A stretch of 64,000 nucleotides of DNA, taken from Promethearchaeota archaeon (lineage in GTDB: Archaea; Asgardarchaeota; Lokiarchaeia; Sigyniarchaeales; Promethearchaeaceae). The stretch covers positions 447,590-511,589 of the forward strand of contig JAFGBS010000009.1 of assembly GCA_016933055.1 (NCBI GenBank), written 5' to 3'. Position numbers and translations under genes: made by a program. The notes beneath the pieces are model-generated. The model was given only the letters and a program-made list of their open reading frames with translations. It searched no databases and was not told where the DNA came from. This document shows, in pieces, positions 1 through 64,000 of this stretch (position 1 is its first letter; every line of letters begins with the position of its first letter).

Positions 1-1347
1 TAAACGCCCCGTACCTCCGAGATACATATCAATTGATTGCGCAGCAGTTCTACCGTGCCCAATAGCTTCAATCATCAGACCCGGCTTGATGAGATCTCCA
101 CCCGCAAACACTCCTGACAAGCTTGTTTTTTGTGTATGAGGTTCAACGCTTAACCAACGATCTTTTCGAAACCAGTTCAATCCCTTAATTTCTTTCAAAT
201 ATGATACATCTGGACTCTGTCCAATTGCCATGATGATTGTGTCTGCTTCGTATTCTATGTTTATATCTTCACAATATTGAGGACTAAATCTACCCGAATT
301 ATCAAATACCTCGGTACACTGTTTAAACACAATTTTGCGAACATGGTTTTCCTTATCAGTTAAAATAGCTTCTGGTCCCCAGCCATTGTTAATTCCTATA
401 TCCTCATCAACACATGCAGCAATTTCATGATCCCATGCAGGCATTTCCTCCCTTTGTTCTAAACAAACCAGTGTCAATTCTTTAGCGCCAAGACGTTTAG
501 CAGAACGGACCGCGTCGACTGCTACATTTCCTCCTCCCACTACTACTACGCGTTCCCCAACTTCGGGGAGTTTTGTATTATTATAAATCGCAAGCTTCAA
601 ATCCTTAAGGAAATCTACTGCTTGGTAGACCTCGATTGCATGCTCTCCTTCGATTCCAATATAATTTCCTTTGGGCAATCCCGTGGATAAGAAAACTGCC
701 TCATGCTTGGACTGAACCTCTTTAAAACTAATATCTCTACCGACGGTGGTGTTTGTGAGAATCTTTACTCCCAGTTTTTCAATCAATCCTATTTCCCATA
801 AGATTACTTTCATTGGTAATCGGTATTCTGGAATACCAACAGTAGCCATACCTCCTGGAACGGGATTTGATTCATACATTGTTACATCATGCCCCAATCG
901 CCGTAAAAAATAAGCACAAGTTAAACCTGCTGGACCTGCTCCAATAATTCCAACGGATTTTCTCGTTGATGGCAAACAATCCTCATTTAATCCATCCGAT
1001 TTCATTACTTTATCCGCAGCATAACTTTTCAAAACACAAATATTTACCGCATTTTCTTTGTCAAGTTCTGCTCTCCGACATTGATCTTCGCAAGGATGAG
1101 GGCAAACACGACCGCATATAGAGGAAAGAGGATTGTTTCTCCGCATAACTTTATACGCATCCAAATTTTCACCTCTAGCTATTAAGGCTAAAAATCCCGG
1201 TATATTAATGCCAGCGGGACAAGCATTGGCGCAGGGAGATATATATTTTTGATCTATAATATTATATACTTCTACTTTCTCACTGCTATGCTTGAGTAGT
1301 TTCCTTTCTTCCTTATCATTTAATTTTGGAGATTCAGATATTGTCAT
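1..1347 (-). CDS. FAD/NAD(P)-dependent oxidoreductase, glutamate synthase small-subunit (GltD)-like, C-terminus cut by window edge
   Basis: Translated by eye from cat at 1345-1347: MTISESPKLND...CANACPAGINIPGF...CGRVCPHPCEDQC...VGIIGAGPAGLTCAYFLRRLGHDVTMYE...VVVVGGGNVAVDAVRSAKRLGA; Fe-S N-terminal domain and two dinucleotide-binding motifs. Missing from the ORF track because it is open at the edge. Confidence 0.88.
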   Translation of the reverse strand, partial: MTISESPKLNDKEERKLLKHSSEKVEVYNIIDQKYISPCANACPAGINIPGFLALIARGENLDAYKVMRRNNPLSSICGRVCPHPCEDQCRRAELDKENAVNICVLKSYAADKVMKSDGLNEDCLPSTRKSVGIIGAGPAGLTCAYFLRRLGHDVTMYESNPVPGGMATVGIPEYRLPMKVILWEIGLIEKLGVKILTNTTVGRDISFKEVQSKHEAVFLSTGLPKGNYIGIEGEHAIEVYQAVDFLKDLKLAIYNNTKLPEVGERVVVVGGGNVAVDAVRSAKRLGAKELTLVCLEQREEMPAWDHEIAACVDEDIGINNGWGPEAILTDKENHVRKIVFKQCTEVFDNSGRFSPQYCEDINIEYEADTIIMAIGQSPDVSYLKEIKGLNWFRKDRWLSVEPHTQKTSLSGVFAGGDLIKPGLMIEAIGHGRTAAQSIDMYLGGTGRL

Positions 1348-1369
1348 GCTATTGTTCCTATGATTTGCT

Positions 1370-2692
1370 CTAGATTTTTTGAGTATATTTTGCAATAAAG
1401 GCTGCGAGGTCCATAACTTTGATACTTTCTGGTTTTTCATTACCCTCATCATCAGTCTCATTCAAATAACAATTAAAGTGAGTGATACACTTTGGACAAG
1501 TAGTTATAAGATATTCTGCGTCCGTATCTATTGCTTCATTAATTCTATTTTCCCGTAATATTTTTGTATTCGAATTGCATGAACGAAATGTAGATACACC
1601 ACAGCAATTTGCGTCATCCCGAATTGCTTTCATTTCAATCAATTCAATTCCTGGAATGCTTTTTAGCACTTTACGGGGGGCATCGTATACTTTTCCCCCT
1701 AATCGTCCTAATCGGCATGGATCATGATATGTCACCCTTGCTTTTACGGGGAATCGAGGTCCTAATAGGTGTAACAGATCTTGTTCGATAAGAAATTCAG
1801 AGAAGTGTTTTACTTCAAAATCACAATTATCAACAAGTTTGGGATAATCAAACTTCCACATTCGATATCCCTCTGCGCACTCGACTATAATGGTTTTTAC
1901 TCCCGACTTCTTATATTGGTTCACGTTATATTGGGCTAATTTTTTGGCAGTTTCGATATCACCAACCCAATAATTATCGTGCCCACAACATTTAGTTTCA
2001 AGCACTACAGGTGTAATTCCACCCTCATTCAAAATAGTTATCACTCCGCGGGGAGTATTTTTATATTGCGATCGGAATTGATAAAAAATATCATCCAAAA
2101 GTGACGTACAACCAATAAAATATGCAATCTCTCCGGATTCTGTGATTTTTAGTGAAGAATCATTCTTGATGAAGCCAATGTCATTTGTTTTTAAATCTGA
2201 TTCGCTTTGGAGTTTAGGATATAATTGCATAATTCCATCATGGGTGCTACCCTTAGTTAGTTCTTCTGTAAGTAAATCTTTATGATAGCCATATTCTCGT
2301 ATACCTTGCACGATCTCTGCTATAAGAACACCTTCACCGGCTTCATCTGAAGCCATTGGGCAGTAAATTGCACATTGCTCACATGTTAGACAATTAAAAA
2401 GCTTTTCATCTTGTATAAAAACATCTAAATCGTCAACACCATGAGTAACTAAGTTGTGAATGAAATCTTTTGGCGAGAAAATGCCTAATAAATGTGTAGG
2501 GCACACTACGAGGCATTTCCCACATGAGTAACAATAATTTGCTAGCTCCTTTACACGTTCCAGTTTTTTTGAGAGTTCTGGTGGGACTTGTTGTGCTTGA
2601 GTCATGAAGTTAACCTTTGAAAAACCAGTTCTATATCTAAAATCCTTAATTACATCAATTAAAGATTTCCACCTACTTCCCTCCAAATTCAA
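1370..2692 (-). CDS. Fe-S oxidoreductase, heterodisulfide reductase HdrD-like (2x4Fe-4S plus two CCG domains)
   Basis: YCYSCGKCLVVCP and NCLTCEQCAIYCP ferredoxin motifs; CCGHDNYW and CCGVSTFRSC CCG motifs; same strand as the GltD-like gene. Confidence 0.88.
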   Translation of the reverse strand: MNLEGSRWKSLIDVIKDFRYRTGFSKVNFMTQAQQVPPELSKKLERVKELANYCYSCGKCLVVCPTHLLGIFSPKDFIHNLVTHGVDDLDVFIQDEKLFNCLTCEQCAIYCPMASDEAGEGVLIAEIVQGIREYGYHKDLLTEELTKGSTHDGIMQLYPKLQSESDLKTNDIGFIKNDSSLKITESGEIAYFIGCTSLLDDIFYQFRSQYKNTPRGVITILNEGGITPVVLETKCCGHDNYWVGDIETAKKLAQYNVNQYKKSGVKTIIVECAEGYRMWKFDYPKLVDNCDFEVKHFSEFLIEQDLLHLLGPRFPVKARVTYHDPCRLGRLGGKVYDAPRKVLKSIPGIELIEMKAIRDDANCCGVSTFRSCNSNTKILRENRINEAIDTDAEYLITTCPKCITHFNCYLNETDDEGNEKPESIKVMDLAAFIAKYTQKI

Positions 2693-2790
2693 AAAATTTA
2701 GTAGTATTCACCGCAATTAATCTAAAGGTTTTTTCCCCATTTTTCTATTTTCTATATTTTTTTACGATAGGAAATCATACATAAAGTAAG

Positions 2791-4125
2791 GTGCACCCTA
2801 TTCGAATTTTCCTAGACCATCTTCATTACTATTTTGATATTATATTGAGAATTTTTCTTATTTTAACGGGAGTTGCAGCTATTTTTTACGTGTTAATCGC
2901 TATTATTGCATTTTTAACGACCAAAAAAAAGACAGTACAAGAAAAATCTCTCCAATTATCAGATTTACCCACAGTTACGGTTCAAATTCCAACTTATAAT
3001 GAATTAGCTGCATTAAATTGCGTAAAACGATGCTTAAATTTTGACTATCCGATAGAGAGACTACAAATTATAATAGGAGATGATAGTTCGGACAAGAAAA
3101 TTTCAAAACAAATTGATCTTTTTGCATTGGAATATCCAGATCAAGTATTGGTTACTCGTCGCGGAAATAATCTCGGTTATAAACCAGGAAATCTTAACCA
3201 CATGCTACAATATTCTACAGGAGAAATAATCGTAATTTTTGATTCAGATTTTCTTCCCAAAAAGGAATTCATGAAAGAAATTGTGAAACCATTTATTTTA
3301 AACCCTGAAATTGCTGCGGTTCAAGCTCGCTGGAGTATAAGAAATTTTGAACAAAGCCTCAGTTCTTTATTTGGAGGCACTATAGCTTATTATACACATT
3401 ATGTATTACTTCCTTTTACACAAAACATCGGAGGAACTTGTTTTTTGTGTGGATCCGCCGAGGCTATCCGAAAGAGTGTTCTGATTGAAATAGGAGAATG
3501 GTCTGAACACGCCTTAACTGAAGATATTGAATACACCCTACGGTTAATGATAAATAAGAAAAAAATTCTCTTTCTACCCCATTTAAAATGTGAGGGGGAA
3601 GCCCCTTTTATTCTTATAGATCTATGCAAACAGCAAATGAGATGGGCTTATGGGAATATAAATGCTCTCAAAAAATATTTTAAATCTATTTTCAGTAGAA
3701 AACGAAAAAAAAGCATTTCATTTCGTGATCGAATGAGCGTGCTCATTTTCCTAATTAGCTACTGTTTTAGCTTTTTTGTATTTTTTTCAACCATATTTGG
3801 GTTTTTAGGTATAGTAACAATAAATTTTAAAGGGATAACTCTCAATTGGGATTTCATTCTTTCTCCGTCTATACTTAATATCGTCATTATATCATGTTTA
3901 GTTGTTGTGTGGATAATATTAATGATACTGACAAAAAATACTCGATCGATTTTCAGAGTAACCTTATCTATGCTTACTGTTGGATTGGTTGCGACCTATT
4001 TCATTGTTTCTGGTATCATAAAAGCGCTATTTGGCAAAAAAATGAAATGGTTTATGGTGAAGAAGAAAGGAAATGATACATACCAGGTTGCAGAAAAACT
4101 TTCGAGTACTTCGACTGGTTCATAA
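2791..4125 (+). CDS. Family 2 glycosyltransferase, membrane-anchored (cellulose synthase-like)
   Basis: TVQIPTYNE, GDDSSD, FDSDF, TEDIEYTLR, QQMRWAYGN; TM segments at both ends; GTG start. Confidence 0.88.
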   Translation: MHPIRIFLDHLHYYFDIILRIFLILTGVAAIFYVLIAIIAFLTTKKKTVQEKSLQLSDLPTVTVQIPTYNELAALNCVKRCLNFDYPIERLQIIIGDDSSDKKISKQIDLFALEYPDQVLVTRRGNNLGYKPGNLNHMLQYSTGEIIVIFDSDFLPKKEFMKEIVKPFILNPEIAAVQARWSIRNFEQSLSSLFGGTIAYYTHYVLLPFTQNIGGTCFLCGSAEAIRKSVLIEIGEWSEHALTEDIEYTLRLMINKKKILFLPHLKCEGEAPFILIDLCKQQMRWAYGNINALKKYFKSIFSRKRKKSISFRDRMSVLIFLISYCFSFFVFFSTIFGFLGIVTINFKGITLNWDFILSPSILNIVIISCLVVVWIILMILTKNTRSIFRVTLSMLTVGLVATYFIVSGIIKALFGKKMKWFMVKKKGNDTYQVAEKLSSTSTGS

Positions 4126-4134
4126 CAAGTTTTT

Positions 4135-6762
4135 TTGGTCAAAGAAATTGACATGATATATATGAATGAACGGGAGATCGGTAAACAGTCTTTAATTACA
4201 TCCTTATCAGAGATAGGTTTTACTTTCCTCCCGAATACCAAAAATATATTGCAAAAAACGCTGGAATTACAAAAAGGAAAGAAAGTCACGTGGATCTGGA
4301 GTTTCTGTGATCAAATAGACTGTATAACGAACTTAAATAAACATAATTCATCATATTTAATTATCCATATTAACAGAAGCCCCAAAAACATAATTGCGGC
4401 ACTTTTTCACGCAAATTCATCTATAGAATTCTTTAATGAGGATCTAAATAGCAAGAGTACATCCTTTGTCAGATCAATCCTCAGATATTTCGCGGAATAT
4501 CAGATACAATTAGACTCTCAATCCATTCAAAAAATTTTCGGATTAGATAGTTTCTTTTATCATTTAGCCCAAAAATTGATGGAAACTTCTGAATTCGATA
4601 AAATACGCTGGAAAACCCTCTTTATTCCCTATTATGATGAAGGCACAATAGATGATCTATTATTATTTTCTCATAGCTATTTGTCATTTTTGTTGAAGCT
4701 TTTTATTTTGAAACAGACAGAGAATACTGGCTTGACGACACAAAATTTGAAGTCGAAATTGCAAGCTTATCCATCATTTTGCGATGTCTTTTTTACTAAG
4801 GACCTCTTTTCTGGGATTCTTTATAATATTAAATTAACAACCATCTTTGATTGTTTAATACCTAAGCTAAATTTTCAGCAAGTAGATTTGTTTTCAATTA
4901 TTTTCCAAGAACTTATCTCCTTAAAAACACGGCAATCATTGGGAGAAGTGTATACTCCCTCCTCCTTAATACGTTTGATGGTCCAAAAGAAAATATCGGA
5001 TCAAGAATCATTTTTAGATCCTGCATGTGGGACTGGGTCCTTTCTAATCGAGATTTATAGCCATTTGAAAGAGACTGAGAAATTAACCGAAAATACTGAG
5101 TTATACGGGATTGATGTGAATCCCCTCTCAGTAATGGCAACTATAACGAATTTTTATTTATTACAACAAGGGACTTTTCCCGAAAAGTGCCCTCAAATAA
5201 AAATTTTTCATGCGGATGCATTGATATCTGAGGATAATCCATCAATAGCAAAAGTAATAGAAAAGAAAGTCGATTTTATTATTGGAAATCCCCCTTGGAT
5301 TAACATTTCTGGAATATATCGGAGAGAATATAAAGAATTTCTGAAGAATTTGGCTAAACAGTTGAATATTCTTTATCCAATAGAGTCAAAAAACACAGAA
5401 ATATGTACCATTTTTTTCAATCAATCTAGAAATTTGTATTTGAAGAAAGGAGGGGAAATTTTTTTCATTTTTCCAGCATCCGTTCTTAATGGGAGACAAC
5501 ACGTGTATTTCCGATATTTTCCTGGTTTTAAAGATATTGAGATATGGCGCTTTAAACAGGACATCTTCAAAATCCATAGTATTTGTTTGTACGCTCGAAA
5601 TTCGGGGCAAGATCAAAAACCTTTTGAAAATAGAGAAGCTTTAAAAAAAAGATTGATCCTATCCAGTTTTCTTCTCTCCATCGATAATAACGGGGATATA
5701 ATTCAAGATTCAAGAAAGAGAATTCCTTTGATCCCCATTTACATTAAAGATGCCAAAAACGGAAGTTTCCCATTGGTGGGAAGATACAATCCCCTTTCAT
5801 TAGTTCCGAAAGAATTGCAGAGTGTTGTTCCAACAAGATCCCCTTATTATTCACAAGTAAAAGGGGGACTGCGTATTGTCCCCAGAAGATGGGTAGTTAT
5901 CCAAGAACACCCTCCTTTTAACGAAACCGTAATCATCCATCCTGATATGTCGCAACAAGCAAAATCTCAATGGATTACGCCTCCATACAAAAAAGCGGAA
6001 GTGGAATCAAAATATATCCATGAGTTTGTAAAATCCGAGTTTTTAATTCCTTACACTTTCGTGCAAACTAAATATGCATTTATACCAATTCGCCCCACTA
6101 AAAAAGCTATTCTAGAACGAAATGTTATAGAAACGAGCCATCTTCTTCCTTATGCTTCTAAATTCTACCGTTTTCTTGATGCCGAATATCGTAAACGTAT
6201 TAAAAAATCCGCATCCATGCCAACTCTTGCAGATAATTTCACATATAATGGACGATTATTACCCACCAATGTAATTCTTCAATCGCACGAAGTTATGGTT
6301 GTTCATAATTCTATAGGTTCAATTGTTAAAAGTGCTGTGATCCGACACCCGCTCCTATTGGATAATTCCTTATATTATATCATCCTAGAAAATATTGAAG
6401 AAGCGTATTACCTATGCGGCGTATTGAATTCAAATTTAATGACCAGTCTTGTTCGATTGATTGGAAGCACTGGATCTCGAGGAAGTCTGCGAAATATTCA
6501 TAAAAATCCTTATAATTTCTCTATCCCTCATTATTCGTCTTCTCCACTTCAGAATGAAATTGCCAATTTATGTAAAAAAATCGAACGTTATGTTCAGCGA
6601 TTTGTATTAGATTCACAAAAATCCACTTCACCGAGGTCAAATAAAACTGAACAAGTGATTATAAAACCTAGAACTATACAAAATCGACTTTTGACTGATT
6701 TAACATATAAAGAGTATACCTTTACCCTTGATTCATTAGTGAGAGAAATCTTGATCCACTGA
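4135..6762 (+). CDS. Eco57I-like N6-adenine DNA methyltransferase, apparently solitary
   Basis: QSLGEVYTPSSLIRLMV, FLDPACGTGSFLIEIY (motif I), IIGNPPWIN (motif IV NPPW), C-terminal specificity-like region. Confidence 0.85.
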   Translation: MVKEIDMIYMNEREIGKQSLITSLSEIGFTFLPNTKNILQKTLELQKGKKVTWIWSFCDQIDCITNLNKHNSSYLIIHINRSPKNIIAALFHANSSIEFFNEDLNSKSTSFVRSILRYFAEYQIQLDSQSIQKIFGLDSFFYHLAQKLMETSEFDKIRWKTLFIPYYDEGTIDDLLLFSHSYLSFLLKLFILKQTENTGLTTQNLKSKLQAYPSFCDVFFTKDLFSGILYNIKLTTIFDCLIPKLNFQQVDLFSIIFQELISLKTRQSLGEVYTPSSLIRLMVQKKISDQESFLDPACGTGSFLIEIYSHLKETEKLTENTELYGIDVNPLSVMATITNFYLLQQGTFPEKCPQIKIFHADALISEDNPSIAKVIEKKVDFIIGNPPWINISGIYRREYKEFLKNLAKQLNILYPIESKNTEICTIFFNQSRNLYLKKGGEIFFIFPASVLNGRQHVYFRYFPGFKDIEIWRFKQDIFKIHSICLYARNSGQDQKPFENREALKKRLILSSFLLSIDNNGDIIQDSRKRIPLIPIYIKDAKNGSFPLVGRYNPLSLVPKELQSVVPTRSPYYSQVKGGLRIVPRRWVVIQEHPPFNETVIIHPDMSQQAKSQWITPPYKKAEVESKYIHEFVKSEFLIPYTFVQTKYAFIPIRPTKKAILERNVIETSHLLPYASKFYRFLDAEYRKRIKKSASMPTLADNFTYNGRLLPTNVILQSHEVMVVHNSIGSIVKSAVIRHPLLLDNSLYYIILENIEEAYYLCGVLNSNLMTSLVRLIGSTGSRGSLRNIHKNPYNFSIPHYSSSPLQNEIANLCKKIERYVQRFVLDSQKSTSPRSNKTEQVIIKPRTIQNRLLTDLTYKEYTFTLDSLVREILIH

Positions 6763-6850
6763 AATTTTTTATAGTTAAACATAAAGGTCCACATTTCGAT
6801 ATAAACATAGGAAACATAGCATCAAGTTACGAATTTTAAGGGTCAAGAAA

Positions 6851-8419
6851 ATGAACTGGCAAGAAGTGATCATCCTAATCGTATATAGTCTATTACTGGC
6901 GGGTATTATCGTTATTATCATATTCAGAGAAAAAATCTTTGAACGAATCGAACGACCAAAAGTGAGTGCACCCAGCCCCAGAGTTCAAAAGATCCTGCAA
7001 AAATATTTCAAAGAAAAGGAAGCTCAACAAAAAGAACTTGAAAAACTTGAAATAATTGAAGCAATGAAAGTAACTATGCTGGATGAGATTGAAACAAAAA
7101 GCACTGAGATGACCGAAAAGGCTGAAGCTACCATCAGAACACTCGAACCCGAAGAAAAATTAATCGAACAAGGAGGGAAAATGTTCACCCAGTTCAGTAT
7201 CGGTCTTGAAAATGCTTTACCTCGTGATGAGAAAGAACGCGTTAAGGATATGGGTGATTTAATAGATGCTATCAAAATCTTAGAAAGCTTGGATAAGGAC
7301 CATTATGAGCAAGAAATTAAGGATGATACTGGAAAAGGTATGTTTTTCGACCAGATCACTTCCAAATTATATCGTGCAATGAGGAAGGAAGAATTCACCA
7401 AAGATAAACTCTTTGTGTTTGATAAGTTGGTCACGCTTGGCTTGAAAACTCTTAAAAACACTACTCGAAAAGATTTGCATGATGCCTTGAATTTTATGAA
7501 AGAGGCTTATTACATCAAAGATTATTTAGTGATAAACCCTGAGCTCACACTTATTTCAAGAAAGGGGGATATTCCTACATTTTCGAAATCGGAAACTGTT
7601 GTATTAGCATTAGCTTATGAAGAACATCCTTTACACTACAGTTTATTGCTAGAAAAATCCAAATGGTCTGAATCCTATGCAAATTCAGTAATTGATAACC
7701 TAGTTCAGAAAGAACTAGCAGAACGCCACAATGGGATCATTTCGCTTATTGGTTTTGAAACTCCGGAAGAAAAAGCAGAGAGAAAATTATTAGAAGAGAA
7801 ATTAGAAGAAAATTTGAAAGAAAAAGCACGATTACGCAAAGAACAACAACTACGTTTAGAACAAGAATTACGCAGCGAGACATACCCTAAGGAGAAATCC
7901 GAAGAAATTAAATCGGAGTTTGAAGTAGATGAAGAAGAGTTTGAGGATATCATCGGTAGCGAATTTATTGAGGACAACACAGACTTCGAACTTAATGAGG
8001 ATGCGATGATTGAGGGAATTATGACAATCTTTGAAAATTATGAACATATGAATGGAGGGCTGATGGACATACGTCTTATTCATCAATACCTATCGGAATT
8101 ATATATTGAGATAACCGTAGAGCAAATACTGAATACTTTGGATTCGTTAATGGAAATGGGTTTAGTCCGAGAAGTATTAAATTTATCCGGTGTCACCATA
8201 GTATTATTTAAAGAAATCCCTTTAGATGAAGAAATGAAAATTCTTTTAGGTACTATTTTGGAAAATGGATGGATGGATAAAACAGAAATTGGCTTGAAAC
8301 TCGGATGGGATGAGGAACAAACCCTTAATGTGATGAAACGACTGCAAGATGTTGGCTTGTTAAGATTGGATGAAAAAAATAGAGTTGTAATCCCGGGATT
8401 GTTCATCCAACAGAATTAG
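6851..8419 (+). CDS. Membrane-anchored coiled-coil protein with winged-helix-like C-terminal domains, unknown function
   Basis: N-terminal TM helix (VIILIVYSLLLAGIIVIIIF), long charged coiled coil, C-terminal repeats such as ILENGWMDKTEIGLKLGWDEEQTLNVMKRLQDVGLLRLDEK. Confidence 0.65.
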   Translation: MNWQEVIILIVYSLLLAGIIVIIIFREKIFERIERPKVSAPSPRVQKILQKYFKEKEAQQKELEKLEIIEAMKVTMLDEIETKSTEMTEKAEATIRTLEPEEKLIEQGGKMFTQFSIGLENALPRDEKERVKDMGDLIDAIKILESLDKDHYEQEIKDDTGKGMFFDQITSKLYRAMRKEEFTKDKLFVFDKLVTLGLKTLKNTTRKDLHDALNFMKEAYYIKDYLVINPELTLISRKGDIPTFSKSETVVLALAYEEHPLHYSLLLEKSKWSESYANSVIDNLVQKELAERHNGIISLIGFETPEEKAERKLLEEKLEENLKEKARLRKEQQLRLEQELRSETYPKEKSEEIKSEFEVDEEEFEDIIGSEFIEDNTDFELNEDAMIEGIMTIFENYEHMNGGLMDIRLIHQYLSELYIEITVEQILNTLDSLMEMGLVREVLNLSGVTIVLFKEIPLDEEMKILLGTILENGWMDKTEIGLKLGWDEEQTLNVMKRLQDVGLLRLDEKNRVVIPGLFIQQN

Positions 8420-8514
8420 ATACGTAGCATTTTTCTCTTTTTATTTTCATGTATGAAATAAGTAAAAACTGAATCTACACATTAATGAAAAAATAGGTAA
8501 AGTGTGAAAATAAA

Positions 8515-9024
8515 TTACTTTTTCGATGTTAAAGCTCCTATCAGTCCGATGATTCCTCCACCTGCAGTCATGAATAATCCAATACCAAGACGCCATCTCA
8601 CCCCAGTGAATGAATCACCAATAGTTATTCCAGCACTATCCCAAAATATATTTGTATCAATATAACTGGCCCAAACTGCTGCTTCGGAGTCACCTAATAA
8701 TACAAAGAATACTCCCACACCCACAAGCACTAAAACACTTCCCAATAGAGAGAGAATTTTATTTCCGGGCAAGCAAAGTAAAGCTCCTACACCTGCGATA
8801 ATTCCTGGAAGCAAGTAGGTAAATGTATCACTGAAGTAGGGGTCTCCATCCCCGAAAAAAGCAGATAAATAGTCATTATCAGTAACTTCATTTCCTAGAA
8901 CAGTTAGAAAATTCCACCATCCGAGTTCTTTGATAAAAATGCTCAGAACAACACCTAATAATGCAGCTATCCCACCTATAATTGCAAGGAAGGATCTTTG
9001 AGTTTTTTTTGTCATAAGAATCAC
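8515..9024 (-). CDS. Small integral membrane protein, about 4 TM helices
   Basis: Hydrophobic segments separated by short loops; start preceded by A/T-rich DNA. Confidence 0.6.
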   Translation of the reverse strand: MILMTKKTQRSFLAIIGGIAALLGVVLSIFIKELGWWNFLTVLGNEVTDNDYLSAFFGDGDPYFSDTFTYLLPGIIAGVGALLCLPGNKILSLLGSVLVLVGVGVFFVLLGDSEAAVWASYIDTNIFWDSAGITIGDSFTGVRWRLGIGLFMTAGGGIIGLIGALTSKK

Positions 9025-9141
9025 TAATCAGATAATAATTGATATTCCATCTTTTAAAAATTAATTTTTTATTTTCCACTTATCAAATTTTGGATTGTTT
9101 AAGAAATCAGTTTTAAAAATGTTTAGTGGGAACAAGAAACC

Positions 9142-10548
9142 ATGAATGATCAAGAACTATTCCGTCTTTCGAAGAAAGAACGCTTTACTTATTCCCTTAT
9201 GCAAATGCCTAACACAATTTTAGGGGGGATTTTTAGTTTCTTGTTTGTTGATCAGTTTTGGGACAACTTACAGATGGATCAAACCTTATTTGTTATAGCA
9301 CAAATTCTTTATGCGGTTGTAAATAGTCTTAATGATTTTTATTTCGGCAGGATAAGTGACAACACCGACGCAAAGCGTTGGGGTAGTCGTCGTTTGATTT
9401 ATATTAAATGGGGTGGTCCACTTTGGAGTTTGGTGTTTTTTTTAACATGGTTCCCATGGAGTTACACAAATCAGTGGATAATATTTTTTAATTTTTTAAC
9501 AATCATGTTCAGTTTTGACTCGTTGTTATCCTTAGTATGGATCGTCTGGCTGGCTTTAATGTCAGAACTCACAGAAAATCATGAGGAAAGAAATAGGATG
9601 GGACTTTATAATGCTTATTTTAACATATTGGGTGCAGTTTTTGTCGTGATTGCTTTTCTTCTTTTCCAAGCTCCCAACGGATTATTATTATTTCGAATAT
9701 TTGCTGGATTCTGTTCTGTGTTATGTGCAATCTGTTATATCTATGTCGGTACTCATCTGAAAGAAAGACCTGAGTTATATGTAAACCAAGAGCATTTACC
9801 ATTATTTAAATCACTCTCTGAGGTATTGAAATCTCGTTCCTATATTACAATGACTGTATTTAGGGTTTTCAATCAACTTAATGGAGCTCTATCGACTGCA
9901 TTTGCGTTCACATTCTTGTACTGGTTAGGAGATATTTATATACTCATTGCATTTTTGACTCCTATCGTAAGTATCTTGGGATCTTGGGTTTATAAGAGTC
10001 TCTCTGGTAAATATGATGTTAAAATATTAGTAATATGGGGGAGAACTCTGCAAATCTTGTTGTCCATAGCAACCTTTTTTATTTTATACATTCCGGGTAC
10101 GGAATTTATTATATGGGGTGTTGTTTTCCTTAACGGTATATTCGGAGGTTATATGATCTTTGATGTACCAATTATGTCAATGGTAATGGATGAGGACGAA
10201 GTCTTCCATAATAAAAGACGAGAAGGCTTGATCTTGGGTACTAATGCATTTTTTAACAAAATCGCAGAAAGTTCCGCGCCGATTTTGGGTACATACATCC
10301 TTCTACTATTTGGATTTATCCAAGGAGAAACACCAAGTACAGATGCAATTTTGGGGATAAAATTTCTGTTCTTAATTATTCCCGCAATTGTGAATTTTAT
10401 TGCACTTCTTGGAATCGCGTTTTTCCCCCTATATGGAAAAAACCTAGAAAAACTACAAAAACAATTAAACGAATTACACACTGAAAAAAAAAGAGTGTAT
10501 GATTCTTCAAAAGATACTGGAGATATAGAAAGAACAAATAAGCTCTAA
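9142..10548 (+). CDS. MFS transporter, glycoside-pentoside-hexuronide (MelB)-like
   Basis: About 12 hydrophobic segments; FYFGRISDNTDAKRWGSRRLIYIKWGGPLW and MSELTENHEERNRMGLYNAYFN motifs. Confidence 0.82.
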   Translation: MNDQELFRLSKKERFTYSLMQMPNTILGGIFSFLFVDQFWDNLQMDQTLFVIAQILYAVVNSLNDFYFGRISDNTDAKRWGSRRLIYIKWGGPLWSLVFFLTWFPWSYTNQWIIFFNFLTIMFSFDSLLSLVWIVWLALMSELTENHEERNRMGLYNAYFNILGAVFVVIAFLLFQAPNGLLLFRIFAGFCSVLCAICYIYVGTHLKERPELYVNQEHLPLFKSLSEVLKSRSYITMTVFRVFNQLNGALSTAFAFTFLYWLGDIYILIAFLTPIVSILGSWVYKSLSGKYDVKILVIWGRTLQILLSIATFFILYIPGTEFIIWGVVFLNGIFGGYMIFDVPIMSMVMDEDEVFHNKRREGLILGTNAFFNKIAESSAPILGTYILLLFGFIQGETPSTDAILGIKFLFLIIPAIVNFIALLGIAFFPLYGKNLEKLQKQLNELHTEKKRVYDSSKDTGDIERTNKL

Positions 10549-10636
10549 TGTGAAACAAAAATCGATTTCACTATTTTTCCCAATCAATCACACTTAAGAA
10601 ATATATAATAAACTACTAAGTAAGAAAAGTAAACTG

Positions 10637-11110
10637 ATGAAATTATATAATATACCTAACTATGGAAAATTCGAGATTCACAATATTCTTTTGGACCTTA
10701 ATGGAACAATTACTGCGTTCGGGAATATTCCTGCTGATCTAAGGTATCTTATCCAAGAAATGAAAAAACATTTTGAAATTTATGTGATCAGCGCAAACAC
10801 CAGGGATACTTTGGATGAAATTGCAGAAGAATTGGATATTAAAGCAATTCACATACCAAAATCGAAAGCAGAATCACAGTCAAAACTAACTTCACTCCGA
10901 GTATTGGATCCCGACCAAACTATAGTGATAGGAAATGGAAATAATGACACCGAAATTATCACACAAGCTGCTATAGGTATTAGTGTTATAGGAAAAGAAG
11001 GTACATCCATTCAAGCGTTAATATCCTCAGATATGGTGGTACAGAGTCTAAGTGATGCATTTAAGATATTATTGGATGAAAAAGCATTAATCGCAACTCT
11101 ACGAAAATAA
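10637..11110 (+). CDS. HAD-like hydrolase, soluble P-type-ATPase-like
   Basis: ILLDLNGTITAFG and IVIGNGNNDTEII HAD motifs. Confidence 0.82.
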   Translation: MKLYNIPNYGKFEIHNILLDLNGTITAFGNIPADLRYLIQEMKKHFEIYVISANTRDTLDEIAEELDIKAIHIPKSKAESQSKLTSLRVLDPDQTIVIGNGNNDTEIITQAAIGISVIGKEGTSIQALISSDMVVQSLSDAFKILLDEKALIATLRK

Positions 11111-11137
11111 GGAAAATATAAAAAAGTACCACTGATT

Positions 11138-14100
11138 TTATAGAGGAGGACCTGGATCTGATTCGTCACTAAAGGAAATTTCCTTCAGCGTTGTGTCTCT
11201 TGCTTTTTTTTTATACAGTACTGTTACAACACAAGCCAACGCGATCGCTAATGCAATTCCAATTCCTATGGTAATGTATGGTATAACTGTGGAATACACA
11301 ATTACGGTTTGGATTGTTGAAGCTACAATATTCCCATATACATCCTGTACTTCCACAAAATAGTGTACTTTGGAATCCACATTTTCCAATCCAGATATAA
11401 TGATATCAAATGCATTTATGTCGTCAATAGAATATGTCGTTTGGGATCTCCACGAATCACCTTGTCGGAAGGTAAATCGAACTTTGTAAATCTGGTTGTT
11501 GTCAAAAGCTTCAACATGTAGGTTTAATTCTACATCTTCAATATGTTCGATTTGCGAAACTGCAACTGTGTTTATGGATGGGTAGACTAAATCTCTGTAA
11601 ATACTCTGGTTTGCATAAAATAACAGTGGAAAATTCATTAGTGCGAACGGTTCTGAGCTTATCGTGAGGTTTTGATACATACCCCATAACTTTGACGAGG
11701 GAACAATAGAATTTTTAACCGAGTCCACTAGTAGGTTGTAAGTAATAACTGTATCTCCATGCGGTAGTAATGGAATGAAGAAATGAATATCCGAGTAGAT
11801 CGATTGATAAGTAATCTCTAGAGCATTTGATTCTATAGATTGTCCATTTACTTTGATAGTATCAGTCGCTAATATCATTCCCGCTGGAATCGAATCATCC
11901 AACGCAAAATATTGCAATGAATCATTAGGATTTGACATAATAAGCGAAACAGAAACTAATTCTCTTGGAAGAATGTTTATAGTTTTTGAGAATTCTTTCT
12001 GTAGGGCAATTTCATAATCTAAATTTGCAGAAAGACTTTTGGAATTAAGTGGAGTTAATACTGCAGGAGATTGCTTGGAAATACTTGCCGATACATCTTC
12101 TTCCAACACATTTATCTCTACAGGTCCAATCATTTTATGATATAGTAGTGGATCATCTAAATCTGAATTGATGAGTAATAACATTGACACATAAAAGCCA
12201 TCAACAGAATAGGTTCCTAGTTCTGAGGGAGCATGTAGAGTAAAATTAACTGATTTACCTTCTGTAATCGTTGTAAAAGTTTTTGAATACTCGTATGCCG
12301 ATACCTGAAATATCTCCGGAACATTTATCATGCTCAAAGAAACCTCTGATAATGTCAAATCTTCATAAAACGGATCAATATCCACTGTGACATTGAAAAA
12401 TTCGTCTGTATTAATTTCTATTAGTTCTGGTATATTGATTACTGGCACATAACGAATAATTTGAGTAGATGTAAAAATAAATGCAAGTTGTCCTGTCCCT
12501 ATTGTCGTAATATTTATTTCATTTTGTCCATCTACTATATATCGGCTTATCTCAGTTAAGATTGATGATGGAGAGTAACTAGCATCAGTCAAATTATAAA
12601 TTATTTGGGGGATTTTTGAATTTACAGATATATTTACGGTTCCATTGAAATCTAATACTGGTAATGATTCTGAAAATTTCGTTAGTTCGGTTAAAGTATA
12701 AATTGCAGCCGAAGAATCTGCTGTTGACCACCAACCCCAGGTCGATTTCGAATCCAGTAAAAATTTTACGGCTTTTTGTATTATTGCATAATTTCCAAGA
12801 TAGTCTTCTAATGCTAATGCTAGTGTAGCATAAGCTGTAATTTCTACACTATTACCCAGGTTTCTCCAGTAATAAAAAGCATCATTTTCCCAATATGCAG
12901 TAGTTGCTGTAGATTTTCGCTCAGCTAGCAAATAGGAAAGCATGCTTGTCTTAATAGTATCATTCTCATAAGGAGTATTCCATGTAGATATTAAATATAG
13001 GGCTGCTCCATATGGACTTTGATGATTTACATTTAACCAATCCGCATTCAAAAAGTCTATGCCAGATTGAATTGCATTTTCCATTGCAGATGTTTTATTT
13101 GCAGATAAGATTAGAGTTCTAAGGGTATAAATTGTTGCTTCAAACGCATTTGCAGAATAGTAGGGATACTCCCAACTTCCATCAGTCTTTTGTTCACTCA
13201 CGACGTAGTTGTATGCTTTAAACATCACAAAATCATTTAATTCGAATCCAGACAGCTTAACTAGTTCTAGAGTAAATACTGTAATTACTGTCATTTGGAG
13301 ATTGGATTCCCCATTTCCCCACCATCCCCAGCCTCCATCAGTATTTTGCAGGTTATATACTCTGCTCAATCCTTGCATTATCATAGGAATTAGTTCTTCG
13401 ATCAATGCTTCGGTGAGTTGACCTATATCATTTAAATATCGATATATCATTGCAGTAGTTATCAGTTTGGAAGTAGTTTGTTCTATACATCCATGAGGAT
13501 ATCCTACTAAGCTTTGCCACCCCTCTATTGAAATCTCCATTACGTCTTTAAACAAAGAAAGTGTTTCCTTATGGAAAATACTCGAGGGATCGAGCGTATA
13601 ATTGAAAACATACGATCCCATGGATTGATTCACATAAGCTGAGAACCTTTCGGTATATTCGTATCCATTTGGATAAGTGTTGGCTTGCATCTGTTTTGCA
13701 TCTGAATATATAATGTTCTCCTCTTCACTCAAGGCTAAAATGGTAATGTTATGGAGAAAAGGATCTCGTGCATAAAGTGTAAATTCGACTTCCGATACGT
13801 AATTATGCGGTATTCGTATATTCTGAGTGGGATTGTTTAATATATCGAATCCAGGTGCATCAATTATGACATCTGCAGTAAGATCAGTGCCAGCATAATT
13901 ATATATATACGCCTTTAAGGTCACAATTTCATCTTGTGTTATTGGTGATGGAGGTTCAAATTCGACAAAAAATGGTAAAAAGGCTTTAATCTCCACAGTT
14001 TGGGTTTGTCCCCATAAGATATTTGTTTCATCTATAGCATTCCCCACTAATCGAATAGTCCACTCACCGATATTATCAGGAAGATGAAATGTGAAGTTTG

Positions 14101-17100
14101 TCGGACCATTTATTACCTTGGATGGGATCCAGTTAGCGGATTCAGTAATATTCTTGCGTATGTTAATATCATAGGATCTGACAATATCATCAAGAGATGG
14201 TGAATTTAGACCTTCCAATCCGAATAAAGAAAATTCATCCCACCCTCCTCCTAGCTTTCTAACATAAAAAGGTGAAAACCAGAATCCCCCCGTAGGTAAT
14301 TCATAACTTATCCATGCGTAATTCTCCCAAAATACTCCGCTACCCCAACTACTTCCACTACCTATGTATGCATGATAAGAACTGCGTTCAAAATAGTTTA
14401 ATTCGGAATCCTCTTCTGGTTCTACCGCAAGAACGGCACTGTCTATAAATGTAGTGGAAATTAGCATGGGATTATCATCATTCGGGGTAATTGTTAATGT
14501 AACCTTATCACCTGGTTCATATACTTCTTTATCTGTGGAAATTTGAAATCCTGATTCAAATTCCACATGAACAATCAGATATATTTCATGAAGTCGACCA
14601 GATTCTGCGATGGTGTAAATCATTATCGTAAAATCTGGTCCTAAATCGGATGTAATGGGTAAATTTTTCGTAAATTGATCTTCCACTATTAGTAATCTCT
14701 CGGAATACAGTATTCCCCGCTTGTAGATTTCGAAATACAATGGTTGATTTGTCGACACATTGGTTACTCCGCAAATTTCTAAGGTGTCTCCAAGATCCAC
14801 CTCAATTCTAGAATCATCATGAGTCATAATAGTAGCATTTGTGGTTATCCCGATAGTATTTACTGTACCGACAGAGAATTGTTTCGTGACAGAGTGATAT
14901 AAAAATCCGCCATAGTAATCGTTACGTCTGGAATACACATAAGAATATAGATAGTAAGTACCCTCAGGGGCAAATGTAGGAATGGTAATAGAAAAATCCC
15001 GTGTTCCATCTATCTCGAAACCAGCACGTCCAAGTAAATTATATTCTGCATCATAGATGTAAATCCTTCCCTCTCCTTTCTGTGCTGTTTGAGTTAATGC
15101 ATCTACATAATTAGCAGTAAAATCAAGTGTATCTCCAGGATTCAACATGAGGTTTAGCAACTTAATATCCAATGCATATTTCCTATAACGATAATAGGTG
15201 AACCAATCCGTGGAACGTCCGTCTTCGAGTTCGATATCAAGCCGGATTTCAAATAAATTATAATTCTTCACATCTTCAAGTGGTAAAGCGAATTCTAATT
15301 TACCCGCACCATATTCATTGGTTGTAGAATAGTAAGTTCCTAATAGAGTCCTTCCTCTTATGGTTGCAATATAAATAGGATATTCTTTAACTCCATACAC
15401 TCGGATTTTCGCAGTGACATTTGCCAAAGGATTGTATTCATATGTATAATACCATTCAGAGGTGGATAGGATTTGAAATACATTAAAATAGTATTCTAAA
15501 TTTTCATTTGGGGATGGAGCCCAATCGGATAAATATCCATACGCAAAAAGTTCCTCATTTCGTGTATATTTCTTTACTGCATCAGCAGTTCTTCCATAAG
15601 TATCAGTTACAGCTGCTTCTGCAGAAAATACCCAATCAATTCCTTCCAACCATTTTAAATCAATACTAAACGAAAATATACCTTGACCATTAGTTTTACC
15701 AGAAACTCGGTATACTATCTCATCGTTATAATCTTTTAGAGTAAGAAATACTTCTGCATCCACTACAGGCTGTCCAAAATAGTATTCTACATCAACAGAG
15801 CCTTTAAACAATTCCTGTTTGTACAATTTTTGTAATCCTCTGGTTTTAGGATAAAATTCTTGACCATTTGTATTTATTGAAACCCGGAATACAGGTTTTA
15901 CATAAAAATCGATGCGAATAGAATGCAAATAATAGATTTCACCAATTGAAAACTCAAATCCGAAGCTACCAGTTTCAGTTTCATAATCTAAAGGAAATTC
16001 CATAATAGCTACTCCCTCTAAATCCGTTTCTATTTCCGTCCAAAAAACTGCAAGTTCGCTGGGATTGTAGATTGTTAACTGAACTTTTTGATTACTATAG
16101 GGAATTCGAGTCTCATTCAGATAATTATATTCAAAGACTAGTGCACGTAATTTAATTGTCTCACCTGGACTGTAAATAGTCTTATCTGTAGTAATTACAA
16201 ATTGGTATTTATCATAATTCATTTCCTGAGCACCTCCCCATAACGTATAATAATAATGTGACCAATCTTGATAGAGAAATGTGCGATAGGAAATGGATCC
16301 TTCAGTGGATTCAATGGTTAAACGCAAGGAATCACCGAAATAATTTTCATCTTTAAATAAAAGAATGGGATCAGTGTGAAAAATATCATAACCATACGTA
16401 TCTGTCTGTCCTTCCCCATATTGAACAGTAATCCACTGTTCTGCATTATAATCATATGTATCAAGAAAATACTCATAATGATGGTTCGGCATAGGTGAAA
16501 AATCAGAAATATTTACTAGATGCACTGCTGCATGATAATTTTGATTTTCTGTGTAATACATAGGTCCTTTCAGAAAAATTCCTGTCTCTGAAACGCTGAA
16601 TTCTCGATATGTTGAAACATCTCGATCATTATAATAAGCCAGTACTGTATACGGTCCTGAATCCGAGGTATCCGAAAAAGTTAAAGCAACCTCTCCATTA
16701 TCATCCGTGTAAAACTGATCAGAAAATATTAGCTCTGAATTGTAATAGTTTGAATACTGATAGTTATAGTACCTATAAAACCCTTTATAGATATGAACCG
16801 TAATAACGTTATCCTCACTAGGGATAAAACTTTTTGTTAATCGTAATTTTAAATCAATGCTCTCGCCAGGTATAACAGCATATTTATTCAAATATAAGGT
16901 TAGGGAATAATCCTGGAATGAATACCAATTTTGGGATGACTCGGGCAAGGTTTCTTTATTATTTTCATTCTCCTCCCCCTCCTCACTATACAATAAAGGG
17001 GATGTGCGGTTTACTTTAAAATAATAAGGTGAAGAATGTGGTGTAAAGGATTTTACTGGTTCTTCTTCCTCCAATTGGGGGGTAGCACCTGCAAAAGATA

Positions 17101-17275
17101 CGTTCAACCAAAAATTGGACACCGGAAGTAATAGAAATAGTAATACAAAACTCATAACTTGACGTTTTTTCATTAAGTCCACCAAGAATTCAATATATGG
17201 TATACAGAATGATACTATCATTATACCATACATTAGAACAGTAAATTGAAAGTGTTCTAAATTATAGATTCTCAA
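11138..17275 (-). CDS. Alpha-2-macroglobulin family protein with thioester motif and C-terminal TM anchor
   Basis: MG-like domains (YSPGETIKLRALV), GYPHGCIEQTTSKL thioester region, alpha-alpha toroid repeats (GGWGWWG...MTVITVFTLELV), C-terminal TM IPYITIGIGIALAIALACVVTVLYKKK. Alternative start at 17173 (MKKRQVMSFVLLFLLLPVSNFWLNVSFAGA) looks like a signal peptide. Confidence 0.9.
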   Translation of the reverse strand: MRIYNLEHFQFTVLMYGIMIVSFCIPYIEFLVDLMKKRQVMSFVLLFLLLPVSNFWLNVSFAGATPQLEEEEPVKSFTPHSSPYYFKVNRTSPLLYSEEGEENENNKETLPESSQNWYSFQDYSLTLYLNKYAVIPGESIDLKLRLTKSFIPSEDNVITVHIYKGFYRYYNYQYSNYYNSELIFSDQFYTDDNGEVALTFSDTSDSGPYTVLAYYNDRDVSTYREFSVSETGIFLKGPMYYTENQNYHAAVHLVNISDFSPMPNHHYEYFLDTYDYNAEQWITVQYGEGQTDTYGYDIFHTDPILLFKDENYFGDSLRLTIESTEGSISYRTFLYQDWSHYYYTLWGGAQEMNYDKYQFVITTDKTIYSPGETIKLRALVFEYNYLNETRIPYSNQKVQLTIYNPSELAVFWTEIETDLEGVAIMEFPLDYETETGSFGFEFSIGEIYYLHSIRIDFYVKPVFRVSINTNGQEFYPKTRGLQKLYKQELFKGSVDVEYYFGQPVVDAEVFLTLKDYNDEIVYRVSGKTNGQGIFSFSIDLKWLEGIDWVFSAEAAVTDTYGRTADAVKKYTRNEELFAYGYLSDWAPSPNENLEYYFNVFQILSTSEWYYTYEYNPLANVTAKIRVYGVKEYPIYIATIRGRTLLGTYYSTTNEYGAGKLEFALPLEDVKNYNLFEIRLDIELEDGRSTDWFTYYRYRKYALDIKLLNLMLNPGDTLDFTANYVDALTQTAQKGEGRIYIYDAEYNLLGRAGFEIDGTRDFSITIPTFAPEGTYYLYSYVYSRRNDYYGGFLYHSVTKQFSVGTVNTIGITTNATIMTHDDSRIEVDLGDTLEICGVTNVSTNQPLYFEIYKRGILYSERLLIVEDQFTKNLPITSDLGPDFTIMIYTIAESGRLHEIYLIVHVEFESGFQISTDKEVYEPGDKVTLTITPNDDNPMLISTTFIDSAVLAVEPEEDSELNYFERSSYHAYIGSGSSWGSGVFWENYAWISYELPTGGFWFSPFYVRKLGGGWDEFSLFGLEGLNSPSLDDIVRSYDINIRKNITESANWIPSKVINGPTNFTFHLPDNIGEWTIRLVGNAIDETNILWGQTQTVEIKAFLPFFVEFEPPSPITQDEIVTLKAYIYNYAGTDLTADVIIDAPGFDILNNPTQNIRIPHNYVSEVEFTLYARDPFLHNITILALSEEENIIYSDAKQMQANTYPNGYEYTERFSAYVNQSMGSYVFNYTLDPSSIFHKETLSLFKDVMEISIEGWQSLVGYPHGCIEQTTSKLITTAMIYRYLNDIGQLTEALIEELIPMIMQGLSRVYNLQNTDGGWGWWGNGESNLQMTVITVFTLELVKLSGFELNDFVMFKAYNYVVSEQKTDGSWEYPYYSANAFEATIYTLRTLILSANKTSAMENAIQSGIDFLNADWLNVNHQSPYGAALYLISTWNTPYENDTIKTSMLSYLLAERKSTATTAYWENDAFYYWRNLGNSVEITAYATLALALEDYLGNYAIIQKAVKFLLDSKSTWGWWSTADSSAAIYTLTELTKFSESLPVLDFNGTVNISVNSKIPQIIYNLTDASYSPSSILTEISRYIVDGQNEINITTIGTGQLAFIFTSTQIIRYVPVINIPELIEINTDEFFNVTVDIDPFYEDLTLSEVSLSMINVPEIFQVSAYEYSKTFTTITEGKSVNFTLHAPSELGTYSVDGFYVSMLLLINSDLDDPLLYHKMIGPVEINVLEEDVSASISKQSPAVLTPLNSKSLSANLDYEIALQKEFSKTINILPRELVSVSLIMSNPNDSLQYFALDDSIPAGMILATDTIKVNGQSIESNALEITYQSIYSDIHFFIPLLPHGDTVITYNLLVDSVKNSIVPSSKLWGMYQNLTISSEPFALMNFPLLFYANQSIYRDLVYPSINTVAVSQIEHIEDVELNLHVEAFDNNQIYKVRFTFRQGDSWRSQTTYSIDDINAFDIIISGLENVDSKVHYFVEVQDVYGNIVASTIQTVIVYSTVIPYITIGIGIALAIALACVVTVLYKKKARDTTLKEISFSDESDPGPPL

Positions 17276-17290
17276 AAAAAAAACACCTGA

Positions 17291-17320
17291 AAAATATATC
17301 GAGATAGATAGATATATTTT
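17291..17320. repeat. Perfect 10-bp inverted repeat AAAATATATC-N10-GATATATTTT
   Basis: Direct reading; lies between divergent A2M and AIM24-like genes. Confidence 0.85.
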
Positions 17321-17384
17321 TTAGTTCGCACCAAGGATATTTCTAAGAGACATCAATTCTCTCTTCATTAGGTAAACTAAAAAA

Positions 17385-18107
17385 GTGAATAAAATGGAAC
17401 AAGGAATACATTATTCGTATGAAATTGCTGATCGCCCCACCTTTTCTTATTTAAAAGTCCTTTTAAAGAAAGACCAAGAGATTAAGTCCGAACCCCAAAG
17501 TATGATGTTCTTCGAGCCTACTCTTGAATTGCGTACAGAACGAGCTGAAGGGGGTTTTTTTAAATCGCTAAAACGGACTCTAGCGGGTGAGAAGTTTTTT
17601 GCCAACGTGTATTATGCCCATGATGACGGATGGCTAGCTTTGTGTCCTTCATTTGCCGGAGACATTCGCCATATAGCAATGCAACCGGGAGATTCGTGGA
17701 TTGTTTTCTCTGGAGCTTATATTGCATCTTCTATGAACCTATCTCAGGACACACGCTTTCAAGGATTAGGGAAAGGTATCATGTCCCAGGAACGTCTGTT
17801 TATTTTAACGGTTATAGCGGATCAAGGTCCAGGAGACTTATTTGTTGGGGCAAATGGGGCTTTTATGGAGTGGACACTCCAGCCAGAACAAGTTCTGAAT
17901 GTGGATAATGGTCATCTTGTTGCTATGAGTACAAGTGTAACCATGCAATTTCGCGCTGCAGGAAATCTGAAGACAACTCTCCTCTCTGGGGAGGGTTTTA
18001 TGTGTAAACTAACAGGACCCGGTAAGGTGATTATTCAATCAAGAAATCCGCGTGAATTTGCCATGTGGCTTTATCGCTTTATGCCAAAACCTAGCAGTAC
18101 TTCTTAA
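17385..18107 (+). CDS. AIM24/TIGR00266 family protein
   Basis: FSYLKVLLKKDQEIKSEPQSMMFFEPTLELRTE...GGFFKSLKRTLAGEKFFANVYYA typical of the family. Confidence 0.88.
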   Translation: MNKMEQGIHYSYEIADRPTFSYLKVLLKKDQEIKSEPQSMMFFEPTLELRTERAEGGFFKSLKRTLAGEKFFANVYYAHDDGWLALCPSFAGDIRHIAMQPGDSWIVFSGAYIASSMNLSQDTRFQGLGKGIMSQERLFILTVIADQGPGDLFVGANGAFMEWTLQPEQVLNVDNGHLVAMSTSVTMQFRAAGNLKTTLLSGEGFMCKLTGPGKVIIQSRNPREFAMWLYRFMPKPSSTS

Positions 18108-18132
18108 ATTTCTACTCTCTCTCTTTATTTTA

Positions 18133-18657
18133 TCATATTGGTTTATTGCGAAAACGAATTATTACTTCAAACCAGAGATAGATAATAATAAGGCTACCAA
18201 ATAAAATAACAAAAAATGAATCTTTTACCCAAATCGTATAGAAGAAGATAAGATAAATCAAGAAGAGTACGGTAAAAAATACAGCAAAAAATAGGATTAG
18301 AGGAATAAGATTTTTTCCTAATAAAATCCAAGAGGTCAAGGAAGGAATATTTGCTTTTTTTATCAAACGATAATTACCGTTCCGATTTTCGGCGAGTCCC
18401 AGTTTTTCTATTTTTTCCAAGTGATATTTTGCAACCGAGGGTGAGGACAAGGATAAATTTTTCTGAAGTTCTCTCACTCCGCATTCTTTTTTGTTTAGCA
18501 GTGCAAAATATACCATTAATGTTGTTCCTTTAAGATTTTTGATTACTTCAGAACGTTGAAGTTCTATTTCCGTGTCAGATGGTACAGTTTTTTTTCTAAA
18601 CCGCTTTAAAAAAGATAAGCAGCTTTTATCTTTCTTCTGGGATATTTTTTCTGACAC
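18133..18657 (-). CDS. Winged-helix regulator with C-terminal TM helices
   Basis: CGVRELQKNLSLSSPSVAKYHLEKIEKLGLAENRNGNYRL followed by two TM segments. Confidence 0.72.
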   Translation of the reverse strand: MSEKISQKKDKSCLSFLKRFRKKTVPSDTEIELQRSEVIKNLKGTTLMVYFALLNKKECGVRELQKNLSLSSPSVAKYHLEKIEKLGLAENRNGNYRLIKKANIPSLTSWILLGKNLIPLILFFAVFFTVLFLIYLIFFYTIWVKDSFFVILFGSLIIIYLWFEVIIRFRNKPI

Positions 18658-18712
18658 TGACGATCAAGACTCTTATGGGAATTAGATAAAAAAAACTTCG
18701 GGATTCTAATCC

Positions 18713-20440
18713 CTAAGAATTTTGCTTTACAAAGTCGACAACAGCTGATAGCTCTTGTTTCCAAGTATCTTTCGGTCCGAATATATATATCCGAATATTT
18801 GGACCAGTTCCTGAAGGTCTTACAAATAATACGCTCCTCTCCGATTGTAAATATATCACATCGACTCTATTCTGCATATCTGTAAACGATTTAACAGCAA
18901 ATTCAAATCCTCTTATTGTGATTGTTTTTCCAATTATACTTGTTAGATTATCAATATACTGAATCTTTTGTTCATCCGTTGCTGACAAAGTTGTTCTCCC
19001 TCTTCCAATATCTTCAATATAGGATGAAAAATCATATCCCATTTCTAATAGGGCACATAGACAAAGGATTGCTGGCGCAGGATACTTATCTCCCATTATA
19101 GGATATTGACTTGAAAGTTTACCGTTGAACCGGGTAAATATATTAAAGGTATGACCTCCGCTTTCCTCCCATAACACAAAAATAGTCTCACCTAAAATTC
19201 CTGAATTCTTAATAATTTGTTGAATTTCATCCTTTGTGCGTATTTTCTCATATACATTATTTTTTTGTTGATATATCACCGCAAGATCCACTTGTGATTG
19301 TGGAACATCTAAATCCGCAGCCAAATATTGAAATATACCTAAATGTTTGTACCCTACTCCACAAATAAAATTAATTTTAGAAGATTTATCGCAACCGGGA
19401 TCACTGGGTATTGTCTTTGCATTGATGATATTTTTTCCCTTTTCGGTCGCCAAGATGTTATGCATCGCGGTATACAATTGGTTGGGTTCAAAATTATAAA
19501 ATTTATCCCCGACATGAATAATAAATACGATCCGATCTCGGTCAGCGTCCACCATTATAGAGATTTTTGCATTATGTTTAACCATTATTTGCTTTACTTC
19601 ATCTTCTTCAAACGGATGAGTAGGATCTGGGGGATTCATATTTTTATCGATGAGGATTACATTAGCTCCACATGCTTCTAGTAATTTAACCAATTCGGGA
19701 GCTGCCCCCAAAAAAGGCCACACTACGATATTTTTCCCCTCTAATACTTCCAGGTCCAAAATTTTGGAAACCAAGTCGAGAATGTAATGGTTATTAACTC
19801 CATCAGCATCTACCATTATTGGAGTATAAGATTTAGAAACTGTGATTTGGTTTAATTTAAGAGCATATTGACTTACTTTTTTCATAATCTCGCCTGATAT
19901 GGGGATGGGGCGTTGAATATAAAACTTTAAACCATTCCATTTTAACGCATTATGACTTGCCGTAATCATAAGTACAACATCGATTTCATCAAATAATGCT
20001 ATTGAACCTGCAGCATAAGGAGTGCTCATCTTTGATAATCCTCGAATATAACTACTGTGGGGATCTTTTTCCCCTTCTCCTGATTGGTGGTAGATGGAAT
20101 ATCCCTCAAATGTAAAAATTCGGCTAGATAAATCCAGTAATATATCCGCAGATGGACGATCATCCGTGACAATTAATACATTCGGTGAGGCTTTCTTTAC
20201 TTCTTTTTTTCCTACAACGGCGATAGCCTTTATTACACGCAAAAAATAAAACATCTTTTTACGTGTTAAGGTATAAGTGCTATTTTTCACTTCAAAAATT
20301 TCCATTCGTAACCCACTAGTAGGTGGCACTAATGGATCTATGATGGCTTTTTCAGAATCATCTAATTCATCAAGATAGATAATGTTGTAATTCTCCTTGG
20401 GATTTTCGGGTATCTTCTCGAACTTATAGCAATATTCCAT
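18713..20440 (-). CDS. Alpha-D-phosphohexomutase (phosphoglucomutase/phosphomannomutase family)
   Basis: ITASHNALKWNGLKFYI phosphoserine loop, DADRDRIV metal loop, RPSGTGPNIRIYI phosphate-binding loop. Confidence 0.88.
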   Translation of the reverse strand: MEYCYKFEKIPENPKENYNIIYLDELDDSEKAIIDPLVPPTSGLRMEIFEVKNSTYTLTRKKMFYFLRVIKAIAVVGKKEVKKASPNVLIVTDDRPSADILLDLSSRIFTFEGYSIYHQSGEGEKDPHSSYIRGLSKMSTPYAAGSIALFDEIDVVLMITASHNALKWNGLKFYIQRPIPISGEIMKKVSQYALKLNQITVSKSYTPIMVDADGVNNHYILDLVSKILDLEVLEGKNIVVWPFLGAAPELVKLLEACGANVILIDKNMNPPDPTHPFEEDEVKQIMVKHNAKISIMVDADRDRIVFIIHVGDKFYNFEPNQLYTAMHNILATEKGKNIINAKTIPSDPGCDKSSKINFICGVGYKHLGIFQYLAADLDVPQSQVDLAVIYQQKNNVYEKIRTKDEIQQIIKNSGILGETIFVLWEESGGHTFNIFTRFNGKLSSQYPIMGDKYPAPAILCLCALLEMGYDFSSYIEDIGRGRTTLSATDEQKIQYIDNLTSIIGKTITIRGFEFAVKSFTDMQNRVDVIYLQSERSVLFVRPSGTGPNIRIYIFGPKDTWKQELSAVVDFVKQNS

Positions 20441-20508
20441 ATTTACAGATGAATTCCTCTGGTATTAAAAGGTTTTAGAATGGATGTAGAAATTTAATTT
20501 AGGATGAC

Positions 20509-21393
20509 TTAAAGGAGTCCGTCTTCGTAATTGATCTTTGAAACGAGATCTTTGAGAATTTCGATGATTTTGGTTCGGTACTGTTGATTTATTGCGATCA
20601 TCCCGTAAGTTTTAATTCCTAATAATTTTTGCACAAACTCGGGAGTTAAACGATTATTGAGATCTTGTTTATTGGCTATTCCCACAACAACGCAATCTTT
20701 GTAATATTTTACCACTAATTCATTAATTATCTTTTTCGATTCGTTCACATTCTGAAAACTTGAATCGGTAACTAGTAGAGCAATGCGCGTTCCCTTTAAC
20801 AAACTTCTCCATAAATCCGAATATTGAATTTGTCCCGCAAAATCCCATAAAACTATGTTTCTTTTCCCTTTGGTATCCAATTCATCATATTTCGCGATAT
20901 CTGCAGTGATAGTGGGTTGATATTCTAAATTCACTTCTTCTCCTACAATGAGTTTAAGTAATGAAGTCTTTCCCACGCCTGCAAAACCTATAATCGAAAT
21001 TTTGATGGGACCCAATACAATGCGATCGATAGTTTCCATAAAATCCTTGAAAACTTCACGTTCCCCATCATGTAAAAAATCGGCTATTTTATCCCCATAT
21101 GCTGTTTCGAATTGATTAATAATTTCCTCGAGTTTTTGAATTATTTGATCATTTTGGTCTTCTAAATCCGTACATACCGCTATAATTAGTTTGGGATTAT
21201 CGATAGGTTTAAAGAAATACTTATTCTTTTCTGTTTGGGTTGATTTAATATCGGATTGTGCAATTTCCTTAAAAAAACCAGAAAACGCACTTAAAAATCC
21301 TGCTAGTAGATCATGATCTATCTTAACTGGACCATATTCTCGGAATAGAATACTTTTACCATCTTGAGTTAAAATAGAAATGTGTTGAATCAT
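20509..21393 (-). CDS. Small GTPase (Arf/Ras-like) with N-terminal longin/roadblock-like domain
   Basis: GFAGVGKTS (G1), WDFAGQ (G3), ANKQD (G4); N-terminal ~120 aa MIQHISILTQDGKSILFREYG...DHDLLAGFLSAFSGFFKEI resembles longin/roadblock folds. Confidence 0.82.
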   Translation of the reverse strand: MIQHISILTQDGKSILFREYGPVKIDHDLLAGFLSAFSGFFKEIAQSDIKSTQTEKNKYFFKPIDNPKLIIAVCTDLEDQNDQIIQKLEEIINQFETAYGDKIADFLHDGEREVFKDFMETIDRIVLGPIKISIIGFAGVGKTSLLKLIVGEEVNLEYQPTITADIAKYDELDTKGKRNIVLWDFAGQIQYSDLWRSLLKGTRIALLVTDSSFQNVNESKKIINELVVKYYKDCVVVGIANKQDLNNRLTPEFVQKLLGIKTYGMIAINQQYRTKIIEILKDLVSKINYEDGLL

Positions 21394-21457
21394 TATTAAT
21401 TCTAACCTTTGATTAGCTCAAAAATATATTTATTTTGCGATTGTCTCAAGATTAATC

Positions 21458-22021
21458 ATGGAGAGTAAAGTGAGTTCACAAGAAAAGGGAGACTTAGAAA
21501 AGAAAATTGATACAATTTTGGCAGCAGTTCAAAACTTCGGATTAAATTTTATACAAAAATTAGGAGAATTAAAGCACGCCATTAGCATACTATCGGATCA
21601 AGTCGAAAAAATGAATAAAGCTCTTATTACAGTTAAGGGTTTAGAACCGAAAATAAATGAAATTACATCTATGAAACAAGATCTATTATCAGAATTGCAT
21701 TATTTACAATCTCAAGTAAAAGTTTCCTCATTTAAGAATACAGAGGTAATCCAGATGAAGACAGATGATTCATCTCCTCAATATTTGGATTTGTTAGCGG
21801 GATTGCAAAAACAATTAAAACAATATTCAGATTTGTCTATGCTAATTCATGATCTGGAAGAGATTAAAAAGAAGATATACGAAGTAACAGGGGGGCATCG
21901 GGTACTGTTTGAAATAGGGGAAACTATAAAACAACTTAATTCAGTTGAGACATTGACAGAATCTGAACTTCAAAATCTTAACGAAAAATTAACATTCTGG
22001 TCAAATAAATTGAAATCTTGA
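21458..22021 (+). CDS. Coiled-coil protein, unknown function
   Basis: 187-aa ORF, heptad-rich, divergent from the GTPase gene. Confidence 0.6.
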   Translation: MESKVSSQEKGDLEKKIDTILAAVQNFGLNFIQKLGELKHAISILSDQVEKMNKALITVKGLEPKINEITSMKQDLLSELHYLQSQVKVSSFKNTEVIQMKTDDSSPQYLDLLAGLQKQLKQYSDLSMLIHDLEEIKKKIYEVTGGHRVLFEIGETIKQLNSVETLTESELQNLNEKLTFWSNKLKS

Positions 22022-22091
22022 TTTTCAATGAATTACGAACCATTACATGGGTTAAACTCTAAATATGATCTCAATTTTGCAATGATGTATA

Positions 22092-24299
22092 ATGAAAAAG
22101 ATCAACTTTCCTATAACTGGAATAATCGGTCAAGATAGAATGGTTCGAGCATTATTATTAAATGTCATTGACCCTACAATAGGTGGTGTTCTTCTCACTG
22201 GCAAGCAAGGAACGGGAAAATCTACTGCCGTTCGAGCTTTAATAGATATTTTACCCGATATTGAAGTAATTCAGGGGTGTCCTTTTGCATGTAATCCTCA
22301 TGATGAACCCGAAAATGTATGTGATTCTTGTCGTTCAATATTGGAAACAACAAAATTTACTCCTATTATAGAAAAAAAACCTATTGCTTTTGTTGATCTT
22401 CCATTAGGAGTGACAGAGGATATGGTCTGTGGATCCCTTGATCTAGAAAAGGTTCTTAAAGAGGGAATTAAAAGCCTTCATCCCGGACTACTCGCAAAGG
22501 CAAATAGAGGTATCTTATATATTGATGAAATTAATCTCTTGCAAGATCATATCGTAGACATCCTCCTTGATGCAGCTGCTTCTGGAGTGAATATTATTGA
22601 ACGAGAAGGTGTTTCTATATCTCATCCTGCTAAATTTATTTTAGTAGGTTCTATGAATCCAGAAGAGGGAGAACTTCGGCCTCAAATTAATGACAGATTG
22701 GGATTAGAAGTAAATCTTCAAGCTCCTTATGATCCTGAATTACGTGCTGAAATCACCAAAAGAGTGATTGAGTTCACGAATCATCCTAAGAAATTTGTTA
22801 AATCGTATGAAAAACTGCAAAATCAATTAAAATTCCAGATTAAACAAGCAAGAGAGATGGTATACTCGATTGAAATCCCTCGAGAAATCTATTCATTCGT
22901 TTCTAAATACGTTGCAGAACTAGGAATACCTTCCCAACGGGCGGACATTACCTTTATCCGATGCGCCAGAGCCAATGCTGCCTTTAGAAATTCTAAAATT
23001 GTTGAATTACAAGATCTCGATGCTGCAATTGATTTAGTATTCGAACATCGTATACGTGCATTACGGGATGAACTAGAACCGCAAGAAATCAAGGACAAGA
23101 TCCGCGATATATATGGTAAAATTAAGGAAGCATATGAAGGAAACGACGCTTATAAACCCAATAAAGATCAAGAGGGACCTTTAAAAGCTTCTGATGAAGC
23201 TCAATCTGAATACAAACAACAACCGTATGATCCCGATAAAATCAAAGGATTACCTGAAATTAAAGATCAAAGAATTCCAGATAATAAAGAGATCCAAGAT
23301 TGGCTAAAAAATCCCTCAGAAGGATATAAAGTATTTGATCTTCATCGTATCCGAAAATTTTCACCAAGCGAACTAAAACCTATCGCAGAATTACATGAAC
23401 AACGCATATCAGATATTGAATCGATTTTTACACGAACCCGAAAAAAAGCGGATTATGGGGGAAAGGGCAAAAGAACTAGAATAACATCTTCCCAGAAAGG
23501 AAGATATATAGCTTTCAAGTATCCAATAGGAGTACCCAAAAATATTGCGTTTGATGCATCGATAAAAAGGTTTCTTGTGAGGAATTATTGTGGTTCGAAT
23601 GGAGGTTATATCAATAATTGCACTCCTCAATTTCCCATTCATATGAAAATGCCAGATATTATGGAAAAAGTATTTGAATTTAAAGCACCTCTTTCTCTGT
23701 ATTTTATTTTAGACGCATCTGGTTCTATGGCAAGATATCTCACTCAAATGACCGACGTTATTCGCTCGCTTCATAGGGAAGGATATAAGAAAAAGGATAA
23801 AACTAGTATCATCGTGTTCAAAGGTAAGAACGCACACATTCTTCAACGTCCTACTACGAATTTAAATCGAGTAATTGCAAAACTGCCTTCCATAGAAGGA
23901 TTATCATATACTCCTTTAGCTGAAGCTTTGGTCAAAGCGGAACAAATGATAAAAGCTGAACGCGTGAAAAACAGGGACTTAATTCCCGTTGTAGTGATTT
24001 TTTCTGATCTGGGAGCAAACATTTCGCGAAAAAATCCCGATTTGATGCCTCAATCACAAGAAGATTTCCAAATAATATCTAATGAATTAAAAGAAATATC
24101 CAAGAGATTTGGAAGACAAAAAATAAGAGTTTTAATAATGATGCCGAAGAAAGGACAAGCCATACAGTACTTGGGAGTCAATCCTTTCATAATGCAAGAA
24201 ATTCGGGATAATTTTAAGAGATATGCGAATGCAGAAATATTCATGTTCGATAGTTATAATCCAAAAAAGACACTTATTAAACTGAAAAAAGTTCTATAA
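22092..24299 (+). CDS. Magnesium-chelatase-like AAA+/VWA protein (ChlI-ChlD fusion type)
   Basis: LLTGKQGTGKSTAVRAL Walker A, GILYIDEINLL Walker B, SMNPEEGELRPQ sensor, FILDASGSMA MIDAS motif. Confidence 0.88.
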   Translation: MKKINFPITGIIGQDRMVRALLLNVIDPTIGGVLLTGKQGTGKSTAVRALIDILPDIEVIQGCPFACNPHDEPENVCDSCRSILETTKFTPIIEKKPIAFVDLPLGVTEDMVCGSLDLEKVLKEGIKSLHPGLLAKANRGILYIDEINLLQDHIVDILLDAAASGVNIIEREGVSISHPAKFILVGSMNPEEGELRPQINDRLGLEVNLQAPYDPELRAEITKRVIEFTNHPKKFVKSYEKLQNQLKFQIKQAREMVYSIEIPREIYSFVSKYVAELGIPSQRADITFIRCARANAAFRNSKIVELQDLDAAIDLVFEHRIRALRDELEPQEIKDKIRDIYGKIKEAYEGNDAYKPNKDQEGPLKASDEAQSEYKQQPYDPDKIKGLPEIKDQRIPDNKEIQDWLKNPSEGYKVFDLHRIRKFSPSELKPIAELHEQRISDIESIFTRTRKKADYGGKGKRTRITSSQKGRYIAFKYPIGVPKNIAFDASIKRFLVRNYCGSNGGYINNCTPQFPIHMKMPDIMEKVFEFKAPLSLYFILDASGSMARYLTQMTDVIRSLHREGYKKKDKTSIIVFKGKNAHILQRPTTNLNRVIAKLPSIEGLSYTPLAEALVKAEQMIKAERVKNRDLIPVVVIFSDLGANISRKNPDLMPQSQEDFQIISNELKEISKRFGRQKIRVLIMMPKKGQAIQYLGVNPFIMQEIRDNFKRYANAEIFMFDSYNPKKTLIKLKKVL

Positions 24300-24343
24300 A
24301 CTCGTTATCCCTTTATTTTTTCCCCCTAAAAGGAAAGATAATC

Positions 24344-25273
24344 TTATAATTTTCGTGCAATAAGCCAGCTCTCCATCATTAATGATGTAAAGAACTTAAT
24401 ATGAAGATGATCATTGCTAAATACTGCCAGATTACTTTTTTCTCCGATAGGTGCAATAAACATTTCTTCATTGTCCTTAAGACATATCCATCGGTCCTTC
24501 GAATCAAAGTTTCGGATTGTAATATTATCTAAAGCTTCGAATTCTTGCAATAATTCTTGATGTTCAGGATTTTGCTCCACACTACAAGCTGCTTTGATGT
24601 TTACTGAAGTTCTTGCATCATATAATCCAAGTTCTGCAAGATCAAGTATAGAAGGGGTAGTAACAACGAGATTATGAACAGATCTGGTTACCATATCTCT
24701 CATGAACTCCAAAATTTGCTCCCGAGATACGGTATTCATCATAATTTCTCCCTTTGCAGGAGCACTCTGGTTTCTCATTTTCTCCTTTAACTTTTCTACT
24801 TCATCATCAGCTCCTTTCAAATCCAAATTAAGAAGTTTGATCTCTTTTTCTAGTTCCTGTATTCTCTTGTTTTTTTCCTCTAAAAACGTATTAGATACCA
24901 TACCCCGTGATGCATCGGCTTTCTGTTGCAACATTTGCAATTCTTTTTCTTTTGCCTCGAGAGTTTCTTTCATAGAGAAGATTTGATCATCTTTCATTTT
25001 GAGTGAATGTTTAATTGTTTCGATTTGCTGATCTTTAGTCCGCATCAATCCCGATATAGTGTTAACTTGATCATCCTTCGCGTTTAAATTCGATTCAAGA
25101 GTTGTAATGAGATTATCTTTACTTTGCAGTTGTGCTTTAAGTCCTTCGATAGAACTCTTTAATTCATTAAAAGTAGTAGTTATTTCAGCAATTTCTTCTT
25201 CTTTTTGTTCAAGTTTTTTCCAACATTCTTCAAGTTCCATTAGAGTTTCCACTGTACTATTGAGTTTATACAA
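24344..25273 (-). CDS. Coiled-coil protein with TrmB/PLD-like C-terminal domain
   Basis: About 170 aa of heptads, then REQILEFMRDMVTRSVHNLVVTTPSILDLAELGLYDARTSVNIKAAC. Confidence 0.6.
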   Translation of the reverse strand: MYKLNSTVETLMELEECWKKLEQKEEEIAEITTTFNELKSSIEGLKAQLQSKDNLITTLESNLNAKDDQVNTISGLMRTKDQQIETIKHSLKMKDDQIFSMKETLEAKEKELQMLQQKADASRGMVSNTFLEEKNKRIQELEKEIKLLNLDLKGADDEVEKLKEKMRNQSAPAKGEIMMNTVSREQILEFMRDMVTRSVHNLVVTTPSILDLAELGLYDARTSVNIKAACSVEQNPEHQELLQEFEALDNITIRNFDSKDRWICLKDNEEMFIAPIGEKSNLAVFSNDHLHIKFFTSLMMESWLIARKL

Positions 25274-25371
25274 ATATTTGTAAATTTTTCTTAAATATCT
25301 TTAGACAGCTATGAGAGGATCGCTAAAACAGTAATTATCTGCAGTTTCGATACCTCGATATTTCCAATTAA

Positions 25372-26487
25372 TTATATATTATGAGTTCTGTCGTTTTCCA
25401 TTATTAAGGTATCTTTAATAATTGTCATATCTGGAATTTCCACATTTCTGGCGATTATCGCATTCTCGATTCGAACATACTTACCGATCTTATTATTACC
25501 TAGAAGTACTGATCGACTTATTTCAGAATAATCTCCAATATCACATTTCTCACCGATGTATACTTCAGGTCCGACTAGCACACTATCGCCAATTTTACAT
25601 AATTTCGCAGCGACTGGCTCAATTAAGGTTGGATATTCTCCTTCATACTCGAAATCCTCCCCATGTAAAAATCTGAATGTCATTTTAGGAATATCAGAAA
25701 TATGCGTTAGATGAAATCGCCCTACACTTTCTAACGTAATTTTTTCATCCTTTAGTAAATGCACTCCCCGAACACAATGCTTATCCAAGAGCATTAGCTT
25801 TATTGCAGAGGGTAATTCCCACTCATTTCGAGTGGATTTTTCCACTTTAGGGAGATAATCGAGCATTTTCTGGGAAAAGATATATAATGGGATGGAGTAA
25901 AAATCATCGATCTTTTTTTCCTCCCCTGGTTTTTCCACCATATCTAATACTAAGTTCTCCTTTAATTTGACATTTCCATGAGTTTCACTCATTTTACTGT
26001 CCGTAGAATAATAAAGGGCAAGTGTACTCGAGGATTTTGTTTGAAGATGAGCAGTTATAAGTTGGGATAACTCAGAGGAATCCAATAGAATATCCACTGC
26101 AGAAAGAATGAAGAACGGTTCTATATTTTCCTCTTTATACTCTTGGGAGGTTTTGGATAATGCCTCTATAATCGATTCGGAAGCGCATAGGATGGCGTTG
26201 CCCATACCTAAAGGTTCCCTTTGTACACAATGTACAAATTTCATTGTATTTTGGTGTTTTGAAAGTGAATCTATATATTCGGTTAATTTGGGAGCATCTG
26301 GATTTGTAACAATGATGAATTGTCTAAATCCCTCTAGAGAGAAAAGGTCAATAACACGTTCTATCAAGGGTTTCCCAGCAATTGGTATTAAAGCTTTTGG
26401 ATAAACATCAGAAATTGGCTGTAATCGTGTTCCACGACCTCCTGCAAGAATTACTACAGGAATAATTTCCTTCGAAAATTTTACCAT
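25372..26487 (-). CDS. Sugar nucleotidyltransferase with left-handed beta-helix C-terminus
   Basis: VVILAGGRGTRLQPISDVYPKALIPIAGKPLIERVI; hexapeptide-like C-terminus VLVGPEVYIGEKCDIGDYSEI. Confidence 0.88.
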   Translation of the reverse strand: MVKFSKEIIPVVILAGGRGTRLQPISDVYPKALIPIAGKPLIERVIDLFSLEGFRQFIIVTNPDAPKLTEYIDSLSKHQNTMKFVHCVQREPLGMGNAILCASESIIEALSKTSQEYKEENIEPFFILSAVDILLDSSELSQLITAHLQTKSSSTLALYYSTDSKMSETHGNVKLKENLVLDMVEKPGEEKKIDDFYSIPLYIFSQKMLDYLPKVEKSTRNEWELPSAIKLMLLDKHCVRGVHLLKDEKITLESVGRFHLTHISDIPKMTFRFLHGEDFEYEGEYPTLIEPVAAKLCKIGDSVLVGPEVYIGEKCDIGDYSEISRSVLLGNNKIGKYVRIENAIIARNVEIPDMTIIKDTLIMENDRTHNI

Positions 26488-26562
26488 AATACACCATTTT
26501 ATCGGTTCTCAAAAATTTTTTCGAAAATGGGTATTTAGGCAATAATCAAACTTATTTTATAT

Positions 26563-27291
26563 ATGGCATTCGATAAGGGGATTGAAGAAATAGATAAATT
26601 GGTAACACAGACCTTTTCTAAATACAGTGGAATTTTGGCATTAATAATTGCGAGTCATGAAGGAAAAAAAATATACACCAAATTCCGTGAGGTTCAATCG
26701 TTCAATGAACATGAACTATCCGCTATTACCGCATCATTAATCTTCATTGCACGGACAATGTTCAAAAAGACTTTTGGATTGGAAATTGCACATGCGGAAG
26801 TAAAAGGAATTAAGGATATATTCTTCTCGGTATTAACTAAAGAAGTTACAGGATCGGTGATTTTTAATCGCAAAAACGTTGAGTTAGTAGGGCTGGCTGA
26901 ACTTAAAGAAACGGTTAATGAATTGTTTCTAAAAATTTCAGCAATTGTGGAAACTCTTGTAGTTAAAGAAGATTTATTCGTATTGATTAAACGAGCGATT
27001 CCTAACGCATTATCTATAGTCATTATCAATAAGGAGGGTCTTCCAATTAAAGTAGAAAGTACTATGGAGGAGCCTAAAATTTCAGCATTTATTTATGCAC
27101 TACATTCTCTTGCTACTACTCTCCTTAAAAATGAAGTCGAACACACCGTAATTTCTGGAGATTATGGATCTTATATTATCCAACAGATTGATGAGGAGCG
27201 CATTCTGGGAATAGCCGTTCCGGAAAGTGAAGATGCTAGAATAAACAAATTCGTAGCAATACTGCAAGAAATAATGAAAAAATCAATTTAA
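26563..27291 (+). CDS. Tandem roadblock/LC7-like protein
   Basis: Two similar halves, GILALIIASHEGKKIYTKFRE... and NALSIVIINKEGLPIKVESTMEEPKISAFIYALHSLA, with roadblock strand-helix pattern. Confidence 0.65.
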   Translation: MAFDKGIEEIDKLVTQTFSKYSGILALIIASHEGKKIYTKFREVQSFNEHELSAITASLIFIARTMFKKTFGLEIAHAEVKGIKDIFFSVLTKEVTGSVIFNRKNVELVGLAELKETVNELFLKISAIVETLVVKEDLFVLIKRAIPNALSIVIINKEGLPIKVESTMEEPKISAFIYALHSLATTLLKNEVEHTVISGDYGSYIIQQIDEERILGIAVPESEDARINKFVAILQEIMKKSI

Positions 27292-29003
27292 ACAGACCTA
27301 CTCTTTCTCCTTTTATCTTTTTTGATATATCGTCCTCTTAAATCAACCTCTTCCATCAGATCAATAATAGAATTACCTTCTATCCCATATTCTTCCTTAT
27401 ATCCGGAAAGAAAATAAGGAATTATTTCTTCATAATATTCTCCATGAGTACTGGTTACCACTCTTTTGAATAAGTGTAAATCCACTGCTTTATCTTCATC
27501 AGAGGTCGACATAAAGGATAAACCAAAATCTATGAAAAATAGCGTATTCTGCGGAGTCCAAATCATATTGGAAGTAGTAAGATCTCCATGGACTTGGTCG
27601 TTCTTATGTAATTTTGCAACTAATTTTCCGATATGTACAAAAATTTTATGCAATTCGTCTTGCTTTAAATATGGGATCTGATCCTTTAATCGGTCTCCCT
27701 CAATAAAAGACATGGTGATTGCTGCATTTATTAGATCGATGTCCAGAATTATGGGAACTGGAACGCAAAATTGTTTAGCACGTATTATACTGCGTGATTC
27801 CGCGATCGTTCGTTGATTTCGTAGCGAAAAATCTAGCTGTTTGATACGATACGCTTTATTCACTCGATGTTTTATCAATATATTGTCTTTATCCCATCTG
27901 GATTTGATTAATTCCGCTTCGGCTCCTTTTCTGTATACGTTAGTACGTTTTTTATCCGCAAGAGGCAAATTTCTTAAGGACACCCCTGGAAAATGAGCAT
28001 CTGGGGCTCTCCAAGGGATATTTGCATGGTCCATTCGATATTTTGGTTGTATAATTGTATCTTCAACTTTCATTTCCCCGCTGTTGAGATAGTAAAGTAC
28101 ACCCGTCCATGCTATCATAGCCCCATTGTCTCCAGCTAATCGTAATGGAACTGCATGATAGAGTGCGTCATGCTCCTTGGCGATATATTCAATCATTTCT
28201 TGAAGTCTTTTATTAGCCGCAACACCTCCCGTAAGTAATACTTCTCTCTTTTCTGTATGCGCTAAAGCGCGTTCTGTAACTTCAGTTAACATAGAAAAAG
28301 CTGTTTCTTGAAGAGAGAACGCAATATCTTCTTTAGTATAAGAATTACCGAATTCTGGAGACTTAATTAGTTTTCTACATGCTGTATAGATTCCGGAAAA
28401 GGAAAGATCCATTCCTTTTACGATGTAGGGTAACTCAATATAATTTGAGGATTTCAAAGCAAGTTTCTCAATTTTTGGACCACCTGGATGAGCGAGATCT
28501 AGCTCTCTTGCGACCATGTCGATCATATTTCCTACTGCGATGTCCAAAGTCTCACCAAAAATTTGATAATGACCCGTTTCAAAAGCGCTAATAATTGTGT
28601 TTCCCCCGGAAACATATAAGGTGAGAGGATCATAGGACTTACAGAATTTTCTACCAATTTCAATATGTCCAATACAATGATTTACTCCCACGAGAGGAAT
28701 TTTTAATTTTTGAGCGAGAGTTCGAGCCACAGCTGCACCAATTCGTAAACATGGTCCTAATCCGGGACTCTGGCTGAAAGATATGAGATCTATTTGATTT
28801 AATGAAAGTGTTGCTATATCTAATGCAGAATTAATCACAGTCAAAAATACGTTATTATGGTGTTCCACGACCTTGCGAGGATGTAAACCCCCCTGTTTGG
28901 GAACATACGTATCATTCACCACAGCAAGTACATCTCCTTCAAAATCAACAATACCTACTGAAAAAGTATGAGCTGTGCTTTCTATTCCGAGACAATAACG
29001 CAT
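27288..29003 (-). CDS. kae1-bud32: Bifunctional Kae1-Bud32 fusion (KEOPS, t6A tRNA modification)
   Basis: GIESTAHTFSVGIV...VGVNHCIGHIEIGR (Kae1); VHGDLTTSNMIW...FIDFGLS (Bud32 kinase) in one frame. Confidence 0.95.
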   Translation of the reverse strand: MRYCLGIESTAHTFSVGIVDFEGDVLAVVNDTYVPKQGGLHPRKVVEHHNNVFLTVINSALDIATLSLNQIDLISFSQSPGLGPCLRIGAAVARTLAQKLKIPLVGVNHCIGHIEIGRKFCKSYDPLTLYVSGGNTIISAFETGHYQIFGETLDIAVGNMIDMVARELDLAHPGGPKIEKLALKSSNYIELPYIVKGMDLSFSGIYTACRKLIKSPEFGNSYTKEDIAFSLQETAFSMLTEVTERALAHTEKREVLLTGGVAANKRLQEMIEYIAKEHDALYHAVPLRLAGDNGAMIAWTGVLYYLNSGEMKVEDTIIQPKYRMDHANIPWRAPDAHFPGVSLRNLPLADKKRTNVYRKGAEAELIKSRWDKDNILIKHRVNKAYRIKQLDFSLRNQRTIAESRSIIRAKQFCVPVPIILDIDLINAAITMSFIEGDRLKDQIPYLKQDELHKIFVHIGKLVAKLHKNDQVHGDLTTSNMIWTPQNTLFFIDFGLSFMSTSDEDKAVDLHLFKRVVTSTHGEYYEEIIPYFLSGYKEEYGIEGNSIIDLMEEVDLRGRYIKKDKRRKSRSV

Positions 29004-29124
29004 TTTCGAACTTTCCTATAGTATTATGAACAAAAGTAATGTACATTATTTGTTATTTTCGCAAATACAATAAAATGCCAGAAAATAATCGATAAAGAGA
29101 GAAAGATGAAAAAATATCAGATAA

Positions 29125-29400
29125 TTATCGTTGGATTCTTCTTCTGCGAGTGGTTCTTTTGACTCCACCAACTGTTTTGGTGCTTTTCTTATCTGTTGGA
29201 GTATCAAACTTTGTATATCCACATTTTCCACAACTCATTCGATTATAATGTCGTGCTAAAAACACACCCGCACCGCACCGCGGACATTCACGATTAGGAC
29301 GTATCACCTTACCGTCTTTTACTTCCCATAATTTAGTTTTGTTTGTACGATGTACTCTCTTGCCTTTTTCTTTTCGTTTTACTACCTTTTTCTTTGCCAT
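29125..29400 (-). CDS. rps27ae: Ribosomal protein eS31 (S27ae)
   Basis: [27 protein letters not shown] zinc ribbon; adjacent to eS24. Confidence 0.93.
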
Positions 29401-29411
29401 ATGTCAACACC

Positions 29412-29750
29412 CTATTGCTTTTTCCGTTTAGCATCACGGATTTTTTTCCTTTCATCCTCTCGTTGGTCTTTTGGCATATTCCTAATGATGATATATTTTG
29501 GTTCAAATTTTATAGCCGTTTCATATTCTTCGTATATGTTTGCTTGGCATTCTACGTATCTATTCCCATAGCTTGTATGAATATTTTTAATGAACACTAA
29601 ATTCTCATCAGCTGTCTCTAAGGCTGCGATTTTCTTTTTTAATTCTAGACGATTAGGTGTTCCTCCAGAATGATCTACCTTGAAATTCACTTCCCGCCTA
29701 TTGATCAAAGGATTGTGTTTTGATTCGATAATATTAATCTTGAAACTCAT
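29412..29750 (-). CDS. rps24e: Ribosomal protein eS24
   Basis: ESKHNPLINRREVNFKVDHSGGTPNRLELKKKIA...YGNRYVECQANIYE. Confidence 0.93.
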   Translation of the reverse strand: MSFKINIIESKHNPLINRREVNFKVDHSGGTPNRLELKKKIAALETADENLVFIKNIHTSYGNRYVECQANIYEEYETAIKFEPKYIIIRNMPKDQREDERKKIRDAKRKKQ

Positions 29751-29912
29751 GTTGCTTGAACTCTTTCGTTCAGTCGATTGTTAGGTGAACGAATCCAAAT
29801 TAAAAAAATTTTCTATAGACATAGTTTATGTGAGTTCACTTTAATTCTATCAAATGCATCTGATCACTTTTATTAATCTATAAAAAGAAGTTGTAAACCA
29901 CCAAGGAAAGAG

Positions 29913-31379
29913 ATGAAAAAAATGGACAGTATAGGAATAGTTCGTTATGGTGCCTACATGCCTAAATATCTGCTGGATCGTAAAAAGATAGCAGAGGCTT
30001 GGGATTTTCCTTCTATCCCTGGAGGCATTTCAGTCTCAAATAGTGATGAGGACACTATAACAATGGCAGTAGAGGCAGGTTTGGATTGTTTAGGAGAACT
30101 GAACCCTAGTGGTGTGGACGGATTATATTTTGCTACAACCACTCCCCCGTATACAGAAAAACAAAATGCCACCGTAATTGCCAACGCACTGGATTTGCGT
30201 AATGATATTATCACTATGGATATTACAGATTCTACTAGAGGATCAAGTATAGCTGTAGCACGAGCCTATGAAACAATCCAATCTGGAAATGCTAATTTAA
30301 TCCTAGTTATAGCAGCAGATACACAAAAACCCATGCCAGAATCAATGTTTGAATATCAATATGGAGATGGAGCCGCTGCCCTATTAATAGGCAATAAGGA
30401 TGTAGTATTGTCTATTTTAGGATATGCATCAACAGCAGATAACGTAATTGGTCCATGGAAGCGCGCTACTGATGAGTACATACGGCAGTTTGAGGGAAAA
30501 CATGAGGGATTGTATGGATATAGTCGAAATATGTTAGCAGCCTTTAAAGCATTATTTAAGAAATTAGAAATAGATCCGAGTACAGTTCGTAAAGCAGCGT
30601 TATATGCAACCGATCCCCGTATGGCGTCATCAATTGGAAAAAAAATCGGGTTTAAATCCAAAGCAATTGAAGGAGTTCCCTTTTTGGAATTTGGGAATAC
30701 CGGTAATGCATTTGCTTTGATGACATTCATGTTAGCCATTAAACGAGCCAGAACGGATGATTTAATAGCTTTTGGGAATTATGGGGATGGGGCAGATGCT
30801 ATTTTATTTAAAGTATTAGATAAGACCGCTTTATTAGAATTAAGGAAATTCTCCCATGGAATCGTAGGTTATAAGAACACGATGATACCTCTCAAGAGTT
30901 ATCCGGCATATATTGCTAAAAAGAAACTGCTCACTACGGACAGATACACACGTAAAGCTTCCCCAGTCCGATCATGGCGAGATGAAAAGTTTCTTTACCG
31001 ATTATATGGTATGAAGTGTAAAAATTGTGGGATCGTTCAATATCCCATCCAAAGAGCTTGTTTTGAATGTGGAGCAAAGGACAATAATGAGGAAATTAAA
31101 ATGCAGCGAACAGGTAAGATTTTTACTTATACACTAGACCATCTTGTTGGAGGGGTGTATTATGATACTCCCACACCCAGATGCGTAATTGATCTAGATG
31201 GTGGGGGGCGTATTTTGTGTGATATGACAGATGTAGAAAATCCGGAGGAAGTAGTGCATATCGGAATGGATGTAGAATTATGCTTTCGATTTATGCATCC
31301 AGGAGCTAATTTTAATAATTATTATTGGAAATGCAAGCCAATTCGATTTCCAAACATTACAGAGGAGGATGAAGAATAA
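29913..31379 (+). CDS. HMG-CoA-synthase-like protein fused to DUF35 zinc-ribbon/OB domain
   Basis: GIVRYGAYMPKYLLDRKKIAEAW N-terminus; C-terminal KCKNCGIVQYPIQRACFECG ribbon and OB region; ends 1 nt before the thiolase ATG. Confidence 0.85.
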   Translation: MKKMDSIGIVRYGAYMPKYLLDRKKIAEAWDFPSIPGGISVSNSDEDTITMAVEAGLDCLGELNPSGVDGLYFATTTPPYTEKQNATVIANALDLRNDIITMDITDSTRGSSIAVARAYETIQSGNANLILVIAADTQKPMPESMFEYQYGDGAAALLIGNKDVVLSILGYASTADNVIGPWKRATDEYIRQFEGKHEGLYGYSRNMLAAFKALFKKLEIDPSTVRKAALYATDPRMASSIGKKIGFKSKAIEGVPFLEFGNTGNAFALMTFMLAIKRARTDDLIAFGNYGDGADAILFKVLDKTALLELRKFSHGIVGYKNTMIPLKSYPAYIAKKKLLTTDRYTRKASPVRSWRDEKFLYRLYGMKCKNCGIVQYPIQRACFECGAKDNNEEIKMQRTGKIFTYTLDHLVGGVYYDTPTPRCVIDLDGGGRILCDMTDVENPEEVVHIGMDVELCFRFMHPGANFNNYYWKCKPIRFPNITEEDEE

Positions 31380-31380
31380 A

Positions 31381-32562
31381 ATGCCGAGACAAGGAATAAG
31401 AGATCGTGTAGCTATCATAGGGGTGGGATATCTTAAATTTGGAGAAAGCTGGGAAAAGAATGCTGAAGATCTCTTAATAGAAGCGGTATATAATGCGTAT
31501 AATGATGCGGGTATAAAGGAACCACAAGAAGAAATTGATGCGGGATGGGTGGGAATCCAGTATTATTTTACGGGACTTTCTGGTTCAACGTTAGCTGACT
31601 ATATCAAACTTTATGGAAAACCCATGACTCGGGTGGAAAATTTCTGTGCCTCGGGTATGGATGCATTTCGTAATGCTGCTAATTCAGTAGCTGCGGGAAC
31701 TGCGGATATTGCATTAGCATGCGGAGTTGAAAAACTTATGGATGAGGGAGGATCGGGTCTACCTGGATTTCGGGAATTTGGACATCCTGTATTGCCGTTA
31801 CCCTCTGCACCAGCCATGTTCTCAATGGCAGCAACGCGTTCATTTCATAAATGGGGATGGACAAAAGAGGATATCGGACGAGTAGCTGTAAAAAATCATG
31901 CCAATGGTGTACATCATCCTATGGCTCACTTCCGAAAAGCAGTGGATTTAGAAACCGTTCTAAGTGCTCCTATGATATCTGATCCCCTCGGTCGGTTTGA
32001 TTGTTGTGCAATGAGTGATGGAGCAGCAGCTCTGATCTTAACCACTCCCGAGATTGCAGAAAGTTATGCTCATGCGGGTGATTATGTACTAGTTAAAGCA
32101 AATGCAATTGCGGTGGAGACGATGACACCGTGGTATAAACCCTCTTATACATTTACTGAATTTAATTCCACAGTGAAAGCAGCAGAACTTGCATATAAAG
32201 AAGCAAAAATTACAAATCCTAAGAAGGAGATCTCTTTTGCAGAAGTACATGACTGCTTTACTATAACTGAATTAATTGATTGTCAAGATTTACAATTCAG
32301 TGATCCGGGTAAAGCTGCTGAAGATCTCAAAAATGAAAGATTCAATGCGGACGGAGAGCAACCAGTGAATATAAGTGGAGGACTTAAATGCTTTGGTCAT
32401 CCAATAGGCGCAACGGGATGCAGAATGCTCGTGGAAATCACTAAACAACTTCAAGGACGAGCCGATGGATTGCAGGTAAAAGATCCCGAATTGGGTTTGG
32501 CTCATAACCTGGGGGGCGCTTTCACCGTAGCAGCTGTGACAATTCTTGGCAAGAAAGAATGA
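31381..32562 (+). CDS. Thiolase (acetyl-CoA acetyltransferase/SCP-x-like)
   Basis: NFCASGMDA, EVHDCFT and GHPIGATG active-site motifs; ATG at 31381 preferred to the 31369 start overlapping the upstream gene. Confidence 0.92.
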   Translation: MPRQGIRDRVAIIGVGYLKFGESWEKNAEDLLIEAVYNAYNDAGIKEPQEEIDAGWVGIQYYFTGLSGSTLADYIKLYGKPMTRVENFCASGMDAFRNAANSVAAGTADIALACGVEKLMDEGGSGLPGFREFGHPVLPLPSAPAMFSMAATRSFHKWGWTKEDIGRVAVKNHANGVHHPMAHFRKAVDLETVLSAPMISDPLGRFDCCAMSDGAAALILTTPEIAESYAHAGDYVLVKANAIAVETMTPWYKPSYTFTEFNSTVKAAELAYKEAKITNPKKEISFAEVHDCFTITELIDCQDLQFSDPGKAAEDLKNERFNADGEQPVNISGGLKCFGHPIGATGCRMLVEITKQLQGRADGLQVKDPELGLAHNLGGAFTVAAVTILGKKE

Positions 32563-32702
32563 TCACCCTACGTTATTAAGTTAAAATCCTCATCTTTTTT
32601 TTTTCACATTTAATTAACATCCAATTTGGAATCGAGAGTATATCTTTCATTTAATGCTAAATAACGTAATGTTAAAATTTTCAGCGTAAATAGAAGTAGT
32701 AT

Positions 32703-32858
32703 ATGAAATATTCTAACCACAACCACCAAAAAAGTGCGGATAGTGACGAAATTGTGGTAGATTTACAACTCGCAAGCGATTCGAACACAATAAGGGGATT
32801 GAAAAATCTTGAATTCTTTATACGTAAACCATTTTGCGGTAGTGGAAGAGCTTGCTAA
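32703..32858 (+). CDS. Putative 51-aa small protein
   Basis: ATG-to-TAA ORF MKYSNHNHQKSADSDEIVVDLQLASDSNTIRGLKNLEFFIRKPFCGSGRAC; below the ORF-track cutoff; fills the gap before the converging gene. Confidence 0.35.
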   Translation: MKYSNHNHQKSADSDEIVVDLQLASDSNTIRGLKNLEFFIRKPFCGSGRAC

Positions 32859-32862
32859 ATAA

Positions 32863-34062
32863 CTAGCGAAATATACCCCTTTTTTTCATTTCATTTATTT
32901 CATCGTTGGAATATCCAATTGAAATAAGTAGTTCGTGAGTATTTTCTCCGACTTTTGGTGCGTTTCTATTAATTTGAAGGGAACTGGATCTAAATTTGAT
33001 GGGACTTCCAATCGATTTTATTTTTCCTGCTTTAGGATGGATTTCTTCTTTTATCATTTTCCGATCAATATAATGAGGTTCTTTTAGCGCTTCCCCAAAG
33101 GATTGGATAGGAGTAACACATGCTTCAAATTTTTCAAAAATCTTAATCCACTCTTTTTTGGTTTTGGATAGAAATTTCTTCCTGAATTTTTCATAAATTT
33201 CCTTTCTCTCCTCCCCACGTGCATACTGCTTCGGGATATATTGGGGTAATTCCAAAGCATTGCATAGATTTGTGTAAAATTTCATCTCGATCGCTCCTAC
33301 TGCCATGAATTTACCATCTTTTGTTCGATATATGGAATAGTAAGGGTGATTTCCTCCATGAAGAATATTCTCCTCTTGCGAGGTATTTGTGAATTCGAAA
33401 GCAGCAACCATTGGATTCATGGATAAAACACAGTCTGCCATGGAAATGTCCACATGATCCCCTTTCTTATCTGGGGCTCCCTCCCGTTTTTTTAATGCAG
33501 CAAGAATACCAATCACCGCATATAAGGCCCCTCCTATATCTGCTACTTGCACACACGGAATAACGGGTTGGGGATCCTCATGATCACGATGGATATTTAA
33601 TCCTAGCAATCCACTTAAACTTAAATAATTAATATCATGTCCTGCTTCTTTGCTTTTGGGACTCGTTTGTCCGTATCCCGTAATTGAGCAATAAACGATC
33701 GAAGGATTGATTTGTGACAGAGAATCATAATCAATTCCCAATTTCTTTGTTACACCGGGTCGAAAACCTTCCACTATGATATCAGCTTTTTTTACAAATT
33801 TTTGCACAACATCTAGAGCACCTTTGCTTGCTTTTTTTAAGTTAAGGCTAATAGATTTTGAATTACGATTCAAAATTGCATTAAAAGCACTAATAGAGGT
33901 ACCCTCATAGAAAGGAGGGGGATTACCCCAAAGAAAATTCGGATCTTCAATGCGGATGACTTCTGCTCCCAAATCTGCAAGGATCATACTGCAATAGGGT
34001 CCTGGGAGCATGCGTGAAAAATCAAGAACACGGATACCTTTGAGCGGGAGTGACTTACTCAT
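32863..34062 (-). CDS. CaiB/BaiF family III CoA-transferase or alpha-methylacyl-CoA racemase
   Basis: LKGIRVLDFSRMLPGPYCSMILADLGAEVIRIE...GYGQTSPKSKEAGHDINYLSLSG. Confidence 0.92.
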   Translation of the reverse strand: MSKSLPLKGIRVLDFSRMLPGPYCSMILADLGAEVIRIEDPNFLWGNPPPFYEGTSISAFNAILNRNSKSISLNLKKASKGALDVVQKFVKKADIIVEGFRPGVTKKLGIDYDSLSQINPSIVYCSITGYGQTSPKSKEAGHDINYLSLSGLLGLNIHRDHEDPQPVIPCVQVADIGGALYAVIGILAALKKREGAPDKKGDHVDISMADCVLSMNPMVAAFEFTNTSQEENILHGGNHPYYSIYRTKDGKFMAVGAIEMKFYTNLCNALELPQYIPKQYARGEERKEIYEKFRKKFLSKTKKEWIKIFEKFEACVTPIQSFGEALKEPHYIDRKMIKEEIHPKAGKIKSIGSPIKFRSSSLQINRNAPKVGENTHELLISIGYSNDEINEMKKRGIFR

Positions 34063-34124
34063 ACTTAGTGTTGAGGTTAGATGGTTAAAAAAAATTAGGA
34101 AAAAAACTTTGGAAAAAATTGAAT

Positions 34125-35954
34125 TTAACTCTGTTGATCCTCATCTCGTAAAACTCGTCTCAGAACTTTACCCACTAAAGTCTTTGGAAGTTCTTTTACT
34201 ATAGTAATCTCTCTTGGATACTTATACCAGCTGAGATTCTCTTTACACCATTCTATTATATCTTCTTCCGTAATTTTTCCGACATATTCCGGTTTTAATG
34301 ATACAGCAGCTTTTATAGTCTCTCCTATTTCGGGATCATCGGATTTTGCTCCATAAACCCCAACTTCGAGTATAGGTTCAAATTGGTATAAGAGATCTTC
34401 AACCTCTCGTGGAAATACGCTGTGCCCTTTGTATTTTATCATATCTCGTTTTCTATCTTTAATTCTGAGATACCCCTCACCATCAATAAATCCAATATCA
34501 CTTGTATAATACCAAATAATTCCGTCTTCGTCGGTTCTCAAAGCATATTTCGTTTCTTTCTCCTTGTTAAGATACCCTTTCATTATTTGAGGTCCGCTTC
34601 CGCAAATTTCACCTACATATTTCTCTTGTTCTTCGGGTTCTAAAACTTCAAATTCTTCCTCTGTTCCCATAAATTGCGGAAGGATAGTATCACCAACATC
34701 TGCATCCACAATCTTTAAGTAGGTGTCTGCAACGGGGAAGCCCACAGCGTTCTTCCTAGATCGATGGAATGGCGAGGCTGTTAACATTGGAGCAGCTTCC
34801 GACATACCATATCCTTCTATTATCAATGCACCTGTCAATTCCTCAAAGTTCTTTTTAACTTCATAAGGTAGAGGGGCGGCGGCCGATAAACACGCAACAA
34901 AATTTTCCATTTTTCCTTTATATTTCACAGATTTGGGGTCTTGATTTATTTTCTGCCACAAAGTTGGAACTCCGGGAGCAAAAGTAGCTCCTTGTTCGGA
35001 GATTACTTTCAACATACCAGAAATTGGATCTGGTGGAGTTGGGAATAAAATAAGTTTGTAACCTAACCATATACCAATACTCATCGCGATTGTTAGAGCA
35101 AACGAATGACTTAATGGAAGTACTACGATCATACCACCTTTACCACGTTGTTTCTCAACCTCTGGTAATTGGGTGGCAATCCATGAATGTCCTTGCTGAC
35201 AATTTGCAACGAGATTTAAATGTGTTAATTGAACCCCTTTTGGAGTGCCAGTAGTTCCTCCCGTATATATTAGGCATACTATATCATTTTCGGGATCTAC
35301 AGTTCGTTTAGGCAATGCTATAGGGGTCCCTACTGTAAAAATGTCTTGGAACTTTCTATAACGTAATCCATTGATTTTCCCTTCTGGCCATTCTTTCATA
35401 CGTGGGATTTTTCCCAGCATGTTTCCAAGGACTCTCTTGAAAGGAGACACATAATTTCCAATCCCACAGAGAACAATGGTCTCCAAAGTCTCAAATTTCG
35501 AGAGATCTTTACCATGTAAGTTTTCTTCGTAAAGATAGTCTAAAATAATGAGCATCTTCGCTCTCGAATCATTTGCTTGATAGACAATTTCTGCATAACG
35601 ATTGAGAGGAATAATGGGATTTGCAATGCCACCAGCTCTTAGGATACCATAGAATGCAATTACATACTGTGGTAGATTCGGAGTATCAATACATACTACA
35701 TCATTTTCTTTTATTCCCAGGTAACGTAAACCGGTTGCAAATTTATCCACTTGCTCATCCAGTTCTGCATATGTCATCTCCCAACCACTAAAATGTAGGG
35801 CAGGTGAGTTAGGAAATTCTTTAGCAATGCGTCGTAATGATTCATCTAACGGAATCTCTTCATAATCCAAATTTCGTGGAGTTTCTTCTGGCCAGAATTT
35901 CAACCATGGTTGTTCTACTTTCGGTATTTTTATCCATTTCATAATTATCACCAA
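34125..35954 (-). CDS. AMP-forming acyl-CoA synthetase
   Basis: YTGGTTGTPKGVQLTH P-loop, GYGMSEAAP, YTSDIGFIDGEGYLRIKDRKRDMIKYKG, PKTLVGKVLRR. Confidence 0.94.
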   Translation of the reverse strand: MVIIMKWIKIPKVEQPWLKFWPEETPRNLDYEEIPLDESLRRIAKEFPNSPALHFSGWEMTYAELDEQVDKFATGLRYLGIKENDVVCIDTPNLPQYVIAFYGILRAGGIANPIIPLNRYAEIVYQANDSRAKMLIILDYLYEENLHGKDLSKFETLETIVLCGIGNYVSPFKRVLGNMLGKIPRMKEWPEGKINGLRYRKFQDIFTVGTPIALPKRTVDPENDIVCLIYTGGTTGTPKGVQLTHLNLVANCQQGHSWIATQLPEVEKQRGKGGMIVVLPLSHSFALTIAMSIGIWLGYKLILFPTPPDPISGMLKVISEQGATFAPGVPTLWQKINQDPKSVKYKGKMENFVACLSAAAPLPYEVKKNFEELTGALIIEGYGMSEAAPMLTASPFHRSRKNAVGFPVADTYLKIVDADVGDTILPQFMGTEEEFEVLEPEEQEKYVGEICGSGPQIMKGYLNKEKETKYALRTDEDGIIWYYTSDIGFIDGEGYLRIKDRKRDMIKYKGHSVFPREVEDLLYQFEPILEVGVYGAKSDDPEIGETIKAAVSLKPEYVGKITEEDIIEWCKENLSWYKYPREITIVKELPKTLVGKVLRRVLRDEDQQS

Positions 35955-36025
35955 AATCTAATGATAGTCTATTCTTTGGTTAATGGACTAAATAAATGTA
36001 TATAACTCATCAATAAAATACGAAG

Positions 36026-36601
36026 TTACTTTATCTTTTCACATTGGCTTAAGATATTAAGAACTAGTTTTCTGACGGATTCTTTTACCTGAATTACTAC
36101 AAGACCGGCGGAAATTGGAGGATCTAAATCGGTTATCGGGGGTTGCCCATAGATCACCAATACATTTTCTTGGGAAAACATGATTACGGGTAATACTAAT
36201 AAATCTTCTTCCCCCTCTACATAGAGTATTACTCTTTTCTTCAATGATGTACAGTGTTGTATTGCTTGAATAGAGGATTTTTTTAAGATACCCGCGGGAT
36301 TTACGATTGATACGGGATAATAATCTGAAATGTCTATATCTATTTCAAATTTGCCTCGGTTCGTTTTTTTATCGATGATACACATTTTTAGATGATTTGA
36401 CAACTGGGAATCTGATAAAAAAGCGTTAGATACCACGTCTCCAACACAGATTATTTCTGGATTAATAATTGAATTTGATCGCAACCAATCTTTCACTTTA
36501 GGAATATTTTGAGAAATAGAACCAGGAAATAAGATGCCAATGGGGCTGGCGAGTTGTTTTCGAACAGAACTTGGTATTTTATAGGAGGTGTTTGGGTTCA
36601 T
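36026..36601 (-). CDS. GTP-dependent dephospho-CoA kinase (DUF359)
   Basis: GDVVSNAF, YVEGEEDLLVLPVI, YGQPP motifs; next to spt4/rpo7. Confidence 0.87.
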   Translation of the reverse strand: MNPNTSYKIPSSVRKQLASPIGILFPGSISQNIPKVKDWLRSNSIINPEIICVGDVVSNAFLSDSQLSNHLKMCIIDKKTNRGKFEIDIDISDYYPVSIVNPAGILKKSSIQAIQHCTSLKKRVILYVEGEEDLLVLPVIMFSQENVLVIYGQPPITDLDPPISAGLVVIQVKESVRKLVLNILSQCEKIK

Positions 36602-36645
36602 ATAAACACCGGGATATTTATTTTTTAATTGCTAAGTATGACGAA

Positions 36646-36840
36646 TCATCTGACTCGAAGAGCGTACTTTCCCGCAACGGTGATATTCATTTTCTTCGCG
36701 AGTTCTGAATTCTCTGGATCTAAAATGATACATATTCCATCAAATTTATCACTGAGAGTATGAGTTTTACATTGGGGACAAATATTCTTTCGCGTTATTA
36801 AATGACAGTTTCTGCACGCGCGTTCTTTATCTCGAGCCAT
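36646..36840 (-). CDS. spt4: Transcription elongation factor Spt4 (RpoE'')
   Basis: ACRNCHLITRKNICPQCKTHTLSDKFDGICIILDPENSELAKKMNI. Confidence 0.93.
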   Translation of the reverse strand: MARDKERACRNCHLITRKNICPQCKTHTLSDKFDGICIILDPENSELAKKMNITVAGKYALRVR

Positions 36841-36846
36841 TCTGTC

Positions 36847-37458
36847 TCACCCTTTTGCCTTAGATTTCGTGTTTTTCTTCTTCTCAGCCGTGCTTCCTTC
36901 CAACGCTGCTTTTTGAATTTCTTCAATTTCTTCTTGAATATATTCGAGTTTTCCCAGAAAAGGTTGGCGCATAGTTAATCCGATCTTCCCCGATCGCCCA
37001 CTTCCTACTGACACCACTATTACTCGGGCACGAACTAAATCTCCTACTTCTAAAGATCTACCGGTATCAGCACTGGTGAAGCGTGCATTTACATTTTCGA
37101 AATTCAATTTATCATTTGCAATCTGTGTGATGTGGCAAAGTCCATCGCTTGGTCCTAACCTGATGAATGCACCAAAATCTACCAACTCCACAACTTCGCC
37201 TTCGACTACTTCATGCATCAGAGGAGTATAGGTAAGAACTGTGAAGGTTACAGGATGGAAAGTTCCAGCTGATCCATGTATAATTTTTCCCGGACCAACA
37301 TCAATTATATCACAAATTGCAATTATGAAACCCAGTTCAGGATCCAAGAGACCGTGGTAGGAACGGGAGAGGATCTCATAAGCTGATTCTTCCTTGGGGA
37401 GTCCGAAGAGATCCGGAGCAATTTCTACAATATGGGATAATGTATAGAGATGATACAT
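36847..37458 (-). CDS. rpo7: RNA polymerase subunit Rpo7 (RpoE')
   Basis: FHPVTFTVLTYTPLMHEVVEGEVVELVDFGAFIRLGPSDGLCHITQI S1 domain; 6 nt from spt4. Confidence 0.93.
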   Translation of the reverse strand: MYHLYTLSHIVEIAPDLFGLPKEESAYEILSRSYHGLLDPELGFIIAICDIIDVGPGKIIHGSAGTFHPVTFTVLTYTPLMHEVVEGEVVELVDFGAFIRLGPSDGLCHITQIANDKLNFENVNARFTSADTGRSLEVGDLVRARVIVVSVGSGRSGKIGLTMRQPFLGKLEYIQEEIEEIQKAALEGSTAEKKKNTKSKAKG

Positions 37459-37842
37459 TTTTTAAACCAAAAAATAAGTGGTGATTGTTGAAAAAACTGC
37501 ATTTCTTTTTAATTTTTCTGAGGTCCAATAAGCTCATTAACCACCATGAGTAGGACTAGTTATTGATTGGGTATTCTATAATAGTGAATTTTCTATTCTT
37601 TCGTATATAAATATGAGATAATTTTATATCCTACAATTTGGTTCAATAAGCTAAATTATAGATGTAATATTGTGGCTCATCTCAGTGACGATATTAGATC
37701 CTATCCTAAAAGAGATCGAAAAACATGGATTGGATCGTTACATCCTTAAAAACCGAATCATTAAAAAAGCCTAAAAGTAGAGTAAATATATTAGTATAAT
37801 ATAAGAACTAAGGGCACATTATAACAATAACAAAAATAGGTT

Positions 37843-38217
37843 TTGCATGACATGAGTACGGAAGATTCATTAGACAAAATTCTCCGCGACTTGCTATCTT
37901 CAATTGCTGAGATCAAGGGTGCTGCTATAGTGAGTCCAGAAGGTCTCCCCATAGCAAGTGCACTACGACCAGATGTAGATGAAACACGAATTGCAGCAAT
38001 GACAGCGGCATTGCTGAGTCTTGGAGAAAGAGCAGGTCACGAATTAGACAAAGGCACATTAGAGCAAGTTTATGTGAAAGGGGAGCGAGGATATGTTCTG
38101 GTAATGAGTGCCGGGATGAATGCTGTACTCACTGTGGAAACTACGAGAAATATTCGACTCGGTTTGGTCTTCTTAGATTGTAGGAGAGCGTGCGAACGAA
38201 TCTCCCATCTAGTCTAA
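37843..38217 (+). CDS. Roadblock/LC7 domain protein
   Basis: LLSSIAEIKGAAIVSPEGLPIASALRPDVDETRIAAMTAALLSLGERAGHEL. Confidence 0.88.
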   Translation: MHDMSTEDSLDKILRDLLSSIAEIKGAAIVSPEGLPIASALRPDVDETRIAAMTAALLSLGERAGHELDKGTLEQVYVKGERGYVLVMSAGMNAVLTVETTRNIRLGLVFLDCRRACERISHLV

Positions 38218-38255
38218 ATTTCTAACCCTTATCGGTAAATTTCCTTTTTTCGTGT

Positions 38256-39242
38256 TCACACTTCCACTATAAGATGATAAACAGAGCTATTTGTACAAAA
38301 CAAAATATGCAACATATTTTCAATTGTTTGAAGTAGAGTCATATCAGTGATAGGGGTGTTGACTGTTTCAATTTCCTTGAATGAGTTCCAAGATTGACCA
38401 ATGTCATTAGAAATGCTTAAATTTATTCCAAATGACTCCTCATTTCTTTTAAATGCCATAATTAATGCGATATTCGGTGTAAAATTTCCATTTGCATCTC
38501 GTAATCGAATCAGATCAAAAACACCTATTCCAATTGGAATCGTGGTTTGTTCAGTGTATGACCACGTTTCTCCAAAATCGTCAGATATCGCTCTCAAGAG
38601 AAAATCTTGATTTTCTTCTTGGACATAGCAAAATATTTTGCGTTCACCCGCTTGAATAAGAACAGGATTTTTCATTTGGATCCCTGCAGAATTAAGATCA
38701 TCTTGATTATCAATCAAATCATCATTTGGTTCAATAAATACAGATGGAAACCAATTTTTACCAGTATCTTCACTAATATAGGTAAAACTTCTACCAGAGG
38801 CTTTGTCGAACACAGGTAATACAATTCGACCCATTTTCACAAAAATCGGTTGTTTCTTGACTTGCCATGCTACAGAATCCTCAAGAATTTCAATTGGAGA
38901 TTTCCAAGATTTTCCATAATCATAAGAAAATTGTTGTTTTAAATGGTGATCCAATGAATAGATCGTTTGGAGATTACCCATAAAATTTAGGTAGGTCACT
39001 TGACTAAAATCCAAGATTTCGTTAGATACACAAGAGAAAGGAGTCCCGATTGTTTTCCACTTATGAGATAGTACATCAAAATAATGGGATTCCACATAAT
39101 GATAATTATCATCCTTGTTAGATAAAGAGAATGAATAAATTGCAATAAATCCTCCATGCGGATGTTCAATAAGAGAAAGATTACTGAAATGACCAGCATT
39201 TTCATGTACAGGAAGTTGATACATGGTAGTATTTATTTTCAC
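38256..39242 (-). CDS. Sialidase-like BNR/Asp-box beta-propeller
   Basis: Four Asp boxes: SYDYGKSW, SEDTGKNW, SDDFGETW, SNDIGQSW; no obvious signal peptide. Confidence 0.8.
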   Translation of the reverse strand: MKINTTMYQLPVHENAGHFSNLSLIEHPHGGFIAIYSFSLSNKDDNYHYVESHYFDVLSHKWKTIGTPFSCVSNEILDFSQVTYLNFMGNLQTIYSLDHHLKQQFSYDYGKSWKSPIEILEDSVAWQVKKQPIFVKMGRIVLPVFDKASGRSFTYISEDTGKNWFPSVFIEPNDDLIDNQDDLNSAGIQMKNPVLIQAGERKIFCYVQEENQDFLLRAISDDFGETWSYTEQTTIPIGIGVFDLIRLRDANGNFTPNIALIMAFKRNEESFGINLSISNDIGQSWNSFKEIETVNTPITDMTLLQTIENMLHILFCTNSSVYHLIVEV

Positions 39243-39308
39243 AAGTCCTAGTTAGAAAATGAATTGTTTGAATTTTTCGAAAAAATAAAAATTAAAATAA
39301 AAATGATT

Positions 39309-40121
39309 TTATTCGACTGTAGACCCGCAAGAAGTGCAGAATTTAGCACCCAGCATTAATTTTGTGCCACAATTACTACAGAATCGTACTTCGGTAGTAC
39401 TGGGTGAGGTGGAAGGAGCTAATGGGACGATTGGTTCTGTAGTGTGTTTTGGTATCGTTCCACCACCAAAAACTATCAAAAGTCCGTTTGCTATCTTAAA
39501 CTGTGCTACTAACATTATGATACTCACAATCAAAATGGCAAGTGCAAGTACCAAAAGTAAAGTTGGGGCCATGAAAGCAATTAATGTTAAGGCAGTGGTA
39601 CCAAGCATAATATAGTTGGTAATTAGGTAGGTTCTAATTCCATCGGCTACCATCTGAAATCCTGGTGAACCTCCCACTTCGCTGGCATAAACCTTTATAT
39701 ATTTGTCAAAAGCAATCCAACCTAACAGATCACAAACCAACGCTGAGATTCCGACAATACTATTAAAAACTGATAATCCCAGACTGACGTAGAAATTAAG
39801 TGATATATCTATAATAGATACAATAGCACTTAGAATCAATGAAATCAGGAAAAATGTAAACGCCTTGATAAGCTCAGGATGTGGGCTTGAGTTTTTCGCA
39901 TTTGCTAAGCGTAATATCATTAAAATTCCTAACACGATAATTGCAATGGATATTCCCACCAAAACAATGATCAATATAATACCAAATATATAAGAAGCAA
40001 GAAATGCGAAACCTGTTACAAATGCCAGAAGAATAGAAACTACGGTTAATTGTAAAGATTTTTTGAAGTAGTCAGCATATTCATAGAGATTTTTTGCGGT
40101 ATTTTCATTCATCAAACTCAT
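39309..40121 (-). CDS. Integral membrane protein with C-terminal zinc ribbon
   Basis: Several TM segments, then RFCSNCGTKLMLGAKFCTSCGSTVE. Confidence 0.78.
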   Translation of the reverse strand: MSLMNENTAKNLYEYADYFKKSLQLTVVSILLAFVTGFAFLASYIFGIILIIVLVGISIAIIVLGILMILRLANAKNSSPHPELIKAFTFFLISLILSAIVSIIDISLNFYVSLGLSVFNSIVGISALVCDLLGWIAFDKYIKVYASEVGGSPGFQMVADGIRTYLITNYIMLGTTALTLIAFMAPTLLLVLALAILIVSIIMLVAQFKIANGLLIVFGGGTIPKHTTEPIVPLAPSTSPSTTEVRFCSNCGTKLMLGAKFCTSCGSTVE

Positions 40122-40243
40122 ACTTATGTCTCCTAGTTAAACTCTCTACAAGAAGTCTGATATTTTATTCGCTTAGAACTTATTAAAGCTAACTATATGA
40201 GAGAACATCGGGAAATACGTGAATAAAAGTTCTGAGATAATTC

Positions 40244-40318
40244 TGGTGCCGGTAGAGGGAATTGAACCCCCGTTAACGGATTCACAGTCCGTGCGCCTAG
40301 CCACTAGCAGATACCGGC
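40244..40318 (-). tRNA. tRNA-His(GTG), CCA encoded
   Basis: Minus strand GCCGGTA TC TGCT..GGCG C ACGGA CTGTGAA TCCGT TAAC GGGGG TTCAATT CCCTC TACCGGC A CCA; full cloverleaf by hand. Confidence 0.95.
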
Positions 40319-40344
40319 ATTATCTGTTAAAAAAATAAAATACT

Positions 40345-40545
40345 TTATTGCAGACGGTTATACTCTAATAGATCATCAATTAAGTTCACATGAGAAACCA
40401 ACATTCTTTTGCAGCAAAATCGGGTAATGCCCAGCTTCTTAAATATCTCTTTGGCTTTAATTCCCTCTTTTTGTAATCGCAAATATTCTTCATATTTATC
40501 TGCAATAAGCTTTCCGCATGTAAAGCATCGTATTGGGATTATCAT
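40345..40545 (-). CDS. rpo10: RNA polymerase subunit Rpo10 (RpoN)
   Basis: MIIPIRCFTCGKLIADKYEEY...GITRFCCKRMLVSHV. Confidence 0.95.
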   Translation of the reverse strand: MIIPIRCFTCGKLIADKYEEYLRLQKEGIKAKEIFKKLGITRFCCKRMLVSHVNLIDDLLEYNRLQ

Positions 40546-40606
40546 TATGGAATACCTTTATTTTATGAATTTACTTTTTGATATGGGGATCATTTAGTGC
40601 ATTGAA

Positions 40607-40852
40607 TTATTTACGTATTTTCTTTGCCTCACGCTCAGATTCTTTTAATACGACAATATCATTCAATCTTAACGGGCCCTTAATATTTCGGGTGAGGATA
40701 CGATTTTTATCTCGCCCATCGAGTATACGCACCTTTGCTTGAAGAATTTCGCCCGTAAGCCCCGTTCTGCCTAGTATACTAATTACTTCAGCAGTACATA
40801 CACTCTCTTCGTCATCACTTCTATCTTTTGATCTTCTTCCTCGGGAACTCAA
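40607..40852 (-). CDS. rps28e: Ribosomal protein eS28
   Basis: [57 protein letters not shown]. Confidence 0.94.
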
Positions 40853-40863
40853 TCTATTTACCT

Positions 40864-41235
40864 CTATTTCTTGAGTGATTTAACTTTTGAAGCAATATCT
40901 TTTAGCGCAGATTCTTCTTCTTTGGGAATATTGACGACAGCAATGGCTGAGCATCCTACAGATAAATCGGCTGCTTTACCCAAATCATCTTTGGTATCAA
41001 CGAATACATAGGGGACATTTTTTTCATCACAAATCAATGGTAGATGAAATACGACTTGTGGGGGATCCACATCGCCAGCAATTACTACTAGTTTTGCTTT
41101 TTGCCGTTCTACATATTTTGTAGTTTCATTTATTCCTTTTCGGATGTTTTTCTTATCCAATTTAACAATACTAGATAAAAATTTTGTTACTTTCTTTTTT
41201 AATTCATCGGGGACTTCAATATTTACATAACTCAT
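40864..41235 (-). CDS. rpl7ae: Ribosomal protein eL8 (L7Ae)
   Basis: [49 protein letters not shown]. Confidence 0.95.
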
Positions 41236-41316
41236 TTTTTTTTACCTCGTTCAGGTTTAAGTTTTCTGTACCATCATTATTCATGGGTAACTCTTCAATA
41301 TGGAGTGGAAATTTAA

Positions 41317-41499
41317 CTATTTTTGACCGTAGAATTTCGTCCAACGGATTTTTCGTGGATTCTTGTTATATTTAATGCGGAAAACTCTACATTTTTTTGA
41401 GCAAAAATTCAACACTGTACCATCATTTTTCACGTAAATAATTCCTTGACCCGGTTGAATAGTTTGACCACAAAAACTACATACTCTGACTTTAACCAT
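41317..41499 (-). CDS. rpl24e: Ribosomal protein eL24
   Basis: CSFCGQTIQPGQGIIYVKNDGTVLNFCSKKCRVF. Confidence 0.94.
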   Translation of the reverse strand: MVKVRVCSFCGQTIQPGQGIIYVKNDGTVLNFCSKKCRVFRIKYNKNPRKIRWTKFYGQK

Positions 41500-41512
41500 C
41501 TATTTCGCCATC

Positions 41513-41923
41513 CTATTGTTCTTCTTCTTCACCAGTTTGTTCAAACAGTTTTGTTTTACCGTATTTTGTAACAATCAAATTTAGCTGTTTCATATCATCC
41601 GTAATCTCCGAACCACGAACAACCTTTCGCCTTTTCTCACCTTTTCGCTTGGGATGGTAACCTTGTCCTCCAGTTAATAACAGCTTCTTCTTTACGGGTC
41701 CATGTACGTTCTTACGCATGGGAATTCCCGAAAAATCTGAACCTCCTGTAATTTTAAGTTCATAACCGGGGAGCCCGATAAGCCCACCATCGAATGTTTC
41801 TCCAATTGTTTTACCAACGAGGGGGTCAATGTTTTGCAATTGAACAACTTTGGTCTTACCTTTCCCCAGTCCGGTTTTTCCACCAGAAATATTTAATTTA
41901 TATAGGCTTTCTTCTTCACTCAT
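41513..41923 (-). CDS. rps6e: Ribosomal protein eS6
   Basis: LVGKTIGETFDGGLIGLPGYELKITGGSDFSGIPMRKNVHGPVKKKLLL. Confidence 0.94.
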   Translation of the reverse strand: MSEEESLYKLNISGGKTGLGKGKTKVVQLQNIDPLVGKTIGETFDGGLIGLPGYELKITGGSDFSGIPMRKNVHGPVKKKLLLTGGQGYHPKRKGEKRRKVVRGSEITDDMKQLNLIVTKYGKTKLFEQTGEEEEQ

Positions 41924-42218
41924 AGGTCATCAATGCTTATTCATTGTTTGCTAAGAAAAGGGAATCCATCCGTAGTTTCCACTATTTCGTCATGAAGTAT
42001 TTCTACCAATAAACCCTAAATTAAAAATTTTGTGCTATCTGGGTGAGAAATTCATGTACAATCTATTTTGATCTCAATTTATGTAAATCTTGATCGTGCA
42101 ATTTGTGATATAAATGCTATATTTTTCTCTTTTTATTGTTCTGTTTAAGAGTGGAATTTACAGTTTCATCAGATTTTCTATCCAATAGCATAGCAATAAA
42201 ATATTCAATAAAGATTTA

Positions 42219-44021
42219 TTATAATCCCCAGTAGGGACTATTTTTCTTACGCATACAGCGTATATATTCCCGCATTAATTCAATCTGATCTTCAGATAAC
42301 TCATCGCGGAATCTTCCATTATATGTTCGAACATGGGATTCCGGAACATAAATGTATAGTGTATCTTCGACTTTAAGATTCCGCCCAATGGTAGCATTCC
42401 GGATAGATAAAGCAACTTCTTTTCCTTTTTCTGCTTCTTTTATTGTCTGATTATTCTCTTGAATTTGATGCAATCGTCCCACAAAAACTCCCTCTTGATT
42501 GACAATTCTTGTTTTTGGGGTGAGTTTTCCTGCTAGTACTTTTACTCCCACAACGGCAGGATCTGACTTCCGAAAAATGTAATCTGGAATGATCTCGAAT
42601 TTACCTGGAGGAATTAAATCAGAGAATTCTTTTAATACATCTTCCTCTTTTCGTTTATCTCTATATTCCTTGAATTCTTCCATTAATCGATAGATTACAT
42701 CATTGGTAAAAATTCTTATATCCTGATCATACGATGCATCTATCGCATCTTTGAGGATTTCTACATTAAATCCTAATACAACTGCATTGTAGGGATCTTC
42801 ATCACGTACAGCTACTGCTTCCATTATATCTCGTTTAGAAATGGAACCTACACGTGCTGTCCTAATTTTTACTTCGTTTTCTCTAAATAAATTGACTATA
42901 GCTTCTAAAGAGCCCAGAGTATCGGCTTTAAGAATTACCCCCTCATCTTCTGTCTCTATTTGGATTTCTCCTAATTCTTCCTCAATTTCTTGATAGACTT
43001 CTTCTAAATTTTCCTCATTAGGGACGCCACGTAAGGGAGCACCTGCAACTACATGTTCTATGTTGGGGGCAAGTATTTTGATACCCGCTGCTGCAAATAC
43101 TTCCTGTTGTTGGAGGAATTTATTCTCGGGATCTCGAATTTCGTCCAGTTCATTTGGGATTAAGATTGCTCGCACTTTAGTTTTTACTGCGTGTGGAATT
43201 CCTCCTATAACAATATTTTCTCCTCTTTTCAGAATTCCATCATAGATCAAACAATCCAAACTAATTCCAAGATGAGAATCTTGTTTCTTCTCCAGAACAA
43301 CTCCTTTGGCTGCCCCCTCCGAAAATTGTATTCTTTTTTGCAAATATTGTTGAACTAATCCAATAAGGACCATTAAAAGGGTTGGAATTCCTTCTCCGGT
43401 CTTTGCACTTGTGGGAACAATTGCAATATTTTTGGTGAAATCTTGAATACGGTCATACCTTTCGCAACCTGGGAATCCCTCTTCAATGAAATCACCCACT
43501 AACTGATAAATTCGCATATCTAAATCTTGTTGAACAAAATCTGGTTGTTGTTTATAGGTTTCCATAAAATCAGCTTTTTCAATACTTTTCCATCCATGTA
43601 AAAGATCAATTTTATTTGCAGCGATTATAAAAGGCACTTTTCGCTCCCGGAGGATTCGCACGGATTCCCATGTTATCGGCATGGTTCCTGCTGTGACATC
43701 AATCACCAATATTGCGATGTCCGCAACAGCTCCCCCTCGTCTTCGAAGATTCATAAAGGCTGCATGTCCTGGTGTATCTACTACCAAAAGCCCGGGAATG
43801 TTGATCTTCATTTTTTGATATTTAGGTCCGCAAAATTCAAGGATATTCTTAATGGGGAAAAAAGACGCTCCAATATGTTGAGTAATCCCTGCTGCTTCTC
43901 TTTTTTGGACTAAAGTCCCTCGTACATAATCCAGAAGCGAGGTTTTTCCGTGGTCGATATGTCCCAATATCGTAACGATAGGTTGCCTGATTTTTTTATT
44001 ATTTGGATTTTGTTCAGACAT
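42219..44021 (-). CDS. infB: Translation initiation factor aIF5B (IF-2)
   Basis: RQPIVTILGHIDHGKTSLLDYVRGT...VDTPGHAAFMNLRRRGGAVADIAILVIDV...AANKIDL. Confidence 0.95.
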   Translation of the reverse strand: MSEQNPNNKKIRQPIVTILGHIDHGKTSLLDYVRGTLVQKREAAGITQHIGASFFPIKNILEFCGPKYQKMKINIPGLLVVDTPGHAAFMNLRRRGGAVADIAILVIDVTAGTMPITWESVRILRERKVPFIIAANKIDLLHGWKSIEKADFMETYKQQPDFVQQDLDMRIYQLVGDFIEEGFPGCERYDRIQDFTKNIAIVPTSAKTGEGIPTLLMVLIGLVQQYLQKRIQFSEGAAKGVVLEKKQDSHLGISLDCLIYDGILKRGENIVIGGIPHAVKTKVRAILIPNELDEIRDPENKFLQQQEVFAAAGIKILAPNIEHVVAGAPLRGVPNEENLEEVYQEIEEELGEIQIETEDEGVILKADTLGSLEAIVNLFRENEVKIRTARVGSISKRDIMEAVAVRDEDPYNAVVLGFNVEILKDAIDASYDQDIRIFTNDVIYRLMEEFKEYRDKRKEEDVLKEFSDLIPPGKFEIIPDYIFRKSDPAVVGVKVLAGKLTPKTRIVNQEGVFVGRLHQIQENNQTIKEAEKGKEVALSIRNATIGRNLKVEDTLYIYVPESHVRTYNGRFRDELSEDQIELMREYIRCMRKKNSPYWGL

Positions 44022-44056
44022 TTTTATGTAAACAAAAGGACGGTACTATTTTGATT

Positions 44057-44845
44057 TTATGTTAAAAACTCATATATTTCATTCAGTAGTGATTTAATCT
44101 GATCATACACGAATAAATGACCGCACCCATGGATTATAGATAAGGTTGAATGTGGCAAAATTCTAGCTAAACGTACTGCATTTTCTGGTAACACAATTTC
44201 ATCAAACTCCCCTGTGAGGATTAATGATTTATGATACACTTGAGTGATCTTCTTCTTAGTGTTAAAGCACATAGCTGCTATTAATTGTTTTCTATAATCT
44301 TTTTTCTTCATAGGATAATACCGAAAAACGCGTTCAATAAAATCTAGTGCCGTACGACAATGCTTTCCTGAATTTTTGTGGATGCAGAATCCATGTATCA
44401 ATACGGATAAGGCATCTGTTTTTAATCCCCGAAAAAGCATATTTAAAACACTCCTTTTAGGTAATTTGCGTTTAAAACTACCTATATCAGGAGATATGAA
44501 CACCAATTTATCCACTTTCTCGGGATACATTATTGCAAACCGTTCCAATATGGCTCCTCCGAGACTATGTCCTAGAAAATTGGATTTTCTTATAGCCAAG
44601 AATTCCATAAGATAGAATATATCTTTCGAATAAGTTTTCATGGTGTAGAATTTACGTGACCTACCTGATCTACCACAACCCCGATTATCCATTAGAATAA
44701 CTCTAAAATATTGTGACAATTCAGTTACAAGGTTAGGTTGCCATTGCAGCATATTAGATCCTAATCCTGTTATTAAAATTAATGGCCTTGCAGTTTTTTT
44801 CCCATATTCTTCATAGTAGATTGATGTTCCTAGGTAACTTTCCAC
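44057..44845 (-). CDS. Alpha/beta hydrolase
   Basis: LILITGLGSNMLQW, MDNRGCGRSG, FLGHSLGGAILERFA nucleophile elbow, C-terminal GCGHLFVYDQ. Confidence 0.85.
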   Translation of the reverse strand: MESYLGTSIYYEEYGKKTARPLILITGLGSNMLQWQPNLVTELSQYFRVILMDNRGCGRSGRSRKFYTMKTYSKDIFYLMEFLAIRKSNFLGHSLGGAILERFAIMYPEKVDKLVFISPDIGSFKRKLPKRSVLNMLFRGLKTDALSVLIHGFCIHKNSGKHCRTALDFIERVFRYYPMKKKDYRKQLIAAMCFNTKKKITQVYHKSLILTGEFDEIVLPENAVRLARILPHSTLSIIHGCGHLFVYDQIKSLLNEIYEFLT

Positions 44846-44940
44846 GTAAGGTATACGAACACACCCTCAAATGTTTATCCTTGATAAATAATGAATTCTT
44901 CAAAAATATTAATCATTCGGCACTGCTTCAAGGTATTATC

Positions 44941-45990
44941 ATGTCTGAGAATAGGTGGCAAGTTAAGGAGCAAGTAAAAAGGAAAAACGCTCAAAATCCT
45001 GATTTTAACTTAAAATCTCTTGAATATATTACACAAAACCAAATTGAGACAGAAGAGTTAGTTAAAAACGCAAATAAATCATATCAAGAAGGAAATTTTG
45101 GAGATTGTGCGAAAAATTTCCGCCAATTAGCACGAATCATAAAACAACTTGAGAATACTATTGAAATAAAAGGGAATTATGATATACGAAATACTCTAAA
45201 TGATTTAACTGGTAAAGAATGGTTACGCCATACAAAATCTTGGCTCATTGTCGATGGTAAACCCTCTGACATTGTATATAACATCAAGAACCATCCTGCT
45301 TCTTTTCCCCCCACTCTCGCATCTCATTTCATCGAGTTTTTTACAAAAAAAGGAGATTGGGTTTTTGATCCCTTTATGGGAATTGGCAGTGTTCTAAAAT
45401 CTGCTCAAGATTTGGAAAGAAATTGTTGGGGGATAGAATTAAACCAAAAATACCAAGAATTTGCACATAATCGATTAACAGCAAATAATTCTTTAGTTCT
45501 TGAGGTCACTCATGGGGATGCACGAAATGCTGTTCCATTATGGGAAACTAGGAACTTTCCAACGATGGATTTTGTGATTACTTCTCCCCCCTATTGGGAT
45601 ATGTTAGGAAAATCTCGCGGAGGAGTTATGTCTACATCAAAGCAGAGGGTTGAGAATGGCTTGGATGAAACATATAGTGATGATCCAAATGATCTTGGAA
45701 ATATATCAGATGTAGATATATATTTAGATCAATTATATGAAATTTTTGCCAATTTGAAGAAAATTCTATCTCCGAATGCCTATTTACTTGTGGTGATGCA
45801 AAATATCCGTAAAAAGGATGGAGAAATGGAACCTATTGCCTGGAATTTCGCAAAAAAAATGAAGAAGTCGTATTCATTGAGACAAGAATTCATATGGTGT
45901 CAAGATCAGAAATTCATGGGTATTTGGGGGTATCCTAAAATTTACGTATCGAATGTCCACCACCACTATTGTTTAGTGTTCCAGAATTAA
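44941..45990 (+). CDS. N4/N6 DNA methyltransferase, SPPYW type
   Basis: HPASFPPTLASHFIEFFTKKGDWVFDPFMGIGS (motifs X-I), VITSPPYWDM (motif IV). Start moved from 44782 to ATG 44941 (MSENRWQVKEQ) because the earlier start overlaps the divergent hydrolase. Confidence 0.85.
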   Translation: MSENRWQVKEQVKRKNAQNPDFNLKSLEYITQNQIETEELVKNANKSYQEGNFGDCAKNFRQLARIIKQLENTIEIKGNYDIRNTLNDLTGKEWLRHTKSWLIVDGKPSDIVYNIKNHPASFPPTLASHFIEFFTKKGDWVFDPFMGIGSVLKSAQDLERNCWGIELNQKYQEFAHNRLTANNSLVLEVTHGDARNAVPLWETRNFPTMDFVITSPPYWDMLGKSRGGVMSTSKQRVENGLDETYSDDPNDLGNISDVDIYLDQLYEIFANLKKILSPNAYLLVVMQNIRKKDGEMEPIAWNFAKKMKKSYSLRQEFIWCQDQKFMGIWGYPKIYVSNVHHHYCLVFQN

Positions 45991-46079
45991 TAATTAATAG
46001 GTGTTTTGAAAATAGATTTTGAAATCTGATTTATTTGTTTTGTCAAACAATTTATTATCGAGTGAGATGAACTTTTATT

Positions 46080-46955
46080 ATGAAGAGATGGATAAAAAAA
46101 AATCAATTACTTTTGTACCTTTTCCTCACTTATCTGATAGCATGTATTGCAACGATTCTTCATAATGTATTCGGCATTCATTTCATCTCACAATCCAATC
46201 TAACGTTCCCTGCTGTAATTTTGTGGGTCTTCTATATTTTTAGCCCTACCATCTCAGGATTCTTAATCACAACATTTGTAGAGGGAAAAAAAGGCATCCT
46301 TAACGTTATCCGAGGATATACCATAGTAAAAGTAAATTGGTTTTGGTATTTTGGAGCTTTAATTCTCTTATTGGCACCTTTATCTATAGGATTTATTTTT
46401 TTCATTCTAGAAAAATCTCCCGGTCCAAGTGATAGCATTTCTGTTGGAAATATATTCTACTTAATTGGATTTGGATTATTATCGGGACCTATTTCAGAGG
46501 AGGGAGGATGGAGAGGTTTTATGCTTCCTAAGTTAGAATCGAAACACAATGCTTCGGTCTCCAGCCTAATACTTGGATTTACGTGGTATGTTTGGCATAT
46601 TCCTCTTTATTTCATCGAAGGAACAAGTCAATATGAATCCTTGCAATATGGTATAGTGTCTTCCATAGTCTCAATTAGCATTTATTGGGTTTTAGTAATG
46701 GTTATTGCCCAAATACTAACCTTTTTGTACAATAATTCCCGTGGGAGTTTAATTATTACAATTCTAGCACATTTTTGCTTTAATTTTAGCAGCACTCTAA
46801 TTTTAAATTCCGGACTCGGGTTGTTAGAACCGATGACATTCAACATCGTGGGTAGTATATTAGCAATAGCATATTTGGTACTGATATATGCTGGTTTTGG
46901 GTATCAGAACATGTCCCGCAAAGATAAAGATAAATTACCGTTTAATCGGTCTTAA
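46080..46955 (+). CDS. CPBP-family intramembrane metalloprotease
   Basis: GPISEEGGWRGFMLPKLE, FTWYVWHIPLY, AHFCFNFS within a multi-TM protein. Confidence 0.87.
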   Translation: MKRWIKKNQLLLYLFLTYLIACIATILHNVFGIHFISQSNLTFPAVILWVFYIFSPTISGFLITTFVEGKKGILNVIRGYTIVKVNWFWYFGALILLLAPLSIGFIFFILEKSPGPSDSISVGNIFYLIGFGLLSGPISEEGGWRGFMLPKLESKHNASVSSLILGFTWYVWHIPLYFIEGTSQYESLQYGIVSSIVSISIYWVLVMVIAQILTFLYNNSRGSLIITILAHFCFNFSSTLILNSGLGLLEPMTFNIVGSILAIAYLVLIYAGFGYQNMSRKDKDKLPFNRS

Positions 46956-46968
46956 GATTCCAGATTCG

Positions 46969-47301
46969 CTAAAGACCGCGAGCTTTTTTGAGACGCGCTT
47001 GCCTTAATTTTCGTTCTTTCTCCCATTTCTTACCACAAAACTTACAATATAATCCAAAAAGACTCTGATCTTCAATCTCAAATGGTTTGGCACATTTTAC
47101 ACAAACAGAATGATATTCAAACCAATAAGCTTCATGATCTGGATCAATCTCGATTTCTTTTTCCTTTGAAATCCCGCATTGGTTACAATAGATCCCCGAC
47201 AGAATTGCTTCGCCATCATAAAACATTTTACCGCATTTCACACAGCAGTTACTTTTGATTTCGTTCCATACAGGTTTTGAGTTTTTCCGAATTTTCTCCA
47301 T
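46969..47301 (-). CDS. Small multi-zinc-ribbon protein
   Basis: Four CxxC pairs: CCVKCGKMF, IYCNQCG, SVCVKCAKPF, LYCKFCGKKW. Confidence 0.65.
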   Translation of the reverse strand: MEKIRKNSKPVWNEIKSNCCVKCGKMFYDGEAILSGIYCNQCGISKEKEIEIDPDHEAYWFEYHSVCVKCAKPFEIEDQSLFGLYCKFCGKKWEKERKLRQARLKKARGL

Positions 47302-47354
47302 GATCCTATATCCCCATTCGAATATTAATTAAAAAAAAGTAGAGTATATCATGA

Positions 47355-50327
47355 TTATGATGTTTTAATTGGATCTTCTTGAAGATTATCAATGTTAGTT
47401 TTTGATTGTAATTTGGATAGAACTTTTCTCAGATATTTACCAGTATATGAACGGTCATTGACCGCTATTTCTTCTGGTGTTCCGGAGGCAATGATCTCCC
47501 CCCCGTTTTCACCACCTTCTGGTCCCAAGTCAATGATATAATCCGCACTTTTAATTATGTCCAAATTATGTTCAATTACAACTACTGAATTGCCTTGATC
47601 GACTAATCGTTGAAGAGCTTTTATCAGAATCTTTACATCATGGAAATGTAAACCTGTAGTGGGTTCATCCAGCAAGAAAAGCGTATTTCCTGTGGAGCGT
47701 TTAGATAATTCTCTGGATAATTTCATTCTCTGTGCTTCTCCACCACTTAACGTAGTGGAGCTCTGTCCCAACTCAATATAGCCCAAACCGACATCAACAA
47801 CGGTTTGTAATATTTCGTTTATCTTTTGATTATTTTCGAAGAATTCTAATGCTTGGTTGTGGGTCATTCGCAAAACTTCGTAGATATTTTTACCTTTATA
47901 TTTCACTTCTAAAGTTTCTTCATTATATCTTTGCCCTTGACACACATCACATTTCACGTACACATCAGGGAGGAAATGCATTTCAATAAGGTTATACCCC
48001 AAACCACCACATTTTTCACACCTTCCCGCTTTTGTATTAAACGAAAAACGACCTTTCTCATATCCTCGAATCTTTGCTTCTTCAGTTTTTGCAAAAGTGT
48101 CTCGTATATAATCGAAAGCTTTTGTATATGTGGCTGGTACTGATTTAGGAGTTCTCCCAATCGGGCTCTGATCAATGTTAATTATTTTATCAATATATTC
48201 CAATCCTTCGATAGTGTCATATTTTATGTGCAATCCTTTCTTCTTGCGGCGTAAAGATTCTTCTACTGCGTTGAGGAGAACTTCCTGAACTAATGATGAT
48301 TTACCAGCACCCGAAACGCCCGTTACACATGTAAACACTCCTAGTGGAATCTCTGCAGTAACACTTTTCAGATTATTTTCCCGAGCACCACTGATACGGA
48401 TTCTAGATTCAGAGAGAGGCCTTCGAGATTTAGGAAGGCATATTTTCTCTTTTCCGGATAAGTATCTGCCTGTGATAGAACGTGGATTATTCATAACTGT
48501 TTCTAAATTACCCGTTTCTACGATTTCTCCTCCTTTTTCCCCTCCAAATGGTCCGATATCCACAATGAAATCCGCAGCGCGTATCACATCTTCATCATGT
48601 TCCACAATTAGAACGGTATTTCCTCGCTTCTTTAACTCAATAAGCATATTGATCAACTTAGACTTATCTCGGGGATGCAGGCCTATCGTAGGTTCATCAA
48701 GTACATAAAGTACTCCCACAAGATTTGATCCAATTTGTGTAGCTAATCGAATGCGCTCACTTTCTCCACCTGAGAGAGTACGAGCCACACGGTCCAATGA
48801 AATATAATCTAATCCAACATTTTCTAGGAAAAAATACCTCGAATGAATTTCTTTAAGGATTTCCTTAGCAATCGTTCGTTCCCGTTTGGATAATTTTACA
48901 CAGTTGAACCAACGAATTGCTTCGGATACATACATCCGTGATACTTCCCATATGTTTTTGTCATTGATAGTTACAGCAAGACTAACTGGTTTTAATCGTT
49001 TTCCTTTACATGCGCTGCATTCGTATTCACGCATGAATTGTTCATACCACTCTCGCATCCCTTGGGATTTTGTTCTCAAGTATCTATTCTGAAGGATGGT
49101 AATAATACCTTTAAACGGACGCTTATACCTGACACTAAAATGTACTTCATCTTCGTCCTCTTCTTCTTCATTCTGTGAATCATATCCTCCATTACGTTCA
49201 AAATTAAAGGAAATTTTTTCTTTTCCCGTTCCATATAGGAATTTATTCCAAAATTCATCAGGAAGATCATCAATGGATTGAGTAATGTCCACATTGTAAT
49301 ATTCTGCAAGAGCTTCGATGGTTTTCCAACTCCAACTATTAATTGAACCAAACCCTCCCACTCGGGTCAACCCGCTATCATAAAGATTGACGGATGTATC
49401 GGGGAATATTTTAGCCTCATCAAAATTTAGAACGGTTCCTAAACCTTTGCAAAATTCGCACATTCCGTAAGGAGTGTTGAAGCTGAAGTCCCTAGCTTGC
49501 AGTTTTTCATACGAAACACCACACTCGGGACAGAAAAAGTGCTCTGAGAATATTTTGGAATCTCCATTTACTATGGAGATTTTTACTAGTCCTTCAGCAA
49601 GTTTAAGGGATGTTTCGATAGAATTAGCTACACGTGAACGGAATTCATCATCTTCTTCCGTTTTCATAATCAACCGGTCAACAATAACATCAATATCATG
49701 TTTGATATTCCTATCCAAGTTAATAGGTTCCTCTAAAAGGTATTCAATGGCTTCTTTTCCTTGATCTTGAATCATGATCCTTGAATATCCACTTTTCTGC
49801 AACTTCAGGAATAATTTTTCATAGGTTCCCTTTTTTCCCCGTACCATGGGTGCAAGAATCTTGAATTTTGTTCCGGTGTTAAGAGATTGCAGAATTTCAT
49901 GGATAATCTCTTGACTGCTTTTTGGAGTAATTTCTCTTCTACATATAGGACAATGGGGAATTCCGATATTTGCCCATAATAATCTTAAATAATCATAAAT
50001 TTCGGTAACCGTACCCACAGTTGAACGTGGGTTTTTTGAGACGGTTTTCTGTTCAATTGCAATAGCAGGAGACAATCCCTCAATATAATCAACATCTGGC
50101 TTATCCATTCCTTCTAAAAACTGGCGTGCATAAGCAGAAAGGGATTGTAAATATCTTCGCTGACCCTCTGCGTAAATAGTATCAATCGCTAAACTAGACT
50201 TACCGGAGCCACTTAGACCAGTAAATACAACCAATTTATCACGTGGGATTTTCACATCAATATTTTTGAGATTGTGTTGTCGTGCGCCTTTTACAATGAT
50301 GTATTTGGAATTATTGGGATTGGTCAT
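47355..50327 (-). CDS. uvrA: Excinuclease ABC subunit A
   Basis: [35 protein letters not shown]...[18 protein letters not shown]...[10 protein letters not shown]...[13 protein letters not shown]. Confidence 0.97.
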
Positions 50328-50505
50328 TTCTATGTTACCGTTTCAAGATCTTCAATTTAGTCCCACTTTTTGAGTTTACTACTTTGAATTAAAAAGAAGA
50401 ATGCGCTGGAGAAATAATTAATTGAGGAAAAAAAACCGCAACTTATTGATAATCTAAGTATTGATCTACTTTTATTAATCCAAATTACAAGTTGCTTTTG
50501 AAGTA

Positions 50506-51966
50506 TTAGACATATATATTTTCCTTGGGATCGGGGGGGTCTGTATCTTCAATAGGGAATGTATCTTCTTCCAAGATTTGGGTTAATTCCCATTCCCGTT
50601 CGTTTCCTTCTCGATCAAATACTCTCAGGAGATCTAAGGAACTTTCCCCTTTGGTCGATCCAAGAATCATATTAATATAGTACATGTTGAAAGTTTGACG
50701 ATCTTGATCGGAGGGAATTGGGGGACCGAGAGTATGGGAATGAATGAATCCTACAATACTCGTATCCATAAAAGGAATTTGGTCTTTATAATATCCGGTT
50801 GCAAAAGGAGTAGAAAAATATCTTGCTGGGAGCCGGAGACGCCATATTACCCATCTATCTAGCTGTACAAAACCACCCATCTCGTTTGGAGCATGTTCCT
50901 TGGCCGTTTGTTTTGCTAAGTTAAGGAACTGCTGAGATATTTGGATTTTTCCAAATCCATAAAATCCTAAACATGCTTTAAGTTCCCTTAGGACTTCTGT
51001 TAAGCTATAAGGTTCACTCTTCAGCCACGTCCGGAGGGAATATAACCTATCAGACAAGGATTGAGTAGATAATTTTTCTACAATAAAAACGGGGAATTCA
51101 AATTTTGGAGGATCGGGATAATCACTCAAATCCATGAAAACTGCATAATTTTCTCCTAAATCGACGGAATACCTATTTTCATAGTTATCTAATTTCTCAA
51201 TAGTGAACATATTGGACGCTTTCTTAATTTGTTGGGATACGTTGAAGATTTGCTCTTTAATTCTCGTTTTTTTTTGTGCAATTAGTTCTTTCAACCTAGG
51301 AGGTGTATATAATTCGTCCACTTTTCTTTCAAGTTCGCTATAAGATGGATATTTCCTTATAATTTCCATATCTTTTGGCTCGAGTGTATCAAAAGCATTT
51401 ATTGCAGTCTTAAATCGTCCTTTAAATTCTAACAGTAGTGTTCGAGCTAAATCTTGATAGGATTTTATAAATAAACTATTCTCAGGTTCAAGCGTATAAG
51501 CTTCTTTATACATATTTAAAGCATGCTCGAAATTTTTTAATTTCTCATACTGGGTTGCTGCGAGATACGTCGCTAGTTGAGCTACTTCGGGATAATTATC
51601 GCGCATATACTCGCATAATTCTACAGCCACACCTGGTCTTTTTATTGAAATAATTATTTCTGCACGCTTTAACAATGCTTCCGCAGGTTCTCCCTCAATT
51701 GTATCCAGTTTTTGATACTGTTCTATTAAAAACCCCTTTATATCTTCCATCATTTTCCCTAAACATTCGTGATTTTCCGAAAGCCGATGCGTGGAACAAA
51801 ATTTCTTCCCACAATATGTGCATTTATTCATATAATTTTGGATTTTGATATTGCAGTAATAACAAAGCTCTAAATTTTCGTAATTATTTGATAATTCCTC
51901 GTATAATTTGTTCTTTTTTTGTTTCCTTATTGTTAAACCCCTCCTATAGAAACATATTAAAAACAA
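50506..51966 (-). CDS. AN1 zinc finger + TPR-like helices + JAMM/MPN+ metalloprotease-like domain
   Basis: AN1: CYYCNIKIQNYMNKCTYCGKKFCSTHRLSENHEC (C-x2-C-x10-C-x2-C-x4-C-x2-H-x5-H-x-C); JAMM: NEMGGF...GFIHSHTLGPPIPSDQD (E...HxHx7SxxD); helical middle YEKLKNFEHALNMYKEAYTLEPENSLFIKSYQDLA. Confidence 0.85.
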   Translation of the reverse strand: MFLICFYRRGLTIRKQKKNKLYEELSNNYENLELCYYCNIKIQNYMNKCTYCGKKFCSTHRLSENHECLGKMMEDIKGFLIEQYQKLDTIEGEPAEALLKRAEIIISIKRPGVAVELCEYMRDNYPEVAQLATYLAATQYEKLKNFEHALNMYKEAYTLEPENSLFIKSYQDLARTLLLEFKGRFKTAINAFDTLEPKDMEIIRKYPSYSELERKVDELYTPPRLKELIAQKKTRIKEQIFNVSQQIKKASNMFTIEKLDNYENRYSVDLGENYAVFMDLSDYPDPPKFEFPVFIVEKLSTQSLSDRLYSLRTWLKSEPYSLTEVLRELKACLGFYGFGKIQISQQFLNLAKQTAKEHAPNEMGGFVQLDRWVIWRLRLPARYFSTPFATGYYKDQIPFMDTSIVGFIHSHTLGPPIPSDQDRQTFNMYYINMILGSTKGESSLDLLRVFDREGNEREWELTQILEEDTFPIEDTDPPDPKENIYV

Positions 51967-51968
51967 TA

Positions 51969-53951
51969 TTATTTTATACTTTGTGCTAGTTCTTTTATTT
52001 TATCCCGAAGAAACGCTGCTTTCTCGAATTCTAAATTATCCGCATACTCTCGCATCAAAGAATCCAATTCATTAAGTAAATCAATCTTGTTTGCTTCTTC
52101 TTCAATTCTTTCCTCAATGGTTTTTTTAAGTGTGCTCTCCGCTTCTTCTTCATCTATAACTTCACGTGAAAGGGATTCTCTTAGTTGTTTTTGGATAGTT
52201 TGCGGTGTAATATCATGCTCCCTATTGTATCTAATCTGTTTTGCGCGCCTTCGATTGGTTTCCGCAATTGCTTCCGTAATGGATTTAGTAATTTTATCTG
52301 CGTATAAGATTGCTTTTCCATTTACATTCCGTGAAGCTCGACCAATAGTTTGGATTAGGGAACGTGTATTTCGCAGAAATCCTTCTCTATCCGCATCCAA
52401 TATAGCAACAAGGGAAACTTCTGGTAAATCTAATCCTTCTCGTAGCAAATTAATACCCACAACTACTTCAATTTCACCTGAACGTAGTTTTCTCAAGATT
52501 TCTGACCGTTCTACTGTGTCAATATCACTATGAAGATACTTTATTTTTATACCCCGCTCGGCATAGTATTCTGCTATGTTTTCTGCAAGGCGTTTTGTTA
52601 ATGTGGTTACAAGAACTCGTTCATTTCGTTGAACCACTTGTCGAATTTCATTTAATAAATCTTCGATTTGATCCTCTGTTGGTCGAATTTCAGTCTGAGG
52701 ATCTACTAAACCGGTGGGACGAATCACTTGATCAGCAATAAGCTTGCTTCTCTCCAATTCCCAATCCCCGGGAGTGGCACTGGTGAAAATAATTTGGTTG
52801 ATTTTGTTATCCCATTCAATAAATTTGAGAGGACGATTGTCATACGCTGCCTTTAAACGGAAACCAAAGTCAATAAGATTCTTCTTTCTTGAAATATCTC
52901 CTCCTATCATTCCGTGTACCTGTGGAACTCCTATGTGACTCTCATCCATCACCATTAGATAATCATCGGGAAAATAATCCAAAAGCGTGTAAGGCCTCTC
53001 CCCGATCTTCCTACCATCAAAATAGCGAGAATAATTCTCAATTCCTTTACAAGTCCCAAATTCAAGAATAGTTTCAAGATCATAGTTCGTTCTCTGCTCT
53101 AATCGTTGAGCTTCCGCATATTTTCCTTGTTTTTTGAACTCTTCCACCTCATCGTTGAGATCTTCTCGAATTTGTCTTATAATAGCTTCCAACACTTCAA
53201 AATTTGTAACATATTCACTAGCTGGAAACAGAAATATTTCATTCACATTTCGTATTGTTTTTCCCGTATATGGATTTACTTCATGAATATCTTCCACCTC
53301 ATCGCCAAAATAAAAGAGCTTGTACCCTAAATTCATCTCTGCGGAGTAGATTATCACAGTATCACCTTTGACTCTGAATAGTCCTGGGCGTATCTCGATA
53401 TCGTTTCGAGCATAAGAGATTTTAACCAATTTTTGGGAAAGATCCCGAATACTCAACGTTTGTCCTTTTTTTATTTTTATAATGCTCTCCTTACGGAAAT
53501 TTGGGTCACCAGAAGCGAATATACAGGAAACTGAGGCAATAACTATTACATCACGCCGAGTTAATAATGAACTCATAGCCTTTAAACGATACCAACGGAT
53601 CTGTTCATTGATATCCAGATCTTTTTCAATATATAGACCTTTTTCAGGTACATATGCTTCCGGTTGATAATAATCATAGTAAGAGATGAAATATTCTACT
53701 GCATTGTCTGGAAAAAGTTCCTTCAACTCTTGATACAATTGTGCAGCTAGTGTTTTATTTGGAGCCATCACAATAGTTGGACGTTGCACTTTTTCGATGA
53801 CTTTCGCAATACTAAAAGTTTTACCCGTTCCAGTCGCTCCAAGTAAAGTTATGTATTTATCTCTACGATTGAGAGCATTCACAATATCTTGAATTGCTGT
53901 AGGTTGGTCCCCTTTTGGCATATAGTCAGATTTAACCCTAAACTCGTCCAT
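51969..53951 (-). CDS. uvrB: Excinuclease ABC subunit B
   Basis: LLGATGTGKTFSIAKVIEK, YYDYYQPEAYVP, GINLLREGLDLPEVSLVAILDADREGFLRN, C-terminal UVR motif. Confidence 0.97.
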   Translation of the reverse strand: MDEFRVKSDYMPKGDQPTAIQDIVNALNRRDKYITLLGATGTGKTFSIAKVIEKVQRPTIVMAPNKTLAAQLYQELKELFPDNAVEYFISYYDYYQPEAYVPEKGLYIEKDLDINEQIRWYRLKAMSSLLTRRDVIVIASVSCIFASGDPNFRKESIIKIKKGQTLSIRDLSQKLVKISYARNDIEIRPGLFRVKGDTVIIYSAEMNLGYKLFYFGDEVEDIHEVNPYTGKTIRNVNEIFLFPASEYVTNFEVLEAIIRQIREDLNDEVEEFKKQGKYAEAQRLEQRTNYDLETILEFGTCKGIENYSRYFDGRKIGERPYTLLDYFPDDYLMVMDESHIGVPQVHGMIGGDISRKKNLIDFGFRLKAAYDNRPLKFIEWDNKINQIIFTSATPGDWELERSKLIADQVIRPTGLVDPQTEIRPTEDQIEDLLNEIRQVVQRNERVLVTTLTKRLAENIAEYYAERGIKIKYLHSDIDTVERSEILRKLRSGEIEVVVGINLLREGLDLPEVSLVAILDADREGFLRNTRSLIQTIGRASRNVNGKAILYADKITKSITEAIAETNRRRAKQIRYNREHDITPQTIQKQLRESLSREVIDEEEAESTLKKTIEERIEEEANKIDLLNELDSLMREYADNLEFEKAAFLRDKIKELAQSIK

Positions 53952-54059
53952 ATTTTCACCTTATTGAATTGATAAGCAAAATTGTGGGTCACCAAAAAAT
54001 ATAATCCCAATAAAACAAAAGGAGAGTAATGCATTATAGACTCTTATTCAGAGAAGAGG

Positions 54060-54118
54060 GAATTTGAACAAAGGGAACTATTTACGTGTTCAAATTCAAC
54101 GAGGGATTTGCGATCCCT
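54060..54118. repeat. Two adjacent inverted repeats: GAATTTGAAC-N18-GTTCAAATTC and AGGGAT-TTGCG-ATCCCT
   Basis: Direct reading at 54060-54097 and 54102-54118, between the RHH gene and uvrB. Confidence 0.8.
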
Positions 54119-54185
54119 ATTCAGGTTTTTGTATTTTTTAACTCAATTATTGACAGAATAGTATTACAAATCGAAAGTTACATGA

Positions 54186-54416
54186 TTATGAATTTAGATT
54201 ATCCTCTAATTTATCGGGAGGTAATTCAAAATCCAGGAGCTTAATGTTTTGAAGTTCTTTTTCAAGAAATTCTTCTATTGCTTTTCTGATTCCGTCTGAA
54301 CGAGAACTAATTATTCCCATTTCTTGTAATTTAGCTAAATTAGTACAATATATTTCGGGTAGAGCAATAGTGATGTTTTGTAGTTTCGCGTCTTCTTCTT
54401 TCTTCACAGAAATCAT
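54186..54416 (-). CDS. Ribbon-helix-helix (CopG/NikR-like) DNA-binding protein
   Basis: NITIALPEIYCTNLAKLQEMGIISSRSDGIRKAIEEFLEKEL. Confidence 0.8.
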   Translation of the reverse strand: MISVKKEEDAKLQNITIALPEIYCTNLAKLQEMGIISSRSDGIRKAIEEFLEKELQNIKLLDFELPPDKLEDNLNS

Positions 54417-54467
54417 CAGCCCATTGTTAATTACATTTTCTGGTTTATATTTTTTATTTCATCCATT

Positions 54468-55580
54468 TTGTTAATGAAGGCTTATTTGCACTATATTTTT
54501 CTCTATTGTAATTATACTTATTTTATGGTGTTTAATCCTCTCTTTTGGAGAATAATACTAGTCATAATTTTATCAGTAACAAGTATTGCATTATACATTA
54601 TTTCCTATCGGGGCTTTAAGAAAAAAAACTTGTATGGTGGATTTTCTACTCTAAGTTGTGCTTTGTTTCTCTCATTTTTTGGATTATATGGGATATTTTT
54701 ACCACTTTTTCCGTGGCCTTATGGACCGTTTTTCGTAATTGTAATATTTATCATTTTAATAGTTAATTTCATAATCTGGATAATTCGAAAAATTCTAAAT
54801 AAAACCGAAGAAAAAACAGAACAACAATATAAAAAAGATTTAACATTAAAAGGGGAGTATTTGCGCAAGATCTCTCATTTAGTGGGGATTTTGGTTCCGA
54901 TCGGATATTACTGGGTATATCCTTTTCTGAATAACTGGATCTATTCATTCATTAGTGGCATTGGGAAAGAATTCTATGAGGTATTATGGGGAGATATATC
55001 TCTTTATCCTTATTCTTCTTTTGACCCCAACGCTCCGGGAGAATTAATCCTATTCACATTATGGATCAGTTTAATGTTTTTTCTCGTTCCAGAATTTATT
55101 CGCCTTTTAGTAAGACCAGAATATTCGATATTTCATGGGATCTTGAAATCCGTACTACGGGCAAAAGAGTATGTTTCTATCGGACCGCAAGTATTATTGA
55201 TTTTAGGTGCCGTTTTCGGATTCTTTCTCTCTTCTTTGGGACTCTATTCTTATGAAATTGCTGTATCTGCGACATTTACTGCATGTTTAGCCGATGGTCT
55301 CGTTGCTGTGATAGGACGAAGATTCGGCAATCATGCTGTGAAACTCATTAACGGTGATAAAAAATCTTTAGAAGGATTTATAGCAGGATTTCTAAGTGCC
55401 TATGTGTTTTCAATGATAATTTTAGGTCCCATTTATGCTGTATTTGCAGCAATAATCTTTTTGATATTGGATATATTTCCAATACCCATTGGTGATAACT
55501 TGTTAAATCCCATTCTACTGTCAATAGGAGTATGGGGTATGCAAATATTAATTCAATTGCCTATAGGATGGAGTTTCTAG
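54468..55580 (+). CDS. SEC59/dolichol-kinase-like or phosphatidate-cytidylyltransferase-like membrane enzyme
   Basis: LRKISHLVGILVPIGYYWV...CLADGLVAVIGRRFGNHAVKLINGDKKSLEGFIAGF plus multiple TM helices. Confidence 0.75.
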   Translation: MLMKAYLHYIFLYCNYTYFMVFNPLFWRIILVIILSVTSIALYIISYRGFKKKNLYGGFSTLSCALFLSFFGLYGIFLPLFPWPYGPFFVIVIFIILIVNFIIWIIRKILNKTEEKTEQQYKKDLTLKGEYLRKISHLVGILVPIGYYWVYPFLNNWIYSFISGIGKEFYEVLWGDISLYPYSSFDPNAPGELILFTLWISLMFFLVPEFIRLLVRPEYSIFHGILKSVLRAKEYVSIGPQVLLILGAVFGFFLSSLGLYSYEIAVSATFTACLADGLVAVIGRRFGNHAVKLINGDKKSLEGFIAGFLSAYVFSMIILGPIYAVFAAIIFLILDIFPIPIGDNLLNPILLSIGVWGMQILIQLPIGWSF

Positions 55581-56435
55581 TTGAATTTGCTGAAAATAAA
55601 AAATGTATTTATTTTTGATTTAGATGGGACGATATATCTGGGAGAACACCTCATTCCCGGAGCAAAACAAGTCGTTGAGTACCTTCAACAAAAAGGTGCT
55701 TTATTGTACTTTTTAACTAATAATGGTTCCAAATCTCGGAAAGGGTTTGTTGATAAATTACAAAAAATGAATATCATAGTTTCTGAGGAACAAATACTAT
55801 CTAGTGGATATGTTACTTCACTGAAACTGGGAAGAAAACCAAATATACATAATATTTTTGTAATCGGATCTAATGAACTTATTTCCATGATTGAAAACGA
55901 AGGACTTACTACCCTTAATTCCCAATATTCTGATTCACAACTATATGCTCCAATCTTAGATGGTTCAATCCATGCAGATGCAATAGTTACATCGATAGAC
56001 ATTCATTTCAGCTATGCAAAAATACGAACCGCAATGGAATTAATACATCGTGGTGCCGAATTCTATGCAACAAATGGAGATACAACTTTTCCAGAAAAAT
56101 CTCAGCTATGGCCTGGAGGGGGGGTAATGTTAAAAGCTGTTGAAGCTTGTGTGGGAAAAGAACCCAACGAAATATTTGGGAAACCAAATATCGCAAGTTT
56201 AGAAATGATTTTAGATCAAGTTAAAGAAAAAGGTTTTAGTAGGAAGGACATGATCTTGATTGGAGATAGATTAGAGACGGATATTCTTCAAGCGAATCGA
56301 ATGGGAATAGAATCCGTCTTAGTGGAAACTGGGGTGAATAAATTCACTGATATCGAGAGTCTTCCTGATAGGGACCAAAGAAAAGAATTGACCCCGACCT
56401 ATATGATCTCTTCCATTAAGGATTTACTAAATTAA
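55581..56435 (+). CDS. HAD-IIA (NagD-like) phosphatase
   Basis: FIFDLDGTIYLGEHLIPGA, YFLTNNGSKSR, IFGKPN, LIGDRLETDILQANRMGI. Confidence 0.9.
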   Translation: MNLLKIKNVFIFDLDGTIYLGEHLIPGAKQVVEYLQQKGALLYFLTNNGSKSRKGFVDKLQKMNIIVSEEQILSSGYVTSLKLGRKPNIHNIFVIGSNELISMIENEGLTTLNSQYSDSQLYAPILDGSIHADAIVTSIDIHFSYAKIRTAMELIHRGAEFYATNGDTTFPEKSQLWPGGGVMLKAVEACVGKEPNEIFGKPNIASLEMILDQVKEKGFSRKDMILIGDRLETDILQANRMGIESVLVETGVNKFTDIESLPDRDQRKELTPTYMISSIKDLLN

Positions 56436-57505
56436 AAATTTCGTGGCATAGGTACTTCGAATTTCAACAGGGATTCTGGGAGCTCATCTTGAGTAACTTT
56501 AGCAAATTCTAAGGATGCTGCACCAATAACATATTCTCTATTTTTCTCATCAGCTTTGAAGCGGAGGAATCTTCCTTTCGCTAATTGATGTGCAATATTT
56601 GGGTAATTATTACTATCATGAATATAATCTGAAGTTGAATTTACTACAAAAATCTCTTGGTGAACTTTATGAAGATTCCCAAAAAGACTGAAGTTCCGAA
56701 CATGGTTAGCAGCCCTTTTCCATTTCCATATTTCTGCGTCATCAACAACTGCATTCACCCTTTCTAATTGACGTTTTTCCTTCATATCTCCAATCCTTTT
56801 TTTCTTGAGGAATGGTTTCATTAATCTTAGTAAAGGAACGGGCAAAATCGGAGCAATAAATGTTATGAATCTTGAAAATGTAAATTTATACATTGGATCC
56901 AGAAGCACAATCGTAGGAGCGTTAACAGTACCATCCATTAGGCCTTGGAGGATCATTGATGAGCCCCAACAAGTTCCAACTAATACAAAATCCCGTTTAT
57001 CTAATCCTAAATGATGTATAGCAATTCCAATATCTTTTGCTTTTTGGGACATATTGAATTTTGCCAATCTTTTCATACGGCTGGAAGTTTTTTCCCGAGT
57101 TTCTAAATAATATAGTTCACAACGTTCATGCATGATTTCGTAGTAATCCTCGAATGTGATTGGCGGAACTGCCCAACCTGGGACTAAAAGAATCGGTCGT
57201 TTTGCGATGGGATTATCTGGTTTGAAGTGTATAACTCGGATCTCTCCCCCGTCAACTGGAACATGAATGTGGTCCCCTTTTTCATATTTCCAGAATTCTG
57301 GAACGTTGTCTTGATATTTATCTGAAATGAGCTCGCTTGTGTCTTCTTCAATTTCTTCAAGTGATCTTGGGAGTGAGAGAATTTGACCATTAAATAACTG
57401 AATAACATCTGTTTGAGAATTTATCTTAAACACCGTGTTCATTATTGTTAGAGATTGGTAAGAAAAATTTCTACTACATAAAAAGCATATGAAAATTAAC
57501 ATCAT
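56432..57505 (-). CDS. Alpha/beta hydrolase with Cys in the nucleophile elbow (PhaC-like)
   Basis: RPILLVPGWAVPP oxyanion strand; LVGTCWGSSMIL elbow (GxCxG). Confidence 0.72.
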   Translation of the reverse strand: MMLIFICFLCSRNFSYQSLTIMNTVFKINSQTDVIQLFNGQILSLPRSLEEIEEDTSELISDKYQDNVPEFWKYEKGDHIHVPVDGGEIRVIHFKPDNPIAKRPILLVPGWAVPPITFEDYYEIMHERCELYYLETREKTSSRMKRLAKFNMSQKAKDIGIAIHHLGLDKRDFVLVGTCWGSSMILQGLMDGTVNAPTIVLLDPMYKFTFSRFITFIAPILPVPLLRLMKPFLKKKRIGDMKEKRQLERVNAVVDDAEIWKWKRAANHVRNFSLFGNLHKVHQEIFVVNSTSDYIHDSNNYPNIAHQLAKGRFLRFKADEKNREYVIGAASLEFAKVTQDELPESLLKFEVPMPRNF

Positions 57506-57664
57506 AATGTCATCATTTTATACAGACTACTACTAGGGTTTCCGTAATTTATTGAATTGTTCACCTCTACATCGATTAAACTTTTAAACCATCAATAATA
57601 TCGAATAAACTGTTAGATTAGGATCTGTTATTGGTATCAACTCTGCTTATTATGAAAAAATTAC

Positions 57665-57770
57665 GCCAAGGTCGCCTAGCCTACTTTGTGCTTTTTGCAC
57701 AAGTCTAGAACGGGAAGGCACTGGACTGAAGATCCAGGCATCGGGTGTTCAAATCACCCCCTTGGCACCA
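57665..57770 (+). tRNA. tRNA-Phe(GAA) with 29-nt D-loop intron (57682-57710), CCA encoded
   Basis: Acceptor GCCAAGG/CCTTGGC, D stem GCCT/AGGC, anticodon arm CTGGA CTGAAGA TCCAG, T arm GGGTG TTCAAAT CACCC, A73-CCA. Removing TACTTTGTGCTTTTTGCACAAGTCTAGAA leaves D-loop AGCCCGGGA. Confidence 0.92.
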
Positions 57771-57863
57771 TTATTAATATCACAAAATGATTTAACTTAT
57801 TATATAAATTCTTTCCGCTTCCCTTTTTAAACCAGTATTTGTTTTTAAAAATAAAAGCTGGAC

Positions 57864-58667
57864 ATGTTGAGCAAATTGACTAGGGATCTGAAAAAATCTC
57901 GTGAAGCATTTGAAAAACGAGATGTGGAATTATCCAAAGCTGCGCACACAACTTTCGCTCCGGAGCAGCATCAGCAAGAAAAAGGAAAATACTTAAAATC
58001 CATTGTATATGGAGGGTTAGATGGTATAATTACAACCTTTGCTGTGGTTGCCGGAGTAAAAGGTGCAGAGTTATCTTTGGCTATAGTACTTATATTAGGA
58101 ATTGCAAATCTTCTTGCTGATGGTTTATCAATGGGTATAGGTGATTTTCTAAGTAGTAAATCTGAGATAGAATATCAAAAAAAGGAACGAGAAAGAGAGA
58201 CATGGGAAGTAGATAATTTTCCAGAGGGTGAAAAGCAGGAATTAATCGAACTTTACCAACAAAAGGGGCTTAATGCAGAAGATTCCAAGAAAATTGTTGA
58301 TATATTTTCAAAAAATAAGAAAACATGGATAGATATTATGATGATTGAAGAATTAGGTATTATCGAAGAAACCGAGTCACCCATCGGTAATGCTATTGCA
58401 ACATTTATTTCTTTTGCTTTATTCGGCGCAATACCATTAATAACCTACGTTCTAGCATTATTTATTGATCCTTTGAAAAATAATCAGATCCTCTTATTCA
58501 TAATCGCTTGTATAGTTACAAGTATCACACTGTTTATATTGGGAGCATTAAAAACAAACATTACCGGAAAAAAATTCTGGATTTCAGGATTAGAGACTTT
58601 CATTGTGGGAGCTATTGCTGCTACCGCTGCTTACTTAATCGGATTTGGTTTAAGTTTCTTGATTTAA
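57864..58667 (+). CDS. VIT1/CCC1-family iron/manganese transporter
   Basis: IVYGGLDGIITTFAVVAGVKGAELS...NLLADGLSMGIGDFLSSKSEIEY. Confidence 0.9.
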   Translation: MLSKLTRDLKKSREAFEKRDVELSKAAHTTFAPEQHQQEKGKYLKSIVYGGLDGIITTFAVVAGVKGAELSLAIVLILGIANLLADGLSMGIGDFLSSKSEIEYQKKERERETWEVDNFPEGEKQELIELYQQKGLNAEDSKKIVDIFSKNKKTWIDIMMIEELGIIEETESPIGNAIATFISFALFGAIPLITYVLALFIDPLKNNQILLFIIACIVTSITLFILGALKTNITGKKFWISGLETFIVGAIAATAAYLIGFGLSFLI

Positions 58668-58693
58668 GGATAAAAAAGGAATTTTGAAATCCC

Positions 58694-59509
58694 TTATTTT
58701 TGGATATTCAAGTCAATTTCACTCGGTGTTACTTTATGCAATTTTTTATACGCTTTTAATGTTGGATTATAATAAAGATAATATTTAATTCGATTTCTTA
58801 GTGTTTCTTTTCCAAATTTCGAGGGATATATGGGGAAATTATGACGATCATAAAATTGAGTCCTATAACCTACTTTCCAGCGTCTGAATCTTATAAAATT
58901 GATTCCCAGAACAAAAATCAAGTAGAAGATTTTGATTATTTTCACCATAAAGGGGGATAATTGGCTTCGATGCTCAGATAATCCTGCTATTATTGTGAAA
59001 ATCATATCTTTCTGAATATTGATATATCGGTTTTTTGCAGAAGAATAATAATAAAAGAGTTGGATGGGAATTGGTTGATTAGAAGATAATTTTTTTATTG
59101 AGAAAAAGATCAATCGTCCAGTGTTGATATGATCGGAATGAAAATCTTGAGAATACCAAAAATCTGGGGCAAAGATGATAGAAGGATTATAGTGTTGGAT
59201 AATATCGGAAATTTGATTTAATAATTTATTATTGAAGGGTAGATACCCGTCAAGATAATTCAATCTCACTAACTCCACATGGTTGTTTGTTGCTTTTTCA
59301 AATATCTTGTTAGAATTCTCCAGCTCTCTCTCACGAATTTTCGCCAATCTTCTTCCTTTAAAATTTAGATCGACAGTCCCAAAAGCCCCGTCGGTCATCA
59401 AAATTTCGATCACCCGATATCCGCTTTTCAAGAGAGAGAGATATAAAAATGGAGTGCCAATTTCTATATCATCCGGATGGGGGCTAAAAAAAATAGCAGT
59501 TCTTTGCAT
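58694..59509 (-). CDS. PIG-L/LmbE-family deacetylase
   Basis: FFSPHPDDIEIGTPFLYLSLLKSGYRVIEILMTDGAFG; YSQDFHSDHINTGRL. Confidence 0.9.
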   Translation of the reverse strand: MQRTAIFFSPHPDDIEIGTPFLYLSLLKSGYRVIEILMTDGAFGTVDLNFKGRRLAKIRERELENSNKIFEKATNNHVELVRLNYLDGYLPFNNKLLNQISDIIQHYNPSIIFAPDFWYSQDFHSDHINTGRLIFFSIKKLSSNQPIPIQLFYYYSSAKNRYINIQKDMIFTIIAGLSEHRSQLSPFMVKIIKIFYLIFVLGINFIRFRRWKVGYRTQFYDRHNFPIYPSKFGKETLRNRIKYYLYYNPTLKAYKKLHKVTPSEIDLNIQK

Positions 59510-59554
59510 AGAGAGTATAGTCTATCTAAAACAACATAAATAAGTAATCATTCA

Positions 59555-59700
59555 ATTATGAAAGAAAAAAAGAAAGCTTGAGGTTATCATCCCCAAGCTA
59601 TGTGGGGCGCGGTGATCCTATGAGTTTCGCCTAACTCAACCAAATCCACTTAATATTAAATTATCTCAGACCCAAACCGTTTATAATATTAAGTTTTGAT
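59555..59700 (-). ncRNA. Candidate structured RNA or long 3' leader ending in a terminator-like hairpin
   Basis: Minus strand: 11-bp ACTTAATATTA/TAATATTAAGT repeat (59648-59694), TGAGTTAGGCGAAACTCA hairpin, GC-rich GGATCACCGCGCCCC, then AGCTTGGGG-ATGATAA-CCTCAAGCT followed by TTCTTTTTTTC. No ORF. Confidence 0.4.
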
Positions 59701-60127
59701 AAAAATTACTCGATATATGAAGCCTTTTAGTCTGTAATAGACCGTAGTTTTGAGTGCCCTGTCCTCAATGAACACTGATTAGTATCATGGATTAAATTTT
59801 GAGGCAAAAAATTAGAATTTAGAATTAGTTTAAAGGGTGGATAAAATAATTACATGAATTATCCAGATGAGATTCGGTGAAGACCTATTTAAATTCATCT
59901 ATTTTTCCATAAAAGATAATAATAGAAAATATATTTCATATTTGTTATGATGATCCCTTTAATAGAAACTAATTTCTTGAATAAACGAATTGCCCGTTTT
60001 ATTAAATAATATTATCACTACTTATCCAAAAAAGTTCTAAAAAAAATATTAGTGATAGAAGTTACTTCCATAATAACAATCAAATAACTAAAATAATGGT
60101 AAAATTTAGTTAAATTCTATAATCAAC

Positions 60128-61351
60128 TTATCTCCTGATCCTTAATTGAGTATATCTTTTATCAATACTCAATGGTCCATTCTGATGAAAAAAGCGAACG
60201 TTCTTATATTGGTAATTATCCCAAATATGCGAATCAAATAAATTAGGATAATTTTTCATTGGTGTACACGTATATTCATTTTTAGAAATTGATATGATAG
60301 AAGGAATTATCCTAAATTGAGGGATATGGAAATATTGAATAATTTTTTGCAGTGAATGTAAAAATTCAGATAAATAACAATGATGAAATCTCAAATCTAC
60401 ATACAATCCTTCATAACTTTTTCCATTGATTAAATAATCTACCTCATAGGTTATACTAAACGGTAAGGTCATAAAAAGAGAAATAAATATACTCTTTTGT
60501 TTTGCATCCATAGGATATAAGAGAATAATAATACGATGGGGAAATGGGTGTATTTTATCAAGTTTGGGCAAAAACCATATCATATTTTTTCGATGTAGTC
60601 GTACAATTTTGGTGAAAACTGGGAGGTTTTTGAATTTTTTAATATTTTGGTCATAAATTGACTTTATTAAGTTATAATCATAAGATGTAGGGGGAATTGT
60701 TTTTTGATTTTTCTGGTAATGTAATGATATTGGTTGATCTTCAATTTCTGGCAAATTTCCTGTGATCAAATTATTCGCAATTAAATCCCACGTTCCAAAT
60801 TTTGTTGTATTATCCCATAACAAAGAAGCATTAAACCAAACATGTTTCGTTTTAACACGTAAGATGATTAAATCAGATAGGTAATTCCATCTTAGTAGTG
60901 AATGAAATACATTATATGGAGGTGAGTGAAAGGGGAATATAAAGTGCAAAAAATTAGTTTGGAAAAATCCTGTATTTGTAGTTGTATAAATTTCCTTTAG
61001 TCCAGGTACACATAAAAATTCCCTTGTGGATATCGGCTGAGATTGGGATTTGTGGTAAAAAACTTCTTTTCTGATTTTCAATAAGATAATATATTCCTCT
61101 AAACCGAAATTGGGCCAATTTAATTCTATTCCTACATCGTTTATCTCATATTTTGATTCCAAGAATTTCTTTGTATCTTTCTGCTGTACAGAATGAAATA
61201 CTTCTGTTATTTTGAGTAATCCTACTGTATTAGTGAGGTAATCGTTTTCTTCTTGGTTTAGGATTTGTCGGATCTTAGTATCAGATAACGCTTTCAGATT
61301 TATCTTCTCATCTAAATTATAATATTCAGATAAAATTTCCCTATTAATCAT
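60128..61351 (-). CDS. Uncharacterised protein, 407 aa
   Basis: Long ORF with globular composition; CVPGLKEI...FFQTNFLHF motif shared with the neighbour at 61475-63583. Confidence 0.65.
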   Translation of the reverse strand: MINREILSEYYNLDEKINLKALSDTKIRQILNQEENDYLTNTVGLLKITEVFHSVQQKDTKKFLESKYEINDVGIELNWPNFGLEEYIILLKIRKEVFYHKSQSQPISTREFLCVPGLKEIYTTTNTGFFQTNFLHFIFPFHSPPYNVFHSLLRWNYLSDLIILRVKTKHVWFNASLLWDNTTKFGTWDLIANNLITGNLPEIEDQPISLHYQKNQKTIPPTSYDYNLIKSIYDQNIKKFKNLPVFTKIVRLHRKNMIWFLPKLDKIHPFPHRIIILLYPMDAKQKSIFISLFMTLPFSITYEVDYLINGKSYEGLYVDLRFHHCYLSEFLHSLQKIIQYFHIPQFRIIPSIISISKNEYTCTPMKNYPNLFDSHIWDNYQYKNVRFFHQNGPLSIDKRYTQLRIRR

Positions 61352-61474
61352 TGTATTTGAGCTAGTAGTTAAGTGGGTTGCACAAAAATCCAGTATGGAT
61401 CTTAATTTGGGTTTTAAGGAGGAAAGCTTTAGTGTCCCAAAATCATAGAAAAGATCGAAATAACTGAATAAATT

Positions 61475-63583
61475 CTATGGTGCTTCTATAAAGGAAATTA
61501 AAGGTAATTTAGATTTGCATGCAGTCTCCCATTGATATTTCTTTAATTGAGGTATAACTCTTCCATATTCGAGATTCCATCCTTTTGGTATATTATTGTA
61601 AATTTTCCGCAATTCACCTTGAAATATTTTAAAAAGTGAACTACGATAAGTTGATCGATGATGCGAGGGAAAAAAATAGTAATCAAAATAATCGTTCATA
61701 CTGAGATTGACGGAATTTGATAGATCAGGTACTACCATATTTTTTGCGATGTAGATATTTAACCTCGTCTCGAATTCCTTCAGTATGGCGGCATCTGGTA
61801 GTTGGTGAAACTGAAGAAGGAATTTTTTATTTTGATCGATTACTTTTGCTTCGTACTTCTGTGGGTTATACTTCACATCAATGTAAAATAAGATAGTATT
61901 AATGTTTTTAACAATCTCGGCAATTTTCTCAGAACTTCCAGTTTGATTAAGAATTTGGTCTATTAGGGATATTACAGGATATTTTAGCTGTTGATCTGGA
62001 ATATATTTGTTTTTAACACATGAATCCATAAAGTATTGTAGATTGTTTATCTCATTAGTCAGTTTTACAAATAATTTTGAATTTTTCTTTCTTATTGAAT
62101 TAAATTCGTTAATACTTTCGGATTTTTGGTAATTTTGTAAATGTGTCAATATGGTTTGCCATTTCTTGAAGAAAAATGTCTCTTCCATAAGGGATAAATA
62201 AACATTATCAACACAATCTTTCAATGTCATTATCCTATCTGTAATAAGACACTTTGGTAATATCTGAACAATTGTCCTTGAGCATTTGGACAGATTTTCT
62301 TGATATTCACTTAGATTCTTTTGGAAATTATCCAAGTCTGAAATCAACTTCCTGACTTGATTCTTGATGATTTTAACGTAAGAATGATTGATACTTTCCA
62401 AAGGAAAGCCCATAAATCCTCCCAATCTTAACAAATAAAGGAAAATACTATCGAGTGCATCTATCTTGTGAAAAGTTTCAGAGGAGGTTTCCCATAGTAC
62501 TTTTTTATACTCAAATGTAGATAGTGATGGATTAAAATGATTATTTACGATTTGTTCAGCATATTTCTTTCCAACAATTAGAAAATAATCTAAAATAGTG
62601 CCCATTTCCTTTAATGTATTAAAAAAACGATTCATATAGCTTATATCGCGATGAGGAACAATCATTACTCCATAAAAAACTGGGCAGGATTGAGATAGAT
62701 TTTCGAACAAATATAAGGAGGCACCAATTGATTGGAGTACATATTTCAGTAAATGACAATTAATTTTTGGAGGAACTTGGATGAGATAAAATACATAATT
62801 TAATCCCAGTGTATCGATATGAGCTGCATAAATGAAACTCACCCCTTGATTTGCAAATTTCTTCCAAAGCTGTTTTAGATGGGTGAAATTTGTTTGCCAT
62901 GGATTATTTTTAAGTCCTGGAATGGATATTGATGGAATTTTTTGGAGGTATGTTTCGAATTCTTGTATGGAGTATGGAAGCTTATTTTTATCAAAAAACT
63001 GGGACATCACAATCAATAGCGATAACTCCTCGAGTGTATATTTCCAGTTATTTGTAATCCAAAAATCATCAATAAGATTGTCTAGAAATACATAATCATC
63101 ATGGACAATAAAATTACTCGTTTGATTTAGACGTTTTATGTAATTATTATAATAAAAGTCTACATTTTCATCGGGCAGTAATAAAGGAATAGCATTTAAC
63201 ATTGCATTCGCTAAATCCGAATGAGCTTTGATTTTTTTTTCAATAATGGGACGAGTTAATTCAAAGTATCTGGATAATGAGGATTTAGTTCGAATTGATA
63301 ATGGCGAGTTTCCTTTTAAGAGTTTTTTGTAGTTATATAAGAGTATAAGACCATTATCACGCAGTGGTTTAGGAATAAAGGATAAAAGCACATGTTTTGC
63401 AATAATACCTTTTCCTATTTCATTAAATCCGTTCTCTTGAGCATATTTTAACTCGTTTAGTATATCCGAATGAGGAACTAGGGTTCTGATAGGTCGAACT
63501 ATTCCCAAGTCCTCCTGGAAAAATTTTAAGTAGGTTTCATATGTTTTAACATAATAATAATCCAGTGTATCTGACGCAACCAC
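61475..63583 (-). CDS. Uncharacterised protein, 702 aa
   Basis: Long ORF; SIPGLKNNPWQTNFTHL motif; no family recognised. Confidence 0.68.
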   Translation of the reverse strand: MVASDTLDYYYVKTYETYLKFFQEDLGIVRPIRTLVPHSDILNELKYAQENGFNEIGKGIIAKHVLLSFIPKPLRDNGLILLYNYKKLLKGNSPLSIRTKSSLSRYFELTRPIIEKKIKAHSDLANAMLNAIPLLLPDENVDFYYNNYIKRLNQTSNFIVHDDYVFLDNLIDDFWITNNWKYTLEELSLLIVMSQFFDKNKLPYSIQEFETYLQKIPSISIPGLKNNPWQTNFTHLKQLWKKFANQGVSFIYAAHIDTLGLNYVFYLIQVPPKINCHLLKYVLQSIGASLYLFENLSQSCPVFYGVMIVPHRDISYMNRFFNTLKEMGTILDYFLIVGKKYAEQIVNNHFNPSLSTFEYKKVLWETSSETFHKIDALDSIFLYLLRLGGFMGFPLESINHSYVKIIKNQVRKLISDLDNFQKNLSEYQENLSKCSRTIVQILPKCLITDRIMTLKDCVDNVYLSLMEETFFFKKWQTILTHLQNYQKSESINEFNSIRKKNSKLFVKLTNEINNLQYFMDSCVKNKYIPDQQLKYPVISLIDQILNQTGSSEKIAEIVKNINTILFYIDVKYNPQKYEAKVIDQNKKFLLQFHQLPDAAILKEFETRLNIYIAKNMVVPDLSNSVNLSMNDYFDYYFFPSHHRSTYRSSLFKIFQGELRKIYNNIPKGWNLEYGRVIPQLKKYQWETACKSKLPLISFIEAP

Positions 63584-64000
63584 AATTCGAAATTAGTAAT
63601 ATTCCCATTTATACATTTATTAAAATTAAATGGATGTGAATTTTAGTAATACTATTGCGGAGAATTTCAAAAATCATATCCAAGGTTTTAATCCTAATAA
63701 ATATCAAAAAAACTTAGAATTAAAGGACTTTCGTGATAGAATATAAAAATAAAGAGATTTTTTAAAATTAGATATAATAATACGCACAATAACAGATTTG
63801 TCACCAATTCGGGACTAGTTTCCCAAATTAAGCTTGTAGCAATTTATGTTAATTATCCGAAAATTTTTCAAGTTAGAAATTATCTATAACACAAATCTGA
63901 TAATTATTGGAACCCGATCAACTTAGATTCGTTTTCCGATTCTATGTCTTATGAAAATTCACATAGGGAAAATGTGAGGTGATTTCAGTTGAGTAAAAAA

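Follow-up and report, generated by a model that had tools for sequence, protein, structure and literature searches.

The window (the whole stretch of DNA analysed, 64,000 nucleotides) sits on an 819-kb contig. The nearest named relatives of the 3.76-Mb Asgard genome to which this contig belongs are lokiarchaeal, and in the tree the rows of the source's family cluster with records named Promethearchaeaceae. An open reading frame on the minus strand, P0001, starts with a TTG codon 2 nt past the stop of uvrB, and uvrA comes next on that strand, an arrangement that the sequence-only reading had already described and that we confirm. The features of the locus, in window coordinates, are the following.

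51969..53951, minus strand: uvrB, upstream neighbour of P0001 (Pfam UvrB domains)
50506..51966, minus strand: P0001, AN1–helical/TPR–RWD-like–JAMM protein of 486 aa (open reading frame, Pfam, native codon usage)
51938..51945, minus strand: Shine-Dalgarno-like AGGAGGGG (sequence)
51760..51864, minus strand: AN1 zinc finger, residues 35-69 (Pfam PF01428; family search in the source genome)
51277..51714, minus strand: helical linker with a weak TPR signal, residues ~85-230 (sub-cut-off TPR_14; AlphaFold model)
50953..51267, minus strand: E2/UEV/RWD-like domain without catalytic Cys, residues ~234-338 (profiles, AlphaFold topology, intermediates)
50581..50949, minus strand: JAMM/MPN+ domain, residues ~340-462 (Pfam PF14464; Foldseek AF2198 and PfJAMM1)
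50881..50883, minus strand: predicted catalytic Glu E362 (invariant in alignment A2)
50734..50742, minus strand: predicted zinc ligands in H409-S-H411 (invariant in alignment A2)
50701..50712, minus strand: S419 and predicted zinc ligand D422 of SxxD (invariant in alignment A2)
50428..50435, minus strand: T8 tract within the 178 bp that separate P0001 from uvrA (sequence)
47355..50327, minus strand: uvrA, downstream neighbour of P0001 (Pfam UvrA domains)

P0001 is a genuine native coding gene. Its codon LLR is 0.174 per codon, compared with 0.014 to 0.037 in the other frames and -0.016 antisense, and its GC3 of 0.308 falls among the values of ten neighbouring genes (0.265-0.322). An assembly or contamination artefact is ruled out by the codon usage together with the 819-kb contig, which carries native uvr genes on both sides. 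The true start codon is uncertain, since a strong Shine-Dalgarno AGGAGGGG lies downstream of the TTG, for which inspection of the sequence revealed no ribosome-binding site, and is followed 7 nt beyond by an in-frame ATA (51930-51928); the stretch at 51928-51966 may thus hold a non-standard start codon, and the AN1 finger is intact with either choice. The T8 tract before uvrA is possibly an archaeal terminator. Downstream of uvrA, at 46969-47301 on the minus strand, the window also encodes a 110-aa double zinc-ribbon-like protein (DUF7564, 29.1 bits, under the cut-off).

The C-terminal part of P0001 matches the Prok-JAB family (PF14464) at residues 354-438 with 31.5 bits, against a cut-off of 25. 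The complete set of JAMM residues, E...HxHx7SxxD, that had been read from the letters is indeed present, and E362, H409, S410, H411, P418, S419, and D422 are invariant in all 50 rows of alignment A2, which comprises P0001 and 49 archaeal homologs. An AlphaFold model built on 50 sequences reaches a pLDDT of ~90 across residues ~240-460, and a Foldseek search with this model places MPN structures on top, confirming the anticipated MPN+ fold at the C terminus: AF2198 comes first (E 4.4e-7, TM(target) 0.88), followed by Rpn11, CsRpn11, and PfJAMM1, the last of which has also been solved bound to the ubiquitin-like protein SAMP2. The earlier comparison with Rpn11 and CSN5 stands for the MPN+ residues and the fold; it does not extend to the subfamily, as the four PF01398 (JAB, Rpn11-type) matches of the source genome do not include P0001, and the modelled domain is closest to archaeal enzymes of the AF2198/PfJAMM1 type rather than to Rpn11. 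From its sequence the enzyme is apparently active. P0001 forms a very long branch without firm placement in the tree (3.4 changes per site), and because of this branch, and because the protein is found in one genome, its fine specificity is not readable from conservation.

Between the AN1 finger and the JAMM domain, residues ~234-338 form an E2/UEV/RWD-like domain that the sequence-only reading overlooked. The AlphaFold topology is helix-4 strands-helix, a P-x2-P and a W are invariant, and the stretch shares homology with the N-terminal ~100 residues of standalone RWD–JAMM proteins; a family profile of the domain built without the P0001 row matches P0001 at E 3e-7. Direct comparisons are less telling: Foldseek finds its best E2 at E 0.17 with a probability of 0.96, which is not significant by E-value, in a list that includes FANCL, UBE2S, Ubc13, and the Vps23 UEV; hhalign of the profile directly against lokiarchaeal E2s gave no signal; and Pfam searches with single domains gave no significant match (BRE at E 0.014 is a lead only). 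The same profile matches Asgard proteins of ~600 aa, two tandem stretches strongly and two more weakly, and in Pfam these tandem-RWD proteins match RWD (down to 1.6e-8), UQ_con (4.8e-9), UEV, and FANCL_d1 (0.0009). By hhalign, the JAMM N-domain (alignment A3) pairs with repeat D2 at 98.6%, D1 with D3 at 98.4%, and D1 with lokiarchaeal E2s at 95.5%. Through these profile intermediates, membership of the domain in the E2/UEV/RWD superfamily can be regarded as established. Alignment A3 has no conserved Cys, as an active E2 (UBC) would need, so the domain is assigned to the non-catalytic, UEV/RWD-like versions.

The AN1 finger near the N terminus was correctly recognized from its ligand pattern: PF01428 scores 32.5 bits, above its cut-off of 27.9, and the spacing C-x2-C-x10-C-x2-C-x4-C-x2-H-x5-H-x-C supplies all eight of the C6H2 ligands. 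The TPR part of the earlier description fared less well. No TPR family passes the Pfam cut-off in P0001; the best, TPR_14, reaches 21.0 bits (E 4.7e-4) against 23.5, with the strongest stretch at residues 133-165. The AN1-plus-TPR stretch does align (48.5 bits) with another AN1-TPR protein that the genome encodes, 347 aa long, in which TPR_8 is above its cut-off. The AlphaFold model is all-helical at low confidence over residues ~85-230, and confidence is poor before residue ~240 because alignment depth is absent there. Elsewhere in the source genome, tandem genes appear to encode an AN1–rhomboid-like protein and an AN1–M50 peptidase (L001:685-1626 and 1775-2716, minus strand, in G000:C6); neither the rhomboid match, at 20.3 bits, nor the second AN1, at 15.9 bits, reaches its cut-off.

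The RWD–JAMM core exists on its own as a protein family of ~220 aa that is widespread across Lokiarchaeia and is neither named nor described in Pfam or, as far as our search went, in the literature. A profile of this family built without P0001 matches residues 242-461 of P0001 at E 3e-25. Among 228 Asgard genomes, the complete AN1–helical/TPR–RWD–JAMM fusion occurs in the source genome only, and no second protein combining AN1 and JAMM was found among these genomes and 59 relatives. The standalone loci have no generally conserved gene neighbourhood. A proteasome subunit gene lies near the RWD-JAMM gene at just four loci, two of them lokiarchaeal (L072 and L088), where it is one gene away, and two from Methanoperedens (L139 and L144), where the genes adjoin.

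No gene of the ubiquitin system is adjacent to P0001, and the source genome encodes ubiquitin, E1, E2, an Rpn11-like JAMM, and a RING-like protein together in one complete cluster (L228:4959-9312, in G000:C16), the last of these being a membrane protein whose Cys pattern is RING-like. The ubiquitin of this cluster ends in ...STAGM, not GG. A second ubiquitin-like protein of 84 aa, encoded about 21 kb from P0001 (G000:C17:520661-520843, minus strand), ends in ...TQAGGN, from which one residue would have to be removed for exposure of the GG. In all, the genome has three UQ_con matches, four PF01398 genes, and seven JAMM-type genes, including P0001 and the paralog described below. It also carries one of the ~600-aa multi-RWD proteins (L229:5602-7458, minus strand, corresponding to G000:C22:187602-189458), with relatives of several families (L204, L206, L207, L208, L209, and L210). 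This protein contains the same RWD module as P0001, has up to four E2/UEV/RWD-type domains followed by a C-terminal RING-like cluster, CP.C.R.YH..CW...CGFC, in a FANCL-like order, and is possibly an E3.

The paralog is a standalone RWD-JAMM protein (L145:9804-10481, plus strand, corresponding to G000:C2:257804-258481) with a syntenic ortholog, 66% identical, in the sister species G001 (L149:9432-10103, minus strand). In both, the Glu, both His, the Ser, and the Asp are all lost, with ISRP..N where HSHP..SxxD is expected and K in place of E. The HSH..PSxxD motif is kept in 54 of 56 homologs, P0001 included, and is missing from these two alone. At pS 0.78, synonymous differences between the two species are saturated, against a pN of 0.22, and both proteins have the same altered site, TFISRPDG; judged by this pattern of substitution, the catalytically dead paralog is a maintained pseudo-enzyme under purifying selection.

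Taken together, these observations suggest that P0001 is probably a JAMM isopeptidase for ubiquitin or a ubiquitin-like protein with built-in adaptor domains, its activity, its modifier, and the adaptor roles all being predictions. The C-terminal zinc-dependent JAMM would cut ubiquitin or a ubiquitin-like protein off conjugates; the RWD/UEV-like domain would serve as a non-catalytic dock for such a modifier or for another protein of the ubiquitin system; and the N-terminal AN1 with the helical/TPR region would provide another adaptor, directed at tagged substrates or at an AAA or proteasome partner. P0001 would work beside, not in place of, the Rpn11-like enzyme of the ubiquitin cluster, and its insertion at the uvrB–uvrA site would let it share the uvrB transcript without a role in excision repair. 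The chimeric deubiquitinase-like enzyme proposed from the letters is therefore retained as an AN1–JAMM chain in a genome with a full ubiquitin system, while the link to repair attached to it is not.

That link made P0001 a dedicated repair part, stripping ubiquitin or a ubiquitin-like protein from UvrA, UvrB, or stalled complexes, and we consider it very improbable. The 2-nt spacing to uvrB (about 38 nt if the ATA is the start) does suggest co-transcription with uvrB, but the 178-bp gap with its T8 tract precedes uvrA, and the standalone RWD-JAMM loci share no general neighbourhood. We sought uvrB in 39 genomes, the source included, and compared the downstream flank where it was readable: uvrA follows directly in most of the readable relatives (with a gap of 145 bp in G002, which has the closest uvrB, 68%), unrelated genes lie between the two in several, and a JAMM gene lies there in none. 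Coupling to nucleotide excision repair is thus without comparative support. The sequence-only reading had named beforehand, as grounds for dropping its claim, a synteny unique to this contig combined with separate transcripts; as for the first half, the uvrB-(AN1-JAMM)-uvrA order was seen on the source contig alone among the genomes with a readable flank. From the same genus just one further genome was examined, G001, a 76%-complete assembly without uvrA and uvrB, so the absence of the fusion from it is uninformative. Most likely, the position of P0001 is a lineage-specific insertion. Another reading takes P0001 to be a recent fusion or insertion, of an AN1-TPR gene and a fast-evolving RWD-JAMM copy, that drifts with no fixed role; the single occurrence, the very long branch, and the presence of separate AN1-TPR and RWD-JAMM genes in the same genome all agree with it. 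We judge it improbable all the same, if less so than the repair role, because every AN1 ligand and each of the five catalytic residues has been kept despite extreme divergence elsewhere, in a frame open for 486 codons with native codon usage.

A further model extends the adaptor-equipped isopeptidase rather than excluding it: P0001 may be the catalytic member of an MPN+/MPN− pair with the dead paralog, an old enzyme turned scaffold once the fusion had assumed its catalytic role. Such pairs have precedents in BRCC36 with KIAA0157/Abraxas and in Rpn11 with Rpn8. Conservation of the dead paralog in two species under purifying selection, and loss of the motif in this paralog and its sister ortholog alone, are consistent with the model, as is the requirement of BRCC36 for a pseudo-DUB MPN− partner for its activity (PMC4579573). 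The two genes are far apart, however, and the other lokiarchaeal RWD-JAMMs are of the active type with no known dead partner. The sister assembly, lacking uvrB and uvrA, probably lacks the P0001 stretch as well. A division of labour between the active fusion and the dead paralog is plausible by analogy, and we hold the pair as a tentative possibility, well short of the isopeptidase assignment itself. Less likely again is the fuller scenario in which, within this genus, an ancestral RWD-JAMM became a conserved pseudo-deubiquitinase while catalysis moved to the paired AN1–RWD–JAMM fusion, opposite a FANCL-like multi-RWD E3 of RING type. If true, it would amount to a home-grown MPN+/MPN− deubiquitinase with UEV/RWD-type adaptors, resembling BRISC or Rpn11–Rpn8 in design, and the E3 opposing the fusion/paralog pair would share the same RWD module.

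With respect to known systems, the domain fusion of P0001 looks unusual. In eukaryotes, deubiquitinases act within complexes in which an MPN+ enzyme is joined by an MPN− pseudo-enzyme, by docking domains of the UEV/RWD kind, and by AN1 adaptors; if these modules are shuffled in an Asgard genome, some of them in a single chain, one could test whether such combinations are pre-eukaryotic or arose independently. The nearest counterparts, the standalone lokiarchaeal RWD–JAMM (Prok-JAB) proteins, share the RWD-like and JAMM core of 220 residues, but they have neither AN1 nor the helical/TPR region and are only ~25% identical. Archaeal JAMM1/AF2198 enzymes, such as the SAMP2-binding JAMM1 of P. furiosus, have the same MPN fold and catalytic set in a single domain that lacks adaptor domains. 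Rpn11, CSN5, AMSH, and CsRpn11 have the MPN+ residues and fold in common with it, but the Rpn11 type belongs to PF01398, which P0001 does not match, and the source genome has its own Rpn11-like protein in the ubiquitin cluster. The BRISC and BRCA1-A complexes (BRCC36–KIAA0157/Abraxas–BRCC45) likewise combine MPN+ with UEV/RWD-type domains and, in parallel to the possible partner here, with an MPN− protein, although P0001 carries the UEV/RWD-like and MPN+ domains in one chain and the likeness extends to the parts only. The archaeal AN1–rhomboid and AN1–M50 proteins resemble P0001 in bearing an N-terminal AN1 on a peptidase, and fusion of AN1 to peptidases is a recurring theme in the source genome; these are membrane peptidases, in contrast to the predicted soluble JAMM of P0001. 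Finally, ZFAND2A/AIRAP relieves the inhibition of PSMD14 by arsenite (PMC8465394), so that AN1 and JAMM, combined in P0001, also cooperate in eukaryotes, but AIRAP and Rpn11/PSMD14 are two proteins, and P0001 is one chain with a JAMM of another subfamily.
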